Source of the DNA: Paragemmobacter amnigenus | GTDB taxonomy: Bacteria; Pseudomonadota; Alphaproteobacteria; Rhodobacterales; Rhodobacteraceae | NCBI RefSeq assembly: GCF_009908265.2 | Contig: NZ_JAAATX020000002.1 | Location: 186,001 to 250,000, forward strand | Direction of reading: 5' to 3' | DNA: 64,000 bases | Shown here: positions 1-64,000 of the stretch, in pieces | Layout: the number at the start of each line of letters is the position of its first letter | Numbering within the stretch: the first letter of the stretch is position 1 | Made by a program: the position numbers and the translations under genes | Notes under the pieces: generated by a model | What the model saw: only the letters and a program-made list of their open reading frames with translations | Database searches by the model: none | What the model was told of the DNA's origin: nothing

Positions 1-1
1 G

Positions 2-556
2 TCGCCGGAGTCGATGAACCTTGAGCGGGCGCTGCAACTGCTGAACCTGCCGCGTCCCATCGGGCCGCATCCGGCGGATGGCGTTCTGGTCGAGGCGGGG
101 ATCGGGCGGTTCGGGCCTTATGTGAAGCACGGCACGGTCTATGCCAACATTCCGGATGTGGAGGAGGTCTTCACCATCGGGATGAACCGCGCGGTCGAGG
201 TTCTGGCGCAGAAGGCGACGCGGGGGCGGGGGGCGAGTGCGCCTGCCGGTCCGCTTCGGGTTCTGGGCGAGCATCCCGATGGCGGCGAGGTGCAGGTGAT
301 GCCCGGCAAATACGGGCCCTATGTGAAATGGGCGAAGGTCAATGCCACCCTGCCCAAGGGGGTGGAGCCCGAGGCCGTGACGCTGGACGAGGCGCTGGTC
401 CTGATCGCGGAAAAGGCGGGCAAGTCGGGCGGCAAGAAGGCCAAGGCGCCCGCGAAGAAGGCGGCGGCGGCACCGGCCAAGAAGGCGGCGGCCAAGAAGG
501 CACCTGCAAAGAAGGCGGCAGCCAAGCCCAAGGCAAAGGCCGCGACAGCGGAATAG
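2..556 (+). CDS. topA: DNA topoisomerase I, C-terminal part (5' truncated by window)
   Basis: Type IA topoisomerase that relaxes negatively supercoiled DNA; only the last 184 residues are present because the reading frame is open through the left edge. Two repeats of the C-terminal topoisomerase domain are visible, each with a G-x-[FY]-G-P-Y-V-K core (near residues 34-42 and 102-110 of the visible part). They are followed by a tail of about 50 residues made almost only of Lys, Ala and Pro, typical of TopA from GC-rich alphaproteobacteria and presumably binding DNA electrostatically. The catalytic tyrosine domain lies outside the window. The gene ends in TAG, followed directly by a 14-bp tandem repeat (556-569 and 570-583). 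Confidence 0.9.
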   Translation, partial: SPESMNLERALQLLNLPRPIGPHPADGVLVEAGIGRFGPYVKHGTVYANIPDVEEVFTIGMNRAVEVLAQKATRGRGASAPAGPLRVLGEHPDGGEVQVMPGKYGPYVKWAKVNATLPKGVEPEAVTLDEALVLIAEKAGKSGGKKAKAPAKKAAAAPAKKAAAKKAPAKKAAAKPKAKAATAE

Positions 557-595
557 GGCGCAGGTCGGGGGGCGCAGGTCGGGGGGTGACGGCGG

Positions 596-621
596 CAGCG
601 CGCGTGATAGGCTGCGCGCTG
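596..621 (+). terminator. Possible terminator hairpin after topA
   Basis: Eight-base perfect inverted repeat CAGCGCGC / GCGCGCTG (596-603 and 614-621) with a 10-nt loop, 40 bases after the topA stop. No T-tract follows, so factor-independent termination is uncertain. Confidence 0.35.
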
Positions 622-644
622 TGATGTCAACCAGTGGATTTCCC

Positions 645-1283
645 ATGCGTCTGTCCGTTGCCGCCCTTGTCGGGCTTGTCTCTGCCCCCGCCCTTGCCTT
701 CGAGCCCGGTTCGCTGGGCGACCATTACCGCGATACCGGCCATGTTCAGGGCTGCACCGAGGGGGGCGAATTGCCCGCCTGCACGATCATCGCGGGCGGG
801 TCGCAATTCGTGGTGCCGCTGGACGGGCCGACCCCGCCCGAGGTGATGGCAACGCTGCGCGCCATGGCGCCGCTGACCTATGTGGAATTCCGCGGCGATA
901 TCCTGAACGTCTTTGATTCCCATGCCGAATTCGCGCTGGGCGCGATTGCCGCGGCGGATGCGGCCGGCGATCCGCACGGGCGGACGCTGCGCGCGATGCA
1001 GGGGGAATGGGTGTCGGCCGAGGATGCAAAGGCGCGGGTCAGGGTCGAGGGGTTGGTCTGGACCGATCTCTATGACGGGGAAGAGGTCGCCGCTTCCGTC
1101 ATCTCGCTGGGCGAGGGCTGTTCGGATGGCAGTGAGGCGGCGGGCGAGGTGATGGAGCTGTTCGCCATCGGGTCGCTGGACGCGGGGTCGCTGTGCTATT
1201 CCGGCCTTGTGGTGGACGCGGACCGGATGGAGGCCACCTATACGGCGCGCGGCAACACGCTGGTCTTTACCGCCGTGAAGTGA
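645..1283 (+). CDS. Small exported protein of unknown function
   Basis: A 212-residue protein with a clear Sec signal peptide (MRLSVAALVGLVSAPALA, cleavage after ALA), so probably periplasmic. I chose the ATG at 645 because it begins exactly at the signal peptide; in-frame starts at 621 and 624 would add eight unconvincing residues. The mature part has four cysteines that could form two disulfides, near residues 36, 44, 164 and 189, and no motif I recognise. It converges on choV with only 17 bases between the stops. Function unknown. Confidence 0.75.
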   Translation: MRLSVAALVGLVSAPALAFEPGSLGDHYRDTGHVQGCTEGGELPACTIIAGGSQFVVPLDGPTPPEVMATLRAMAPLTYVEFRGDILNVFDSHAEFALGAIAAADAAGDPHGRTLRAMQGEWVSAEDAKARVRVEGLVWTDLYDGEEVAASVISLGEGCSDGSEAAGEVMELFAIGSLDAGSLCYSGLVVDADRMEATYTARGNTLVFTAVK

Positions 1284-1300
1284 GCGCGGCCGCGCGGGGG

Positions 1301-2335
1301 TCAGGCCCCGCGCGGGTCGATCAGGCGGGCCATGACATCGGCGGCGCGGATGGCACCGACGGGCTGGCCTGCCTCGGTGACGGTCAGGTCGGTGGCCCCG
1401 TCGCGCAGCATCTCCATCACCGCGCGGACGGGGGTTTCGGCATCGATGGCGCGGCCCGTGGCGGTGGCGCCTTTGGCCATGACATCCCGCGCGGTCAGGA
1501 CGCCCAGCGGGTTCATGTGCGCCACGAAATCGGCCACATACTCCGACACAGGATTGGCGATGATGTCCCGCGCGGTGCCGCATTGCACGATGCGCCCGCC
1601 TTCCATCAGCGCGATGCGGTTGCCGATCTTGAACGCCTCGTCAAGGTCATGGCTGACGAAGACGATGGTGCGTTTGAGTTTCGCCTGAAGGTCGAGGAGT
1701 TCGTCCTGCAGGCGCGCGCGGATCAGCGGGTCGAGGGCCGAGAAGGGTTCGTCCATCAGCAGGATGGGCGCGTCGGTGACGAAGGCGCGGGCAAGGCCCA
1801 CGCGCTGCTGCATGCCCCCCGACAACTCGCCCACCTTGCGGTCGGCCCATTGCGTGAGGTTCACCAACGCAAGCTGTTCGTCCACCTTGGCGCGGCGACC
1901 TTCGGGCGGGATGCCGGCGAGTTCGAGGCCGAGGCCGACGTTTTCGCGCACCGTACGCCACGGCAGAAGGCCGAATTGCTGGAACACCATGGCGATGCGC
2001 GACAGGCGCAGCTTGCGCAGGGTGTCGGGGTCAGCCTTGGTGACGGACACCATGCGGTCGCCGTCCCAGACCCGCACCTCGCCCCGCACCACGGGGTTCA
2101 GGGCGTTCACCCCGCGGAGCAGGGTGGATTTGCCCGAACCGGACAGGCCCATGAGGACGAGGATCTCGCCCTCGGCCACGTTCAGGGTGCAGTCATGGAC
2201 GCCCAGCACCTGCCCTGTGGCAGTCTGCACCTCGGCCCGCGATTTGCCTTCGTCCATCAGGGGAAGGGCGCGGTCGGGGTTGTCGCCGAAGACGATGGAG
2301 ACGCGGTCGAATTCTACGGCATTGCGCGCGGTCAT
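1301..2335 (-). CDS. choV: Choline/betaine ABC transporter ATP-binding subunit
   Basis: ATPase of the ChoXWV-type quaternary-amine importer. Walker A GLSGSGKST is near residues 63-71, the ABC signature LSGGMQQ at 170-176, Walker B ILLMDEP at 190-196, followed by the VSHDLDEA switch histidine. A C-terminal CBS-type domain (about 280-340) is present, as in ProV/OpuAA, where it senses ionic strength. The 344-residue length is normal. The start overlaps the choW stop by 4 bases, indicating translational coupling in a choX-choW-choV operon transcribed leftward, back to back with the bet genes. Confidence 0.93.
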   Translation of the reverse strand: MTARNAVEFDRVSIVFGDNPDRALPLMDEGKSRAEVQTATGQVLGVHDCTLNVAEGEILVLMGLSGSGKSTLLRGVNALNPVVRGEVRVWDGDRMVSVTKADPDTLRKLRLSRIAMVFQQFGLLPWRTVRENVGLGLELAGIPPEGRRAKVDEQLALVNLTQWADRKVGELSGGMQQRVGLARAFVTDAPILLMDEPFSALDPLIRARLQDELLDLQAKLKRTIVFVSHDLDEAFKIGNRIALMEGGRIVQCGTARDIIANPVSEYVADFVAHMNPLGVLTARDVMAKGATATGRAIDAETPVRAVMEMLRDGATDLTVTEAGQPVGAIRAADVMARLIDPRGA

Positions 2336-3165
2336 TGGCGGGTCACCCGGAGCATGCGGTCAAGAAGGATGGCGACGACGACGATGATGAAGCCGGATTC
2401 GAAGCCGAGCGCGGTGTTGACCGAGTTCAGCGCCCGCACCACCGGCACGCCGAGGCCGTTCGCGCCGACGAGGGCCGCGATCACGACCATCGACAGCGAC
2501 AGCATGATGGTCTGGTTCAGGCCCGCCATGATTTGCGGGAAGGCGTAGGGAAGTTCGACCTTCCACAGCCGCTGGCGCGGGGTGGCGCCGAAGGCGGTGG
2601 CGGCCTCCAACAGGGCCTGCGGGGTGGTGGAGATGCCCAGATGCGTCAGGCGGATGGGGGCGGGCAGGACGAAGATCACCGTGGCGATCAGGCCCGGCAC
2701 CATGCCCAGACCGAAGAAGACGATGGCGGGGATCAGGTAGACGAAGGTGGGCAGCGTCTGCATCAGGTCGAGGATCGGGACCAGCGCCTGATAGAGCCGC
2801 GGGCGGTGGGCCGCGGCGATGCCGATCGGCACGCCCAGCCCCATGCAGACCACGCAGGAGGCGAGGATGAGGGTCAGGCTTTCGGTGGTTTCTTCCCAAT
2901 ACCCCTGGTTGAGGATGAAGAGGAACCCGAGCAGAACGCCGAGGCAGACCTTCCACGACCGTTGCAGATACCATGTCAGGGCAAGGAAGGCCGCGACGAT
3001 GATCAGGGGATGGGGCGATTGCAGCACCCAGAGGATACCCGCGATCATGCCTTCCATCACCACCGATATGGCGTCGAAAAGCGGGCCGAGATGGGTGTTC
3101 ATCCAGTCGAAGACGGCCTTGGCCGCCTTGCCCACGGGTATCTTGTGATCGGTCAGCCACTCCAT
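2332..3165 (-). CDS. choW: Choline ABC transporter permease
   Basis: Inner-membrane permease of the choline importer, 277 residues with about six membrane segments. The ABC-permease EAA loop is recognisable (ALLEAATAFGATPRQRLWKV region, about residues 190-215), the surface that contacts ChoV. The N-terminal 40 residues are cytoplasmic and amphipathic, as usual in ProW/ChoW proteins. It lies second in the operon, 88 bases after choX; that gap holds a GC-rich hairpin that could attenuate read-through and give more binding protein than permease. Confidence 0.93.
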   Translation of the reverse strand: MEWLTDHKIPVGKAAKAVFDWMNTHLGPLFDAISVVMEGMIAGILWVLQSPHPLIIVAAFLALTWYLQRSWKVCLGVLLGFLFILNQGYWEETTESLTLILASCVVCMGLGVPIGIAAAHRPRLYQALVPILDLMQTLPTFVYLIPAIVFFGLGMVPGLIATVIFVLPAPIRLTHLGISTTPQALLEAATAFGATPRQRLWKVELPYAFPQIMAGLNQTIMLSLSMVVIAALVGANGLGVPVVRALNSVNTALGFESGFIIVVVAILLDRMLRVTRQ

Positions 3166-3180
3166 CCGCAGCCTTCCCCC

Positions 3181-3236
3181 TTCATCTCGGAAACAAATAC
3201 TCCGCGGGGGTCCGGGGGCGCGAAGCCCCCGGGGTC
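3181..3236 (-). repeat. Hairpin plus ATATTTG-type repeat (choX-choW spacer)
   Basis: Inverted repeat CCGGGGGC / GCCCCCGG (3212-3219 and 3225-3232, loop GCGAA). On the minus strand it is followed by GGACCCCCGCGGAGTATTTG and then a GATGAA. A second copy with the same order (hairpin, GGACCC, GG-TATTTG, ATGAA) lies at 13547-13607. Confidence 0.6.
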
Positions 3237-3253
3237 GCCGCGGAGAGGACCGT

Positions 3254-4180
3254 TTATTGCAGCGCGGCCGCGACGGCGGCCTTGGCGTCGCCGCCGTCCT
3301 TGGTCGTCACGCCGTCGAGCCACGGTTCCCACGCGCCGGTATTGGCGGCAAGCCATGCCTTGGCCGCATCGCGCGGGTCTTCGCCCGCGTCCGAGATGGC
3401 GGACATGATCTCGTTCTCCATCTGCAGCGAGAAGACGAGGTTCTGCAGCAGTTTGCCGGTATTCGGGCATTCCGCGACATAGCCCTTGCGGGTGTTGGTG
3501 TAGATCGTCGCCGCGCCGAAGTCGGCCCCGAAGAGCGCGTCGCCGCCGGTCAGGTAGGTCAGCTTGAAGTTGGCGTTCATCGGGTGGGGTTCCCAGGCGA
3601 GGAAGACGATGGGTTCGCCCGCCTCGGTCTTGCTGGCCACTTCGGCGAGCATGCCCTGTTCCGAGGATTCCACCAGTTCGAAGCCGTCCATCCCGTAATC
3701 GGGCGAGTTGATCGCCTCGAGCACCAGACGGTTGCCGTCATTGCCCGGCTCGATGCCGTAGATTTCGGCGCCGAGCGCGTCCTTGTGGTCCTTGATCTTG
3801 GTGAAGTCGGTGATGCCGAGCGCGGCCCCGTGTTCGTTGGTGGCAAGCGTGTATTTCGCGCCTTCGAGGTTGGCGCGGACGGTGTCGACGGTGCCCGCGT
3901 CACGGTAGGGGGCGATGTCGGCCTCCATCGAGGGCATCCAGTTGCCCAGGAAAACGTCGATGTCGCCTTCGGCAAGGCCGGTATAGGTGACGGGGACGGA
4001 GAGGACCTTCGTCTCGGTCTCGTATCCCAGCGCCTCGAGGACGAGGGTCGTGGCGGCGGTGGTGGCGGTGATGTCCGTCCAGCCCACGTCCGAGAAGATG
4101 ACCTTGTCGCAGCCTTCCGCAGCGACAGCACTGGCCAGCGCCAAGGTGGCGGCACTTGCAAGAAGGGTGGATTTCAGCAT
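3254..4180 (-). CDS. choX: Choline-binding periplasmic protein
   Basis: Substrate-binding protein of the importer, 308 residues. The start at 4180 is preceded by a strong Shine-Dalgarno (GGGAGG, 5 bases upstream) and begins a Sec signal peptide ending ASAVAA; an upstream in-frame ATG at 4219 would add 13 non-signal residues. Tryptophans in GWTDI, GNWMPS and LAWEPHP match positions expected for the aromatic box that cages the trimethylammonium group in OpuAC/ChoX proteins. It is the first gene of the choXWV operon and faces betI across 90 bases that hold a BetI-like operator. Confidence 0.93.
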   Translation of the reverse strand: MLKSTLLASAATLALASAVAAEGCDKVIFSDVGWTDITATTAATTLVLEALGYETETKVLSVPVTYTGLAEGDIDVFLGNWMPSMEADIAPYRDAGTVDTVRANLEGAKYTLATNEHGAALGITDFTKIKDHKDALGAEIYGIEPGNDGNRLVLEAINSPDYGMDGFELVESSEQGMLAEVASKTEAGEPIVFLAWEPHPMNANFKLTYLTGGDALFGADFGAATIYTNTRKGYVAECPNTGKLLQNLVFSLQMENEIMSAISDAGEDPRDAAKAWLAANTGAWEPWLDGVTTKDGGDAKAAVAAALQ

Positions 4181-4203
4181 GTCGACCTCCCAGTCGGTTT
4201 TTG

Positions 4204-4223
4204 TTGATTGACGAGTCAATAGA
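4204..4223. promoter_or_regulatory. Probable BetI operator
   Basis: Perfect palindrome ATTGAC-GA-GTCAAT at 4207-4220 between divergent choX and betI. As I remember it, the enterobacterial BetI operator has the same ATTG...CAAT half-sites. Its position fits BetI repressing both directions until choline is bound. Confidence 0.7.
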
Positions 4224-4270
4224 CTTCACGCTTACTCGGTTTGGCAAGGATTTTTTGAGGCCGCACCGCT

Positions 4271-4855
4271 ATGCCGAAGCTTGGAATGGAGCCTATCCGC
4301 AAGGCGGCGCTTGTGAAAGCGACGATCAGCGAGATCGGGCGCGTGGGGTCGCTGGACGTCACGGTCAGCCAGATCGCCAAGCGCGCGGGCATGTCGAGCG
4401 CGCTGGCGCATCATTATTTCGGGTCGAAGGACGAGATTTTTCTGGCCGCCATGCGGCATGTCCTGACGCTTTACGGGGCCGAGGTGCGGGGGGCGCTGGC
4501 GGTGGCGACGGGGCCCGAGGCGCGGCTGCGGGCGATTCTGGCCGCCAGTTTCAGCGCGGGGAATTTCCGGCGCGAGGTGGTGGGGGCGTGGCTGAATTTC
4601 TACGTTCTGGCCCAGACCGTGCCCGAGGCAAAGCGTCTGCTGGCGGTCTATCAGAGGCGGCTGCGGTCGAACCTGCTGGTCTGTCTGCGGCCGCTTGCAG
4701 GCGCGCGGGCGCATGAGGTGGCCGAGGGGCTGGGCGCGCTGATCGACGGGCTTTATCTGCGCGAGGTGCTGAAAAGCGGGCCGCCCGATGCGGCGGCGGC
4801 GGTGGCGACGGCGCTGGACTATCTGGATGTTCAACTGAAGGGGCGGGGTGCATGA
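4271..4855 (+). CDS. betI: TetR-family choline-responsive repressor
   Basis: A 194-residue TetR regulator. The N-terminal helix-turn-helix spans about residues 25-50 ([25 protein letters not shown]), and the helical ligand domain follows with the BetI-like [10 protein letters not shown] segment. It represses choline uptake and oxidation genes and is released by choline in characterised homologues. It begins 90 bases from choX with a palindromic operator between them, and its stop overlaps the betB start by 4 bases. Confidence 0.9.
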
Positions 4856-6306
4856 AGGCGCAACCGAAGGCGAGCCATTTTGTCGATGGTGCCTATGTCG
4901 AGGACAAGGCAGGGGCTGCGATCGAAGTGGTCTATCCGGCCACGGGCGAGGTGATTGCGGTCGTGCACGAGGCGACGGCTGCGGTGGTGGAGCGGGCCTT
5001 GGCATCCGCCAAGCGGGCGCAGGCGGATTGGGCGGCGATGAAGCCGGTGGAGCGGTCGCGCATCCTGCGCCGCGCGGCGGATATCATCCGCGCGCGGGGG
5101 GACGAGCTGGCGCGGCTGGAGACGCTGGACACCGGCAAGCCCATTCAGGAGACGGTGGTGGCGGACTGGCCGAGCGGGGCTGACGCGCTGGAATGGTTCG
5201 CGGGGCTGGCGCCCACGGTGACGGGCGAGACGGTGCCGCTGGGGCGCGATTTCGTCTATACGATCCGCGAGCCCTTGGGCGTCTGTGTCGGCATCGGGGC
5301 GTGGAACTATCCCAGCCAGATCGCCTGCTGGAAGGCCGCGCCGGCTTTGGCCCTTGGCAATGCGATGGTGTTCAAGCCGTCGGAGGTGACGCCGCTGGGC
5401 GCGTTGAAGCTGGCCGAGATCCTTGTCGAGGCGGGCTTGCCTGCGGGGCTGTTCAACGTCGTGCAGGGGCGGGGTGCGGTGGGGGCCGCGCTGGTCACGG
5501 ATTCGCGGGTGGCCAAGGTGTCGCTGACGGGGTCGGTGCCGACGGGGCGCAAGGTCTATGCCGCGGCGGCGGATGGCGTGCGGGCCGTGACGATGGAACT
5601 GGGCGGCAAGTCCCCGCTGGTCGTGTTCGACGATGCGAGCGTCGAGGATGCGGTGGGCGCGGCGATGCTGGGGAATTTCTATTCCGCGGGGCAGGTCTGT
5701 TCCAACGGCACGCGGGTATTCGTGCAGAAGGGGATCAAGGAGCGGTTCCTTGCGCGGCTGGCCGAGCGGACGGCGGGGATCGTTCTGGGCGATCCCTTGG
5801 ACGAGGCGACGCAGATGGGGCCGCTGGTGAGTGCGGTGCAGCTGGACAAGGTGCTGGGCTATATTGCCACGGCAAAGGCTGAGGGCGCGCGGCTGGTGAC
5901 GGGGGGCGGGCGCGCGGCGCCGAATACCGGCTTCTATGTGCAGCCCACGGTGTTCGCGGATGTAACCGACGCCATGACCATCGCGCGGGAAGAGGTGTTC
6001 GGCCCCGTGATGGCGGTCCTCGATTTCGAGACCGAGGAGGAGGTCGTCGCGCGGGCGAATGACACCGAATTCGGGCTGGCGGCGGGGGTGTTCACGGCGG
6101 ACCTGACGCGGGCGCATCGGGTAATTGCAAAGCTGGAGGCGGGAACCTGCTGGATCAACGCCTATAACCTGACGCCGGTCGAGGGGCCCTTCGGCGGGTC
6201 CAAGATGTCGGGCGTGGGGCGCGAGAACGGGCGCGCGGCGGTGGAGCATTACACGCAGGTGAAGTCCGTCTATGTGGGGATGGGGCCGGTGGATGCGCCC
6301 TATTGA
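4852..6306 (+). CDS. betB: Betaine aldehyde dehydrogenase
   Basis: NAD(P)-dependent oxidation of betaine aldehyde to glycine betaine, the second step from choline. The 484-residue length is standard. The general base glutamate lies in MELGGKSP (Glu249) and the nucleophile in [11 protein letters not shown] (Cys283). The SAGQVCSNG context and [14 protein letters not shown] region are characteristic of BetB rather than of general aldehyde dehydrogenases. The start overlaps the betI stop (ATGA), so the genes are translationally coupled. Confidence 0.95.
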
Positions 6307-7297
6307 CCTGCCCAGCCCTGCGCGGATCGTCGCGGCGCATGAGGGCGTGCGGGGGATCGTGCGCCGCACGCCCCTGCTCGAGTCCCATGTGCTGGCCGAG
6401 GAGTGCGGGGCGGCGCGGGTTTTCGTGAAGGCGGAAGGCTTGCAGCGGACGGGGTCGTTCAAGCTGCGTGGCGCGCTGTGGCGGCTGATGCAACTGGACG
6501 CGGCGGCGCGGGCGCGGGGGGTGGTGGCGTTTTCCTCGGGCAATTTCGCGCAGGGGCTGGCGGCGGCGGGGCGTGAGCTGTCGGTGCCGGTGACCATCGT
6601 GATGCCCGTCGATGCGCCCGAGGCGAAGCGGCGCGCGACCGAGGCATTGGGGGCGGAGGTCGTGCTGTCGCATCATGGCGACGCCCCGCGCGAGGTGGTG
6701 GCGGCGGCGATGGCGCGCGATCTGGCCGCGGCGCGGGGGTTGGTGTTGCTGCATCCTTTCGATGATCCGGATGTAATTGCAGGGCAGGGCACGGCAGGGA
6801 TCGAGGCGCTGGCGCAGATGGCCGGCGCCGTGCCCGAGGTCGTGGTCTGTCCGGTGGGCGGGGGCGGATTGACGGGGGGTGTCGCGCTGGCGGTGCGGGA
6901 TGCCTGTCCCGATGCGGCGATCTGGGGGGCCGAGCCCGAGGGGTATGACGGCATGGGCCGGTCGCTGCGGGCGGGTGAACGGGTGGCAGCGGCGGGCGGG
7001 CCGACGGTCTGTGACGCGCTGCAGGCGCCGGTTCCGGGCGAGGCGACCTTTGCCGCCTGCCGCGCGGCAGGGGTGCGCGGGGTGACGGTGGATGATGCCG
7101 CGGTGGTGCAGGCCATGTCGCGCGCCTTCGAGGTGTTGAAGCTGGTGCTGGAACCGTCGGGGGCGGTGGGACTGGCTGCCGTGCTGTCGGGGGCGGTGCC
7201 GGTGGCGGGCAGGACGGTGCTGGTCGTCGCCTCGGGCGGGAACATCGCCTTTGACCGCTTTGCCGAATGTCTGGCGATGGCAATGCGGAAGAACTGA
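6293..7297 (+). CDS. Threonine/serine dehydratase-like PLP enzyme in the bet operon
   Basis: Fold-type II PLP enzyme of 334 residues. The Schiff-base lysine is in TGSFKLRGA (about residue 58), the phosphate-binding glycine loop in [11 protein letters not shown] (about 190), and the C-terminal VASGGNI motif is intact; there is no ACT regulatory domain, so it is of the catabolic type. It overlaps the end of betB by 14 bases and precedes betA, so it is co-transcribed. Serine deamination to pyruvate would suit a route betaine-glycine-serine-pyruvate, but that is inference. EutB-type hydroxyectoine dehydratase, serine racemase or hydroxyaspartate dehydratase are alternatives from the same superfamily. 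Confidence 0.8.
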
Positions 7298-7320
7298 AGA
7301 AAAAGAAGGAAATGGGGACA

Positions 7321-8979
7321 ATGTCTGCGGATTTCGTGATCATCGGGGCGGGCTCGGCCGGATCGGCCATGGCGTGGCGTCTGGCCGAGGGGGGCGCGAC
7401 GGTCACGGTGATCGAACATGGCGGGACGGATGCGGGGCCCTTCATCCAGATGCCCGCAGCGCTGTCTTATCCGATGAACATGTCGCGCTATGACTGGGGT
7501 TTCCATACGGAACCCGAACCGCATCTGGGCGGCCGCGTGCTGGCGACGCCGCGGGGCAAGGTGATCGGGGGGTCGTCATCTATCAACGGGATGGTCTATG
7601 TGCGGGGCCATGCGCGGGATTTCGACACCTGGGCGGATATGGGGGCGCAAGGCTGGGCCTATGCGGATGTGCTGCCCTATTTCCAGCGGATGGAAAACTG
7701 GCACGGGGCGCGGGACGGGGGCGATCCGTCGTGGCGGGGCGCGAACGGGCCTTTGCACGTGACGCGGGGGCCGCGGGAGAACCCGCTGTTCGATGCATTC
7801 ATCCGGGCGGGGGAGCAGGCGGGCTATCCTGTGACGCGCGATTACAACGGCCAGCAGCAGGAAGGGTTCGGGCCGATGGAGGCCACGATCCACAACGGCG
7901 TGCGCTGGTCGGCGGCGAATGCCTATCTGAAGCCTGCGATCAAGACGGGGAAGGTGCAGGTGGTGCGCGCCTTTGCGCGGCGGGTGGTGATCGAAGGCGG
8001 TCGCGCCGTGGGCGTGGAGGTGGAGCGCGGGGGGGCCATCGAGGTGATCCGCGCCGCGCGCGAGGTGGTGGTGGCGGCGTCCAGCATCAACACGCCGAAG
8101 ATCCTGATGCTGTCGGGCATCGGCGATGCCGCGCATCTGCGGACGCATGGGGTCACGGTGGTGGCGGACCGGCCCGGTGTGGGGGCGAATTTGCAGGACC
8201 ATCTGGAGCTTTATCTGCAATTCGCGTCGAAGAAGCCTGTGACGCTGTACAAATACTGGAACCTCTGGGGCAAGGCGGTGATCGGGGCGCAGTGGCTGTT
8301 CACCAAGAAGGGGCTGGGCGCGTCGAACCAGTTCGAGGCCTGCGCCTTCATCCGGTCGAAGGCGGGGGTGGAGTATCCGGATATCCAGTACCACTTCCTG
8401 CCCATCGCGGTGCGCTATGACGGCAAGGCCGCGGCCGAGGGGCACGGGTTTCAGGCCCATGTCGGCCCCATGCGGTCGAAATCGCGGGGGGCGGTGACGC
8501 TGCGGTCGGGCGATCCGAAGGATGCGCCGAAGATCCTGTTCAACTACATGTCGCATCCCGACGACTGGGCGGATTTCCGCACCTGCATCCGCCTGACGCG
8601 CGAGATTTTCGGGCAGGAGGCGATGGCGGGCTATGTGAAGCACGAGATCCAGCCGGGGGCGGGGGTGCAGAGCGATGCGGAGTTGGACGGGTTCATCCGC
8701 GAGCATGTGGAAAGCGCCTATCACCCCTGCGGCACGGCGCGGATGGGGCGGCGGGACGACCCCTTGGCGGTGGTCGATCCGGAATGCCGCGTGATCGGGG
8801 TCGAGGGGTTGCGGGTCGCCGACAGTTCCATCTTCCCGCAGGTGACGAACGGCAACCTGAACGCGCCGTCGATCATGGTGGGGGAAAAGGCGGCGGACCA
8901 TCTGCTAGGCCACACGCCCCTGCCGCGGTCCAATGCCGAGCCGTGGATCAACCCGAACTGGCGCACGGCGCAGCGGTGA
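7321..8979 (+). CDS. betA: Choline dehydrogenase
   Basis: FAD-dependent GMC oxidoreductase that oxidises choline to betaine aldehyde at the membrane. The dinucleotide-binding motif [15 protein letters not shown] starts at residue 6, and both GMC signatures are present ([14 protein letters not shown] and [16 protein letters not shown]). The catalytic histidine lies in [11 protein letters not shown] and the terminal [10 protein letters not shown] motif is intact. The 552-residue length is normal. The ATG at 7321 places the FAD motif where the family has it; an in-frame start at 7267 would overlap the preceding gene and add a lysine-rich leader. Confidence 0.94.
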
Positions 8980-9059
8980 TGTTCCGGCTTTGTCCGGACG
9001 CGTTAACGATCCGTTAACTTTAACCTTGATTTCCGCCGTACTCCGGCGGAAGTCGGGGC

Positions 9060-9719
9060 ATGGCATTAACCTTTCGTTCCCTGATCGTTCTGGCGGCCCT
9101 CGCGCTGGCCTTGCCTGTCCATGCGACGGAGATCGCGGGGCGTGCGCGGGCCGTGGATGGCGATACGCTGGACGTGGCGGGGCAGAAGGTGCGGCTGTTC
9201 GGCGTGGATGCGCCGGAGCTGGACCAGAGCTGCGCGCGAGGCGGGCGGAGATGGGCCTGCGGGCAGGCGGCGAAGACGGCGCTCGAGGGGCTGCTGGGAC
9301 GCAAGCGCGTGGTCTGCACTGTGCAGGATACCGACCGTTACGGGCGCAATGTGGCGGTGTGCCTCGCGGGGGGCGACGATGTCGGGGCGGCGCTGGTGCG
9401 GCAGGGATTGGCCATCGCCTATCGCCGCTATTCGGGGCGCTATGTGAATGCCGAGGCTGCCGCGCGGGCCGAAGGACTTGGCCTGTGGTCGTCGGTCTAT
9501 GTGGAGCCGGAGACCTATCGCCATGCGGGCGAGGGGCAGCCCGCGCCGGACCCCGCCTGCGCGATCAAGGGCAATATCGGTGGCAAGGGCGGGCGCATCT
9601 ACCATCTGCCGGGGCAGGCGGATTACGAGGCGACGCGGATCAACGAGAAGAAAGGCGAGCGGTGGTTCTGCACCGAGGCCGAGGCGCGGGCGGCGGGGTT
9701 CCGGCGGGCCGAGCGTTAA
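9060..9719 (+). CDS. Secreted thermonuclease-family (SNase-like) protein
   Basis: A 219-residue exported protein with a signal peptide ending PVHA. The staphylococcal-nuclease fold is recognisable: DGDTLDVAGQKVRLFGVDAPE carries the first Asp/Arg set and DRYGRNVAVC the second catalytic arginine region. About 60 extra C-terminal residues with two cysteines follow the domain. It probably hydrolyses nucleic acids in the periplasm or outside the cell. It is monocistronic, with an AT-richer leader (8980-9059) that contains the promoter. Confidence 0.85.
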   Translation: MALTFRSLIVLAALALALPVHATEIAGRARAVDGDTLDVAGQKVRLFGVDAPELDQSCARGGRRWACGQAAKTALEGLLGRKRVVCTVQDTDRYGRNVAVCLAGGDDVGAALVRQGLAIAYRRYSGRYVNAEAAARAEGLGLWSSVYVEPETYRHAGEGQPAPDPACAIKGNIGGKGGRIYHLPGQADYEATRINEKKGERWFCTEAEARAAGFRRAER

Positions 9720-9723
9720 CCGG

Positions 9724-9739
9724 TTTGACCGAGGTCAAA
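9724..9739. promoter_or_regulatory. FNR-like palindrome upstream of the YdcH-type gene
   Basis: TTTGACC-GA-GGTCAAA, a perfect 16-bp palindrome that can be read as TTGAC-N4-GTCAA. FNR/FnrL-family boxes are TTGAT-N4-ATCAA, so this is a variant with both half-sites T to C changed. It lies 58 bases before the start of the downstream gene. Confidence 0.4.
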
Positions 9740-9796
9740 GTCGCGGCGGTCATTCACCTTTAGGGTCGAATCGTAACGACGCGAAGGAGAATGCAC

Positions 9797-10033
9797 ATGT
9801 CGAACACGCCCCATGACCTTTATGAGGACTTCCCCGAGAAGGCCGAGGCGATCCATGCGCTGAAGGCCAAGGACGCGCATTTCGCGCGGCTGGTGGAGGA
9901 ATATCACGAGATCAACCGCGCCGTGCATCGGGCCGAGACGCTTGTGGAGCCCACCACACCGGAACACGAGACGGAACTGCGGCACAAGCGGATGAAGCTG
10001 AAGGACCAAATCTGGAAGCAGCTGGCCGCGTGA
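9797..10033 (+). CDS. YdcH-family (DUF465) small helical protein
   Basis: A 78-residue, highly charged, all-helical protein of the DUF465/YdcH family, recognisable from FARLVEEYHEINRAVHRAE and the LKHKRMKLKDQIW-like C-terminal helix. The molecular role is not established. I chose the ATG at 9797 because AAGGAG is 8 bases upstream; the ATG at 9791 is only 2 bases from it. Downstream are two palindromic repeats and a terminator. Confidence 0.85.
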   Translation: MSNTPHDLYEDFPEKAEAIHALKAKDAHFARLVEEYHEINRAVHRAETLVEPTTPEHETELRHKRMKLKDQIWKQLAA

Positions 10034-10048
10034 TGCCCCATGATCCCG

Positions 10049-10125
10049 CCCCGGACTTGATCCGGGGCCTCGTGCTGCGGAGCGTGGTGCGGGTTTGAGG
10101 GGAGGTCCCGGGTCAAGCCCGGGAC
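10049..10125. repeat. Two copies of a CCGGG-TCAAG-CCCGG palindromic repeat
   Basis: CCCCGGA / TCCGGGG around CTTGA (10049-10067) and GTCCCGGG / CCCGGGAC around TCAAG (10105-10125). The loops are reverse complements, so the two copies are inverted relative to each other. A third copy is at 40949-40969. Confidence 0.7.
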
Positions 10126-10141
10126 GGGTTTTCGTGAGAAC

Positions 10142-10168
10142 GGCCCCGGTATTCGCCGGGGCCTTTTG
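10142..10168 (+). terminator. Terminator between convergent genes
   Basis: Perfect 8-bp stem GGCCCCGG / CCGGGGCC with loop TATTCG followed by TTTTGTC. It lies between the YdcH-type gene (+) and the stop of the ScfR-type regulator (-). Confidence 0.75.
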
Positions 10169-11566
10169 TCATTCCGCGATCTCGTAGGGCAGGAGGCCGC
10201 GGCGGTCGGGGTCGACTTTCAGGCGGCGTTCGAGGGGGGGAACGGAGCGCTGGTGGCAGGCGGGGCGTTCGCAGATGCGGCAGGAGATGCCGATGGGTTC
10301 GAAATGACCCTTCAGGTCCAGCCCGTCGGCATAGACGAGTTGCGGGGCGTGCTGGACTTCGCAGCCAAGGCCGATGGCGTAGCGTTTGACGGGGGCGAGG
10401 AAGGCCCCGCCGGGTTTCGACACATCGCGCGCAAGGCAGAGGTAGCGCACGCCGTCGGGGGTTTCGGCAAGCTGGCGCAGGAACTGGCCCGGGGTTTCAA
10501 ACGCGCGGTGGACGTTCCAGAGCGGGCAGGCCCCGCCGAAGCGGGCGAATTGCAGGCGGGTGGCGGAGTGGCGTTTGGTGATGGTACCCGCCTGATCGAC
10601 GCGGACGAAGAAGAAGGGAATGCCCTTGGCGCCCGGGCGTTGCAGGGTCGACAGGCGGTGCGCGACCTGTTCGATGGAGGCGCCGAAGAGATCGGCCAGA
10701 CGTTCGAGGTCGTGGCGGGTTTCCAGCGCGGCCTGCTGGAAGGCGCGGTAGGGCAGGAGGGCTGCGCCGGCGAAATAGTTGGCAAGGCCGATCTTGGCGA
10801 TGTCCCGCGCCTCGGGCGTGGCGAAGCGGGCGAGGTCGAGCGTGGCCTCGATCAGCTCGTTCTGCGTCAGGAGGGCGACTTGCAGCAGGAGCTGGAAGCG
10901 CTGGGTCGGGCCTGCGGTGCGGTTGGATAGCGTGAGCCGCTTGGTCGCGGGGTCGTAGCGGCGGGTTTCGGGCTGGTCAGTGAAGGTGGTGGTGATGCCG
11001 CGCTTTTCCAGCGCCGACAGGGCCGCGCGGGTGATGTCCTGCGCGGGGGTGGCGAGGGAGGCGAAATGTTCGGCGGCGCGGTCGACGGCGTCGATGTAGT
11101 TGTCGCAATAGTGGAAGAAGTCGCGCACCTCTTCCCACGGGCTGGGGCGGAGGGAGGCGTCTTCGCGGCCCAGGGCTTCGTCCAGCGAGGCGAGGCGTTC
11201 GTGGGTTTGCCGGTAGGCGCGGTGCAGGTCGAGGAAGGCGCGGGCCAGCGCCGGGGCGTTGGAGGCGGCGAGGCGCAGGTCGGCCAAGGGGGGCGTGGTG
11301 GCGGCGAAGACGGGGTCGGCCAGGGCCTCGCGCATGTCCGAGACGAGGCGTTCGGATTCGCCCACGGTCAGTTCGGTGACGTCGAGGCCGAATTCCTGTG
11401 CGAGGGCAAGGACGACGGCGGCCGAGACGGGGCGGTGGTTGTTCTCCATCTGGTTCAGGTAGGGAAGGGACACGCCCAGCTTGTCGGCGAAGGTCTTTTG
11501 CGTGAGGGCGAGGCGGGCGCGGATCTCGCGCAGCTTGGCACCGGCGTAGAGTTTCTGGGTGGGCAT
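10169..11566 (-). CDS. pccR: Short-chain fatty acyl-CoA regulator (ScfR/PccR type)
   Basis: A 465-residue regulator with an N-terminal XRE helix-turn-helix (LREIRARLALTQKTFADKLGVSLPYLNQMENNHRP, residues 8-45). The middle region resembles the IrrE/RamB type and the C-terminal domain has clustered cysteines (CRICERPACH). This is the ScfR architecture; PccR of Rhodobacter sphaeroides, which controls propionyl-CoA carboxylase, belongs here. The start at 11566 begins the conserved domain; an ATG at 11614 would add 16 residues and run over a binding-site motif. Two TTTGCAAA octamers lie directly upstream, suggesting autoregulation, and the pcc genes lie 2.2 kb away. Confidence 0.85.
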   Translation of the reverse strand: MPTQKLYAGAKLREIRARLALTQKTFADKLGVSLPYLNQMENNHRPVSAAVVLALAQEFGLDVTELTVGESERLVSDMREALADPVFAATTPPLADLRLAASNAPALARAFLDLHRAYRQTHERLASLDEALGREDASLRPSPWEEVRDFFHYCDNYIDAVDRAAEHFASLATPAQDITRAALSALEKRGITTTFTDQPETRRYDPATKRLTLSNRTAGPTQRFQLLLQVALLTQNELIEATLDLARFATPEARDIAKIGLANYFAGAALLPYRAFQQAALETRHDLERLADLFGASIEQVAHRLSTLQRPGAKGIPFFFVRVDQAGTITKRHSATRLQFARFGGACPLWNVHRAFETPGQFLRQLAETPDGVRYLCLARDVSKPGGAFLAPVKRYAIGLGCEVQHAPQLVYADGLDLKGHFEPIGISCRICERPACHQRSVPPLERRLKVDPDRRGLLPYEIAE

Positions 11567-11575
11567 GGGGTGGCC

Positions 11576-11615
11576 TTTGCAAAACACGGGGTTCGCTTTC
11601 GCTATGCTTTGCAAA
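11576..11615. promoter_or_regulatory. Paired TTTGCAAA octamers (ScfR/PccR site)
   Basis: Two perfect palindromic octamers at 11576-11583 and 11608-11615, 32 bp centre to centre, 10-50 bases before the pccR start. TTTGCAAA is the motif I recall as reported for PccR; a single copy recurs before pccB. Confidence 0.65.
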
Positions 11616-11711
11616 TTTGGCGCATGGGCGCAACGGTCAGGAGTGGCCCGTGCTCAAGGCATGGGCCGCGCACGACCTCCCGGCGCGGCCACGGGCCGCG
11701 CGTTCGGCGGG

Positions 11712-11734
11712 GAAATCGTCCACTGGACGATTTC
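11712..11734. repeat. Perfect 11-bp-arm palindrome
   Basis: GAAATCGTCCA (11712-11722) and TGGACGATTTC (11724-11734) with a single central base, in the 292-base spacer between the divergently placed pccR start and the 3' end of the downstream exporter. No T-tract follows. The outer GAAATC/GATTTC bases are the same as in one hairpin of the 45.1-kb element. Confidence 0.6.
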
Positions 11735-11858
11735 TCTCCCCGCCTCACCCCCTCGGGTCCTGCGCCATGGGCGCCCGCCCTGGCGTGTCATGCGCGGCCC
11801 TAACGGCGGGGACTGCGATGGCTGCACAGGAGCCCTCGCAATCCCCTTGCGCCTTGAG

Positions 11859-13070
11859 TCAGTTTGAAAGCCCCAGCGCCCGCGCCCTGCGGATCACCGC
11901 AAGGATCGACAGCACCGACAGCACCGACGACCCCAGCATCAGCAGGACCAGCGGCATCTCGGTCGCGCCTTCGGTCAGCAGCGCCCCCGCCAGCGCCGCC
12001 AGCGCCGCGCCCCCGCCGATCTGGATCGCGCCGCCAAGGCCTGAGGCTGTGCCTGCGAGTTCGGGCTTGATCGACAGCATCCCCGCATTGGCATTGGGCA
12101 GGGTCATGCCGTTGCCCAGGCCCACGGCGATGGTGGAGCCGAAGAAGATATAGGCCGAATGGAAGCCCGCGAGCGTGAGGAGCAGCAGAAAGCCAAGGCC
12201 GCTGGCCGTGACGAGAGAGCCCATCAGGACCATCCGGTTCATTCCGACCCGCACCGAGAAGCGCCCCGCGATGAAGTTGCCCGCCGCATAGCCCACGGCG
12301 GTGATGGCGAAGAGCACGCCGATTTCCGACGAGGACAGTCCGAAGACCACGTTGCCCACATAGGGCGCGCCGCCCAGATAGGCGAAGAAGGAGCCGGAGG
12401 CGAAGGAGGCGCAGCCGACATAGCCCCAGAAGCGGCGGGATTTCAGCAGCGCCGGATAGGTGCGGACCTGATCCATGAAGGAGATGCGGCGGATCGTGGC
12501 GGTTTCGCCCAGATCGGCCCAGATCAGCGCGAAGGTCGCAAGGCCGAGCGCCAGCAGCAGCGCGAAGTTCGCCTGCCAGCCGAAGGTTTCGTCCAGCACG
12601 CCGCCGATCACGGGGCCGATCATCGGCACGATGGACATGCCCATGGTGACATAGCCGATCATCGAGGCCGCCTGTGCATCGGGCACCATGTCGCGCACCA
12701 CGGCGCGCGACAGCACCATGCCCGCGGCGATCACCGCCTGTGCCATGCGAAAGACAAGAAAACTGGTCGCATCGGGGGCAAAGAGCGTGCCCACGGTGGC
12801 GATCAGGAAGAGCACCAGCGAAACGAGCAGCACCTTGCGCCGGCCAAACCGGTCCGAGACAGGGCCGATCACGACCTGCAGCACGGCCGACAGCGCGAGG
12901 TAGAGGGCGACGGACAGCTGCATGAGCGCATAGGGCACGTCGAACCATGCCGCCATCCCCGGCAGCGAGGGCAGAAAGATGTTCATGGTCAGCGCGGACA
13001 GCCCCGCCATCAGGATCAGCGTGGCAATGTGCGGGGGTGTGCGGCGATCGAGGAAGCGGGTCGTGCTCAT
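11859..13070 (-). CDS. Bcr/CflA-family MFS drug exporter
   Basis: A 403-residue major-facilitator transporter with 12 predicted membrane segments. The MFS motif between segments 2 and 3 is clear (GPVSDRFGRRKVLL), and segment 5 carries MSIVPMIGPVIGG, the antiporter-type motif of drug/H+ exporters. These match the Bcr/CflA group (bicyclomycin or chloramphenicol efflux), but the substrate cannot be read from sequence. The start at 13070 opens with MSTTRFLDRRTPP; the in-frame upstream extension lacks a ribosome site. Confidence 0.85.
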   Translation of the reverse strand: MSTTRFLDRRTPPHIATLILMAGLSALTMNIFLPSLPGMAAWFDVPYALMQLSVALYLALSAVLQVVIGPVSDRFGRRKVLLVSLVLFLIATVGTLFAPDATSFLVFRMAQAVIAAGMVLSRAVVRDMVPDAQAASMIGYVTMGMSIVPMIGPVIGGVLDETFGWQANFALLLALGLATFALIWADLGETATIRRISFMDQVRTYPALLKSRRFWGYVGCASFASGSFFAYLGGAPYVGNVVFGLSSSEIGVLFAITAVGYAAGNFIAGRFSVRVGMNRMVLMGSLVTASGLGFLLLLTLAGFHSAYIFFGSTIAVGLGNGMTLPNANAGMLSIKPELAGTASGLGGAIQIGGGAALAALAGALLTEGATEMPLVLLMLGSSVLSVLSILAVIRRARALGLSN

Positions 13071-13136
13071 TCCCCAAGGGCTACGCCCGCGCGTGACGCT
13101 TGTCCATGCGCCGCTATGCACGGCTTCGTGTAACAC

Positions 13137-13490
13137 CTATCCCCATTTGTGGAAGATGAAGAACGCCCCGAGCGCGATGAAGCCGAATCCGATGGCATGG
13201 TTCCAGCCAAGCGGCTCTTTGAGGTAGAAGACCGAAAAGACGGCAAAGACGGACAGGGTGATGACCTCTTGTATCGTCTTCAGTTCGGCGGCGGAGAAAT
13301 GGCCGTGCCCGATGCGGTTGGCCGGAACCTGAAGGATATATTCCGGCAGGGCGATCAGCCATGACACGAGGATGACGGTGACCAGCGAGGCGGTCTTGAA
13401 CTTCAGGTGGCCATACCATGCAAAGGTCATGAAGATGTTGGAGGCCAGCAGGAGGCCGATGGTGGTGACGGGGACGGGAAGCTGCGACAT
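13137..13490 (-). CDS. DUF486 (small DMT-type) membrane protein
   Basis: A 117-residue protein with four predicted membrane segments. The N-terminal LLASNIFMTFAWYGHLKFK and the ALPEYILQVPANRIGH segment are diagnostic of the DUF486 family, distantly related to small drug/metabolite transporters. The transported compound is unknown. It lies 66 bases upstream of the Bcr/CflA exporter on the same strand, so the two may be co-transcribed; it is divergent from pccB. Confidence 0.85.
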   Translation of the reverse strand: MSQLPVPVTTIGLLLASNIFMTFAWYGHLKFKTASLVTVILVSWLIALPEYILQVPANRIGHGHFSAAELKTIQEVITLSVFAVFSVFYLKEPLGWNHAIGFGFIALGAFFIFHKWG

Positions 13491-13546
13491 GTTGGCCTTC
13501 TTGGGCGGGTGGCGGAACGGACCGGCGTTGCGCGGGTGGAGGCCCC

Positions 13547-13607
13547 GGGAGGGCGGCCTGCCCTCCCGGACCCACCCGGGGATATTTGTGGACAGAAAAT
13601 GAAGGGG
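13547..13607 (+). repeat. Hairpin plus ATATTTG-type repeat (upstream of pccB)
   Basis: GGGAGGGC / GCCCTCCC stem (13547-13554, 13560-13567), then GGACCCACCCGGGGATATTT, then a stretch ending AATGAAGGGG. It has the same modular order as the copy at 3181-3236. The rest of the 298-base pccB leader holds the probable promoter. Confidence 0.6.
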
Positions 13608-13669
13608 TTAGGGCCATGTCCCGTCCGCTTGGCCCCGTTCTAGGGCGGCGCGGGGCGGAAGGCGAGGGG

Positions 13670-13717
13670 TTTGCGGATTTGCGTTTTGCGCGCCCTGCCA
13701 TGCCAAGAATTTGCAAA
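13670..13717. promoter_or_regulatory. Candidate PccR-binding region upstream of pccB
   Basis: One perfect TTTGCAAA at 13710-13717, preceded by a run of TTTGC half-sites (13670-13690). It lies 72 bases before the pccB start and matches the octamers upstream of pccR. Confidence 0.6.
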
Positions 13718-13788
13718 TATGCCAGACTCCGTTTTGATGCCCCCCTGCGGCCCGCTATGTATCGGCCAAATTCGGGGGGAGAGCACCG

Positions 13789-15321
13789 ATGAAGGATATC
13801 CTGCAGGAACTGGAAGACCGCCGCGCCGTGGCCCGCGCGGGCGGTGGCGCGCGCCGGGTCGAGGCGCAGCACGCCAAGGGCAAGCTGACCGCGCGCGAGC
13901 GGATCGAGCTGCTGCTGGACGAGGGCAGTTTCGAGGAATTCGACATGTTCGTGCAGCACCGCTGCACGGATTTCGGGATGGAAGAGACGAAGCATCCCGG
14001 CGACGGGGTCGTGACCGGATGGGGCACGATCAATGGCCGGATGGTCTATGTGTTCTCGCAGGACTTTACCGTGCTGGGCGGGTCGGTGTCGGAGACGCAC
14101 GCGGCCAAGATCTGCAAGATCATGGACATGGCGATCCAGAACGGCGCGCCGGTGATCGGGATGAACGATTCCGGCGGGGCGCGGATTCAGGAGGGCGTGA
14201 GTTCCCTCGCGGCCTATGGCGAGGTGTTCCAGCGCAACATCCTTGCCTCGGGCGTGGTGCCGCAGATTTCGCTGATCATGGGGCCCTGTGCGGGGGGCGC
14301 GGTCTATTCCCCCGCGATGACGGACTTCATCTTCATGGTGAAGGACAGCTCCTACATGTTCGTCACGGGGCCGGATGTGGTGAAGACCGTCACGAACGAG
14401 CATGTGACGGCAGAGGAACTGGGCGGGGCCTCGACGCATACCAAGAAGTCGTCGGTCGCGGATGGCGCCTATGAGAATGACGTGGAACTGATCGCCGAGA
14501 CGCGGCGGCTGTTCGACTTCCTGCCGCTGAACAACCGCGAGAAGGCGCCGGTGCGGCCCTTCTTCGATGATCCGGCGCGGGTGGAGATGTCCTTGGACAC
14601 GCTGGTGCCGGACAATCCGAACCAGCCCTATGACATGAAGGAACTGATCCTGAAGATCGCCGACGAGGGCGATTTCTTCGAGATCCAGAAGGACTTTGCG
14701 GGCAACATCATCACCGGCTTCATCCGGCTGGAAGGCCAGACCGTGGGTGTGGTGGCGAACCAGCCGATGGTTCTGGCGGGATGCCTCGACATCGATGCAA
14801 GCCGCAAGGCCGCGCGGTTCGTGCGGTTCTGCGATGCCTTCGAGGTGCCGATCCTGACGCTGGTCGATGTGCCGGGCTTCCTGCCGGGGACCAGCCAGGA
14901 ATATGGTGGGGTCATCAAGCACGGCGCGAAACTGCTGTTTGCCTATGGCGAGGCGACGGTGCCGAAGGTGACGGTGCTGACGCGCAAGACCTATGGCGGG
15001 GCCTATGTCGTGATGTCGTCCAAGCACCTGCGGGGCGATTTCAACTATGCCTGGCCGACGGCAGAGGTCGCCGTGATGGGCGCGAAGGGTGCGGTCGAGA
15101 TCCTGTATCGCAGCGAATTGGGCGACAAGGACAAGATCGCGGGGCGGGTGAAGGATTACGAGGACCGTTTCGCCAATCCCTTCGTCGCGGCGGAAAAGGG
15201 GTTCATCGACGAGGTGATCATGCCCCATTCCACCCGCCGCCGCGTGGCGCGCGCCTTTGCCAGCCTGCGGACGAAAAAGCAGGTCAACCCGTGGAAGAAG
15301 CACGACAACATTCCGCTGTAA
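13789..15321 (+). CDS. pccB: Propionyl-CoA carboxylase beta subunit (carboxyltransferase)
   Basis: Transfers carboxyl from carboxybiotin to propionyl-CoA, forming methylmalonyl-CoA. The 510-residue length is the family norm. Both carboxyltransferase halves are present: the N-terminal acyl-CoA site region [20 protein letters not shown] and [16 protein letters not shown], and the C-terminal biotin site region [23 protein letters not shown]. The extended N-terminus ([12 protein letters not shown]) is usual in PccB. It is the first gene of the pcc cluster, preceded by TTTGCAAA. It is followed 10 bases later by a small exported protein gene. Confidence 0.95.
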
Positions 15322-15331
15322 GGGTCCGGTG

Positions 15332-15778
15332 ATGCGCGCGGTGTCCTTTCTTGTGACGGCAGCAGTCGCCCTTTGGGCGGGGCTTGCGGCTGCACAGGAG
15401 GATGCCGCCACCGCCGCAGCCGAGGTGGTGGCGGGCAACGGGCTGCGCGTGGATGTGCCCTCGGGGCAAGAGGTGACGTGGCAGGACGTGATCTGGAACG
15501 TGCCCGGGCCAGACGGGATGGTGATGCGGTTCCGCTTCATCGCGCCGGGCATCGCCGACGGAGGCGGGGTGGATTTCGACACCGCCAGCGCCGACATGCA
15601 GCACCTGTGCGACCGCTTTGCCGTGCCGCGGCTGCCCGAGTTCGGGGTCGAGGCGCAGCAGGTGGTGATTTCGCTGTCCGCTGCGGCTGTGGAGTTCGGG
15701 ACCGCCGCGCCGGATGTGGTGCAATTCTTCGAATCCTACAGCGTCGTTGACGGCGCCTGCCAGTGGGAGGTGTTCTGA
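15332..15778 (+). CDS. Small exported protein (DUF6497-like)
   Basis: A 148-residue protein with a Sec signal peptide (MRAVSFLVTAAVALWAGLAAAQ). The mature domain VPSGQEVTWQDVIWNVPGPDGMVMRFRF resembles a family of Rhodobacterales-restricted periplasmic proteins annotated DUF6497, from memory. Two cysteines (LCDRF and ACQWEVF) may form a disulfide. It follows pccB by 10 bases and is probably co-transcribed with it. Function unknown; the upstream in-frame ATG at 15257 lies inside pccB and precedes non-signal sequence. Confidence 0.75.
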   Translation: MRAVSFLVTAAVALWAGLAAAQEDAATAAAEVVAGNGLRVDVPSGQEVTWQDVIWNVPGPDGMVMRFRFIAPGIADGGGVDFDTASADMQHLCDRFAVPRLPEFGVEAQQVVISLSAAAVEFGTAAPDVVQFFESYSVVDGACQWEVF

Positions 15779-15992
15779 TGGACATCCCGCGCAAGGCGAA
15801 ATCTCTTGCCGCATATGCACTTGCTGATGTAGCAGGGCCACAGGCCGAGAACTTGGCAGAGCCTGCATGTGCATCGGGCGGATTTTCCGTTATGGTGCCA
15901 GCAGGCCGATCCCAAGCGGCCTATGCCTCGCATCGGGGGCGGGCGTGCGGAGGTCCGTGCGACCCTGCCCTCCAAGAAAATAGGAGTAGAGG

Positions 15993-16130
15993 ATGTCGAA
16001 GAGCACGAAAACCCTTCTGGCCCTGTGCATGGTCGCGTTTGTGGCTGCCTGCGCTGCGAAGGAAGAAGAAGTCGTCTATGTGGAAGAGCCGGTTACGACC
16101 GAGCCGACCTACACCGGCAAATACAAGTAA
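15993..16130 (+). CDS. 45-residue lipoprotein between pccB and pccA
   Basis: A very short gene encoding 45 residues. It has a basic N-terminus MSKSTKTL, a hydrophobic stretch and the lipobox VAAC with Cys20. The mature peptide of 26 residues is acidic then threonine-rich (AAKEEEVVYVEEPVTTEPTY). GGAG lies 7 bases upstream and a strong terminator hairpin follows at 16138, so it looks like a genuine expressed unit. It would be acylated and held in the inner or outer membrane. No function is known to me. Confidence 0.75.
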   Translation: MSKSTKTLLALCMVAFVAACAAKEEEVVYVEEPVTTEPTYTGKYK

Positions 16131-16137
16131 TGGATCT

Positions 16138-16180
16138 GGGCGGGCCATCGGGGCGGATGCGCCCCGGCCCGCCCTTATTC
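16138..16180 (+). terminator. Strong terminator hairpin
   Basis: GGGCGGGCC plus GGGGCG pair with CGCCCC plus GGCCCGCCC (3-base bulge on the left side), ending at 16174 and followed by TTATTCTGTC. It closes the 45-residue lipoprotein gene. Confidence 0.75.
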
Positions 16181-16253
16181 TGTCTGGCGCGGGGTTTGAC
16201 CTTGGGCTGGTGATGCGCCATGACGCCCCCCTTGGACATGAGAGGGGCCAGTC

Positions 16254-16661
16254 ATGCTGAAGCATCGCGGGTTTCCGGGCCGCCTTCCCGGAACGGATTT
16301 CCAGTTCACCATCCGCCGCGCCAACAAGAAGGACGGCGCGACGAAGATCACGCGGCGCGAGCGGTTCAAGGACCGCAAGCATGCCGACCGCATGGCGGAT
16401 CAGGGCTTCATGGCGGCGCTCTGGGCGCAGTTCGGGGAAGAGCCGTTCGAGCGGGGCAATCTGGATGCGGGGCGGCTTTCCTGGCTGTTCGGGCGCGAGG
16501 TCGTGCCGGCAGAGGACCCGTTCGATCCCTGTTCCTACGAGGCGTTGCTGAGGATCGACCGCAAGCGGGCGGAGATGGCCTTCCCCGAGATCTTTGCGCC
16601 GGATGCGCCGGATTTCGGGTTCGAGGATGACGACGACTGGGACGGGGAGGAGGACCGGTGA
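16254..16661 (+). CDS. Conserved hypothetical protein
   Basis: A 135-residue soluble protein with a very basic first half (RRANKKDGATKITRRERFKDRKHADR) and a very acidic C-terminus ending DDDDWDGEEDR. No signal peptide or membrane segment. A ribosome site (GAGAGGGG) lies 6 bases before the ATG. I do not recognise the family. The charge asymmetry could mean nucleic-acid contact or self-association, but this is speculation. It lies inside the pccB-pccA interval with its own upstream terminator. Confidence 0.65.
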   Translation: MLKHRGFPGRLPGTDFQFTIRRANKKDGATKITRRERFKDRKHADRMADQGFMAALWAQFGEEPFERGNLDAGRLSWLFGREVVPAEDPFDPCSYEALLRIDRKRAEMAFPEIFAPDAPDFGFEDDDDWDGEEDR

Positions 16662-16857
16662 GCCGTGCCGCGCCCTGTTCCGCGCGCCTTCGGGTGCTGC
16701 GTCCCGTGCCTTCGGGCGCAAGCGGGGCGGTGCGGGACGATGGGCGCGGATTTGCCTATGGCGTTGCGGACCGGATGCAGCGGCGCGAATTCTTCTTTAT
16801 TGCTACACGGGCTGCGGTATCATGCGCCGCAAGAACAACCCCGAGAGGCAACGAGCC

Positions 16858-17064
16858 ATGCGTAAATATATTGTCATTCTTGCACTTGCCACCACGACCC
16901 TTGCGGGCTGCATGCAGACCCCGACCGAACGCGGCCTTGCCGGCGCGGTCGCCGGTGCAGCCCTTGCCGATGCAATGGACGAAAACATGGTTGCCGGTGC
17001 GGCGCTGGGCGGTATCGCCGGTGCTGCGAGCTGCAACGTGGTCGGCGGCTGCCGGAGCTACTGA
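16858..17064 (+). CDS. Small glycine-zipper lipoprotein
   Basis: A 68-residue protein with a lipoprotein signal (MRKYIVILALATTTLAGC, lipobox LAGC with Cys18) and a mature part dominated by small-residue repeats (GLAGAVAGAALADA, GAALGGIAGAA). This is the glycine-zipper pattern of the 17-kDa surface antigen/osmotically induced lipoprotein group, here reduced to one zipper. The C-terminus has two cysteines (SCNVVGGC). GAGAGG precedes the ATG at 16858. Probable outer-membrane lipoprotein of unknown role; a terminator follows. Confidence 0.7.
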   Translation: MRKYIVILALATTTLAGCMQTPTERGLAGAVAGAALADAMDENMVAGAALGGIAGAASCNVVGGCRSY

Positions 17065-17106
17065 TCTGATCGCCGCCCCTTCGGGGGTGGCGGATCCGCA
17101 ATCCAG

Positions 17107-17145
17107 AAGGCCATCGGGGCGTCATGCCCCGGTGGCCTTTGTCAT
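17107..17145 (+). terminator. Terminator before pccA
   Basis: Stem AAGGCCA plus GGGGC pairing with GCCCC plus TGGCCTT (2-base internal mismatch), loop GTCAT, then TTTGTCATTTCC. Confidence 0.75.
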
Positions 17146-17184
17146 TTCCGCGCCCCGGCCCGGGCGCGGTGGAAGGGGAGAGAG

Positions 17185-19188
17185 ATGTTCAAGAAGATCC
17201 TGATCGCCAACCGGGGCGAGATTGCCTGCCGCGTCATCAAGTCCGCGCGCAAGATGGGCATCAAGACGGTTGCCGTCTATTCCGATGCCGACCGCAACGC
17301 GCTGCACGTCAAGATGGCGGATGAGGCGGTGCATATCGGCCCGCCCCCTGCGAACCAGTCCTACATCGTGATCGACAGGATCATGGAGGCGATCCGCGCC
17401 ACGGGGGCCGAGGCGGTGCATCCGGGCTATGGCTTCCTGTCCGAGCGGATGGATTTCGCGGCTGCGCTGGAGAAGGAAGGCGTCGTCTTCATCGGCCCGC
17501 CCAGCCCCGCGATCGAGGCGATGGGGGACAAGATCACCTCGAAGAAGCTGGCGCAGCAGGCGGGGGTGTCGACCGTTCCGGGCTATATGGGCCTGATCGC
17601 GGACAGCGACGAGGCGGTGAAGATTTCCCGCGAGATCGGCTATCCGGTGATGATCAAGGCCTCTGCGGGCGGCGGCGGCAAGGGGATGCGGATCGCGTGG
17701 AACGATCAGGAGGCGGCTGAGGGCTTCCAGTCGTCCAAGAACGAGGCGGCGGCGTCCTTCGGGGATGACCGCATCTTCATCGAGAAATTCGTGACGCAAC
17801 CGCGCCATATCGAGATTCAGGTGCTGGCCGACAAGCACGGCAACTGCGTCTACCTGCACGAGCGGGAATGTTCCATCCAGCGCCGGAACCAGAAGGTGAT
17901 CGAAGAGGCGCCTTCGCCCTTCCTTGATGCCGCGACGCGCAAGGCGATGGGGGAACAGGCCTGCGCCTTGGCCAAGGCGGTGGGGTATACGAGTGCGGGG
18001 ACGGTGGAATTCATCGTCGACGGCAACCGGAATTTCTATTTCCTCGAGATGAACACCCGTCTGCAGGTTGAGCATCCGGTGACGGAGCTGATCACGGGCG
18101 TGGACCTTGTGGAGCAGATGATCCGCGTGGCGAATGGCGAGCCTTTGCCGTTCCGGCAAGAGGATCTGAAGATCAACGGCTGGGCGATGGAAAGCCGGTT
18201 GTATGCGGAAGATCCGTACCGGAACTTCCTGCCCTCCATCGGGCGGCTGACGCGCTATCGCCCGCCGGTCGAGGGGCCGACCGCGGGCGGGGGGATCGTG
18301 CGCAACGATACCGGCGTCTATGAGGGCGGCGAGATTTCCATGTATTACGACCCGATGATCGCCAAGCTCTGCACATGGGGCGAGACGCGCGAGGCGGCGA
18401 TCGAGGAGATGCGGCTGGCGCTGGATACCTTCGAAGTGGAAGGGATCGGGCACAACCTGCCTTTCTGTTCGGCGGTGATGGAGCATCCGCGTTTCGTGTC
18501 TGGCAACATCACCACGGCCTTCATCGCGGAAGAATATCCCGAGGGGTTCCAGGGTGTCGCGCTGGATGGGGCCATGCTGCGCCGCGTGGCGGCGGCGGCG
18601 GCGGCGATGAACCGCGTGGCGGAAATCCGGCGCACGAAGATCACCGGCACGATGGACAACCACCAGCGCCGCGTGGGCGATGACTGGGTCGTGTCGGTGC
18701 AGGGCGAGGCCTTCCCCGTGACGATCCGCGCAGACAAGGGCGGGTCCACCGTGACTTTCGCCGAAGGGACCAGCCACCGCGTGGAAAGCGACTGGACCCC
18801 CGGTCAGGCGCTGGCGCGGCTGATGGTGGATGGCGCGCCGCTGGTTCTGAAGGTGGGCAAGGTGCCGATGGGCTTCCGGCTGCGGGTGCGGGGGGCGGAC
18901 CTGAAGGTGCATGTGCGCACGCCGCGCCAGCATGATCTGGCCCTGTTGATGCCCGAAAAGCTGCCGCCCGATACATCGAAATTCCTGCTGTGCCCGATGC
19001 CCGGTCTGGTCGTGAAGATCAACGTGGCCGAGGGCGACGAGGTGCAGGAAGGCCAGGCGCTGGCGACGGTGGAGGCCATGAAGATGGAGAACATCCTGAA
19101 GGCCGAACGGCGTGGCGTCGTCCGCAAGATCAACGCGGCGGCGGGGGCGAGCCTGAAGGTGGATGACGTGATCATGGAGTTCGAGTGA
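17185..19188 (+). CDS. pccA: Propionyl-CoA carboxylase alpha subunit (biotin carboxylase + BCCP)
   Basis: ATP-dependent carboxylation of the covalently held biotin, partner of PccB. The 667-residue protein has the biotin carboxylase domains first (FKKILIANRGEIACRVI at the N-terminus, ATP-grasp loop KASAGGGGKGMRI about 157-170, EMNTRLQVEHPVTE about 290). A PCC-type linking domain follows, then a C-terminal biotinyl domain with EAMKMEN, whose Lys633 is the biotin site. GGAGAGAG lies just before the ATG. A terminator upstream separates it from the small genes, so it probably has its own promoter between 17146 and 17184. Confidence 0.95.
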   Translation: MFKKILIANRGEIACRVIKSARKMGIKTVAVYSDADRNALHVKMADEAVHIGPPPANQSYIVIDRIMEAIRATGAEAVHPGYGFLSERMDFAAALEKEGVVFIGPPSPAIEAMGDKITSKKLAQQAGVSTVPGYMGLIADSDEAVKISREIGYPVMIKASAGGGGKGMRIAWNDQEAAEGFQSSKNEAAASFGDDRIFIEKFVTQPRHIEIQVLADKHGNCVYLHERECSIQRRNQKVIEEAPSPFLDAATRKAMGEQACALAKAVGYTSAGTVEFIVDGNRNFYFLEMNTRLQVEHPVTELITGVDLVEQMIRVANGEPLPFRQEDLKINGWAMESRLYAEDPYRNFLPSIGRLTRYRPPVEGPTAGGGIVRNDTGVYEGGEISMYYDPMIAKLCTWGETREAAIEEMRLALDTFEVEGIGHNLPFCSAVMEHPRFVSGNITTAFIAEEYPEGFQGVALDGAMLRRVAAAAAAMNRVAEIRRTKITGTMDNHQRRVGDDWVVSVQGEAFPVTIRADKGGSTVTFAEGTSHRVESDWTPGQALARLMVDGAPLVLKVGKVPMGFRLRVRGADLKVHVRTPRQHDLALLMPEKLPPDTSKFLLCPMPGLVVKINVAEGDEVQEGQALATVEAMKMENILKAERRGVVRKINAAAGASLKVDDVIMEFE

Positions 19189-19233
19189 GGTGGTCCGGCG
19201 GGGCGTGACCTTGGCCAAGGTGGCGGAGGGCGG

Positions 19234-19686
19234 TCAGCCCCCCGCGCCGCGGCCTGCGCCCTGCTGGATTTCCTGCCGGCGCAGGGGGAACTTGTCGATG
19301 GCATGGGTGATTTCGCGCACCTCCCACGGCAGGGGCTTGCGGATCACGGGTTTCAGGTCCTTGTCCAAGAGCACAAGCGAGAAGCCGCGGGGGCGGAGTT
19401 TCTGGCGCACCTCGGTCCGCGCGGCGGGGTCGGTGTCGGTGATGAGGATCACGTCGCGTTCGGCCAGTTCGGCGGCATCGCGGGCGATCAGCTCCATCTG
19501 GCGGATGAAGTTCGGGTCGTTGGGGCTGTCGGCAAAGACGACCACGGGGCGCTTCACATACAGAAGCTCCTCCCAGACGATGGCGTCGGCGGGAACGGGG
19601 GCGAAACCCGTCTCTTCCGCGGCCTCTTGCGCGGTGGCGGCAAGCGGCAGAAGGGCGGCGACGAGCAGGATGCGCAGCAGTTTCAT
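19234..19686 (-). CDS. DUF4174 exported protein
   Basis: A 150-residue protein with a signal peptide (MKLLRILLVAALLPLAATAQ). The mature domain VVVFADSPNDPNFIRQMELI...VILITDTDP...RGFSLVLLDKDLKPVIRKP matches the DUF4174 family, a thioredoxin-like fold lacking the CxxC motif; there is no cysteine here either. Molecular role unknown. AAGGGGAA lies 6 bases before the ATG at 19686. It is transcribed against pccA, converging with a 45-base gap, and divergent from the mutase gene. Confidence 0.8.
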   Translation of the reverse strand: MKLLRILLVAALLPLAATAQEAAEETGFAPVPADAIVWEELLYVKRPVVVFADSPNDPNFIRQMELIARDAAELAERDVILITDTDPAARTEVRQKLRPRGFSLVLLDKDLKPVIRKPLPWEVREITHAIDKFPLRRQEIQQGAGRGAGG

Positions 19687-19791
19687 TCGGTTCCCCTTTG
19701 CCTGCCAATATAGGGCAGGGGACTGAAAACCCAAGGGATATGCCGGTTGCCGACCGCGATGTGTCGGGCCGGTGTGAAGGAAGGAAGAGAG

Positions 19792-21921
19792 ATGTCGGAA
19801 GACCTGTCGAAATGGCGCGCGCTGGCGGCGAAGGAGTTGAAGGGGGCTGATCCCGAGACCCTGACGTGGAACACGCTGGAGGGGATCGCGGTCAAGCCGC
19901 TTTATACCGCGGCCGATACGGCGGGGCTGCCGCAGATGGGCGAGTTGCCGGGGGTGGCGCCCTTCACGCGGGGGGTCAGGGCCACGATGTATGCGGGGCG
20001 CCCGTGGACGATCCGGCAATATGCGGGGTTTTCGACGGCGGAAGAGAGCAACAACTTTTACCGCAAGGCGCTGGCGGCGGGGCAGCAGGGGGTGTCGGTG
20101 GCCTTCGACCTTGCCACCCATCGCGGCTATGACAGCGACCATCCGCGCGTTGTGGGCGATGTGGGCAAGGCCGGTGTCGCCATCGACAGCGTCGAGGACA
20201 TGAAGGTGTTGTTTGACGGCATCCCGCTGGAAAAGATCAGCGTGTCCATGACGATGAACGGGGCGGTGATCCCGATTCTGGCCAATTTCATCGTCACGGG
20301 CGAGGAGCAGGGGGTGCCGCGTGCAGCCCTTTCGGGGACGATCCAGAACGACATCCTGAAAGAGTTCATGGTGCGGAACACCTATATCTATCCGCCCGAA
20401 CCTTCGATGCGGATCATCGCGGACATCATCGAATACACCAGCCGCGAGATGCCGAAGTTCAATTCCATCTCGATCTCCGGCTATCACATGCAGGAGGCGG
20501 GGGCGAACCTTGTGCAGGAGCTGGCCTTCACGCTGGCCGACGGGCGGGAATATGTCCGTGCGGCGCTGGCGCGGGGGATGGATGTGGACGATTTCGCGGG
20601 ACGGCTGTCGTTCTTCTTTGCCATCGGGATGAATTTCTTCATGGAGGCGGCGAAGCTGCGCGCGGCGCGGATGCTGTGGCACCGGATCATGGAAGGGTTC
20701 GGGGCGAAGAAGGCATCCAGCCTGATGCTGCGGACACATTGCCAGACGAGCGGCGTCAGCTTGCAGGAGCAGGATCCCTATAACAACGTGATCCGCACGG
20801 CCTATGAGGCGATGGCGGCGGTGCTGGGCGGGACGCAGTCGCTGCACACCAATGCGCTGGACGAGGCGATTGCCCTGCCCACGGAGTTCAGCGCGCGGAT
20901 CGCGCGGAACACGCAGTTGATTTTGCAGGAAGAAACGGGGGTGACGAAGGTCATCGATCCGCTGGCAGGGTCCTATTACGTCGAAAGCCTGACCGCCAAG
21001 CTGGCCGAGGATGCCTGGGCCCTGATGGAAGAGGTCGAGGCGATGGGGGGCATGACGAAGGCCGTGGCCTCGGGGATGCCGAAGCTTCGGATCGAGGAGT
21101 CGGCGGCGCGGCGGCAGGCGATGATCGACCGGGGCGAAGAGGTGATCGTCGGCGTCAACAAGTACCGCAAGGACAAGGAAGAGCCGATCGACATCCTGGA
21201 CATCGACAACGTCGCCGTGCGCGAGGCGCAGATCGCGCGGCTGCGCGCGACGCGTGCCAAGCGGGACGAGGCGGCCTGTCAGGCGGCGCTGGCGGAACTG
21301 ACGCGGCGCGCGGGCGAGGGTGGCAATCTGCTGGAAGCGGCGGTGGAGGCAGCCCGTGCACGGGCATCTGTCGGGGAGATTTCGGACGCGATGGAAAAGG
21401 TGTTCGGGCGGCATCGGGCCGAGGTTAAGACGCTGGCCGGAGTCTATGGCGCGGCCTATGAGGGGGATCAGGGTTTCGCCCAGATCCAGAAGGACGTGGA
21501 AGCCTTTGCCGAGGCCGAGGGGCGGCGTCCGCGGATGCTGGTCGTAAAGATGGGGCAGGACGGGCATGACCGCGGGGCGAAGGTGATCGCGACCGCCTTT
21601 GCCGATATCGGGTTCGACGTCGATGTGGGGCCGCTGTTCCAGACGCCGGAAGAGGCCGCGCAGGATGCCATCGACAATGATGTGCATGTCGTCGGCATCT
21701 CGAGCCAGGCGGCTGGGCACAAGACGCTCGCGCCCAAGCTGGTGCAGGCGCTGAAGGAGGCGGGGGCGGATGATGTACTGGTGATCTGCGGCGGCGTCAT
21801 TCCGCAGCAGGATTACCAGTTCCTCTATGACCACGGGGTCAAGGCGATCTTCGGGCCGGGGACCAACATCCCCGAGGCGGCGCGGGAAATCCTTGACCTG
21901 ATCCGGCAGGCGCGGGGCTAG
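19792..21921 (+). CDS. scpA: Methylmalonyl-CoA mutase
   Basis: Adenosylcobalamin-dependent isomerisation of (R)-methylmalonyl-CoA to succinyl-CoA, the last step of the propionyl-CoA route. The 709 residues make a full-length single-chain catalytic subunit: a TIM-barrel substrate domain ([21 protein letters not shown], about residues 60-85), and a C-terminal B12 domain with base-off motif DGHDRG (Asp590, His592, Gly595) and [20 protein letters not shown] precedes the ATG at 19792; a start at 19747 would add 15 residues of no family match. No epimerase or MeaB chaperone gene is in the window. Confidence 0.94.
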
Positions 21922-21936
21922 GTCGGGGTCCTGTCC

Positions 21937-23286
21937 GTGTCGCCTTTGGTGTCGCGTCGTTCGGTAGTGGCTGGTTTGGGGGCGGCGGCGATGGGACCGT
22001 GGGCGTCGCGCGCGGGACGCGCCGGAGAGGGTGATGCGCCGGTCGTGGTGATCGGCGCGGGGCTGGCGGGGCTGTCGGCGGCGCGCGTGGTGGCCGATGC
22101 GGGCCGGGCCGTTACCGTGCTGGAGGCGCGGGATAGGGTTGGCGGACGTCTGCATAGCTCGCGCCTCTGGTCAGGCTTGCCGGTCGATCTGGGGGCAAGC
22201 TGGATCCACGGAACCAAGGGCAACCCGCTGACCGCGCTTGCGCGCGAGGCGGGGGCGCGGCTGGTGGCGACCGATTATGACCGGTCCATCCTGATCGATG
22301 CCGCAGGGCGCGAGATTGACCCGGACCTGCGCGGGGCGGAGCGCATCCTGTCACGCGCGCTGGCCGCAGCAGGGGAGGCGGGGGCCGACCTGTCGGTGCG
22401 CGCGGCGGTCGAGGCGTCGGCGGCATGGCGCAAGGCCGATGCGCGGGAGCGGCGGCTGGTGGACTATCTGGTCAACAGCACACTGGAGCAGGAATATGGC
22501 GGGCCCGCGCGGCGCCTTTCGGCATGGTATGGCGCAGAGGGCGGGGAATTCGACGGGGCGGACAAGCTGTTTCCCGACGGGTTCGACGCGGTGGCGCGGC
22601 ATCTGGCGCGGGGGCTGGATATCCGCACGGGGGCCGAGGTGGTGACCGTCGCGCCGGGGCGGGTGGAACTGGCCGACGGATCGGCGGTGGCGGCGGGGGC
22701 GATCCTGTGCACGCTGCCGCTGGGGGTGTTGCAGGCGGGGCGCGTGCGTTTTTCCGAAGCACTGGGCGCGCGGCGGCAGGCGGCGATCGGGGCGCTGGGC
22801 ATGGGGCTTTTGAACAAGTGCTGGCTGCGGTTCGACCGCGTGGCATGGCCGGATGACGTGGACTGGATCGGCTGGCTGGGGCCGGAGGCGGGTGTCTGGG
22901 CGGAATGGGTGTCGCTGGCGCGGGTGACGGGGGCGCCGGTCCTCTTGGGGTTCAATGCGGGGGATCAGGCGGCGGGGATCGAGGCGCTGGAGGATCGCGC
23001 GACGGTGGATCAGGCCGTGGCGGCGCTGCGGGCGATGTTCGGCAGCGGCTTTCCGGCGCCCGTGGCGGCGCAGGTGACGCGCTGGGGGCGCGATCCGTTC
23101 AGTCTGGGAAGCTACAGTTTCCACGCCGTGGGGTCGGGGCCCAAGGACCGCCGCGCGCTGGCGGGGGCGGACTGGGACGGCGCGCTGTGGTTCGCGGGCG
23201 AGGCCTGCGAGGCGGAGCATTACGGCACGGCGCATGGCGCGGTGCTGTCGGGTCGCGCCGTGGCGCGGGCGATGCTGGCGGGTTAG
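21937..23286 (+). CDS. Tat-exported flavin amine oxidase family protein
   Basis: A 449-residue FAD enzyme of the monoamine oxidase/polyamine oxidase family. It starts at a GTG 15 bases after the mutase stop. A twin-arginine signal is visible (SRRSVVAGLGAAAMG), so it would be folded with FAD before export to the periplasm. The Rossmann motif VVVIGAGLAGLSAARVVADAG, the GGRLHS loop and the C-terminal FAGEACEAEHYGTAHGAVLSG flavin motif are intact. The substrate is unknown (polyamine or other amine). It may be expressed with the mutase by read-through. Confidence 0.85.
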   Translation: MSPLVSRRSVVAGLGAAAMGPWASRAGRAGEGDAPVVVIGAGLAGLSAARVVADAGRAVTVLEARDRVGGRLHSSRLWSGLPVDLGASWIHGTKGNPLTALAREAGARLVATDYDRSILIDAAGREIDPDLRGAERILSRALAAAGEAGADLSVRAAVEASAAWRKADARERRLVDYLVNSTLEQEYGGPARRLSAWYGAEGGEFDGADKLFPDGFDAVARHLARGLDIRTGAEVVTVAPGRVELADGSAVAAGAILCTLPLGVLQAGRVRFSEALGARRQAAIGALGMGLLNKCWLRFDRVAWPDDVDWIGWLGPEAGVWAEWVSLARVTGAPVLLGFNAGDQAAGIEALEDRATVDQAVAALRAMFGSGFPAPVAAQVTRWGRDPFSLGSYSFHAVGSGPKDRRALAGADWDGALWFAGEACEAEHYGTAHGAVLSGRAVARAMLAG

Positions 23287-23642
23287 AGTTCCACGCCGTC
23301 GGGCGGGGTTTCGACCGGCGGCGCGTCGGGTTTGCGGCGGATGATGATGTCGCCGTTTTCCAGCATTTCGGGCAGTTCGTAATTGGTCATGTCGTCGACC
23401 AATGCCATCAGCTTTTCCATCGCGGGCGCGATGGTGGGGCCGAGCTGATCCAGCGCCTGCCGCATCTCGTCCAGCGCGGGTTCCATTTCCTGCGTGAAGC
23501 CTTCGAAGAACAGGGCAAGCCCGCGTTCCATGAGCGAGGGGCCGTCCTCTGCCGTTTCGGGCGCGGGGTCGGGCGCTGCCTCCTGCGCCGTGGCGGCGAG
23601 GGGGGAGAGGGCGAGCAGGAGGGCGAGGGCTGCGTGTCTCAT
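23283..23642 (-). CDS. Small exported acidic protein
   Basis: A 119-residue protein with a signal peptide (MRHAALALLLALSPLAATAQ). An acidic helical mature domain follows (LMERGLALFFEGFTQEMEPALDEMRQALDQLG), with a C-terminus containing ELPEMLENGDIIIRRK. I recognise a Rhodobacterales-conserved type but no function. The gene ends 4 bases inside the amine oxidase stop (convergent) and its start overlaps the stop of the EEP-family gene upstream (ATGA), so it closes a long leftward operon. Confidence 0.75.
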   Translation of the reverse strand: MRHAALALLLALSPLAATAQEAAPDPAPETAEDGPSLMERGLALFFEGFTQEMEPALDEMRQALDQLGPTIAPAMEKLMALVDDMTNYELPEMLENGDIIIRRKPDAPPVETPPDGVEL

Positions 23643-24718
23643 GGACCCAAGATGGGGGCGGGGGCGGCGGATTCAACCGGCGCAAGGTCCAGCGTGACCG
23701 GGAAATGGTCCGATGCGTCCAGAAGGGCGGCCCAGAGCGCGGGGGTGCGGGCGATGGCGGGGTCGTCATGCGGGTGCCAGATGCGCCATGTTGCGCGGGG
23801 GCAGAGGTCGGGCGAGACCATGACGAAATCCAGAAGCGCGTCGAACCAGCGGTCCTGCGGGGCGATGTAGAAGCGCGCGGTGGACGGGGCGACGCCAAGG
23901 CGCTGGGTGATCGCCATGGCGGCGTGGGGGTCGTGCAGGCGCAATTCCGGCGGGCCATCGAGGCCGAGGATCACTTCGACACCGGAGCGGCCGAAGAGTT
24001 TTTCATATTCGTCCAGCCCCGGACCGTCGTTCAGGTCGCCCAGCACGACCAGCGCGTCGCCCGCCGCCAGATGGGCCGTGACGCGCTGGCGCAGCCAGAG
24101 GCACTGGGCAAGCTGCTTGCGGCGGTTGTCGATGGCAAGGCGGGTCAGTTCCGCCCCGTCGCGCGCGCCGTGGGGGGCCTTGGATTTGGCATGGACCCCG
24201 ATCAGGCGCAGGGGGTGGCCGTCCCATGTCACGGCGAGTTCGAGGGGGGGCTTGGAGAAGCGGATCACCTCGCTGATCCCGTCGGCGTCGAGGTCGTAGC
24301 GGAAGGCGGTGTCGAAGCGGGGGGCGTCGTGGCCGCCCTGACGGGGCGCGGGGGCGCCTTGAGGGTCGTGGTGGACGGTCAGGCGGTCGGGGTCGTAGAG
24401 GAAGGCGATTTCCTGTTCGGTTTCGGACGGATAGCCGATGATCGCCTTGCGCGCGCGGATCCCCGCGCTGGCGGCGAAGCGTTCCAGCGCGCGGGTGGTC
24501 GACCGTTTCGTGCCGGTATCGGGCGCCTCGATCACCATGATCCCGTCGGCGTCGAGGGCGGAAAAGACGGTGCGCAGCGCGGTGAGTTGCCGGTCGCGGG
24601 TGATGCCGTAGCGGGCCGAGGGGCGGGCATCGTCCAGCGGGCGGCCCGCATCGTCGAAAAGCGCGTTGAACCATTCGACATTGTAGGTCGCAAGGCGCAG
24701 GGGCCGCGCCCCGCCCAT
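23639..24718 (-). CDS. Endonuclease/exonuclease/phosphatase-family protein
   Basis: A 359-residue protein of the EEP superfamily. It has the N-terminal LATYNVEWFNALFDD, the central metal/catalytic VVLGDLNDGPGLDEY (Asp and Asn) and the C-terminal DASDHFPVTLDL histidine motif. Substrate, nucleic acid or a phosphoester, cannot be decided. No signal peptide with the start at 24718, which overlaps the preceding stop (TGATG), implying coupled translation; the longer in-frame ORF overlaps the DjlA-like gene. Confidence 0.85.
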   Translation of the reverse strand: MGGARPLRLATYNVEWFNALFDDAGRPLDDARPSARYGITRDRQLTALRTVFSALDADGIMVIEAPDTGTKRSTTRALERFAASAGIRARKAIIGYPSETEQEIAFLYDPDRLTVHHDPQGAPAPRQGGHDAPRFDTAFRYDLDADGISEVIRFSKPPLELAVTWDGHPLRLIGVHAKSKAPHGARDGAELTRLAIDNRRKQLAQCLWLRQRVTAHLAAGDALVVLGDLNDGPGLDEYEKLFGRSGVEVILGLDGPPELRLHDPHAAMAITQRLGVAPSTARFYIAPQDRWFDALLDFVMVSPDLCPRATWRIWHPHDDPAIARTPALWAALLDASDHFPVTLDLAPVESAAPAPILGP

Positions 24719-25416
24719 CAGGCGGCCTCTTTTGCCGAAATCTCTTCCCATGCGGCGTTGAGCGCGATGAGGCGGCGTTCGGCCAGCCGGATCGCCTCTT
24801 CCGGGACGCCGCGGGCGAGCATGCGGTCGGGGTGGTTTTCCTTCACCGCGCGTTTCCATGCGGCGCGGGCTTCCTCGACCGGCGTTCCGGCGGGGATGCC
24901 GAGGACGTCGTAGGGATCGCGGGGCGCGCCTTCGACGAAGCTGGCGCGCAGGGATTTGAAACAGGCGTCGGTCAGGCCGAAGATGCGCGCGACCTCGTGC
25001 AGCAATTCATCCTCGCGCGGGTGGTAGGTGCCGTCGGCGAGGGCGATGAGGAACAGCCCCTCCATCACGTCTTCCAGCACGTCGCGATGGGCGGGGCCGA
25101 ACATGGCGGCGATCTTGCGGGCATAGGCGTCGAAGCCCGCCACGTCCTGACGGGCAAGGTTGTAGACGCGGGCGGCGTTGGCGGTTTCGGCCTCGTCTAT
25201 GGTGAAGACGCGGCGGAAGGCGGTGACTTCGTCCTTGGTCACCTGACCGTCGGCCTTGGCGAGTTTGGCGCCGAGGGCGAGGACGGCGATGGTGAAGCCC
25301 ACGGACAGTTCGGGCTGGTGGTCGACATGACCGGTCAGCTTGTCGAAGACAACGGAAAGCGGCTCGCCTTGCGCGAGGGCTGAGAGCGCTTCGGCGATGC
25401 GGGTCCAAATCGACAT
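24718..25416 (-). CDS. DjlA-like protein (TerB domain + DnaJ domain)
   Basis: A 232-residue co-chaperone-like protein. An N-terminal TerB-type helical domain (VGFTIAVLALGAKLAKADGQVTKDEV and LADGTYHPREDELL) carries acidic metal-binding positions. A C-terminal J domain (DPYDVLGIPAGTPVEEARAAWKRAVKENHPDRM, about residues 165-225) has an intact HPD. It lacks the N-terminal membrane anchor of enterobacterial DjlA. It would stimulate DnaK ATPase. It is coupled with the EEP-family gene downstream. Confidence 0.88.
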   Translation of the reverse strand: MSIWTRIAEALSALAQGEPLSVVFDKLTGHVDHQPELSVGFTIAVLALGAKLAKADGQVTKDEVTAFRRVFTIDEAETANAARVYNLARQDVAGFDAYARKIAAMFGPAHRDVLEDVMEGLFLIALADGTYHPREDELLHEVARIFGLTDACFKSLRASFVEGAPRDPYDVLGIPAGTPVEEARAAWKRAVKENHPDRMLARGVPEEAIRLAERRLIALNAAWEEISAKEAA

Positions 25417-25447
25417 ATGCGGATGATAGTGCGGGTCGGGGCGGAAG

Positions 25448-25936
25448 TCAGCGGAGGAACTTCTGCATCAGCACCAAATCCATCGTCCGCCCGAATTTGA
25501 AGCCCACGCGTTGCAGGATCGCCACCGTTTCGAACCCCATGCGGGCGTGAAAGGCGCGTCCGGCAGGGTTTTCCGCCGAGACGCCGGCGAAGATCGAGAT
25601 GGCACCGCCCGCGCGGGCGTGATCTTCGATCGCGGACATGAGGGCGCGGCCGAGGCCCGCGCCGTGATGCGCTGGGGCGAGGAGGATGGTGTGTTCCATC
25701 GTGCGGGCATAGCCCACGCCGCCGCGGAACTGGGCATAGGTGGCAAAGCCCGCGACGGTGCCGTCCTGTTCGGCCACGAGGAAGGCATGGCCTGCGCCCT
25801 GCCGGTCGCGGATCATGGCGGCGATGTCTGCAAGGGACTTTTCGGCGGAGTTGAAGGTGACGGCGGTGTCGCGGATCGCGGGGTTCCAGATGGCCGCGAT
25901 GGCGGCGGCATCGGCGGGGGTGGCGTCGCGGATCAT
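25448..25936 (-). CDS. GNAT-family N-acetyltransferase (Pat/YncA-like)
   Basis: A 162-residue GCN5-type acetyltransferase. It has the acetyl-CoA loop HHGAGLGRALMSAIEDHA (about 88-105), an N-terminal MIRDATPADAAAIAAIWN, and VSAENPAGRAFHARMGFE near the C-terminus. It resembles phosphinothricin/methionine-sulfoximine acetyltransferases in layout. Its start overlaps the stop of the VOC gene by 4 bases. The natural substrate is unknown. Confidence 0.87.
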   Translation of the reverse strand: MIRDATPADAAAIAAIWNPAIRDTAVTFNSAEKSLADIAAMIRDRQGAGHAFLVAEQDGTVAGFATYAQFRGGVGYARTMEHTILLAPAHHGAGLGRALMSAIEDHARAGGAISIFAGVSAENPAGRAFHARMGFETVAILQRVGFKFGRTMDLVLMQKFLR

Positions 25937-26544
25937 GTCAGCACGCGCTCGCCCTGCGGGGTGGTGATGGTGGCGCGCAGGGCGGGGGGGCCTGCGGTGA
26001 CGTGGACGCGGGGGTCGGACAGGCGCGAGAGGGCCGCGCGCAGGGCGTCGGGCTGCGGGTGGGTGATGTGAAGGGCGGTCAGCCGCGCGCCGTGGTCGGG
26101 CAGGCGGGGCGCGGGGTGGGCGGTGCCCTCCCACTGGATCAGGGCGGGGAAGCGGTTGTCGAAGGGCAGGATGCCGGAGGCGGGGACCGCCATGCGCCAG
26201 CGGAAATCGCCGCGTTGCAGGGCGACGGGGGTGCCGGTGCCTGCGGGGGATTGGGCCAGTTCGGCGTCAAGGTCGCCGGTGCGGCAGATCCAGTTGGTCA
26301 GGCGCGGCGGGCCGGAAAAGCGGTCGAGGTCGAACCAGCGCGGCCAGGCGGGGCGGGGTTGCGACGGGTCGGCGGCGATGACTTCGAGATAGAGGTCGGG
26401 GCCGAGCGACAGGAGGCGGTTGTGCGTCGCCATATGCGGATGCTGCCCGCCCGCCGCCAGCGGCAGGCCAAGCGCTGCCTCGACCGCCGCCACGCCTTCG
26501 GCCAGACCGGTGCAGGAAACGGCAAGGTGGTCGAGCACCAGCAT
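25933..26544 (-). CDS. VOC/glyoxalase-like domain protein
   Basis: A 203-residue protein of the Glyoxalase_3-like VOC group. The N-terminal MLVLDHLAVSCTGLAEGVAAVEAALG carries the first metal-ligand histidine, HPHMATHNRLLSLG and DLYLEVIAAD follow, and a degenerate second half ends in TTPQGERVLT. Enzymatic activity is unproven for this group. The start at 26544 shares one base with the ppx stop, so it is translated with ppx. Confidence 0.82.
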   Translation of the reverse strand: MLVLDHLAVSCTGLAEGVAAVEAALGLPLAAGGQHPHMATHNRLLSLGPDLYLEVIAADPSQPRPAWPRWFDLDRFSGPPRLTNWICRTGDLDAELAQSPAGTGTPVALQRGDFRWRMAVPASGILPFDNRFPALIQWEGTAHPAPRLPDHGARLTALHITHPQPDALRAALSRLSDPRVHVTAGPPALRATITTPQGERVLT

Positions 26545-28097
26545 CAGGCGTCGACCACCTTGGTCGTGGCCTTCATCGACAGGGCGAGCGAGGAGAAGCG
26601 GGCCTGCGCCACCTCGCCAAAGAGTGACTTGCCGCGTTCGGTCAGCGAGAGTTCGAGGACGCGCTTCTTGGGCAGCCAGCGGAGCGCGCCCGCCTCGGCC
26701 GGATCGGCGATGGAGAACATGGCACCGAAGCGCATGGCCTTTCCCAGCACCTCGGCCTCCTGGATCTGCTGGTCGGTGAGCAGGCGGAAGAGCGGTTCGA
26801 GCCGCGATCCGGCGCGCGAGTTCTTGTAGCGGTGCAGCAGCGACAGCCCGAGGAACACGCGCCCCGGATGGTCCAGCCCGCCAAGATTGGCGCGGGTGGC
26901 GTTGTCGAAGCAGACCTCGGCGCGGTAGTCGGGATGGGCGCGCCATGTGGTGTCGTGCAGCAGGCAGGCGGCCTTGATCAGGCGCAGGCGGTCTCGGTCG
27001 GCATCCTTGAAGAGCGGAAGCAGGAAGTCGTAGAGCTTCTTGCCGAAACCCGGCACGCGGGCCGAGGTCATCTCGGCCATGCGCGCGGCTTCGATCAGCG
27101 GGTCGCGCTGGCGCAGGCGGGGGGGCATCTGTTCGTAGAGCAGCCCCTCGCGGATGCCATAGGCGGAGACGTCGATCTCGGAGGGTTTGAGGATGCGGAT
27201 GAGTTCGCGCAGCACCTCGCAGGCCAGCGGGACGAGTTCCATCCGTTCGGTCGAGGTGCCCGTGCGCGCGCGCAGGAGTGCAAGGTCATTGGCAGCGATC
27301 CAGTCGAGCGTGTCGAGCAGGCTTTGCGGCGTCATGCGGTATTCGTGAAGCACGGTCAGCGGATAGTTGCGCCGTTCCATGTCGAGCCGCGCGATGACGC
27401 GCCATGAGCCGCCGACAAGGTAGATGCGTTCGCCCGTCGATTTGATCTCTGCCTGCGCGGTCTTGAGGACGCGTTCGATCAGCTTTTGCCGCTTCTTCTC
27501 GCCCCCCTTGACCTGTTGCAGCCGGAAGGGGCCAAGGGGCGTGGAGACGCGCTTGCCCACCTTGCCGTCGCCGATGCGGGCGAGTTCCATCGAATTGCCG
27601 CCGATGTCACAGACCAGACCCTTTGCCTCTGGCCAGCCCAGCAGCACGCCCTGTGCGGAGAGCCGCGCCTCTTCGTCGCCATCGACCACCCAGAGTTTCA
27701 GCCCCGTCTCGCGCAGGACCTCGGCCTGGAAATCGGGGCCATCGGCGGCCTCGCGCGTGGCAGCGGTGGCGACGACGGTCAGGGTGTTGATGCCCATGCC
27801 TTCGGCCAGAAGGGCAAAGCGTTTCAGGGCGGCAAGCGCGCGCTTGCGGCCTTCGGGGTTGAGCCTGCCGGTTTCATGCAGGCCCTTGCCCAGGCCGCAC
27901 ATGATCTTTTCGTTGAAGAAATAGGCGGGGCTGCGGGCCGCGCCGTCAAAGACCACCATGCGGACCGAGTTCGAGCCGACATCGACTACGCCCACCCGCG
28001 ACAGGGCGCGGGCCGAGGGGTCGTCAAAGATCGGGCGACCGAAGGGACCCCATTCCTCGTCGCTGCCGGTGTCGGTGGCGGGGGTGGTGTCGGTCAT
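26544..28097 (-). CDS. ppx: Exopolyphosphatase / Ppx-GppA phosphatase
   Basis: Hydrolyses terminal phosphates of inorganic polyphosphate or pppGpp. The 517-residue protein has the ASKHA-fold N-terminal half (VGVVDVGSNSVRMVVFDG about 35-52, CDIGGNSMELARI about 162-175) and an HD-like helical C-terminal half with LIKAACLLHDTTWRAHPDYRAE. It follows ppk by 80 bases in the same leftward unit, the usual synthesis/degradation pairing. Confidence 0.92.
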   Translation of the reverse strand: MTDTTPATDTGSDEEWGPFGRPIFDDPSARALSRVGVVDVGSNSVRMVVFDGAARSPAYFFNEKIMCGLGKGLHETGRLNPEGRKRALAALKRFALLAEGMGINTLTVVATAATREAADGPDFQAEVLRETGLKLWVVDGDEEARLSAQGVLLGWPEAKGLVCDIGGNSMELARIGDGKVGKRVSTPLGPFRLQQVKGGEKKRQKLIERVLKTAQAEIKSTGERIYLVGGSWRVIARLDMERRNYPLTVLHEYRMTPQSLLDTLDWIAANDLALLRARTGTSTERMELVPLACEVLRELIRILKPSEIDVSAYGIREGLLYEQMPPRLRQRDPLIEAARMAEMTSARVPGFGKKLYDFLLPLFKDADRDRLRLIKAACLLHDTTWRAHPDYRAEVCFDNATRANLGGLDHPGRVFLGLSLLHRYKNSRAGSRLEPLFRLLTDQQIQEAEVLGKAMRFGAMFSIADPAEAGALRWLPKKRVLELSLTERGKSLFGEVAQARFSSLALSMKATTKVVDA

Positions 28098-28177
28098 CTG
28101 GCAGTCCTTAATCTTTCGCGCGGAAGGTGCGCGGAACCGGTGGCAGGGTCAAGGATTCGGGCGGTTACCGGTACGGG

Positions 28178-30373
28178 TCACAGGTCGGAAGCGGGGCTTT
28201 CGTCGCGCAACTGGGCAAGGCGGGGCACGTCCTTGGCCCCCGCCGTGCCGCGCCCCGAGAGCGAGGGGTTTTCCATGAAGAAGCGGTGGCAGGCGAAAAG
28301 TGCGCCGTCCTGCGGGCGCAGGTCGCGGTTGTAGCTGCCATCGGGGCGGAGGACCCAGCTTTGCGCCTCGTCCGCCAGATTGGCGGCCATGATCTGGCTG
28401 ACGATCTGGGCCTTGACGGTGGGGGTCTTGACCTCGACCAGCGTTTCGACGCGGCGGGTCAGGTTGCGGCCCATCCAGTCGGCCGATGACATGAAGACCC
28501 GCGCCTTCTGCGAGGGCAGGCCGTGGCCCGACCCGAAGCAGACGATGCGGGAATGTTCGAGGAAGCGGCCCACGATGGATTTGACGCGGATGTTTTCCGA
28601 CATGCCCTTCACGCCCGGCCGCAGGCCGCAGATGCCCCGGATGACGAGGCTGATCTTCACCCCGGCCTGTGAGGCGGCGTAGAGGGCGTCGATCACCTCG
28701 GCATCGATGAGGGAGTTCATCTTGGCCCAGATTTCGGCGGGGCGGCCCTTGCGGGCATGGTCCGCCTCTTCCGCGATCAGGCCGAGCAGGCGGGGTTTGA
28801 GGGTGATGGGCGAGATGGCGAGGTTTTCCAGCCCCTCGGGCTGCACATAGCCCGAAAGGTAGTTGAACACCTTGGTCGCATCGCGCCCCAGCGCGGGGTC
28901 GCAGGTGAAGAAGCTGAGGTCGGTATAGATGCGCGCCGTGATCGGGTGGTAGTTGCCCGTGCCGTAATGGGTGTAGGTGACGAGATTCTCGCCCTCGCGC
29001 CGGACGACGGTGCTGATCTTGGCGTGGGTCTTGTACTGGATGAAGCCGTAGACGACATGGGCGCCCGCGCGTTCCAGACGGCGGGACTGGCGGATGTTGG
29101 CGGCCTCGTCGAAGCGGGCCTTGAGTTCGACGAGGGCGGTGACGGATTTGCCGGCCTCGGCCGCCTCGCAGAGCGCGCTGACCACGGGGCTGTCCCAGGA
29201 GGTGCGGTAGAGCGTCTGCTTGATCGCCAACACGTTCGGGTCGCGCGCCGCCTGTTCGAGGAAGCGGATCACGAGGTCGAAGGATTCGTAGGGGTGGTGC
29301 AGGAGGATGTCCTTCTGCCGGATCGCGGCGAAGAGGTCGCCGTCATGGTCCTGCACCCGTTCCGGCACGCGCGAGGCGAAGGGGGGCCAGAGCAGGTCGG
29401 GCCGCGAGGAGAGGACGAGTTCCTTCAGGTCCGCCACGCCGAGCAGGCCGCGCACCTCGACCACCATGTCTTCGGTCACGCCAAGCTCGTCCATAATGAG
29501 GGCGCGCAGTTCGGGGGGGGCGCCGGCGGAGATCTTCAGCCGGATCACCTCGCCCCGGCGGCGGCGTTTCAGGGCGGTTTCGAATTCGCGGACGAGGTCT
29601 TCGGCCTCGTCCTCCACCTCGAGATCGCTGTCGCGCAGGACGCGGAAGATGCAGTGGCCGCGGTCGGTATAGCCGGGGAAGAGCATGTCGAGATGCAGGA
29701 GAAGCAGCTCTTCCAGCGGCAGATAGCGGTTCTCGCCGGGTTTGCCGGGCAGGGGGACGAAGCGGGCGATCTGCTGCGGGATGGGGAGCAGGGCCTGAAG
29801 CGTGCGGTGGTCGCTTTCGCGTTCGAGTTCGAGGGCGAGGGAGAAGCCCGTATTGGGGATGAAGGGGAAGGGGTGGGCCGGGTCGATGGCAAGCGGCGAG
29901 AGGACCGGAAAGACCTTGTGCAGGAAATGCGCCTCGAGGTGTTTGAGGTCGCGCGCGGTGAGTTTGGAGCGGGTGAGCAGCGTGATGCCCTGCCCCTCCA
30001 TCTCGCGGCGGAGTTTGTTGTAGACGGTCTGTTGCGTCTGCATCAGGCGGCGCGCATCGGCATGGATGAGGGCAAGCTGTTCTGCGGGGCTGCGGCCATC
30101 CTCGGACAGGGTGGCGTTGCCGTTGCGGACAAGCGCGCGCAGGCCCGCGACGCGGACGGTGTAGAATTCGTCAAGGTTGGTGGCAGAGATCGACAGGAAG
30201 CGCAGGCGTTCCAGCAGGGGGACGGCGGGGTTCGACGCCTCGTCCAGCACGCGCCAGTTGAAGGCGAGCCACGAGAGTTCGCGGTTGAAGAAGCGGCGGG
30301 GGCCAGTGCGGTCCGCTTCCGCGATGGCGACGGGCGCGGGGAAGGAGGATTTGAGGAAATCGGCCTGGGTCAT
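28178..30373 (-). CDS. ppk: Polyphosphate kinase 1
   Basis: Reversible synthesis of inorganic polyphosphate from ATP. The 731-residue protein has the N-terminal [20 protein letters not shown] domain, the phosphohistidine region [16 protein letters not shown] with [21 protein letters not shown], and the second PLD-like HKD-derived domain around [15 protein letters not shown]. The start at 30373 gives [12 protein letters not shown]; an in-frame ORF extends 19 codons further without family match. It lies between hda and ppx. A second, unrelated polyphosphate kinase (PPK2) is at 42533. Confidence 0.94.
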
Positions 30374-30482
30374 GGGGCGGGGGCTACCGGAGACATGCGA
30401 CGGTTCTGTGACATGCGGCCATGTGAGCATCGCGGGGCGGGACTGTCCAGCGGGGAAGCGGGCCGGTGTGATGCAGGGGGCG

Positions 30483-30504
30483 GGATGGGCGGTCTTGCCC
30501 GTCC
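30483..30504. repeat. GGATGGGC-type hairpin at the hda stop codon
   Basis: GGATGGGC (30483-30490) and GCCCGTCC (30497-30504), one G-T pair, loop GGTCTT. On the minus strand the hda stop codon TAG (30504-30506) forms the edge of the repeat (GTAGGACGGGC). Relatives are at 37256, 41708, 46673 and 46739. Confidence 0.65.
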
Positions 30505-31184
30505 TACGGATATGCCACGTCGCGGCCGATCAGGTCGGCGGCAAGCTGGCGGGTGACGGGGCGGCCCTGCGCCAGTGCGACGGCGTCGAGCGCCGCCACC
30601 AGTTGCCGTGCGGCGGCGAGCGAGCGTTCCATCCGCAGGACCATGTAGGGAATCAGGTTCGGCGGCACCACGATCTGGCGGTCGGAGAAGAGCTTGACCA
30701 GCACCGCCGACAGGAGCGCGTCGTCGGGCGCGTCGAGGCGGGTCAGGGGCGCGGCCATCAGGCGGCTGGCAAGGTCGGGCAGCGTCAGCCCCCAGTCGCG
30801 CGGGGGTCTGGTGGCGGTGACGAGCAGGGCCGCCCCTTGGGTGACGATGTTGTGCAGGTGGAAGAAGGCGGCCTCGGCCGCGCGGTTGCCGGCGACGGTT
30901 TCGGCATCCTCGACCGCGACGGGGCCGGCGGCGGTCAGGCTGGGGATGTCGGCATCGGCCAGCGCTGCGCCGCGCACCAGCGCCGCGCCTGTCTGCTGCG
31001 CCCAGATATGGGCGAGGTGGGTCTTGCCGCTGCCCCGCGGCCCCACGACCAGCATCTTGGCACTGGGCCAGGCCTGCCAGCCGTCGATGGCGGCCAGCGC
31101 GGGGGCGTTGGCGGGGGAGATGAAGAAATCCTCGCGGCGGAAGGTTTCGGCCACGGGCAGGTCGAAGGCAAGCTGGCGGATCAC
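30504..31184 (-). CDS. hdaA: DnaA-related AAA+ protein, Hda-like
   Basis: A 226-residue DnaA-type AAA+ domain without the C-terminal DNA-binding domain, as in Hda/HdaA, which with the sliding clamp stimulates hydrolysis of DnaA-bound ATP and limits re-initiation. The N-terminal QLAFDLP is a clamp-binding-like motif; Walker A is GPRGSGKTH (about 48-56), and the sensor region [16 protein letters not shown] is present. It starts with GTG at 31184, overlapping the upstream permease stop by 4 bases. Next to ppk, an arrangement I recall in other alphaproteobacteria. Confidence 0.87.
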
Positions 31185-32269
31185 TCGGCCGCCTCGTCCT
31201 CGGGGGGCTGGGCGCGGCCGGCATAGCCTTTGTAGAGCAGGCTTGCATGGTATTGCTGGATGCCGAAGCGGGCGAAGACGCCGATGGCGGCGGCGACGGG
31301 GACGGCCACCAGCATCCCCACGAACCCGAAGAGCGAGCCGAAGGCCGAAAGCGCGAAGAGCAGCCAGACGGGGTGCAGGCCCACGGAATTGCCCACCAGT
31401 TTCGGCGTCAGGATGTTGCCTTCGAAGAATTGCCCCGCGGCGAAGATGCCCGCGATGATGGCGATCGACACCCAGTCGCCCCAGAACTGGAACAGCGCAA
31501 GCCCGATGGCCAGCGCCCCGCCCACCAAGGAGCCTACGTAAGGGATGAAGGTGATCGCGCCCGCGATGGCCCCCACGATCAGGCCGAATTGCAGGCCCGC
31601 CAGCATCAGCGCGATGGAATAGAAGGTGCCGAGCAGCAGGCAGACGGACAATTGCCCGCGCACGAAGCCCGCGAGGACCGCGTTGATCTCGTTCCCCAGC
31701 CTGCGGATCGTTGGCGCATGGTCGCGGGGCAGGAGGCTGTCGATCTTGGCCACCATGTGGTCCCAGTCGAGCAGCATGTAGAAGGCCACGACCGGCACCA
31801 CGACGATGAAGATCACCGCCGACACCAGAGACATGGCCGAGGAGATCAGCGTCTCGGCAAGCTGGCCGCCCTTGGCCTGTATCCCCTCGGCGATCTGGGC
31901 GAGGGTCTGGCGCATGGTCGAGGTGCTGTCCGAGAGTTCGGGGAAGCGTTCGGTCAGGAAGGTCTGCAGGCGCTGGGCAATCTCGGGGGCGGCGTTGATG
32001 AGGCCCGTGAGCTGCTGGATCAGGGTGGGGATGATGGCAAGGATAAGAAGGACCGCGATCAGCAGCGCCACGAGCGAGATGGTGACCGTCGCGCCGACCC
32101 GCGACAGTCCGGCCCGTTCCAGCCTGTCGGCCACCGGATCGAGGAAATATGCGATGGCCCCACCGACCAGAAACGGCAGCATGACATTGCCAAGCGCCCA
32201 GAGCAGGATGAGGAACACCGCCGAGGCGATCCCCCAGTAGAGAAGCTGTTGCCGGACGGGCAGGGCCAT
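31181..32269 (-). CDS. AI-2E/PerM-family membrane transporter
   Basis: A 362-residue membrane protein of the AI-2E transporter superfamily. It has two N-terminal segments ([44 protein letters not shown]), a periplasmic helical stretch, and a C-terminal membrane bundle with [20 protein letters not shown] and the family PKLVG motif. Members export AI-2, or act as Na+/H+ or other permeases; the substrate here is open. The ATG at 32269 has AAAGG 8 bases upstream; a GTG at 32275 is too close to it. It starts the nine-gene leftward block. Confidence 0.87.
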
Positions 32270-32422
32270 TGTCACGCCTTTCGCTGTGCGGGGAGCATAT
32301 CACCATTGCCGCGACGCGGCGCAAGGGGATTGGGTCGCAAGGCGTGGCAGGGTGCGGCGCTGTTGCCTGCCCCGCCGCTTCCCGCTAGGAACGTGCCGAA
32401 CGTTTCACACGAGGCCCGTCCC

Positions 32423-33760
32423 ATGCGTCTGACCCGCTACTTCCTGCCCGTCCTGAAGGAAAACCCTGCCGAGGCGCAGATCGTGTCGCACCGCTACATG
32501 CTGCGGGCGGGGATGATCAAGCAGCAGGCGGCGGGGATCTATTCCTGGTTGCCGCTGGGTTATCGCGTGCTGCGCCGGATCGAGGAGATCGTGCATCAGG
32601 AGCAGGTGCGGGCGGGGCATATCCCGCTGCTGATGCCCACGCTGCAACCGGCGGACCTGTGGCGGGAGTCGGGGCGGTACGACGATTACGGGCAGGAGAT
32701 GCTGCGGATCACCGACCGGCAGAAGCGCGAGATGCTCTATGGGCCCACGAACGAGGAGATGATCACCGACATCTTCCGCGCCCATGTGAACAGCTACAAG
32801 GACCTGCCGCTGACGCTTTACCATATCCAGTGGAAGTTCCGCGACGAGATGCGGCCGCGTTTCGGCGTGATGCGCGGGCGCGAGTTCCTGATGAAGGACG
32901 GGTATAACTTTGACGTGGATCGGGACTCGGCGCTGCATGCCTATAACCGGCACATGGTTTCCTATCTGCGGACCTATGAGCGGATGGGTCTGACCGCCAT
33001 TCCGATGCGCGCGGCCTCTGGCCCCATCGGGGGGGACAATACGCATGAATTCCTCGTGCTGGCGCAGACGGGCGAGTCCGAGGTGTTCTATGACGACCGC
33101 GTGACGGGGCTGAAGCTGGGCGCGCGGGACATCGACTATGACGACCGCGCACAGGTGGCGAAGGTCTGCGAGGAGTTCACCACCCTTTATGCCCGCACCG
33201 ACGAGACGCATGACGAGGCGGTGTTCGCGGGCGTGCCCGAGGCGCACCGCAAGGTCGGGCGCGGGATCGAGGTCGGGCAGATCTTCTATTTCGGGACCAA
33301 GTATTCCGAGTCGATGGGGGCGACGGTCGTCACGGCAGACGGGTCGCGTGTGCCGGTCGAGATGGGGTCGCACGGGATCGGCGTGTCGCGTCTGTTGGGC
33401 GCGATCATCGAGGCGAGCCATGACGACAAGGGGATCATCTGGCCCGAGGGTGTGACGCCCTTCCCTGTGGGCATCGTGAACCTCAAGCAGGGCGATGGCG
33501 CGGCGGATGCGGCCTGCGAGGGGCTTTACAAGGCGCTGGCCGCGCGGGGGCTGGAGGCGCTGTATGACGACCGCGACGAACGGGCGGGGGCGAAGTTCGC
33601 CACGATGGACCTGATCGGCCTGCCGTGGCGGATCACGGTCGGCCCGCGCGGGCTGGCGAATGGCGTGGTGGAAGTCACCTCGCGCCGGACGGGCGAAAGC
33701 GAGGAGATGTCGCCCGAGGCGGCGGTGGACCGGATCGCGCAGATCTACGCGGGGCGGTGA
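32423..33760 (+). CDS. proS: Prolyl-tRNA synthetase (short alphaproteobacterial type)
   Basis: Charges tRNA-Pro. The 445-residue class II enzyme lacks the INS editing domain found in longer bacterial ProRS, as is normal in alphaproteobacteria. Motif 1 and 2 regions are visible ([45 protein letters not shown]) and motif 3 ([18 protein letters not shown]), followed by the HGTP anticodon-binding domain. The start at 32423 matches [15 protein letters not shown] of the family. It is divergent from the AI-2E-type gene, with promoters in the 153 bases between. Confidence 0.95.
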
Positions 33761-33768
33761 CCGGCGGA

Positions 33769-33790
33769 CGAATTTTCTGGCGAAAATTCG
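33769..33790. repeat. 9-bp-arm palindrome after proS
   Basis: CGAATTTTC (33769-33777) and GAAAATTCG (33782-33790) with loop TGGC, 8 bases after the proS stop. In size and loop it recalls the TGGCGCA hairpins of the 45.1- and 49.5-kb elements. Confidence 0.6.
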
Positions 33791-33820
33791 GGGAAAGGGC
33801 TGTGCCCTTTCCCCTTCTTC
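33790..33820 (+). terminator. proS terminator
   Basis: Perfect 11-bp stem GGGGAAAGGGC / GCCCTTTCCCC with a 3-base loop (33790-33814), followed by TTCTTC. Confidence 0.75.
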
Positions 33821-33945
33821 ATGCATGTGCGGGAACCCGTACCCGTTTCCGAGGCTGGCGTGACGTGGCGTCAGGGCACGGGATGTCGCGTTGACCTTTC
33901 CGTGCGGCGGCGCATCCTGCCGGATGGAGTTACGGAGATCTCTGA

Positions 33946-34611
33946 ATGTCGCTGCCCGCCGACCATCCACGCCTGAAGAAGCGACCCTTTTCCGCCGGCG
34001 AGTTGCTGGCGGACGGGATCGTCCATGCGGTGGCGTTGCTGGCGGGGGTGATCGCCTTTGCGGTGCTGCTGGGCCATGTGCTGGGGCGGGGCGAGGTGGG
34101 GCTCTTCGCGGCGCTGGCGGTCTATGCGGCGGGGTATTTCGCCATGTTCGGCTTTTCGCTGGCCTATAACATGGTGCCGAATTCGGCGCTGAAATGGGTG
34201 CTGCGGCGGTTCGACCATTCGGCCATCTATGTGATGATCGCAGGCACCTATACGGCAGTGGTGGTGCAGTTCGAGGACTGGCGCTTTGCCGCCGTGCTGG
34301 CGGGGGTGGTCTGGTGCGGGGCCATCCTTGGCGCGGTGGTCAAGATCGCGCTGCCGGGGCGCTATGACAGGCTGTCGGTGCTGGCCTATATCGCGCTGGG
34401 CTGGGTGGGCGTTGCCGCCGTGGGGCCGGCGCGCGAGGCGCTGCCGGGGGTTTCGCTGTGGCTGCTGGTGCTGGGCGGGGTGACCTATGTGGCGGGGGTG
34501 GGGTTCTACCGCTGGCACGGGCTGAAATTCCACAACGCGATCTGGCATCTGTTCGTGGCGGTGGCGGCGGGGCTGCATTTCGCGGCGGTGGCAGTGGCGG
34601 TTGCGGGGTGA
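33946..34611 (+). CDS. Hemolysin III family (PAQR/TrhA) membrane protein
   Basis: A 221-residue protein with seven predicted membrane segments and the PAQR signatures: GELLADGIVHAVALLAG (first motif), RRFDHSAIYVMIAGTYT (second, Asp-His), and FYRWHGLKFHNAIWHLFVAVAAGLHF with the metal-ligand histidines. Bacterial members influence membrane lipid homeostasis; direct haemolysis is doubtful. Monocistronic; a GGAG precedes the ATG. Confidence 0.88.
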   Translation: MSLPADHPRLKKRPFSAGELLADGIVHAVALLAGVIAFAVLLGHVLGRGEVGLFAALAVYAAGYFAMFGFSLAYNMVPNSALKWVLRRFDHSAIYVMIAGTYTAVVVQFEDWRFAAVLAGVVWCGAILGAVVKIALPGRYDRLSVLAYIALGWVGVAAVGPAREALPGVSLWLLVLGGVTYVAGVGFYRWHGLKFHNAIWHLFVAVAAGLHFAAVAVAVAG

Positions 34612-34717
34612 ACCATCCCCGACGCGTCCGTTTCACGGGGGCGTGGCTTGACCTTGGGGGGCGTTGCGGACAAGGTCCGCGCGCATCTGCCCTGCGGGGC
34701 GTCTGGACAGGCTGGAC

Positions 34718-36001
34718 ATGGCGGTAACTGCCCCCTTCTCGCGCTTTGAATGGATGATCGCGTGGCGCTATCTGCGGGCGCGGCGGGCCGAGGGCGGCGT
34801 GTCGGTGATGACATGGATCAGCCTTGTGGGCATCACGCTGGCCGTCTTTGCCCTGATCGCCACGCTGGCCGTCCGCGCGGGGTTTCGCGCGGAATTCGTC
34901 GACACGATCCTTGGGGCCAATGCCCATGTGACGGTCTATTCCACGGGCCGCGTGACCGAGAACGGCCAGCTTGTGCGGGGGTTTGACGATTATGACGCGC
35001 TGGCCGCGCGGCTGGCAGGGGTCGAAGGCGTCACGCGGGCGGCGCCGCTGATCAAGGGTCAGGTCATGGTCACCGCGGGCGAGGGGTCGACGGGGGCCGA
35101 GGTCTTTGGCATCCGCCCCGCCGATCTGGAGGCGATCCCCCGCGTGGGCCGCGGGGCCGAGGCCGAGGGCGATGTGGGCCGCTTTGCCCAAGGGATCGCC
35201 ATCGGGTCGGGCATCGCGCGCGAATTGGGCGTGGGGCTGGGCGACCGGCTGCGGGTCATCGCGCCTTCGGGGGTCAAGACCGCATTCGGCACCAGCCCGC
35301 GGGTCAATGCCTATGAGGTGGTCTATATCTTTACCGCCGGCCGCTATGACATCGACCGCACCCGCATCTACATGCCCTTTGACGAGGCGCAGTCCTATTT
35401 CAACAAGGAAGGCCGCGCCGACGAGATCGAGGTGATGGTGGTCGAACCGGAGAAGGTGGACGATCTGGCCCCCGCCCTGCTGGGCGCGGCAGGGCCCGAG
35501 GGGATGCTGTGGACATGGCGCGACAGCGCGGGGTCCTTCCTGCGGGCGCTGGATGTGGAGGACAACATCATGTTCGTCATCCTGTCGATCCTCGTGCTGA
35601 TCGCGTCGATGAACATCATCTCGGGGCTGATCATGCTGGTCAAAAACAAGGGGCGGGACATCGGCATCCTGCGGACCATGGGCCTGACCGAGGGGGCGGT
35701 GCTGCGGGTGTTCTTCATCTGCGGGGCTTCGACGGGGCTGGTCGGGACGGCGGCGGGGGTGGTGCTGGGGTGCCTTTTCGCCATCTATATCGACCCGATC
35801 TTTTCCTTCGTGAACTACATGGCGGGGGGCGGGGTCTGGGATCCGTCGATCCGCGGCATCTATGCGCTGCCTGCCAAGTTGCAGGTGGGCGATGTGCTGT
35901 CGGCGGTGGGGCTGTCGCTGTTCTTGTCCTTTGTCGTCACGCTGTTTCCCGCGCGGCGGGCGGCGCGGATGAACCCTGTGGAGGCGCTGCGCTATGAGTG
36001 A
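34718..36001 (+). CDS. lolC: Lipoprotein-releasing ABC permease (LolC/E type)
   Basis: Inner-membrane subunit that extracts lipoproteins for transfer to LolA. 427 residues with four membrane segments: one N-terminal ([22 protein letters not shown]), a large periplasmic domain, then the FtsX-type bundle of three ([41 protein letters not shown] coupling helix; C-terminal [29 protein letters not shown]). A single LolC/E-like gene followed by lolD suggests a homodimer (LolF-type) as in other alphaproteobacteria. The stop overlaps the lolD start by 8 bases. Confidence 0.9.
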
Positions 36002-36671
36002 GGCGGCGCTGGTTCTGGAGGGGATCGAGAAGGGCTATAACCGCGGCAAGCCGTCCGAGGTGATCGTGCTGCGCGGCGCGACGCTGTCGGTGGCGCGGGG
36101 CGAGGTGGTGGCGCTGGTCGCACCCAGCGGGGCGGGGAAGTCGACGCTTTTGCATATCGCGGGGTTGCTGGACACGCCGGATAGGGGCCGTGTGGTCCAT
36201 GGCGGGCGCGAGATGGGGGGGCTGTCTGACCGCACGCGGACCGAGGCGCGGCGGGCGGAGGTGGGGTTCATCTACCAGTTCCACCACCTGCTGCCGGAGT
36301 TTTCCGCCTTGGAAAACATCGTGTTACCCCAGCTTGCCAATGGCGTCGCGCAGCGCGAGGCCGAGGCGCGGGGGCGCGATCTGCTGGGGCGGGTGGGCGT
36401 GGCCGCACGGGCGGATCACCGGCCTGCGGCGCTGTCGGGGGGCGAGCAGCAGCGGGTGGCCTTCTGCCGCGCGCTGGCCAATGCGCCGAAGCTGTTGCTG
36501 GCGGACGAGCCGACGGGAAATCTGGACCCTGCCACGTCGGAGCAGGTGTTCTCGGCGCTGATGGAACTGGTGCGCGAGACGGGGCTTTCGGCGTTGATCG
36601 CCACGCATAATCTGGAGTTGGCGGCGCGGATGGACCGTGTGGTGCGGCTGGATCAGGGGCGGGTGGTCTGA
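35994..36671 (+). CDS. lolD: Lipoprotein-releasing ABC ATPase
   Basis: A 225-residue ATPase energising lipoprotein release. Walker [10 protein letters not shown] is near residues 43-51, the signature [16 protein letters not shown] near 145, Walker [13 protein letters not shown] near 168, and the H-loop in LIATHN. The MacB/LolD-type [25 protein letters not shown] segment is diagnostic. It is translationally coupled to lolC. Confidence 0.93.
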
Positions 36672-36737
36672 GCGCGCCTTGATGCGGCGTGCGCTTCGTG
36701 GTTTGCTGCGCCTTAACCACGTTGAACGGAGGCCCAG

Positions 36738-37157
36738 ATGCAGCGCGTGTTCCTTTATCCCCTTGGCATGGCGGCGCTTTTCGGGCTGGCGGCCTGTGTC
36801 CTGCCGCAGGGCGGGGCAGAGCCGCAGACATCGGGCGCGGCGGATTATGCCGCGTTCTGCGCGGGGTGCCACGGGGCTGGCGGGGTCGGTGACGGCGAGA
36901 TGGCGGCGGGGCTGGCGCAAAAGCCTGCGGACCTGACGGGGCTGTCGGCGCGCAATGGCGGGCTGTTCCCGACGACGCGGGTGATGGCGCAGATCTGGGG
37001 CTATACCGGTGGCAAGGAAGGCGATCGGGTCATGCCGCAATTCGCCGCGCTGCTGGACGGGGCGCTGGTGCCCTATGACGGCGGCGACGGGATCGAGACG
37101 CCGACGCCGGTGCGGCTGGTCGAGCTGGCGGAGTATCTGAAGGTGCTTCAGAAATAG
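36738..37157 (+). CDS. Lipoprotein c-type cytochrome
   Basis: A 139-residue class I cytochrome c with a lipoprotein signal (MQRVFLYPLGMAALFGLAAC, Cys20) and one haem-binding motif CAGCH (near residue 41-45). The candidate distal methionine is in KEGDRVMPQFAALL (about 99). It should be anchored to the membrane facing the periplasm and carry electrons in a short chain; the partner is unknown. GGAGG precedes the ATG. It converges on an epimerase gene, with a hairpin repeat between. Confidence 0.88.
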   Translation: MQRVFLYPLGMAALFGLAACVLPQGGAEPQTSGAADYAAFCAGCHGAGGVGDGEMAAGLAQKPADLTGLSARNGGLFPTTRVMAQIWGYTGGKEGDRVMPQFAALLDGALVPYDGGDGIETPTPVRLVELAEYLKVLQK

Positions 37158-37255
37158 GACCGACGGTTGTGCAGACGGCTGTGCCGCAAACTGTACATAC
37201 GCGATTTTCGCACGCATTACGCGGTTAGGCGTAGTTCTGTGCGCTGGCGCAAGGC

Positions 37256-37283
37256 GCGGGACGGGCAGGATTGCCCATCCCGC
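37256..37283. repeat. GGAYGGGC-type hairpin between convergent genes
   Basis: GCGGGACGGGCA (37256-37267) pairs with TGCCCATCCCGC (37272-37283), one mismatch, loop GGAT. It may terminate transcription from both sides. Confidence 0.65.
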
Positions 37284-37289
37284 AGGGCG

Positions 37290-38174
37290 TCACTTCACGT
37301 AGTCGCGCCAGTTGTGCTGTTCCTTGAACCCCAGAACATCGCGGATCTTGCGGTTGGAGAGCAGGCTTTCGTAAGGCCCCACCTCGCGCGATAGGGGGAC
37401 GTTGGGGAAGAAGCGGGCGAGGAGTTCGCTGTTCGGCTGCGGGGTGGAGTTGGTGTCGTTGACCGCGTTGAACACCTGAAAGCCGAGGCCCGATTTCGCG
37501 AGGCAGAGGTCGACGATCTGGCCCAGATCGCGGGCGTCGATATAGCTGAAGGTGATGCGGCGGCGCAGGCCGGGGTCGTCCTTGAGCGGGGGGAAGACGG
37601 TGGCGTATTCGTGGGGTTCGATCACGTTGCCGATGCGTAGCGCGTAGATATCCGCGCCCGAGCGGCGCTGGAAGCTGCGCGCCGTCACCTCGTTCACCTT
37701 CTTGGACATGCCGTAGCTGTCCATCGGGTCGATGTCATAGTCCTCGTCCAGGGGCAGCACCTTGGGATCGACCACGCCTTCGGAGAAGCAGACGCCATAG
37801 GTCGTCTCGGAGGAGGCGATGACGATCTTGCGGATGCCGAGTTTCACCGCCGCCTCGATCACGTTGTAGGTGCCCATGACGTTGACGCGGTAGGTTTCGG
37901 TATCGGCGCACATCATCAGCCGCGGGATGGCGGCGAAATGGACCACGGCGTCGAAGGGTTTCGCGGGGCCGTCGTCCAGCTCGTCATAGCCCGCATGGCC
38001 GGACATGACGGAAAACATCTGCCCCGCATCGGTGATGTCAGCGATGAAATCATGCACGCCGGGATGGTTGAGGGGCACGCGGTCCACGTTCACCACGCGG
38101 TGGCCCTGCGCGGCCAGATAGGCCACCACATGCTTGCCCGCCTTGCCCGAACCGCCCGTGAACAGAACCCGCAT
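37290..38174 (-). CDS. NAD-dependent epimerase/dehydratase family protein
   Basis: A 294-residue extended short-chain dehydrogenase. The N-terminal Rossmann motif is VLFTGGSGKAGKHVVAYLAAQGH (residues 3-25), the substrate-site serine lies in IASSETTYGV, and the YxxxK pair is in YGMSKKVNE. Proteins of this layout act on nucleotide sugars or related carbonyl compounds; the specific reaction is not determined. Monocistronic, divergent from the small antitoxin-like gene. Confidence 0.87.
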   Translation of the reverse strand: MRVLFTGGSGKAGKHVVAYLAAQGHRVVNVDRVPLNHPGVHDFIADITDAGQMFSVMSGHAGYDELDDGPAKPFDAVVHFAAIPRLMMCADTETYRVNVMGTYNVIEAAVKLGIRKIVIASSETTYGVCFSEGVVDPKVLPLDEDYDIDPMDSYGMSKKVNEVTARSFQRRSGADIYALRIGNVIEPHEYATVFPPLKDDPGLRRRITFSYIDARDLGQIVDLCLAKSGLGFQVFNAVNDTNSTPQPNSELLARFFPNVPLSREVGPYESLLSNRKIRDVLGFKEQHNWRDYVK

Positions 38175-38265
38175 TGCGTCATCCTCCGTTTACCAATGTC
38201 GTGCGCCGTGCTTGCGCTTGTCGACAGAACAGTCATCTTTCCGGGCAAAGGCAAGGGTCGCGCCG

Positions 38266-38484
38266 ATGGAAAATCCGGTTCACACCGCTTCGCTGACGGA
38301 AATGCGGAACCCCGGCCGGGTTCTGGATGCCGCCGGAGGGCGGCCCGTTGCGATACGCAGGCATGGCGCAACGATCGGATACATCGTGCCGCCGGACCTG
38401 CTGGCCTTTCCGGACGAGGATCCGGCGCTGGCGATGCGTCGCTATCTTGCCGGTCAGGCCGATAGGGTGATGGCCGCCGGTTGA
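38266..38484 (+). CDS. Phd/YefM-like antitoxin domain protein without toxin
   Basis: A 72-residue protein whose first 50 residues fit the prevent-host-death pattern (ASLTEMRNPGRVLDAAGGRPVAIRRHGATIGYIVPPDLL). This comprises a start helix, a variable helix, then a beta-strand I-x-R-x-G-x-x-x-x-x-I-V-P. The C-terminal tail (PDEDPALAMRRYLAGQADRVM) would bind a toxin. No toxin gene follows; parE, the topoisomerase IV gene, starts 100 bases downstream. Alternatively a free-standing DNA-binding protein. The ribosome site is weak. Confidence 0.6.
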   Translation: MENPVHTASLTEMRNPGRVLDAAGGRPVAIRRHGATIGYIVPPDLLAFPDEDPALAMRRYLAGQADRVMAAG

Positions 38485-38583
38485 TCGGCGCGGCGTGGTC
38501 TGACCCCCACATCTTGCGCCCGCCCCCCGCGCAATGCTCTAATCGCGGCCCCGAGGGCACCCAAAAAGAATCGAGCACAGCGC

Positions 38584-40539
38584 ATGGCAAACGACCTTCT
38601 TTCCGCCGGAGAGCAGTCCTACAACGCGTCCTCCATCGAGGTGCTGGAAGGGCTGGAGCCGGTGCGCAAGCGGCCGGGCATGTATATCGGCGGCACGGAT
38701 GAACGCGCGCTGCACCATCTGGTGGCGGAAATCCTCGACAACTCGATGGACGAGGCGGTGGCGGGCCATGCCACGCGGATCGAGGTGGAGTTGCACGCCG
38801 ATTACGCCGTGACGATCCGCGACAACGGGCGGGGCATTCCGATCGACCCGCATCCGAAGTTTCCCGGCAAGTCGGCGCTGGAGGTGATCCTGTGCACGCT
38901 GCATGCGGGGGGCAAGTTCGGGGGCGATGCCTATGCGACCTCGGGCGGGTTGCACGGGGTGGGGGCGTCGGTGGTGAATGCGCTGTCCGATCACATGCGG
39001 GTCGAAGTGGCGCGCAACCGCGAGCTTTTCGCTCAGGAGTTTTCGCGCGGGATACCGAAGGGGCCGGTGGAGAAGGTGGGGCCCGCACCGAACCGGCGGG
39101 GCACGTCCGTGACCTTCCATGCGGATGCCGAGATCTTCGGGTCGCAGACCTTCAAGCCGGCGCGGCTTCTGAAGATGGTGCGGTCGAAGGCCTATCTGTT
39201 TTCGGGCGTGGAAATCCGCTGGAAATCCGCGATCAACGATGGCGAGACGCCGCTGGAGGCGGTGTTCCACTTCCCCGGGGGGCTGGCGGATTACCTGTCG
39301 GACCAGTTGGCCAAGACATCCACCTATGCCGACCGGCCCTTTGCCGGGAAGGTGAGTTTCACCGAGAAATACAACGTGCCGGGATCGGTGGAATGGGCGA
39401 TCAACTGGACGCCCGCGCGGGACGGGTTCATCCAGTCCTATTGCAACACGGTGCCGACGCCCGAGGGCGGCACGCATGAGGGCGGGTTCTGGGCGGCGAT
39501 CCTGAAGGGGATACGGGCCTATGGCGACTTGGTGAAGAACCGCAAGGCCGAGCTGATCACCCGCGACGACCTGATCGCGGGGGGCTGCGCGCTGGTGTCC
39601 TGTTTCATCCGCGAGCCGCAATTCGTGGGGCAGACTAAGGACCGTCTGGCCACGGAGGAGGCTGCGAAATGGGTGGAAGGCGCGGTGCGCGACCATTTCG
39701 ACAACTGGCTGGCGGCGGATACGAAATCGGCGGGGGCGATCCTCGATTTCCTCGTGCTGCGCGCGGAAGAGCGGTTGCGGCGGCGGCAGGAGAAGGAGAC
39801 GGCGCGGAAATCCGCGACCAAGCGGCTGCGCCTGCCCGGCAAGCTGACCGATTGCACGGCGAAATCGCGCGAGGGGACGGAGCTGTTCATCGTCGAGGGC
39901 GACAGCGCGGGCGGGTCGGCCAAGGGGGCGCGGGACCGCGAGACGCAGGCGCTGTTGCCGTTGAAGGGGAAGATCCTGAACGTGCTGGGCGCGGCTTCTG
40001 CCAAGCTGCATGACAACAGCGAGATCCGCGACATCTGCGAGGCGCTGGGCGTGGGGATGGGCACGAAGTTCAAGGTCGACGACCTGCGCTATGACAAGAT
40101 CATCATCATGACCGATGCCGATGTGGACGGCGCGCATATCGCGAGCCTCTTGATGACCTTCTTCTTCACGCAGATGCGGCCGCTGATCGACAAGGGGCAT
40201 CTCTATCTGGCCTGCCCGCCGCTGTACCGTCTGACGCAGGGGGCGCGGCGGATCTATGTCGCCTCGGACGCCGAGAAGGAGGAGTGGCTGGCCAAGGGTC
40301 TGGGCGGCAAGGGCAAGATCGACGTGCAGCGGTTCAAGGGGCTGGGCGAGATGGATGCCAAGGACCTGAAGGACACGACGATGGACCCCAGAAGCCGCAA
40401 GCTGATCCGCGTGTCGATCGACGAGGACGCGCCGGGCGAGACGGGCGATCTGGTGGAACGCCTGATGGGCAAGAAGCCGGAGCTGCGGTTCCAATACATC
40501 CAGGAGAACGCTCGGTTTGTGGAGGAGTTGGATGTGTGA
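38584..40539 (+). CDS. parE: DNA topoisomerase IV subunit B
   Basis: ATPase subunit that decatenates daughter chromosomes with ParC. The 651-residue protein has the GHKL ATPase site (EILDNSMDEAVAGHATRIEVELH near 53-75; TSGGLHGVGASVVNALSD), the transducer domain, and the TOPRIM motifs EGDSAGGSAKGARDRETQALLPLKGKILNV and MTDADVDGAHI. GyrB would be longer; the length and the short N-terminus favour ParE. The promoter region is 38485-38583. Confidence 0.93.
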   Translation: MANDLLSAGEQSYNASSIEVLEGLEPVRKRPGMYIGGTDERALHHLVAEILDNSMDEAVAGHATRIEVELHADYAVTIRDNGRGIPIDPHPKFPGKSALEVILCTLHAGGKFGGDAYATSGGLHGVGASVVNALSDHMRVEVARNRELFAQEFSRGIPKGPVEKVGPAPNRRGTSVTFHADAEIFGSQTFKPARLLKMVRSKAYLFSGVEIRWKSAINDGETPLEAVFHFPGGLADYLSDQLAKTSTYADRPFAGKVSFTEKYNVPGSVEWAINWTPARDGFIQSYCNTVPTPEGGTHEGGFWAAILKGIRAYGDLVKNRKAELITRDDLIAGGCALVSCFIREPQFVGQTKDRLATEEAAKWVEGAVRDHFDNWLAADTKSAGAILDFLVLRAEERLRRRQEKETARKSATKRLRLPGKLTDCTAKSREGTELFIVEGDSAGGSAKGARDRETQALLPLKGKILNVLGAASAKLHDNSEIRDICEALGVGMGTKFKVDDLRYDKIIIMTDADVDGAHIASLLMTFFFTQMRPLIDKGHLYLACPPLYRLTQGARRIYVASDAEKEEWLAKGLGGKGKIDVQRFKGLGEMDAKDLKDTTMDPRSRKLIRVSIDEDAPGETGDLVERLMGKKPELRFQYIQENARFVEELDV

Positions 40540-40552
40540 GGTCTGCCGACAT

Positions 40553-40819
40553 TCAGTCCACATGACGGCGGAGCCGCCATTTCTTTGTGGTTTCATCCTG
40601 TTCCACCACGCCCTCACGTTCCATCATGGCCAGAATGGTGCGTGAGATATGGCCTTCATGGTCCACGTGCCCGGAATAGATGCCGAGGGTCCGTCCGAGT
40701 TCTGCGTTCTTCATTCCTTCTGCCGGACCATGCAGCAGGACTGTACGAACAGAGGCTTTTAAGGAAGCCATCGCGGATTGTGCTAGTGCATAAGCAGCGT
40801 CAAAGCGTTCATTACTCAC
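40553..40819 (-). CDS. Small winged-helix protein of unknown role
   Basis: An 88-residue protein. The C-terminal 55 residues look like a winged helix (GMKNAELGRTLGIYSGHVDHEGHISRTILAMMEREGVVEQDETTKKWRLR), a pattern I recall in scattered hypothetical proteins without assigned function. The N-terminal helix has an AYALAQSAMASLKASVRTVLL repeat. The gene is markedly less GC-rich than its neighbours and lies beside a toxin-antitoxin pair, which may indicate acquisition. Convergent with parE. Confidence 0.65.
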   Translation of the reverse strand: MSNERFDAAYALAQSAMASLKASVRTVLLHGPAEGMKNAELGRTLGIYSGHVDHEGHISRTILAMMEREGVVEQDETTKKWRLRRHVD

Positions 40820-40948
40820 AAGTGTTCTCCTGGTTTCGGCACTATCTCCCTAGTTGATACGTTGACGGTGCCTTGCGCAATGGGCGAACCCCTGTCTCGC
40901 GATTGATCGGGAGTTCCGCTAGCAGCCATCGCAACAGTGGGTAGAGAG

Positions 40949-40969
40949 GCCCCGGGTCAAGCCCGGGGC
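40949..40969. repeat. CCGGG-TCAAG-CCCGG palindromic repeat, third copy
   Basis: GCCCCGGG / CCCGGGGC around TCAAG. Same family as 10049-10125. The surrounding 255-base spacer (40820-41074) also holds the higBA promoter and is otherwise unremarkable. Confidence 0.7.
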
Positions 40970-41034
40970 GGGGTTTCCCTTAACCCCACCTTAACTCTCC
41001 CCATCCCACACTCCCCACCCGAACCCATAAGCCA

Positions 41035-41061
41035 TTGACACATACGCCAATGGCGCATACT
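41035..41061 (+). promoter_or_regulatory. Promoter and operator of the HigBA pair
   Basis: TTGACA at 41035-41040 and CATACT at 41056-41061 (15-base spacer) flank an 11-bp palindrome CGCCA-A-TGGCG (41045-41055). Autorepression through a palindrome between -35 and -10 is usual for toxin-antitoxin operons. Confidence 0.55.
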
Positions 41062-41074
41062 TCACGGTGAAGGC

Positions 41075-41425
41075 ATGTTGGTGACGGTGGTGGAGACTTC
41101 GGAATTCCTGCGGCAGGCAAAGGCGGTGATCAGCGAGGAGGAGCGCATTGCCCTTGTCAGCATCCTTCCCGCCGATCCGGAGGCGGGCGTCGCTCTCGGC
41201 GGTGGTCTGAGGAAGCTTCGCGTTGCGCGGGGAGGTGGTGGAAAGAGCGGGGGCTTTCGTTCGATCCACTTTTACGCGCCGGGTCGGGGGCTGCCGGTGT
41301 TCCTGCTCTCGGTCTTTGCCAAGTCCGGCAAGGCCAACCTGACCCCGGCGGAACAGGCGTTGATGCAGATGGCGGGCGAACGCATCGCCCGGACCTACGG
41401 AGGCAGGAATGAGCGAAGCATTTGA
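41075..41425 (+). CDS. HigB/RelE-type toxin
   Basis: A 116-residue protein of the RelE-like toxin family, subgroup with a conserved FRSIHFYAPGRGLPVFLLSVFAKSGKANLTPAE core (about residues 60-95), followed by the terminal helix. Family members cleave mRNA at the ribosome. The toxin gene comes first and overlaps the antitoxin gene by 17 bases, the higBA order. It may be functional: no frameshift or loss of the core is visible. Confidence 0.82.
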   Translation: MLVTVVETSEFLRQAKAVISEEERIALVSILPADPEAGVALGGGLRKLRVARGGGGKSGGFRSIHFYAPGRGLPVFLLSVFAKSGKANLTPAEQALMQMAGERIARTYGGRNERSI

Positions 41426-41699
41426 CAGCATCATGCGCGGCCTGAAGGAAGCAGAGGCCTATCTGAAGGGCCAGACCGAAGGCAGCGTCACCCACCATAT
41501 CGACGTTCCCGCCCCCGATGTCCGCGCGATCCGGGCGAGTACCGGTCTCAGTCAGGCGGAGTTTGCCCGCTCCATCGGGGTGAGCAAGGGCACGCTGCTG
41601 AATTGGGAGCAGGCGCGGCGCAGGCCGGACGGGCCGGCGCGTGTGCTGCTGGCGCTGATCGCGAAGGACCCGGGAATCGTGCAGCGGATGCTGGGGTAG
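41409..41699 (+). CDS. HigA-type antitoxin (XRE family)
   Basis: A 96-residue protein with an N-terminal helical segment expected to bind the toxin and an XRE helix-turn-helix (DVRAIRASTGLSQAEFARSIGVSKGTLLNWEQARRRPDG, about residues 37-75). It overlaps the toxin gene, so the two are co-translated. It would bind the palindrome at 41045 to repress the operon. Confidence 0.85.
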   Translation: MSEAFDSIMRGLKEAEAYLKGQTEGSVTHHIDVPAPDVRAIRASTGLSQAEFARSIGVSKGTLLNWEQARRRPDGPARVLLALIAKDPGIVQRMLG

Positions 41700-41707
41700 G
41701 GGGGGGC

Positions 41708-41729
41708 GGATGGGCGCTGTCGCCCATCC
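41708..41729. repeat. GGATGGGCG hairpin between convergent genes
   Basis: Perfect 9-bp arms GGATGGGCG / CGCCCATCC around CTGT, in the 36-base gap between the antitoxin and the GST gene. Candidate bidirectional terminator. Confidence 0.7.
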
Positions 41730-41735
41730 TGCGCC

Positions 41736-42380
41736 TCATGCCGGTTCGGCCATGCGGCCGGCCCACATCCGCTGAAACGCCGGTCGGGCCTGTGCGGTGG
41801 TGAGCCAGCGGTGCACCTCGGGGAATTCGGCGAGCAGGCCGGGGTGGCCCTGTGCGTAGCGGACACATTCGGCAACCGTGATGTCGGCCACGGTGAAGCG
41901 GTCGCCCAGAAGCCAGTCGCGGCCCCGCAGATGCGCGTTCAGGCGGGCGAGGGGGCGGCGGAGTTTCTCGGCCGCGACGGCGGTGATGCCTTCGCCCATG
42001 GCGACCTGCGGTGCCTGCAGGATTTCCAGCGCGGGGGTTTCGATGGCGGTGGCGGCGAGCAGCATCCACTGGTCGATCAGCGCCGAGTCCGCGTCCGTCT
42101 GCGGGCCGAGCGGGCCGCCGTAGCGCCGCGCGAGGTAGGTGGCGATGCCGAGACTTTCGGTCAGCGTCAGGTCGCCGTCGGTCATGGCGGGGATCTGGCC
42201 CTGCGGGTTGATCTTGAGAAACTCCGCGCTGGTCGTGTTGAGGGGCGCGTCGGGGGCCTTGGGATCGGGCAGGCGGTAGGCCTGGATCACGGGCACATGG
42301 GTGAAGGGCGTGCCGGATTCGAACAGCACCCAGAGCGGGCGCGAGGCGCGGGAGCGGTAGACGCCGTAGAGCGTGATCAT
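41736..42380 (-). CDS. Glutathione S-transferase family protein
   Basis: A 214-residue protein with the thioredoxin-like N-terminal domain (MITLYGVYRSRASRPLWVLFE, then NPQGQIPAMTDGDLTLTESLGIATYLARRYGG, with the cis-Pro and Glu-Ser glutathione contact). An all-helical C-terminal domain follows, with WLLGDRFTVADITVAECVRYA. The substrate cannot be stated. Monocistronic, divergent from ppk2. Confidence 0.88.
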   Translation of the reverse strand: MITLYGVYRSRASRPLWVLFESGTPFTHVPVIQAYRLPDPKAPDAPLNTTSAEFLKINPQGQIPAMTDGDLTLTESLGIATYLARRYGGPLGPQTDADSALIDQWMLLAATAIETPALEILQAPQVAMGEGITAVAAEKLRRPLARLNAHLRGRDWLLGDRFTVADITVAECVRYAQGHPGLLAEFPEVHRWLTTAQARPAFQRMWAGRMAEPA

Positions 42381-42532
42381 CGGTTGGACCTTTGGCAGCG
42401 AGTGTCGGGGCCGAGGGTAGCGTGGCCCCCGTGCAAGGCAAACGGGTTTCGCGCGGCGGATTGACGGGGATCAAGGCGGGGCGGGGCGATCCGTGGCAGG
42501 TGGGGCGCGATCAATCCGAGAGGGAGGCCCCG

Positions 42533-43477
42533 ATGGACGGCGACAGCGTGACCCTGACCGAAACCGCAGCCACGGCGGTGGCGCCCGTGCCGGATGACCA
42601 TCCGCAGGGGCCGACGCGATATCCGACCGTCGATGCCGACACGATCCGCGCGGCCTTCGAGGGGGGCGTCTATCCCTATCACCGCCCGATGGGCCGCAAG
42701 GCCTATGAGGAGGAGAAGGCGGCGCTGCAGGCCGAGCTTCTGAAGGTGCAGATCTGGGCGCAGGAGACGGGCGAGAAATTCGTCATCCTGATGGAAGGGC
42801 GCGATGCGGCCGGAAAGGGCGGCACGATCAAGCGGTTCATGGAACATCTGAACCCCCGCTATGCCCGCGTCTGCGCGCTTACCAAGCCGTCGGATGTGGA
42901 AAAGGGGCAGTGGTTCTTTCAACGCTATATCGCGCATCTGCCCACCGCCGGTGAAATGGTGTTCTACGACCGCAGCTGGTACAACCGCGCGGGGGTGGAG
43001 CGGGTGATGGGCTTCTGCTCGCCCTCCGAATACCTTGAATTCATGCGGCAGGTGCCGGAGCTGGAGCGGATGCTGGTCCGGTCGGGGATCAGGCTGCACA
43101 AATACTGGTTTTCCGTCACCCGCGAGGAGCAGAGGAAGCGCTTCGAGGCGCGCGCGACCGACCCGCTGAAACGCTGGAAGCTGTCGCCCATCGACAAGGC
43201 GTCGCTGGACAAGTGGGAGGAGTACACCGAGGCGAAGGAGGCGATGTTCTTCTATACCGACACGGCGGACGCGCCGTGGATCATCGTCAAGTCCGACGAC
43301 AAGAAGCGCGCGCGGCTGAACGCGATGCGGCATTTCCTGTCCACAGTGGACTATCCCGAAAAGGACTGGTCGGTGATCGGCACGCCGGACCCGCTGATCG
43401 TGGGGCGGGCGTCGCAGGTGATCCACGGGGCGGGGCATATCCTCGATACCGCGATGCATCCGGCGGTTCGCCGCTGA
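42533..43477 (+). CDS. ppk2: Polyphosphate kinase 2
   Basis: PPK2 enzyme using polyphosphate to phosphorylate nucleotides. The 314-residue protein has Walker A GRDAAGKGGTIKRF (about 88-101), the lid region FQRYIAHLPTAGEMVFYDRSWYNRAGVERVMGFC (Walker B FYDRSWY), and KYWFSVTREEQRKRFEAR. Single-domain length fits class I/II members; whether it prefers GDP, ADP or AMP is not decidable. AGGGAGG lies before the ATG at 42533; the longer in-frame ORF to 42392 precedes this ribosome site. Confidence 0.92.
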   Translation: MDGDSVTLTETAATAVAPVPDDHPQGPTRYPTVDADTIRAAFEGGVYPYHRPMGRKAYEEEKAALQAELLKVQIWAQETGEKFVILMEGRDAAGKGGTIKRFMEHLNPRYARVCALTKPSDVEKGQWFFQRYIAHLPTAGEMVFYDRSWYNRAGVERVMGFCSPSEYLEFMRQVPELERMLVRSGIRLHKYWFSVTREEQRKRFEARATDPLKRWKLSPIDKASLDKWEEYTEAKEAMFFYTDTADAPWIIVKSDDKKRARLNAMRHFLSTVDYPEKDWSVIGTPDPLIVGRASQVIHGAGHILDTAMHPAVRR

Positions 43478-43540
43478 GGGTGGTTGCGGGGGCGGGGGCT
43501 GCGGCCTAACTCTGGACCCGTGAGCGGGTCCGGAGGGGTG

Positions 43541-44170
43541 ATGCGTCTGGCTGTGGCAGTGGCGGGGATGGTGGCGCTGGCGGGGCCTGCCTTCGCGCAT
43601 CCGCATGTCTTCATGGAGACCGCGCTGGAGGTGATCCGCGACGGCGAGGGGCGGGCGGTGTCGCTGCGGGTGACCTGGACCTATGACCCGTTCTTCTCGC
43701 TGGTGCTGGTGACGGAGCGGGGGCTGGACCCTGATGGCGACGGCAGCCTGACCGGGGCGGAGACGGCGGCGCTGCAGGGGTTCGACATGAACTGGGAGCC
43801 GGGATTTCCCGGGGATACCTATGCCTTTGCGGGGGAGGAGCCGGTCGCGCTGTCGGGGCCGCGCGACGGGGTGGCGCGGTATGAGGGGGGGCGGATCGTG
43901 TCGTCCCATATCCGCGATCTGGGCCGTCCGGTGGCGGGGCTGCTGGTCGTGAAGAATTACGATCCGACCTATTACACCGAATACACCATCCGCGAGGTGA
44001 CGGCTGGCGGCTGCGCGACCGAGATCATCGCGCCGGACCTGACGGAGGCGGAGCGCGATTTGCAGGCGGCGCTGGCGGAGATACCGGCGGATGTCGATGT
44101 CGAGATGGGTTTCCCCGAGGTGGGAGAGGCTTTCGCGCAGGAGGTGCGGGTGACATGCGGCGCGTCCTGA
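43541..44170 (+). CDS. DUF1007 exported protein linked to metal transport
   Basis: A 209-residue periplasmic protein with a signal peptide ending GPAFAHPH, so the mature N-terminus begins with two histidines. The DUF1007 core is clear (HPHVFMETALEVIRDGEGRAVSLRVTWTYDPFFSLVLV). A calcium-binding-like loop DPDGDGSLTGAE follows. DUF1007 proteins are commonly paired with NicO permeases and zinc-regulated. GGAGGGG precedes the ATG at 43541. It overlaps the permease gene by 16 bases. Confidence 0.87.
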   Translation: MRLAVAVAGMVALAGPAFAHPHVFMETALEVIRDGEGRAVSLRVTWTYDPFFSLVLVTERGLDPDGDGSLTGAETAALQGFDMNWEPGFPGDTYAFAGEEPVALSGPRDGVARYEGGRIVSSHIRDLGRPVAGLLVVKNYDPTYYTEYTIREVTAGGCATEIIAPDLTEAERDLQAALAEIPADVDVEMGFPEVGEAFAQEVRVTCGAS

Positions 44171-45087
44171 CGCTGGCGGGGATCGGCGTGGCGGCGGGGC
44201 TGGCGCTGGTGTGGTTTATGGGCGGCTTCGACGCGCTGGGGCGACTGGCGGCCGAGGCGCAGCGGGCCTTGCAGGCGCCGCTGGCGGGGGCGGTGCGGGC
44301 GGTGAAGGCGGGCGAGCCTGCGGCCTGGGGCGGGCTGCTGGCGGTGTGTTTCGGCTATGGCGTGGTGCATGCGGCGGGGCCGGGGCACGGGAAATTCGTG
44401 ATCGGCGGCTATGGCGTGGCGCGGCGGGTGCCAGTGCTGCGGCTGTCTGTCGTGGCGCTGGCGGCGTCGCTGGCGCAGGCGGGGGTGGCGGTGGGGCTGG
44501 TCTATGCCGGCGTGCTGGCGCTGGGCTGGGGGCGCGAGCGGATGGTGGGGCTGGCCGAGGGGGCGCTGGCCGCGGTGAGCTGGGCGGCAATCGGGGCGAT
44601 CGGGCTGTGGCTGGTCTGGCGGGGCGGGCGCGGGGTGATGCGGCAGGTGCGGGCGGGCGGGGTGGGGGACCATGACCATGCTCATCACGATCATCACCAT
44701 GGCCATGACCACCACCATGATGAGGACTGTGGCTGCGGCCATGCCCATGGGCCGAGCGCGGCGGAGGTGGCCGAGGCAAAGGGCTGGCGCGACACGCTGG
44801 CGCTGATCGGGGGGGTGGCTGTCCGGCCCTGTTCGGGGGCGCTGTTCCTGCTGGTCCTGACCTTCCAGATGGGGATCGGGTCGGCAGGTGTGGCGGGGGC
44901 CTTTGCCATGGGGCTGGGCGTGGCGGTCGTCACCGTGGCGGTGGCCGTGCTGGCCGTCTGGTCCCGCGAGGGGGCGCTGGCGGGATTGGGCGAGGCGCGG
45001 GTCTGGCGCGTGCTGCCGGTGGTGGAGATGGCGGGCGGGGCGGTGATCGCCGCCTTTGCGGCGGGGATGATGCGGGCGGTCGGATAG
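44155..45087 (+). CDS. NicO-family nickel/cobalt (or zinc) permease
   Basis: A 310-residue membrane protein of the NicO/RcnA family with about six segments. It has the metal-binding FGYGVVHAAGPGHGKFVIGGY motif (His in segment 2) and a cytoplasmic loop carrying about a dozen histidines (GDHDHAHHDHHHGHDHHHDED, residues about 172-192), then GGVAVRPCSGALFLLVLTF. RcnA relatives export Ni/Co; versions paired with DUF1007 are thought to import or move zinc. Its TAG stop is followed at once by the first hairpin of the 45.1-kb palindrome element. Confidence 0.87.
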   Translation: MRRVLTLAGIGVAAGLALVWFMGGFDALGRLAAEAQRALQAPLAGAVRAVKAGEPAAWGGLLAVCFGYGVVHAAGPGHGKFVIGGYGVARRVPVLRLSVVALAASLAQAGVAVGLVYAGVLALGWGRERMVGLAEGALAAVSWAAIGAIGLWLVWRGGRGVMRQVRAGGVGDHDHAHHDHHHGHDHHHDEDCGCGHAHGPSAAEVAEAKGWRDTLALIGGVAVRPCSGALFLLVLTFQMGIGSAGVAGAFAMGLGVAVVTVAVAVLAVWSREGALAGLGEARVWRVLPVVEMAGGAVIAAFAAGMMRAVG

Positions 45088-45207
45088 GCGAAATCTGACG
45101 CAGATTTCGCGCCGTTGTCTGGCGCAGAAAACGTCGGGGAGGCGTGGCGAGGGGGCGGATCCGGAAAATGCGTCATTTTCCGGCGCGTTTTCTGCGTCAG
45201 AAAACGC
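45088..45207. repeat. Composite element 1: four palindromes with constant TGACGCA-type loop
   Basis: Four hairpins: GCGAAATC/GATTTCGC around TGACGCA (45088-45110); CGTTGTC/GAAAACG, one mismatch, around TGGCGCA (45113-45133); CCGGAAAA/TTTTCCGG around TGCGTCA (45161-45183); GCGTTTTC/GAAAACGC around TGCGTCA (45185-45207). The 27-base spacer is G-rich. The element begins directly after the TAG of the NicO-type gene and lies before the MATE gene start at 45271. No gene is present here. Confidence 0.85.
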
Positions 45208-45270
45208 TGCGCCGCGCTGCGGCGTGGGTGGTGGCTTGTTCCGGTTGGCGCGGGGCGGTAAGCCGGTGGC

Positions 45271-46647
45271 ATGACGCAACCCCTGACCTATAGGCAGCAC
45301 GCGCGGGTGACGCTGGCGCTGGGACTGCCGCTTGTCGGCAGCCATCTGGCGCAGATGGCGCTGCATGTGGCCGATACGGTGATGATGGGCTGGTATGGCG
45401 TCACCGAACTGGCGGCGACCGTGCTGGGCGCGTCGAGTTTCTTTGTCATCTTCATCCTCGGGTCCGGTTTCGCGCAGGCGGTGATGCCGATGGTGGCCGC
45501 GGCGCTGGCCGAGGGGGACGAGACGCAGGTCAGGCGCGACACGCGGATGGGGCTGTGGCTGTCGATCCTGTACGGGCTGGTTTGCTATCCGCTGTTCTGG
45601 TGGTCGGGGCCGGTGCTGCTGGCGCTTGGCCAGAAGGCGGAGGTGGCGGCGCTGGGGCAGGATTACCTGCGGATCGCGGGGTTGGGGATGATCCCTGCGC
45701 TGATGGTCATGGCTTTGAAGAGCTATCTGGCGGCGCTGGGGCGGACGCAGGTCGTGCTGTGGGTGACGCTGGGGGCGGTGGTTCTGAACGTGGGGATGAA
45801 CTGGGCCTTCATCTTCGGCAATTGGGGCGCGCCCGAGATGGGGGTGCGGGGGGCCGCGCTGGCCACGCTGGTCGTGCAGGGGGCGAGCGTGCTGGCGTTG
45901 GGGCTTTATGCCGGCTGGCTGCCCGCGTTGCGGCGGTTCCGGCTGTGGCAGCGGTTCTGGCGGGCGGACCTTGTGGCGATGGGGCGGGTGTTCCGGCTGG
46001 GCTGGCCCATCGGGCTGACCGGATTGGCGGAGAGCGGCATGTTTCAGGCGAGCGCCTTGATGATGGGCTGGATCGGGACGGTGGAACTGGCCGCGCACGG
46101 GATCGCGATGGAGGTGGCGGCGCTTGCCTTCATGGTGCATCTGGGCCTGTCCAATGCGGTGACGATCCGCACCGCCCATGCCGACGGGTCGGGCGACATG
46201 CGCGGGATGCGGGACGGGGGGCTGGTGGGGATCGCGCTGTCGGTGCTGTTCGGGCTGGCGATGGTGGTGCTGTTCCTTGTGATCCCCGCGCCGATCATCG
46301 CGCTGTTTCTGGACATGGCAAAACCCGAGAGCGCGCAGATCGTGGTGATGGGAACGGTCCTGCTGGCGCTGGCCGCGCTGTTCCAGCTGGCCGATGCGAT
46401 GCAGGTGATGGCGCTGGGTCTGCTGAGGGGGGTGCAGGACACCAAGGTGCCGATGGCGCTGGCGGCGGTGAGTTACTGGGGGATCGGGATACCGTCGAGC
46501 TATGTGCTGGCCTTTGGCCTTGGCTGGGGGGCGGTGGGGGTCTGGCTGGGGCTGGTGGTGGGGCTGGTCTTTGCGTCGACGGGGCTGATGTGGCGGTTCT
46601 GGGCGGGGTATCGGCGGCGCGGGATGGTGGCGGGTTTGGCGGGGTAA
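45271..46647 (+). CDS. MATE-family efflux transporter
   Basis: A 458-residue transporter with twelve membrane segments, in two homologous halves (LALGLPLVGSHLAQMALHVADTVMMGWYG in half 1, RVFRLGWPIGLTGLAESGMFQASALMMGWIG in half 2). Family members exchange Na+ or H+ for cationic drugs or metabolites (NorM type). The substrate is unknown. The promoter would lie within or next to the palindromic element upstream. Confidence 0.9.
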   Translation: MTQPLTYRQHARVTLALGLPLVGSHLAQMALHVADTVMMGWYGVTELAATVLGASSFFVIFILGSGFAQAVMPMVAAALAEGDETQVRRDTRMGLWLSILYGLVCYPLFWWSGPVLLALGQKAEVAALGQDYLRIAGLGMIPALMVMALKSYLAALGRTQVVLWVTLGAVVLNVGMNWAFIFGNWGAPEMGVRGAALATLVVQGASVLALGLYAGWLPALRRFRLWQRFWRADLVAMGRVFRLGWPIGLTGLAESGMFQASALMMGWIGTVELAAHGIAMEVAALAFMVHLGLSNAVTIRTAHADGSGDMRGMRDGGLVGIALSVLFGLAMVVLFLVIPAPIIALFLDMAKPESAQIVVMGTVLLALAALFQLADAMQVMALGLLRGVQDTKVPMALAAVSYWGIGIPSSYVLAFGLGWGAVGVWLGLVVGLVFASTGLMWRFWAGYRRRGMVAGLAG

Positions 46648-46670
46648 ATGCCGTACGGGGGGGCGTGCGC

Positions 46671-46760
46671 GTGGCGGGGTGATCCCCGCCCTACGGGTGG
46701 GTTTGGTGGGGGGACGCCGCCCGACGGGGGGCGGGCGTGGCGGGGTGAACCCCGCCCTAC
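46671..46760. repeat. Two direct GGCGGGGTGA-CCCCGCC repeats
   Basis: GGCGGGG/CCCCGCC around TGAT (46673-46690) and around TGAA (46739-46756), each embedded in a nearly identical 24-bp unit ending CTAC (46671-46694 and 46737-46760). On the minus strand the second copy supplies the TAG stop codon (46757-46759) of the neighbouring gene. Confidence 0.7.
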
Positions 46761-47173
46761 TCTGCGGCTTTGGTGCCCTTGGTGATGCGGTCGGCCTTGC
46801 GCCGGACCAGCACCGAGCGCAGGTCGTGCATGGCAAGGAGGAGGGCATCCGTCACCTCGTCCAGTTCCTCGTCGGTCGCGCGGCTTTGGACCCATTGCGC
46901 GGTGAGGTTCAGGTGGTCGATGGCGCGGTGGATGTCGTCCATGTCGCGGCGGGCGAGGGTGGCGGTACGGGCCGCCATCCAGTCCGTGATCACGCGGCGT
47001 TCCTCATCGGACAATGCGCGGTCGCCATGCGGCTTGATGTTGCCGTTGCGGATGTTGACGGTGGCGATCTCGTCCAGCTCGATCCGGCGCTGGCGGTTCT
47101 CGGTATCGACCTTGAACACGACGGCGCCGTTCTCGCGGATGCGGAAATAGTAATCCGGCAGATCGCCCGCCAT
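46757..47173 (-). CDS. Conserved hypothetical protein
   Basis: A 138-residue soluble protein. The first 60 residues are beta-rich (DYYFRIRENGAVVFKVDTENRQRRIELDEIATVNIRNGNIKPHG), the rest helical (ALSDEERRVITDWMAARTATLARRD). I recognise it as a type often found next to aminotransferase genes in Rhodobacterales but know no function. It lies 11 bases downstream of the aminotransferase gene and is probably co-transcribed with it. Its stop lies in a repeat. Confidence 0.72.
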   Translation of the reverse strand: MAGDLPDYYFRIRENGAVVFKVDTENRQRRIELDEIATVNIRNGNIKPHGDRALSDEERRVITDWMAARTATLARRDMDDIHRAIDHLNLTAQWVQSRATDEELDEVTDALLLAMHDLRSVLVRRKADRITKGTKAAE

Positions 47174-47184
47174 TCACCAATCCC

Positions 47185-48429
<1,245 letters not shown>

Positions 48430-48473
48430 TTAGGGTGCGGCCGAGTGCGGTTCAAGCTGGAACGGGGCAGGGC

Positions 48474-48749
48474 ATGACAGAGACGGCGGAGGCACGCCTG
48501 AAGCGGATGGCGATGCGGAGCTGGCGGCGCGGGACCAAGGAGATGGACCTTGTGCTGGGGCCATGGGCCGACGCGCATCTGGCGGGGCTGGATGAGGAAC
48601 GGCTGCGGGTCTATGACCTTTTGCTGGCCGAGAACGATCAGGATCTGATGTCGTGGATTCTGGGTCAGGCCGAGCCGCCCGCGACCATCGCGGCGCTGCT
48701 GGCCGAGATCGCCGCCTTTGCGCGGGGGCGGCTGGCGGCGAAGGGCTGA
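48474..48749 (+). CDS. sdhE: Succinate dehydrogenase assembly factor 2 (SdhE/YgfY)
   Basis: A 91-residue protein promoting FAD attachment to SdhA. The hallmark RGxxE is present (Arg19-Gly-Thr-Lys-Glu23 within MRSWRRGTKEMDLVLGPWAD), followed by the five-helix fold (LLAENDQDLMSWILGQ). The start at 48474 has GGGGCAGGG upstream; the in-frame ORF to 48399 has no support. Confidence 0.93.
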   Translation: MTETAEARLKRMAMRSWRRGTKEMDLVLGPWADAHLAGLDEERLRVYDLLLAENDQDLMSWILGQAEPPATIAALLAEIAAFARGRLAAKG

Positions 48750-48818
48750 GCCGCCTTTACCGGATTTTGGCAATTTCGACCGAGTCTCTGCCCATTGGCG
48801 GCGAGACGGAGGTTTGCC

Positions 48819-49316
48819 ATGACGATGCAGGAAACGGTGCTGGACGGGTCGGAACGGGCCTTTCACGCGGAGTATCTGGAAATGCTGGGGCTGGTGGAGC
48901 GGCTGCACCGCCTGTTGCTGGACGTGATCAAGGACGAGTTCGAGCGGCTGGGTGTGGTGGAGGTCAACCCCGTGCAGGGGTTGCTGCTGTTCAACATCGG
49001 CGAGAACGAGGTCAGCGCGGGAGAGTTGAAGAGCCGCGGGTTCTATCAGGGATCGAATGTCAGCTATAACCTGAAGAAGCTGGTCGAGGCGGGGTATATG
49101 CACCATCAGCGGTCTGACGTGGACCGCCGGTCGGTGCGGGTGCGCCTGACCGAGAAGGGGCGCAGGCTGCGCGCGGTGATTGCGGAGTTGTTCGGGCGCC
49201 ATGCGGGGCTGATGCATCGCAAGGCGGTGCTGGACATGGCCATGCTGGACGGGGTCGGGCAGGGCCTGCGCCGCACGGAGCGGTTCTGGCTGGACCAGAT
49301 CCGCTATATCTACTGA
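48819..49316 (+). CDS. MarR-family transcriptional regulator (LdtR-like)
   Basis: A 165-residue winged-helix regulator. The recognition region is SAGELKSRGFYQGSNVSYNLKKLVEAGYMHHQRSDVDRRSVRVRLTEKG (about residues 68-116), with the beta-wing DRRSVRVRLT. The YQGSNVSYNLKKLVE segment resembles LdtR-type alphaproteobacterial MarR proteins that control a cell-wall L,D-transpeptidase, but this assignment is from memory. GGAGG lies 6 bases before the ATG at 48819. Confidence 0.85.
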   Translation: MTMQETVLDGSERAFHAEYLEMLGLVERLHRLLLDVIKDEFERLGVVEVNPVQGLLLFNIGENEVSAGELKSRGFYQGSNVSYNLKKLVEAGYMHHQRSDVDRRSVRVRLTEKGRRLRAVIAELFGRHAGLMHRKAVLDMAMLDGVGQGLRRTERFWLDQIRYIY

Positions 49317-49496
49317 GGCGCGAAGGGGCGCGACCTAGAACGGGTCGGCGTTCCCAGCAGGGTGTGACGTTGCGACAGGATCGGGGACCGGGGCGCAGGC
49401 TTCGGTTTTTTGTTTTTCGGGGGGATGGAGTCGTGCGGATGCGGCGGGAAGGCTGCAAAGGTTTCCCTTGCCTGAACGTTGCGGCGGGGGGCGCGG

Positions 49497-49666
49497 GCGA
49501 AGTCTGGCGCAGACTTCGCGGCGGAATTTGACGCAAATTCCGGTTCCGCCACCGTTGACGCAAATTCCGGTTCCGCCACGGCGCGGAGAGGGGGCGTTGG
49601 TCCGGGCGGGGGCGCGGGGCAAATTCCTGCGTCAGGAATTTGCGCGGAGTTTGCGTCAAACTCCGC
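49497..49666. repeat. Composite element 2: four palindromes with constant TGACGCA-type loop
   Basis: Hairpins: GCGAAGTC/GACTTCGC around TGGCGCA (49497-49519); CGGAATT/AATTCCG around TGACGCA (49522-49542); GCAAATTCC/GGAATTTGC around TGCGTCA (49619-49643); GCGGAGTT/AACTCCGC around TGCGTCA (49644-49666). A 27-bp tandem duplication (49528-49554 and 49555-49581) repeats half of hairpin 2. The element abuts the TAG stop of the kpsC-like gene (49668-49670). The gene-free region 49317-49667 holds nothing else I can recognise. Confidence 0.85.
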
Positions 49667-49667
49667 C

Positions 49668-51713
49668 CTAGCGACGCCAGAGCCAGGCATGGCCTGCGAG
49701 GGCGCCCTGAAGCTTTGCCAGCAGGCGGTTGGGCAGGCCGGGATGCGGGATCGGGCCTTGTGCGAGGCGGTCGAGGGCGACTTCGGGCGGGCAGGGGCGG
49801 CGGGTGACGGGATCGAAATAGCGCGGATAGGCGATCAGGGCGGCGTGGGCCAGTGCGGCCAGTGTCGGGCGCGGTTGCAGGCTGCCGTCGGGGCGGCGCA
49901 GGCGGCGGGGTGGCACGGGGCCGAGGTCGCGGGTCAGGCCCCATCCGGCATAGAAGGGCGCGCCGAGGGTGGTGACGGGCTTGCCCCTGAGCAGCGCCTC
50001 GAATCCGAGGGTGGAGGTGATGGTCCAGACCTCGTCACTGGCGGCGACGAGGGCGAGGGGGTCGGCATGGTGCAGCACGGCATCGGCCAGCGCGGCGAGG
50101 TCCGCAGGCGGGATCGCGCCGGGGCGGAGGCCCGCCTCGACGTCGGGATGGGGTTTGTAGAGGATGGTGGCGTCAGGATTGGCGGCGCGGACGGTTTCCA
50201 GCAGGGCGCGGTTGGTGCGGATCTCGCCCGCGCCGAGGCGGATGGAGGCGTCATCCTCGACCTGTCCGGGGACGAGGATGCGGTGGCCTGCGGGCAGGTC
50301 GGGCAGGGGGGCGGCGGGGAGGTTGTATTTGGACAGGCCCAGCGCGGTAAGGCGCGCGACCAGCCGTTCGGCGCGCGCGATGCCGCCTGCGGGGGGCGGG
50401 GCGAGGATGAGCCGTTCGAGGCGGCTTTCGCGGGTCGGGTCGAAGTAGAGGCCGGTGTCGTCGGTGACGAGGGAGAGGGGCGGGATCAGGTCGGCGCCGA
50501 GGCCGCGGGAGCGGAGGAAGCCGTCCTCGATGCGCGTGGCGGGCAGGTCGGGAAAGGCGGTGCCCCAGAGGAGAAGGCGGCGGCCGGTGGCGTCGGCGAT
50601 GCGGGCGGCCTGATCGGGGCTGCGGGCAAAGACCATCGGGCGGTGCTGGCCGAAGACCTGTTGCAGGGGGCGGCGTTTCCACAGCCGCAGTCCCGGCGCG
50701 ACATGGCCGTGGCGATCCTGCCGCCATGCGAAGGTGTCGGCTTCGAGCTGGTCCACCGCCTCTTCGAAGGTGCACAGGCGTTGGCGGCAGGGGTCGAACC
50801 ATGTGGGCGCAAGGATCATCGCGGCGGCAAAGAGTTGCGCGCGGGTGAGGGTGCGCTTGCGGCGGGGGAAGGCGTGTTCATCGGCGGTCAGGCCCCAGCC
50901 CGCATAGAAGGGCTGGCCGAAGACGCGGGGGCGGTGGCCGGCGAGGATCGCCTCGAACCCCATCTGGGAGGAGACGGTGTAGACGGCGATGGCCCCTTCG
51001 AGCAGTTTCCACGGCGAGACGGCATCGGTGCAGAGGGTGACGCCAGGGGGCAGGGTGGCGGCGTCGAAATGGCCCGCGCGCAGGCCGAGGCGGGTTTCGG
51101 GATGGGTCTTGATGAGGATGCGGGCGGAGGGATGTTCCTCGCGCGCCTGCACGAGCATGGTGGCGAAGGTGGTGGCCGAGGCACCGGAATGGCGGATCGA
51201 GGCATCGCCGCGGGTCTGGTCGAGGAGGAGGACATAGCCCGCGGGAGGGGGCGGCAGGTCGGGGTCGTGGATGTTGTATTTTGACAGGTCTGAGGCGATG
51301 AGACGGGCTATTCCGTCCCTTGCACGGGACAGAAGGTTGGAATCGTCCAAGGGATTGGTGGCGAGGAGGCGCTCGGTCAGCGAGGGGGCGGAGGGGTCGA
51401 AATGCACCCCCCACGGGTCGATCAGCAGGCCGAGCGGCGCGTCGCCCTGACGGCCGGGGCGGAGCGATCGGAGGAAGGCATCCTCGATCCGGATCAGGGG
51501 GGCGCCGCTGCGGGCGGCGGCGCGTTCGCCGCGTCCGGCGGTGGGAGAGCGGCCCCAGACTGCCACGCCTTCGCCCGGGCGGGGCAGGCCGAAGCGCAAC
51601 TCGTGCCCTGCGGCGGCGAGGATGCGGCGCAGGGCGGGGTTCAGGAAACCGCCGTTCAGATAGCGCAGACGCCGGGGAATTTCCCCGGCGGTGCTGTCGG
51701 CGCTGCGCGACAC
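49668..51713 (-). CDS. kpsC: Capsule polysaccharide Kdo-linker transferase (KpsC-like)
   Basis: A 681-residue KpsC-type protein made of two homologous capsule-synthesis halves, each with YAGWGLT and an R-x-E-D-x-F-L-R-S motif (LIRIEDAFLRSLRPG near residue 73; TRIEDGFLRSRGLG near 400). Each half also has SKYN and a KxHP...VSSQMGFEAIL or ITSTLGFEALL region. KpsC adds beta-linked Kdo residues to a phosphatidylglycerol anchor. I chose the GTG at 51713, 5 bases after the preceding stop; the ORF upstream runs into the wza-like gene. Last gene of the capsule operon. Confidence 0.87.
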   Translation of the reverse strand: MSRSADSTAGEIPRRLRYLNGGFLNPALRRILAAAGHELRFGLPRPGEGVAVWGRSPTAGRGERAAARSGAPLIRIEDAFLRSLRPGRQGDAPLGLLIDPWGVHFDPSAPSLTERLLATNPLDDSNLLSRARDGIARLIASDLSKYNIHDPDLPPPPAGYVLLLDQTRGDASIRHSGASATTFATMLVQAREEHPSARILIKTHPETRLGLRAGHFDAATLPPGVTLCTDAVSPWKLLEGAIAVYTVSSQMGFEAILAGHRPRVFGQPFYAGWGLTADEHAFPRRKRTLTRAQLFAAAMILAPTWFDPCRQRLCTFEEAVDQLEADTFAWRQDRHGHVAPGLRLWKRRPLQQVFGQHRPMVFARSPDQAARIADATGRRLLLWGTAFPDLPATRIEDGFLRSRGLGADLIPPLSLVTDDTGLYFDPTRESRLERLILAPPPAGGIARAERLVARLTALGLSKYNLPAAPLPDLPAGHRILVPGQVEDDASIRLGAGEIRTNRALLETVRAANPDATILYKPHPDVEAGLRPGAIPPADLAALADAVLHHADPLALVAASDEVWTITSTLGFEALLRGKPVTTLGAPFYAGWGLTRDLGPVPPRRLRRPDGSLQPRPTLAALAHAALIAYPRYFDPVTRRPCPPEVALDRLAQGPIPHPGLPNRLLAKLQGALAGHAWLWRR

Positions 51714-51718
51714 GGGCG

Positions 51719-52852
51719 TCAGTTGCCGCCGGCCGCGCTGGTGAGCGAGTCTGCGGCCGTGGCCGTGCCGGTCAGCGCGCCGATGGTCTTTTGCCACTGC
51801 ACGTAGGGGGCTTCGGTGACATAGACCGTGTCGCCGTCGCGGATCAGGAAATCGCGCGCCTCGAACATGCCGGTGGGCTGGGTCAGGTCGAGGACGTAGA
51901 TCATCCGCTGCGCGCCGACGAGGTCGTTGCGGCCAAGCACGACATTGGCGATTTCGGCCGGTTCGTTGCGCAGGACGAAGACGCCGGTCGGGTCGGCGAG
52001 GTTGGTGTTCAGCCCGCCGACGATGGCCAGCGCCTCGATCGCGGAGAGGTTCTGGCTTTCGAAGGGCACGCGGTTCTGTGCGCCGGTCGCGCCCATGGCG
52101 ACGAAGGCGCGGGTGTCTTCCTCGATCACGATCTGGTCGCCGGGGCGTAGCGCGATGTCGAGGCGCGGGTCTTCGTAGAGGTCGAGCAGCCAGACCTTGC
52201 CGGTCTGGCCGTGGCGGGTCAGGCGGACGATGGCGGTTTCGGGGTCGATGGTCACGCCGCCCGCGCGGGCCACCATGGCCGACAGGGTGCGGGTGGGCCG
52301 TTCGATCGGGAAGACGCCCTGCTGGCCGGCAGAGCCGGAGACGGTGACGGTCGCGCCATCGCCCGCGACGCGCTGGACGATGACCTGCGGGTCGGGGGTC
52401 TGGGGGTCGAGTTTGGCGGCGATCTCGGTGCGCAATTCCTCGGGCGTGGCACCGGCGGCGCGGATGCGGCCGGCATAGGGAATGAAGATGAAGCCTTCGC
52501 CGTCGACCTGCAATTCCTGAAGCTGCGACAGGCGCTGGCCGGTATTGCCGAGAAGCGGGTCGTCCTTGACGTTTTCATAGACGGTGACCGACAGCCGGTC
52601 GCCCGCCGCGATGGTGTCGGAGCCGATGCGGCCCGCGGTCATGAAGCTGCCCGAGAAGCCGAGCGAGGGGGTGACCGCGGTGGCCTGCGTGACGCGGCTG
52701 TTGACCGTCACGACGAAGGCGTCGCCTTCGCGCAGGACGGAGCCTGCGAAGAGTTCCTTCTTGGTGGGGCCGCTGCGGGGCAGGCCGCAGGCTGCGACCG
52801 TGCCCACAAGCACGACAAGGGCCACGGCCCTGGCCCCGGTAGATACCGACAT
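51719..52852 (-). CDS. Wza/KpsD-like polysaccharide export lipoprotein
   Basis: A 377-residue outer-membrane polysaccharide exporter. The start at 52852 begins a lipoprotein signal ending in VAAC (Cys22). The poly-export domain (GDRLSVTVYENVKDD...GEGFIFIPYAGRIRAAGATPEELRTEIAAKL) and SLBB domains (VTVSGSAGQQGVFPIERPTRTLSAMVARAGGVT; FVAMGATGAQNRVPF...SAIEALAIVGG) follow in order. It should form the periplasm-spanning octameric channel for capsule. It lies between the kpsS- and kpsC-like genes; a start at 52903 would bury the lipobox. Confidence 0.88.
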   Translation of the reverse strand: MSVSTGARAVALVVLVGTVAACGLPRSGPTKKELFAGSVLREGDAFVVTVNSRVTQATAVTPSLGFSGSFMTAGRIGSDTIAAGDRLSVTVYENVKDDPLLGNTGQRLSQLQELQVDGEGFIFIPYAGRIRAAGATPEELRTEIAAKLDPQTPDPQVIVQRVAGDGATVTVSGSAGQQGVFPIERPTRTLSAMVARAGGVTIDPETAIVRLTRHGQTGKVWLLDLYEDPRLDIALRPGDQIVIEEDTRAFVAMGATGAQNRVPFESQNLSAIEALAIVGGLNTNLADPTGVFVLRNEPAEIANVVLGRNDLVGAQRMIYVLDLTQPTGMFEARDFLIRDGDTVYVTEAPYVQWQKTIGALTGTATAADSLTSAAGGN

Positions 52853-52948
52853 TTTCACTGCTCGGGCTCCTTGGGTGGAGTTTGCCTCAAGTTTTGCCGA
52901 CAACCCTACAGGAGGATGGGGGAATCTGGCAAATACTCTGTTTGCCGG

Positions 52949-54241
52949 TCAGTCGGCGGGGTGCAACTGTTGCCGATGGGCCGCGATGCCGAGGCGCAGT
53001 GCGTCATAGGGATCGTCGGGAGCGAGCATCATGTCTGTGACGTGGCGCAGGAGTTCGCGGCGGCCGCGGGCCGAGTAGAAGCCGCCCGGGACCTGTGAGG
53101 TTTCCAGAAGATAGCGGCGGTAGTCGCGATAGGCGCGCAGGTCGGGGCGCGCGGGCTGGGCGAAGAAGTCGGGCAGGGGCTGGTGGCTGACGAATTCCGG
53201 CTTGGCATAGACCGCGTCGCCGAAGGTGCGCAGCGGCAGGCCGCGCCAGAGCACCTGCTGGCCCGCGGTGGAGTTCACGGTGATGGCCGAGCGGGCGAGG
53301 TTGAGAAGCTGCGCGAGCTTGCCGCCCGGGATGTAGTGGACACGGGACGCGACGCCGTGAAGGCGGGCGAGGCGGGTGATTTCGGAGCGGATCGGGGCGC
53401 GGCCATCTTCCAGCGGGTGGGCCTTGAACACGAGGTGGTGGTGGGGTGCCGCGCCCTTGGCGAAGCCGTCCATGACGACGGCGAGGAATTCGGTCATCGA
53501 GCGGAAGGGGGAATGGGTGCGGAAGCTGGCGTCGTGTTCGAGTTGCAGCAGGACTAGGTGGAAGGGATGCCCGCTTTGCCGGATCGCCGCCGTCTTGAGG
53601 ATGCGTTCCCAGCGGTGGACGGGTTGCAGGAACAGGCGGCGCAGGTGCAGCTTCGCCTCTTGCCAGACGGTGAGGGACCGGTGGGGGCGGAAGCGGGGGT
53701 AGCTGGCGAAGCCCGCGAAGACGAACCAGTGGTAGAGCGCGCCCCAGAACATGTGCTGGCGCATGTCGCCCCATGAGGTGGGGGCGTCGGGCTGGTCCGC
53801 GGGGGATCGGGCGAGGTCTGCGCGCATGTCGGGCACGGAGAGCCGCATCAGGCGGGAATGGCCGTTCGAGCCGCCGCGTTCATAGGTGACCCAGTAGGGG
53901 CGGAGATAGCCTTCCTCGAACACATGGACGGTCAGGCCGCGGCTGCGGGCGGCGGCGACGGCAGTGGCATGGACGGGGCGGGTGTCGCCGTAAAGGACGA
54001 TGTCGGTGACGCCATGCGCGTCGAGGAGCCGGTCGAGCGTGGCGGGCCAATCCTCCGGCGCGTCCTTGAAGGGGATGTAGCTGGCGCGGTCGGGCCAGAA
54101 GGCCTGATCCCCGCGGTTGAAGCCCACGCGGTGGACGGTGGCGCCTGCGGCGCGCAGCATCCGGCCCAGACGGTGGAAGAAGGGACCATGCGGCCCTTGC
54201 AGGAACAGGAAACTGCGGCTTTCGCCGGAAACTCGCATCAT
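52949..54241 (-). CDS. kpsS: Capsule polysaccharide Kdo-linker transferase (KpsS-like)
   Basis: A 430-residue KpsS-type enzyme, which adds the first Kdo to the lipid anchor. Recognisable segments are FLFLQGPHGPFFHRLGRMLRAAG at the N-terminus, VFEEGYLRPYWVTYERGG, HHHLVFKAHPLEDGRAP and the nucleotide-sugar region SAITVNSTAGQQVLWRGLP. It lies first in a kpsS-wza-kpsC unit. No KpsMTE transporter or synthetic genes are nearby. ATG codons at 54241 and 54238 and a GTG at 54250 are all possible starts. Confidence 0.87.
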   Translation of the reverse strand: MMRVSGESRSFLFLQGPHGPFFHRLGRMLRAAGATVHRVGFNRGDQAFWPDRASYIPFKDAPEDWPATLDRLLDAHGVTDIVLYGDTRPVHATAVAAARSRGLTVHVFEEGYLRPYWVTYERGGSNGHSRLMRLSVPDMRADLARSPADQPDAPTSWGDMRQHMFWGALYHWFVFAGFASYPRFRPHRSLTVWQEAKLHLRRLFLQPVHRWERILKTAAIRQSGHPFHLVLLQLEHDASFRTHSPFRSMTEFLAVVMDGFAKGAAPHHHLVFKAHPLEDGRAPIRSEITRLARLHGVASRVHYIPGGKLAQLLNLARSAITVNSTAGQQVLWRGLPLRTFGDAVYAKPEFVSHQPLPDFFAQPARPDLRAYRDYRRYLLETSQVPGGFYSARGRRELLRHVTDMMLAPDDPYDALRLGIAAHRQQLHPAD

Positions 54242-54289
54242 GCGCCCCACGCTGGACGGCCCCCCTGCACAATGACGGCAGGATAGGGT

Positions 54290-54300
54290 GTAATCGTTAC
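54290..54300. promoter_or_regulatory. Palindrome between divergent capsule and riboflavin genes
   Basis: GTAA-TCG-TTAC, within a broader GGTGTAATCGTTACC, in the 158-base divergent region 54242-54399. Possible operator for the capsule promoter; weak on its own. Confidence 0.3.
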
Positions 54301-54399
54301 CCGTTCCACCATGACGGAGGGTCGCGGCAAAATTGGGGCGGGATTGCCCATCGGCGCGGGCGGGGCTAGGTCTGGGGGAGCAGATGGCAGGAGGCGCGC

Positions 54400-54999
54400 A
54401 TGTTCACGGGGATCGTCACGGATATCGGCGAGGTGCTGGAGACGGAGCGGCGGGGCGACCTGCGGGCGCGGATCGGCACGGGCTATGATGTGGGCGGCAT
54501 CGATATCGGGGCGTCCATCGCCTGTGACGGGGTCTGCCTGACGGTGATCGCGCTGGGCAGCGCGCCGCGCAACTGGTTCGATGTGGAGATCAGCGCCGAG
54601 ACGCTGTCCAAGACCAATCTGGACCATTGGGCCAAGGGCACGCGGATCAATCTGGAACGCGCGCTGAAGGTCGGGGACGAGCTGGGCGGGCATATCGTGT
54701 CGGGCCATGTGGACGGGCTGGCCGAGGTGGTGGCGGTGCGGGGCGAGGGCGACTCGGTCCGCGTGACCTTCCGCGCGCCGCATGCGCTGGCCGGATTCAT
54801 CGCGCCGAAGGGGTCGGTCGCGCTGAACGGCACCTCGCTGACGGTGAACGAGGTGGAGGGGACGGATTTCGGGATCAACTTCATCCCCCATACGCAGAAG
54901 GCCACGACATGGGGCGGGGTGAAGGTGGGGGACCGCGTGAATCTCGAGGTGGATACGATGGCGCGCTATGTGGCGCGGCTGCGGGACTGGGGGCAGTAA
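54400..54999 (+). CDS. ribE: Riboflavin synthase
   Basis: Dismutates two molecules of 6,7-dimethyl-8-ribityllumazine to riboflavin. 199 residues with two tandem lumazine-binding domains: MFTGIVTDIGEV and DIGASIACDGVCLTV in the first; GGHIVSGHVDGLAEV and GSVALNGTSLTVNEV in the second. The N-terminal MFTGIV is conserved. First gene of a rib operon completed by ribB, ribH and nusB. Confidence 0.95.
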   Translation: MFTGIVTDIGEVLETERRGDLRARIGTGYDVGGIDIGASIACDGVCLTVIALGSAPRNWFDVEISAETLSKTNLDHWAKGTRINLERALKVGDELGGHIVSGHVDGLAEVVAVRGEGDSVRVTFRAPHALAGFIAPKGSVALNGTSLTVNEVEGTDFGINFIPHTQKATTWGGVKVGDRVNLEVDTMARYVARLRDWGQ

Positions 55000-55177
55000 G
55001 GCGGCGCGGCGCGCAGTCGGCGGTCGCGGGGCGGGACGGAACGCGGGCTGCCCGCGATGCGGAACCGGCCTGAAGCCTGCGGTCGTGTCGATGCACAGCA
55101 CTTGTGCGTCGCCTCTGCACTGGCCTTTGGTGGCGCTGCGCGCTAGGACGGCGCAGAGAGCTGCAAGGGCAACGCGC

Positions 55178-56275
55178 ATGAGCCAGACCAAGACCGACTT
55201 TTCCGACGCGATCTCTTCGACCGAAGAGATCATCGAGGATGCCCGCAACGGGCGGATGTTCATTCTGGTGGATCACGAGGACCGCGAGAACGAGGGCGAT
55301 CTGGTGATCCCCGCGCAGATGTGCACGCCGAGCGCGATCAACTTCATGGCCACCCACGGGCGCGGGCTGATCTGTCTGGCGATGCCGGGGGCGCGGATCG
55401 ACGCGCTGGGCCTGCCGCTGATGAGCCCGAAGAATTCGAGCCGCCACGAGACGGCCTTCACGCTGTCGATCGAGGCGCGCGAGGGGGTGACCACGGGCAT
55501 TTCGGCGGCGGACCGCGCGCGGACAGTGTCGGTGGCGATCGATCCGACGAAGGGGGCCGCGGATATCGCGACGCCGGGGCATATCTTCCCGCTACGGGCG
55601 CGCGAGGGGGGCGTGCTGGTGCGGGCAGGCCATACCGAGGCGGCGGTGGATGTCAGCCGTCTGGCGGGGCTGAACCCGTCGGGGGTGATCTGCGAGATCA
55701 TGAACGACGATGGCACGATGGCGCGCCTGCCGGACCTGATCACCTTTGCCCAGCGGCACGGGCTGAAGATCGGCACCATCTCGGACCTGATCGCCTATCG
55801 GCGGCGGCATGATAATCTGGTCAACGAAAAGGCCGTGAAGGCCGTGCAGTCGGTGCATGGCGGCGACTGGCTGATGCGGATCTATTCGGATGACACGCAG
55901 GGGGCCGAGCATGTGGTCCTGACCAAGGGGGATCTGACGGGAGATGCGCCGGTTCTGGTGCGTGTCCATTCGCTCAACCCGCTGGAGGATGTGCTGGGCA
56001 TCGGTGGCGGCGGCGACCTGCCCGCCGCCATGCGGCTGATCGCGGCCGAGGGGCGGGGCGTGGTGGTCCTGCTGCGCGATACGGCGATGAAGATGGTCGA
56101 AGGGGGCGAACATTCGCCCCAGACGCTGCGGCAATACGGGCTGGGCGCGCAGATCCTGTCGGCGCTGGGCCTGTCGCAGATCACGCTGGTGACGAATTCG
56201 CAGGCGCCGAAGGTGGTGGGGCTGGAGGCCTATGGTCTGACCATCACCGGTACGCGCGCGATCAGGGAGGCCTGA
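55178..56275 (+). CDS. ribB: RibBA with degenerate GTP cyclohydrolase II half (DHBP synthase)
   Basis: The N-terminal domain (about 1-205) is a 3,4-dihydroxy-2-butanone-4-phosphate synthase. It has the metal-site VDHEDRENEGDLVIPA, the FTLSIEAREGVTTGISAADRA loop and the GHTEAAVDVSRLAGL histidine. The C-terminal half (about 215-365) aligns with GTP cyclohydrolase II, but where active enzymes carry the zinc cysteines (a Cys after VHS and a CDC pair) this reads VHSLNPLEDVLGIGGGGDL, with no cysteine. The following R-x-E-G-R-G catalytic segment reads RDTAMKMVE. It is thus probably inactive as RibA. The start at 55178 begins MSQTKTDFS. Confidence 0.9.
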   Translation: MSQTKTDFSDAISSTEEIIEDARNGRMFILVDHEDRENEGDLVIPAQMCTPSAINFMATHGRGLICLAMPGARIDALGLPLMSPKNSSRHETAFTLSIEAREGVTTGISAADRARTVSVAIDPTKGAADIATPGHIFPLRAREGGVLVRAGHTEAAVDVSRLAGLNPSGVICEIMNDDGTMARLPDLITFAQRHGLKIGTISDLIAYRRRHDNLVNEKAVKAVQSVHGGDWLMRIYSDDTQGAEHVVLTKGDLTGDAPVLVRVHSLNPLEDVLGIGGGGDLPAAMRLIAAEGRGVVVLLRDTAMKMVEGGEHSPQTLRQYGLGAQILSALGLSQITLVTNSQAPKVVGLEAYGLTITGTRAIREA

Positions 56276-56276
56276 G

Positions 56277-56777
56277 ATGGCAAGCGCGGAACAGCATTAC
56301 ATCCTGCCGCTGCCGCAGTTCGACAGGCCGGTGCGCCTGCTGGTCGTGGTGGCACCCTATTACCGCGACATCGCGGACAACCTGATCAAGGGCGCACGGA
56401 CGGTCGCGGCAAAGGCGGGGGCCGAGGTCGAGGTGGTGGAGGTTCCCGGCGCGCTGGAGGTGCCTTCGGCCATCGCCATGGCCGAACGGCTGGCGAAATA
56501 TGACGGCTATGTCGCGCTGGGCTGTGTGATCCGGGGCGAGACGACGCATTACGAGACGGTCTGCAACGATTCCAGCCGCGCGCTGTCGCTGCTGGGGTTG
56601 CAGGGGGCCTGCATCGGCAATGGCATCCTGACGGTGGAGAACCGCCCGCAGGCCGAGGTGCGCGCCGATCCCGAGGGGCAGGACAAGGGCGGCGGGGCTG
56701 CGGCTGCGGCCTTGCATCTGGTCGCGCTTTCGCGCAAGTGGGCCGGCCAGACCAAGGGGATCGGATTCCGGGCATGA
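56277..56777 (+). CDS. ribH: 6,7-dimethyl-8-ribityllumazine synthase
   Basis: Condenses the RibB product with the ribitylaminouracil to give lumazine. 166 residues. Conserved segments are VAPYYRDIADNLIKGA, VPGALEVPSAIAMA, ALGCVIRGETTHYE and GNGILTVEN. It starts one base after the ribB stop and overlaps nusB by 4 bases, so it is translated as part of one operon. Confidence 0.95.
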   Translation: MASAEQHYILPLPQFDRPVRLLVVVAPYYRDIADNLIKGARTVAAKAGAEVEVVEVPGALEVPSAIAMAERLAKYDGYVALGCVIRGETTHYETVCNDSSRALSLLGLQGACIGNGILTVENRPQAEVRADPEGQDKGGGAAAAALHLVALSRKWAGQTKGIGFRA

Positions 56778-57235
56778 GCGCGCCTGACAAGAAGCAGATG
56801 AGATCGGCCGCGCGGCTTTATGCCGTGCAGGCGCTGTTCCAGATGGAGACGACGGGCCAGACCGTCGAATCCGTGGTACGCGAGTTCGAGACGCACCGTT
56901 TCGGCGAGGTGCTGGAAGAGGGCGAGATGGCCGAGGGCGATCCGGCGCATTTCCGCAAGGTCGTGGACGGGGCGGTGAACTGGCAGGCGAAGATCGACCA
57001 GATGACCGACCGCGCGCTGGTTGCGAAATGGCCCATCGACCGCATCGACCCCGTCATCCGCGCCCTGTTCCGCGCGGCCGGCGCCGAGCTTGTGGGCATG
57101 GACACCCCGCCCAAGGTGGCGATCAACGAATATGTCGAGGTCGCGAAGGCCTTTTTCCCGGACGGGAAGGAGTCGAAATTCGTCAATGCCGTCCTTGACC
57201 ACATGGCGCGCGAGGCGAAGCCTGCGGCTTTCTGA
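56774..57235 (+). CDS. nusB: Transcription antitermination factor NusB
   Basis: A 153-residue all-helical RNA-binding factor acting with NusE in rRNA antitermination. The N-terminal RSAARLYAVQALFQMETTGQ helix carries the basic RNA-contact surface, and the C-terminal DTPPKVAINEYVEVAKAFFPDGKESKFVNAVLDHM is the family signature. The start at 56774 gives an ATGA overlap with ribH. The ribH-nusB order is common. Confidence 0.94.
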   Translation: MSAPDKKQMRSAARLYAVQALFQMETTGQTVESVVREFETHRFGEVLEEGEMAEGDPAHFRKVVDGAVNWQAKIDQMTDRALVAKWPIDRIDPVIRALFRAAGAELVGMDTPPKVAINEYVEVAKAFFPDGKESKFVNAVLDHMAREAKPAAF

Positions 57236-57354
57236 CGCTTTTTGTGGCTGATTTCCGCCCGAACGGGGCCCTTGCCGCGACCTGCGGCAAAATGGGGCTG
57301 GCGATCCGGCGCAAGGGGGCTAGGCTTTCCCTTGATGATCACGGGAGTCGCGCC

Positions 57355-57681
57355 ATGCCGAAGCTTGTCCGTCTGTATATCCAGAGCATCGCCATCGGCT
57401 TCGGCCTGGCCTGCGGGTTCGTCGTGGCGCTGGTCGCGCTGGATGTGGCGGGGCTGCGGGGGTTGATCCTGGGGTCCGAGATGGGCGCGGTGGCGGCGGC
57501 GATGATGATCGTTTTCAACGGGATCATCTTTGCGGGGGCGCAGTTCGCCTATGCCGTGATGGGCATGGCCGAGCGCAGCGATACCCTGCGCGGTGGCCGC
57601 AGGCAGGGCAGGGCGCTGGTGCCGGTGCGCGTGCCGGTCGTCGCCAAGGCGCGGGTCGGCCAGCCGCGCAGCCGCCGTTAA
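57355..57681 (+). CDS. Small two-span membrane protein, paralogue A
   Basis: A 108-residue protein beginning MPKLVRLYIQSIAIGFGLA. It has two predicted membrane segments (about 8-30 and 42-66) and a basic cytoplasmic tail. It is paralogous to the next gene: the first 12 residues differ at two positions and the hydrophobic pattern is shared. The family is unknown to me. It stands 120 bases after nusB with its own probable promoter. The in-frame ORF to 57244 lacks a ribosome site. Confidence 0.72.
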   Translation: MPKLVRLYIQSIAIGFGLACGFVVALVALDVAGLRGLILGSEMGAVAAAMMIVFNGIIFAGAQFAYAVMGMAERSDTLRGGRRQGRALVPVRVPVVAKARVGQPRSRR

Positions 57682-57788
57682 GCGGGCGTCAGGACGTTTC
57701 AGGCATTTCCCCTGTCCTTCGTGCAAGTGTGCGACTGGACAGGGAACCGATGGCCCCTAGTTGGTTTTCCATGGACGGGAGGTCAGCC

Positions 57789-58082
57789 ATGCCGAAGCTC
57801 ATCCGCCTTTACATCGACAGCGTTCTGGTCGGGCTGGCCCTTGCCGTGGCTTTCATGGCCGTGCTGGTGGTGCTGGACATCGCGCATCTGCAACGGCTGG
57901 TGCTGGGGGCCGAGGGAGGCTTTCTGGCCGCGGGCATGGTCGTGCTGTTCTTCGGGGGGCTGTTCTCGTCGGTGCAGTTCGCGGTGCGGGTGGTGCTGCT
58001 GGACGTGGCGGAGGACCGCGCGGTGGAACACCGTCGGCGGCATGGCCGGGGCCGCAGCCCGCGCGACCGCCGCGACGACTGA
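57789..58082 (+). CDS. Small two-span membrane protein, paralogue B
   Basis: A 97-residue protein beginning MPKLIRLYIDSVLVGLALA, with two membrane segments and a C-terminal tail rich in arginine and histidine (HRRRHGRGRSPRDRRDD). A tandem duplicate of the gene at 57355, diverged to about half identity over the membrane part. GGAGG lies 8-12 bases before the ATG at 57789. Function unknown. Confidence 0.72.
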   Translation: MPKLIRLYIDSVLVGLALAVAFMAVLVVLDIAHLQRLVLGAEGGFLAAGMVVLFFGGLFSSVQFAVRVVLLDVAEDRAVEHRRRHGRGRSPRDRRDD

Positions 58083-58366
58083 GGGAAGGGGCGGGTGGCG
58101 GGCCCGCAGCAGCCGTGGACGGCATGGTTTTCCCGAGAGCCAGAGGTCTCAGGTGGGCGCCAGGTAGCAGGACCAGAATCCTGCCAGAGCCAGCCCCCGT
58201 TCGCTTGCTTATCGGCCACTGGAAAAGAGCCTCACACGCGAAGAGCAGCACCCGCCACCCACCGAGATAGGGCGAAGGGGGCACGGGCGCAAGCGCGGCG
58301 GGCCGTGCTGGGTGCAATGCCGGCGGGGTCTTGCGCGATGTTCACGATTGGTTCATGTTTGGCGCC
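58083..58366. other. Gene-free interval with stem-loops
   Basis: 284 bases with no supported gene. One clear stem, GCAGGA / TCCTGC around CCAGAA (within 58170-58190), is flanked by TGGC/GCCA and GGGC/GCCC complementary pieces. I could not match it to an RNA family; it may be only the mmcB promoter and leader. Confidence 0.35.
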
Positions 58367-58837
58367 ATGGACCAGACCGTGGACACCCTGCCCGCCATGC
58401 CCGGCCAGCGCCTTGCGCGCGGGGTCTGCCGTGCGCTGCGCGGAATGGATTTCGTGACGGTGGAGGAACTGGTGCCCGCGCCGGGACTGCGGGTGGATGT
58501 CATGGCTCTGGGCCCGCGGGGCGAGGTCTGGGTGGTGGAATGCAAGTCGGGCCGCGCGGATTACCGGTCGGATCGCAAGTGGCAGCATTATCTGGATTGG
58601 TGCGACCGGTTCTTCTGGGCCGTGGATGCCGAGTTTCCTGTCGAGCTGCTACCTGCCGAGACGGGGCTGATTCTGGCCGATCCCTATGATGCCGAAGTCT
58701 TGCGGATGGGACCGGAAACGCCGCTGGCCCCCGCGCGGCGCAAGGTCATGGTGCAGAAATTCGCCCGCCATGCCGCGACACGGCTGCAGGCCCTGCGCGA
58801 CCCCGCTGCCTTCGGTTCGGGGGCGGGCTGGGTCTGA
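58367..58837 (+). CDS. mmcB: MmcB-family DNA repair protein
   Basis: A 156-residue protein of the MmcB/DUF1052 family, known in Caulobacter from mitomycin-C resistance. The restriction-endonuclease-like core is visible: RVDVMALGPRGEVWVVECKSGRADYRSDRKWQHYLDWCDRFFWAV, with Asp...Glu-x-Lys metal site residues. The start at 58367 (MDQTVDTLP) is most like homologues; ATG codons at 58331 and 58355 are possible. Confidence 0.87.
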   Translation: MDQTVDTLPAMPGQRLARGVCRALRGMDFVTVEELVPAPGLRVDVMALGPRGEVWVVECKSGRADYRSDRKWQHYLDWCDRFFWAVDAEFPVELLPAETGLILADPYDAEVLRMGPETPLAPARRKVMVQKFARHAATRLQALRDPAAFGSGAGWV

Positions 58838-58838
58838 C

Positions 58839-59051
58839 TCAGCGGCGCTTGGGCTTGGCGCCTGTGCCCATGCTGCGGGCGGCCTCGGCCGCGGCGCGGA
58901 GTTCCTCGGCGATTTCCTCGGCCTCGTCGGGGTCGAAGTCCAGCGGCAGTTCGATGCCGCCCTCGGCCTCGACATAGATGCGGACCATGCCGAGATCGGT
59001 GGGCCCGATCTGGATATTGGCGGCGATGTCGCTTTGCTTGTCGATGCCCAT
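58839..59051 (-). CDS. DUF6324-like small acidic protein
   Basis: A 70-residue protein (MGIDKQSDIAANIQIGPTDLGMVRIYVEAEGGIELPLDFDPDEAEEIAEEL...), beta-rich then helical and acidic, with a short basic end. It resembles a small Rhodobacterales family (DUF6324, from memory) of unknown function. AGGAGG lies 7 bases before the ATG at 59051. Convergent with mmcB with one base between the stops. Confidence 0.72.
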   Translation of the reverse strand: MGIDKQSDIAANIQIGPTDLGMVRIYVEAEGGIELPLDFDPDEAEEIAEELRAAAEAARSMGTGAKPKRR

Positions 59052-59169
59052 GGGTGGCCTCCTGTCCGGTCTTGGACTGGCGTAGCGCGGGCGCGGGGCA
59101 GAGGCAAGGCATGGGGTGCATTCCGCCTCTTGCAATCCCCTGACGGCAGGGGTAAACGCCCCCGCAAGT

Positions 59170-59246
59170 GCCGCCTTAGCTCAGTTGGTTAGAGCACCAG
59201 ATTGTGGATCTGGGGGTCCCCCGTTCGAGCCGGGGAGGCGGTACCA
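59170..59246 (+). tRNA. tRNA-His (GTG), CCA encoded
   Basis: A complete cloverleaf. Acceptor GCCGCCT pairs with AGGCGGT (G1-U72 wobble), the D arm contains AGCTCAGTTGGTTAGAGC, anticodon stem CCAGA/TCTGG holds loop TTGTGGA (anticodon GTG), and the T arm contains GTTCGAGCC. The discriminator is A73 (59243) and CCA is encoded (59244-59246). The base at -1 is T, not G, as expected in alphaproteobacteria, where tRNA-His lacks G-1. Confidence 0.95.
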
Positions 59247-59418
59247 TCTGAACCACCTGTTTTGTTGGACGAAGTGCAGGCCCCCGGGCGGCCCGTTTTG
59301 CCGTGGGTCGCAGGCAGAGGGCTGGGGCGTGGCGCGCCGCGGGGATGCGCCGCGGGATCGGGCACGGCAACCGGTGAGGCTGGATCACCCCTTCCGTCAC
59401 CAGTCGATCGGCCCCGTT

Positions 59419-60309
59419 TCAGTCGCCGCCCCTGACGCTGGCGCGCGGCGGAGCGGAGTTGGCGAAGCTGCCGGCGATGTATTCCTCGAGGCGCGAAAGG
59501 GCTTCGGACCTGATGCCCGCCATGCGGTGCAGGCGCAGTTGCAGATGGCCCAGGGGCGGAAGCCCGTCCGCCTCGGTCAGGCTTTTCGTTCCGGGCGGGA
59601 TGGTGCTGGCTGCCATGGCGGTGATGCCAATTCCAGCCTGCACCGCCGCGGAAATTCCGTTGTAGCTGGAGCTGAGATAGACGATCCGACAGGGGTGGTC
59701 GATCTGGTTCAGTCCGCGCAGCATGCGCGTGCGATAGATGCAGGGCGGCGGCGCGAGGACGAGCGGCAGCGGGCTGCGGGTGTGGCTCGAATGATCCTCG
59801 CTGCCGACCCAGACCAACGGTTCGTTGTGGATCGATGTCCCCCCTTCCTCGGACGAATCCTCGTGGAGGGCGACGACCAGATCGAACTCTCCGGCAAGCT
59901 GGCGGCGCAGGAGATTCTTGCTCAGGTCGCTCGTCACCTCGAGCATCACGTTGGGATGGGTCTGCGCGAATTTGCCGAGGAAGTCGGGCAAAAGGGAGGC
60001 CGTGTATTCGTGCGGCGCGCCCAGACGGACGCGGCCGGCGACCGTGGGTTGCCGCAGACTGGCGATGATCTGGTCATTCAAGGCAAGGATGCGCCGCGCA
60101 TGCTGCGCCACGGTGCGGCCTTCCGAGGTGAGGTGCAGGTTATGAGCATCCCTTTGGAAAAGCACGGCATTCACTGTCTCTTCCAGTCGCTTGATCTGGA
60201 GACTGACAGCCGAGGGGGTGCGTCCGACGATGCCTGCCGCACGGGTAAAGCTGCCATGGTCGATGGCTGTCACGAAGGTCCGCAGGAGATCCGTCGGGAT
60301 ATTTTGCAT
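59419..60309 (-). CDS. LysR-family transcriptional regulator
   Basis: A 296-residue LysR regulator. The N-terminal helix-turn-helix is LLRTFVTAIDHGSFTRAAGIVGRTPSAVSLQIKRLEE (about 7-43), followed by the effector domain with GRVRLGAPHEYTASLLPDFLGKFAQTHPNVMLEV. It is divergent from the cycA-lpd-lipA genes across 294 bases of AT-richer DNA, so it is the likely regulator of that unit. The inducer is unknown. I chose the ATG at 60309, the usual distance before the HTH. Confidence 0.87.
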   Translation of the reverse strand: MQNIPTDLLRTFVTAIDHGSFTRAAGIVGRTPSAVSLQIKRLEETVNAVLFQRDAHNLHLTSEGRTVAQHARRILALNDQIIASLRQPTVAGRVRLGAPHEYTASLLPDFLGKFAQTHPNVMLEVTSDLSKNLLRRQLAGEFDLVVALHEDSSEEGGTSIHNEPLVWVGSEDHSSHTRSPLPLVLAPPPCIYRTRMLRGLNQIDHPCRIVYLSSSYNGISAAVQAGIGITAMAASTIPPGTKSLTEADGLPPLGHLQLRLHRMAGIRSEALSRLEEYIAGSFANSAPPRASVRGGD

Positions 60310-60603
60310 CCGGGTTATATCATTAGCAACGCTCAACATAAGTTTTGTACTATGAATTTCACAAATGTCAAAGTTTTCCTATTTTGGCGTCGCCCGCTGT
60401 GATGTCTGCGGCAGCACTTCGTTTCTGACCGCCTGATCCCGCGCGGATCTCTGTCAGCCGGAGGGGCGGCCATTCTAGCGCGGGTCGTCGAGGAGGCGAC
60501 TTTTGCAAGCACGAGAACATCCCGGCGCGATGCACGCCGGGGACCGTCACCGCCTGCGGTGCCGGAGTGCGAGGGACTGTGGAATAAGAGAGGAGAGATA
60601 CGA
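60310..60603. promoter_or_regulatory. Divergent lysR-cycA control region
   Basis: A 294-base intergenic region. 60310-60390 is clearly AT-richer than the rest of the window and contains several T-N11-A-type stretches typical of LysR boxes, for instance around 60355-60372. Exact promoters cannot be fixed by eye. Confidence 0.5.
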
Positions 60604-62064
60604 ATGACCACCTCGAGCGGCCAAAGCGGCCAAGGGGGCAAGACCGCAGATGGTGGAGACCATCTGGAGCGGAACCTGACGAACCGGCATATCCAGCTGA
60701 TCGCGATCGGCGGGGCCATCGGGACCGGATTGTTCATGGGGTCCGGAAAGACGATCTCGCTTGCCGGTCCCTCGGTGTTGTTCGTCTACGCCATCATCGG
60801 GTTCTTCCTCTATTTCGTCATGCGGGCGATGGGGGAAATCCTGCTGTCGAACCTGCATTACAAATCCTTTGCCGATTTCGCCGCCGACCTGATCGGTCCC
60901 TGGGCCGGGTTCTTCGTCGGCTGGACCTACTGGTTCTGCTGGATCGTGACGGGTGTGGCGGACATCGTGGCGATCACCGGCTACTTCACCTTCTGGTGGC
61001 CGGAACTGGCGCTGTGGATTCCGGCGCTGGCGACCATCTTGCTGCTGCTCGTGCTGAACCTGCCGTCCGTGAAGGCCTTTGGCGAGCTGGAATTCTGGTT
61101 TGCCATCATCAAGATCATCGCCATCGCAGCGCTGGTCCTTGTGGGGACCGTCATGGTGATGCGCGGCTTCGTCGCGCCGAACGGGGCGGTGGCGCAGGTG
61201 TCGAACCTGTGGAATGACGGCGGCATGTTCCCGCAGGGTTTCATGGGTTTTGTCGCGGGCTTCCAGATCGCGGTCTTTGCCTTTGTCGGGATCGAACTGG
61301 TCGGCACAACGGCGGCCGAGGCGAAGGATCCCGAAAAGACCCTGCCGCGCGCCATCCGCGCCATTCCGATCCGCGTCATGCTGTTCTACATCGGCGCGCT
61401 GGTTGCCATCATGATGGTGACGCCCTGGCGCGAAATGGTGGCGGGCCAGAGCCCCTTTGTGTCGATGTTCGCGCTGGCGGGCCTTGGCGTTGCGGCCTCG
61501 GTCGTCAACTTCGTGGTGCTGACCTCGGCCACGTCTTCGGCCAACTCGGGCATCTATTCCACCTCGCGCATGGTGTATGGCCTGGCGCAGGAGGGGGATG
61601 CACCCGCGCTGTTCGGCAAGCTGAGCCGCCGCCACGTGCCGGTGAACGCGCTGCTGTTCTCCTGCCTGTTCCTGCTGACCTCGCTGTTCCTGCTGTTCTC
61701 GGGCGAGACGGTGCTGGCGGCCTTCACGCTGGTCACCACGATCTCGGCGCTGCTGTTCATGTTCGTCTGGACCATGATCCTGGTCAGCTACATCGCCTAT
61801 CGCAAGAAGCGGCCCGAGCTGCACGCGGCGTCGAAGTTCAAGATGCCGGGCGGCGTGGCGATGTGCTGGGCGGTGCTGGCCTTCTTCGGCTTCCTGATCT
61901 GGGCGCTGACGCAGCAGGCGGACACGTTGCAGGCGCTGCTGGTGACGCCGGTGTGGTTCGCGGTGCTGGGCGTGGCTTGGGCCATCATCCGCAAGCAGCC
62001 GCGCCATCTGAAGCAGTACGAGGCCTTCCGTCACGAACTGGACGAAGCGGACCCCGCCGTCTGA
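60604..62064 (+). CDS. cycA: CycA-like glycine/D-alanine/D-serine permease
   Basis: A 486-residue amino acid permease (APC superfamily) with twelve segments, closely resembling enterobacterial CycA along its length (NLTNRHIQLIAIGGAIGTGLFMGSGKTISLAGPS; GFVAGFQIAVFAFVGIELVGTTAAEAKDPEKTLPRAI). CycA imports glycine, D-alanine and D-serine with H+. A ribosome site (GGAGAG) precedes the ATG at 60604. It is followed by lpd and lipA, hinting at glycine use through the lipoamide-dependent cleavage system. Confidence 0.88.
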   Translation: MTTSSGQSGQGGKTADGGDHLERNLTNRHIQLIAIGGAIGTGLFMGSGKTISLAGPSVLFVYAIIGFFLYFVMRAMGEILLSNLHYKSFADFAADLIGPWAGFFVGWTYWFCWIVTGVADIVAITGYFTFWWPELALWIPALATILLLLVLNLPSVKAFGELEFWFAIIKIIAIAALVLVGTVMVMRGFVAPNGAVAQVSNLWNDGGMFPQGFMGFVAGFQIAVFAFVGIELVGTTAAEAKDPEKTLPRAIRAIPIRVMLFYIGALVAIMMVTPWREMVAGQSPFVSMFALAGLGVAASVVNFVVLTSATSSANSGIYSTSRMVYGLAQEGDAPALFGKLSRRHVPVNALLFSCLFLLTSLFLLFSGETVLAAFTLVTTISALLFMFVWTMILVSYIAYRKKRPELHAASKFKMPGGVAMCWAVLAFFGFLIWALTQQADTLQALLVTPVWFAVLGVAWAIIRKQPRHLKQYEAFRHELDEADPAV

Positions 62065-62136
62065 CCGGCGATGCAGACGGGACGCGGGCCAAGGTCCGCG
62101 TCCCACCCCACCCCAACGCGCTTTGCGGAGCCTGAC

Positions 62137-63525
<1,389 letters not shown>

Positions 63526-63535
63526 GGGGGAGGCG

Positions 63536-64000
63536 ATGAAGGATTTTCCCGACAAGCCGCGCCATCCCGAAAAGGCGCATCGGCCCGCCTCTGGCGTGGC
63601 GCGCAAACCGGACTGGATCCGCGTGTCGCGCGCCGACAGCCGCGACTATGCCGAAACGCGCCGCATCCTGAAGGACAATGCGCTGACCACCGTCTGCGAG
63701 GAAGCGGCCTGTCCGAACCGCGGCGAATGCTGGTCGCAGCGCCATGCCACCATGATGATCATGGGCGAGACCTGCACGCGCGGCTGTTCCTTCTGCAACG
63801 TGGCGACGGGGCGTCCCGACGCGCTGGACGCGTTCGAACCGGGGCGCGTGGCGGATGCGGTGGCGAAGCTGGGGCTGCGCCATGTTGTCATCACCTCGGT
63901 TGACCGCGACGACCTGACGGATGGCGGCGCGGCGCATTTCGCGCAGACCATCCGTGCCACGCGACACCGCAACCCCGCGACGACGATCGAGGTGCTGGTG
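63536..64000 (+). CDS. lipA: Lipoyl synthase, N-terminal part (3' truncated by window)
   Basis: Radical-SAM enzyme inserting sulfur into octanoyl-protein to form lipoate. 155 residues are visible: the auxiliary cluster motif [12 protein letters not shown] (Cys54, Cys59, Cys65) and the radical-SAM [15 protein letters not shown] (Cys80, Cys84, Cys87), then the [18 protein letters not shown] segment. It starts 10 bases after lpd with GGGGGAGG upstream. The frame is still open at the right edge. Confidence 0.95.

Follow-up and report, generated by a model that had tools for sequence, protein, structure and literature searches.

Composite hairpin elements with a kept loop and changing arms at gene ends of Paragemmobacter amnigenus and related Rhodobacteraceae

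Introduction

In terminators built from DNA uptake sequences, inverted copies of a repeated motif stand at the end of genes, and this repeated motif forms the stem. REP, BIME and REPIN palindromes are short, intergenic, present in many copies per genome and arranged in inverted pairs, and some BIMEs have been described as gyrase or nucleoid-protein sites absorbing supercoils between convergent genes. In the accessible part of PMC3733652, families of such palindromes are defined by their stem sequence and have a terminal tag; paired palindromes prefer unlike partners, which is termed unexplained there. Hairpin-cluster intrinsic terminators, i.e. two or more adjacent hairpins at most 80 nt from a stop codon and mostly free of U-tracts, are presented without a fixed loop, pitch or mirrored architecture in the examined text of PMC8355165, where U-tract-free clusters are proposed as terminators. 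Ribosome termination structures (RTS) are stable structures just past the stop codon, proposed as translation insulators; the excerpt of PMC7518266 at hand defines them statistically, without a repeated sequence or loop. Stem-loops of 40 genomes have been clustered by sequence similarity, and Rhodobacter is not mentioned in the sections of that study available to us (PMC2267715).

Here, we describe arrays of four hairpins in the genome of Paragemmobacter amnigenus and its relatives. They share with REP, BIME and REPIN sequences the short intergenic palindromes, the inverted pairs and the many copies per genome, but the loop is kept while the arms are free, a tag is absent, the tandem pitch is 24 nt and four hairpins make up the array. 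The DNA uptake sequence terminators are similar in their inverted motif copies at gene ends; in the arrays, however, the repeated motif is the loop. Adjacent hairpins near stop codons and the scarcity of U-tracts recall the hairpin clusters, and the arrays may terminate transcription as well. The position just past the stop codon recalls the RTS, from which the arrays differ by their repeated sequence and common loop. In their position, and probably also in their use, they resemble both hairpin-cluster terminators and REP/BIME palindromes. In the literature searched, most of it open-access, we recognised no account of an element with a kept loop, free arms and this layout, which agrees with the original prediction, whose author knew of no described element of this type.

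Results

Two composite elements in the window

The window analysed is a stretch of 64,000 nt of the P. amnigenus genome. Element 1 (45088-45207) consists of four 23-nt hairpins and lies between a NicO gene (44155..45087, plus strand; ORF with a match to Pfam PF03824 NicO, E 6.8e-20) and a downstream gene for a MATE-type transporter (45271..46647, plus strand; ORF, Pfam PF01554 MatE, E 1.5e-50). As originally predicted, it starts immediately after the stop codon TAG of the NicO gene (45085-45087), hairpin 1 beginning at the very next base. Each hairpin has a 7-nt centre with an 8-nt arm on either side. Hairpin 1 (45088..45110, GCGAAATC-TGACGCA-GATTTCGC, found by the covariance model R1 at G000:C2:231088-231110) and hairpin 2 (45112..45134, CCGTTGTC-TGGCGCA-GAAAACGT) are on the plus strand. 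They are followed by a spacer without strand (45135..45160), which is G-rich in this copy only, and by two hairpins on the minus strand with reverse-sense loop, reading CCGGAAAA-TGCGTCA-TTTTCCGG (hairpin 3, 45161..45183) and GCGTTTTC-TGCGTCA-GAAAACGC (hairpin 4, 45185..45207) on the plus strand. Hairpins 2, 3 and 4 were matched by R1, too. Since the 7-nt centre adds up to two pairs, the stem comprises at most 10 bp with a 3-nt loop. This maximum of 10 perfect pairs is reached in hairpins 1, 3 and 4; hairpin 2 (CCGTTGTC / GAAAACGT) contains one internal and one outermost mismatch. Four palindromes sharing a 7-base core, three of them perfect, had been noticed before, and both statements are confirmed.

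A second composite, element 2, is located at 49497-49666. Its hairpins 1 (49497..49519, GCGAAGTC-TGGCGCA-GACTTCGC) and 2 (49521..49543, GCGGAATT-TGACGCA-AATTCCGG) are on the plus strand, and hairpins 3 (49620..49642) and 4 (49644..49666), with reverse-sense loops, on the minus strand; R1 matched hairpins 2, 3 and 4. An extra TGACGCA on the plus strand (49556..49562) belongs to a partial tandem duplication of hairpin 2, and its left arm is unpaired. The convergent gene called at 49668..51713 on the minus strand (capsule synthesis family, Pfam PF05159, E 7.6e-68) has its stop one base away from element 2.

Nine of the 57 TGRCRCA sites in the window possess at least 6 of 7 complementary arm pairs. 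In 200 dinucleotide shuffles of the window, such sites numbered 0.11 on average and never more than 2. The pattern is thus far more frequent than in shuffled sequence, and this check, named in the original prediction, did not refute it. Eight of the nine paired sites are those of elements 1 and 2, and the ninth (45341-45359) lies within the MATE coding sequence. The window also holds a separate palindrome family, perfect hairpins of the type GCCCCGG-(5 nt)-CCGGGGC at 10048-10163 and 40949-40969, with the centres CTTGA, TCAAG and others.

Apart from the window, element 1 was found in the gap between NicO and MATE genes at the loci L011, L012, L013 and L163, and partially at L014. Locus L008 contains tandem hairpins centred on TTCGAA and TTGGAA instead (L008:3694-3737), and at L009, L010 and L162 the composite is replaced by a palindrome GTAGGATGGGC...GCCC.TCC right at the NicO stop codon. 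One and the same gene end is thus occupied by different palindromes. The tandem hairpins with TTCGAA or TTGGAA centres and variable arms represent a second kind and were seen at L148:3210-3251 as well; among the 39 fetched loci of the own genome (G000) and the window, L148 was the only one with hairpins of the TTCGAA type.

A genome-wide family

Element 1 belongs to a family whose copies are spread over the genome. The model R1, built from 25 hairpins of the own genome, gave 176 matches at E up to 10 in the 4.14 Mb of this genome, and the best 150 of these 176 matches group into at least 41 places (39 fetched, two within the window). All four hairpins were recognised by the automatic rule at 30 of the 41 places and at least one tandem pair at 38. 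At E 0.001, R1 found matches in all 19 genomes of the genus, with 2 to 173 hairpins each.

For the family, we used the model R2, a 47-nt tandem module built from three genera. Matches were obtained in at least 36 of 295 family genomes (E 0.001, at most 20 candidates scored per genome) and in 12 of 30 named genomes, and they include a palindrome within a called coding sequence (L291) and modules bearing other loops. Among 190 genomes of the class, the own genome was the sole match at E 1e-4. The named hosts include P. kunshanensis HX-7-19 with 104 matches, Tabrizicola sp. TH137 with 72, P. ruber CCP-1 with 48, Rhodobacter calidifons with 41 and Cypionkella psychrotolerans with 36 (Rhodobacter ruber and R. 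kunshanensis are Paragemmobacter in current NCBI naming). The same design occurs with other centres in other genera, mostly CGACGCG in genome G148 and mostly CGGCGCG in G009; G137 has mixed centres and G134 a single plus-minus pair. A comparison of the region 44000-50500 with Rfam yielded three matches, none of which reached the gathering score. At locus L145 (about 3150-3300), an inverted pair of GGGCTTGACCCGGGG-type palindromes lies beside a composite and represents another repeat family.

Layout of the composites

The layout was examined in 117 clusters with at least one tandem pair from the genomes G000, G159 and G150, the places of the latter being fetched in part. Exactly two plus-sense hairpins followed by two minus-sense hairpins were present in 78 of the 117, and the arrangement first noticed at element 1, two hairpins, a spacer and two hairpins with inverted loop, proved to be the rule. 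The remaining clusters are incomplete, expanded or mixed, including one with the order -++, and the order --++ did not occur among the 117. Of 209 distances between consecutive loops of the same sense, 181 are 24 nt and 21 are 25 nt, 202 together.

A G-rich spacer of 27 bases, as had been described for element 1, is not a general feature: the spacers of the 84 complete composites from the three genomes have a median length of 23.5 nt (range 2-163) and a composition of C 0.37 and G 0.34. Ortholog spacers are 65% identical (33 pairs) compared to 54% for random sequence of equal composition. The base just outside the composite is a purine at 212 of 234 ends, partly because of the stop codons, and the next position is often A.

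Arms change while pairing and loop are kept

By their flanking sequence, 74 orthologous element pairs were defined among three species. The main count comprises 69 of these pairs with 234 hairpins (three inverted pairs and two without common slot were left out); partners were located by the arms alone or by the loop alone, and arm pairs 1-7 were scored. Both sides had changed and still paired in 124 cases, compared to 25 changes on one side and 1 other. These are not independent events since the ortholog pairs of three species share branches; 11.5 both-sided and 252 one-sided changes are expected if the two sides change independently. Of 351 tests with partners located at 24 nt by their arms alone, 327 gave the exact centre TGRCRCA and 20 a centre with one mismatch to it. 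Of 348 tests with partners located by the loop alone, all 7 arm pairs were formed in 326 and 6 of 7 in 21. Both totals count tests and not hairpins because one hairpin pair is visible from both sides, and some bias is left, as a cluster was admitted only if both rules recognised a tandem pair in it.

A stricter set of 40 of the 74 pairs excluded 31 pairs without four called hairpins on both sides and three scored as inverted; its search pattern fixed the loop columns 2, 4, 6 and 7, and hairpins needed at least 6 of 7 arm pairs. Here, 67 compensated changes (32 transitions, 34 swaps such as A-T to T-A and 1 other) compare with 13 one-sided ones. At the orthologous loci inspected, hairpins were thus present with arms that had changed and still matched, and the view that arms vary while pairing and loop persist was upheld.

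The original prediction had also considered a copying mechanism that rebuilds arms. Most changes do not need it, as one compensated pair was found in 51 and two in 15 of the 234 compared hairpins. Hairpins with three (9) or four (4) such pairs and some inversions leave room for it, and words may be replaced by copying or conversion in these cases. Between unchanged flanks, elements appear to be inverted wholly or in their centre in L119 compared to L225 and L187, in L195 compared to L249 and in L150 compared to L183.

Neighbouring hairpins avoid equal arms

The 402 hairpins use 42 six-base arm words. None of 201 neighbouring pairs shared its word, with about 17 expected from shuffles that are themselves affected by shared ancestry. 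This holds for hairpins 1 and 2 (0 of 104, 9.5 expected) as well as for hairpins 3 and 4 (0 of 97, 7.9 expected). Fewer shared words than expected were also found for hairpins 2 and 3 (3 of 84, 14.3 expected) and hairpins 1 and 4 (4 of 84, 8.4 expected), and more than expected for hairpins 1 and 3 (17 of 84, 9.0 expected) and hairpins 2 and 4 (13 of 84, 6.3 expected). With equal arms in neighbouring or nested positions, whole hairpins could pair with one another. The same avoidance would result if perfect repeats were lost from the DNA. The arm word GGAATT is frequent in hairpins 2 (36 of 104) and 3 (32 of 97) and rare in hairpins 1 (5 of 104) and 4 (5 of 97); 8-nt centres such as TGCACGCA favour the inner hairpins, too.

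The predicted formation of all four hairpins was 0.49 for 84 natural sequences vs 0.35 for 252 chimeras with arms taken from other elements. In equilibrium folding, however, the four hairpins are not always favoured: one or more hairpins stay below a probability of 0.5 in 88% of the 84 natural elements, and for element 1 a pairing of hairpin 2 with hairpin 4 is predicted, which speaks against a simple reading at RNA level.

Position at gene ends

The gene context was derived from a codon-usage gene caller, not from annotation. The 117 composites are situated between convergent (48), tandem (58) and divergent genes (11), compared to 19, 103 and 77 for the 199 further gaps of 100 nt or more at these loci, and these counts are likewise affected by shared ancestry. 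In the own genome alone (n=39), 15 are convergent, 20 tandem and 4 divergent. A facing stop codon is at most 15 nt away in 88 of the 117. For the 106 composites that have a facing gene, the median distance is 2 nt, compared to 86.5 nt on sides where a start codon is faced. Several of the called stops are the TGA of the loop (distance -11). With these short distances and the tandem pitch of 24 nt, the composites have the adjacent hairpins near a stop codon that characterise hairpin-cluster terminators. From their sequence, we take the flanking genes to include pyrG, ilvH and trpF-trpB, and one copy presumably lies between trpF and trpB, in one reading direction.

A T-run of at least four within 12 nt past the last hairpin was detected in 10 of 154 gene-end readings, and we do not regard the composites as canonical intrinsic terminators, in which a GC-rich hairpin precedes a U-tract. 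This scarcity argues against a classical terminator, not against hairpin clusters. That the T-rich 5' arm of the next hairpin replaces the U-tract is supported in part: in 47 of 154 readings one hairpin or another is followed by a T-rich window, compared to an A-rich one in 1 of 154. The terminator scan of element 1 gave one match compared to a mean of 0.6 in shuffles. Mismatches on the transcribed strand are G-U in 2 cases vs A-C in 5, slightly against selection at RNA level.

Discussion

The family members lie near stop codons and prefer convergent gene ends, and they keep pairing, loop and the 24-nt pitch while their arms change. We give about an even chance to their being bidirectional gene-end elements, which would end or protect transcripts and insulate translation, a function that we infer from sequence. 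Whichever strand is read, two tandem hairpins with the loop UGRCRCA would be followed by the spacer and two hairpins with the complementary loop. As the element reads alike from both strands, it could serve a gene ending on its left, on its right or on both sides. The hairpins would form in the 3' end of the nascent mRNA of either transcript, where they may jointly terminate or pause transcription or define the trimmed 3' end, as well as impede 3'-5' exonucleases and stop terminating ribosomes from running on. Since a stop codon often lies at a distance of 0-15 nt, hairpin 1 would be covered by a terminating ribosome and the farther hairpins would be left free, which may be the reason why there are four. 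The arms could drift because pairing is what counts, neighbouring arms would have to differ because each hairpin must fold on itself, and the loop would be kept because its fold, or a putative factor, reads it. The level of action, RNA or DNA, is one that we infer, too. The 11 of 117 composites between divergent genes speak against a gene-end function, and full termination would be odd for the copy between the presumed trpF and trpB. The repression of an E. coli terminator a few bases past a stop codon, described in the accessible part of PMC4824070, also counts against it.

Dispersed inverted pairs with a variable spacer resemble REPINs, and the copy number differing within the genus (2 to 173 hairpins) and the existence of expanded arrays and inversions would suit a REP/REPIN- or MITE-like element, i.e. 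a repeat moved by a hairpin-acting transposase with an insertion preference for gene ends and without host function of its own. We consider this unlikely, since an idle repeat would not need arms that evolve with pairing kept, and since the 74 orthologous pairs among three species indicate long residence. Y1_Tnp (PF01797), the sole transposase family searched, exceeded the cut-off in none of the 19 genus genomes (one match was sub-threshold), and a RAYT-linked REP, which has a Y1 tyrosine transposase in the genome, was rejected. So was a GTAG- or CGTC-tagged REP: at most 8 nt from the 234 ends we found GTAG twice, CGTC twice, TGTC once and CCTC twice, compared to 2, 7, 2 and 5 in the control. 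REPs in general have a conserved stem, which is absent here (42 arm words in 402 hairpins), the loop being the kept part. Flanking duplications of 2-4 nt, present in 6 of 117 elements vs 10 of 117 control pairs, are not above control as would be expected of a MITE or transposon. Somewhat less probable still is a site acting at DNA level, either a cruciform or a double-stranded binding site, e.g. one at which gyrase or a nucleoid protein takes up the supercoils that arise where genes converge. It would explain the preference for convergent ends, the symmetry of both strands, the perfect palindromes with AT-rich inner arms and the missing preference for G-U. A double-stranded site, however, would not need complementary arms of free sequence, and composites are likewise frequent between tandem genes, where one stop codon is near (58 of 117).

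Compensated changes might arise by mutation, with hairpin-templated correction (template switching) copying arm onto arm and no selection on the hairpin. The 13 of 234 hairpins with three or four pairs changed at once and the 34 of 67 compensated changes of the stricter set that are A-T to T-A swaps and do not pass through G-U are in line with this. We nevertheless judge such an artefact improbable: it leaves unexplained why the loop and the 24-nt pitch are kept, why the layout is mirrored, why the composites lie at gene ends and why neighbours avoid equal arms, and with only 1 of 67 compensated changes of the type A-T to C-G the spectrum of changes is not free. Finally, each half has a consensus loop exactly complementary to that of the other, and the two could pair in RNA as a kissing-loop device. 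The loop variants, however, do not covary: both halves carried a variant in 6, 13, 8 and 8 of 84 composites, with 4.9, 12.1, 7.5 and 7.9 expected, and the same variant occurred in both halves in just 1, 2, 1 and 1 of 84. We therefore rejected kissing loops between the halves and rate them as highly improbable.

More tentatively than the gene-end function itself, the bidirectional elements may represent a device class common to the family, in which the loop and not the stem serves as the code. Its members would be mirrored 23-nt hairpins at 24-nt pitch with unlike arms, whose loop drifts between genera (TGRCRCA, CGACGCG, CGGCGCG) around GRCGC and is read by a putative factor acting on 3' ends. 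We regard this wider reading as possible but doubtful.

Since each genome holds dozens of copies and other species have orthologs, natural sequences allow selection on pairing to be separated from selection on the loop and from selection on spacing. The family further offers a way to test why palindromes in pairs prefer unlike partners, the preference reported in the accessible part of PMC3733652; the reason we propose is that equal-armed neighbours would fold together or disappear as repeats. Should the loop be read by a factor, the composites would represent a new way of marking transcript ends.
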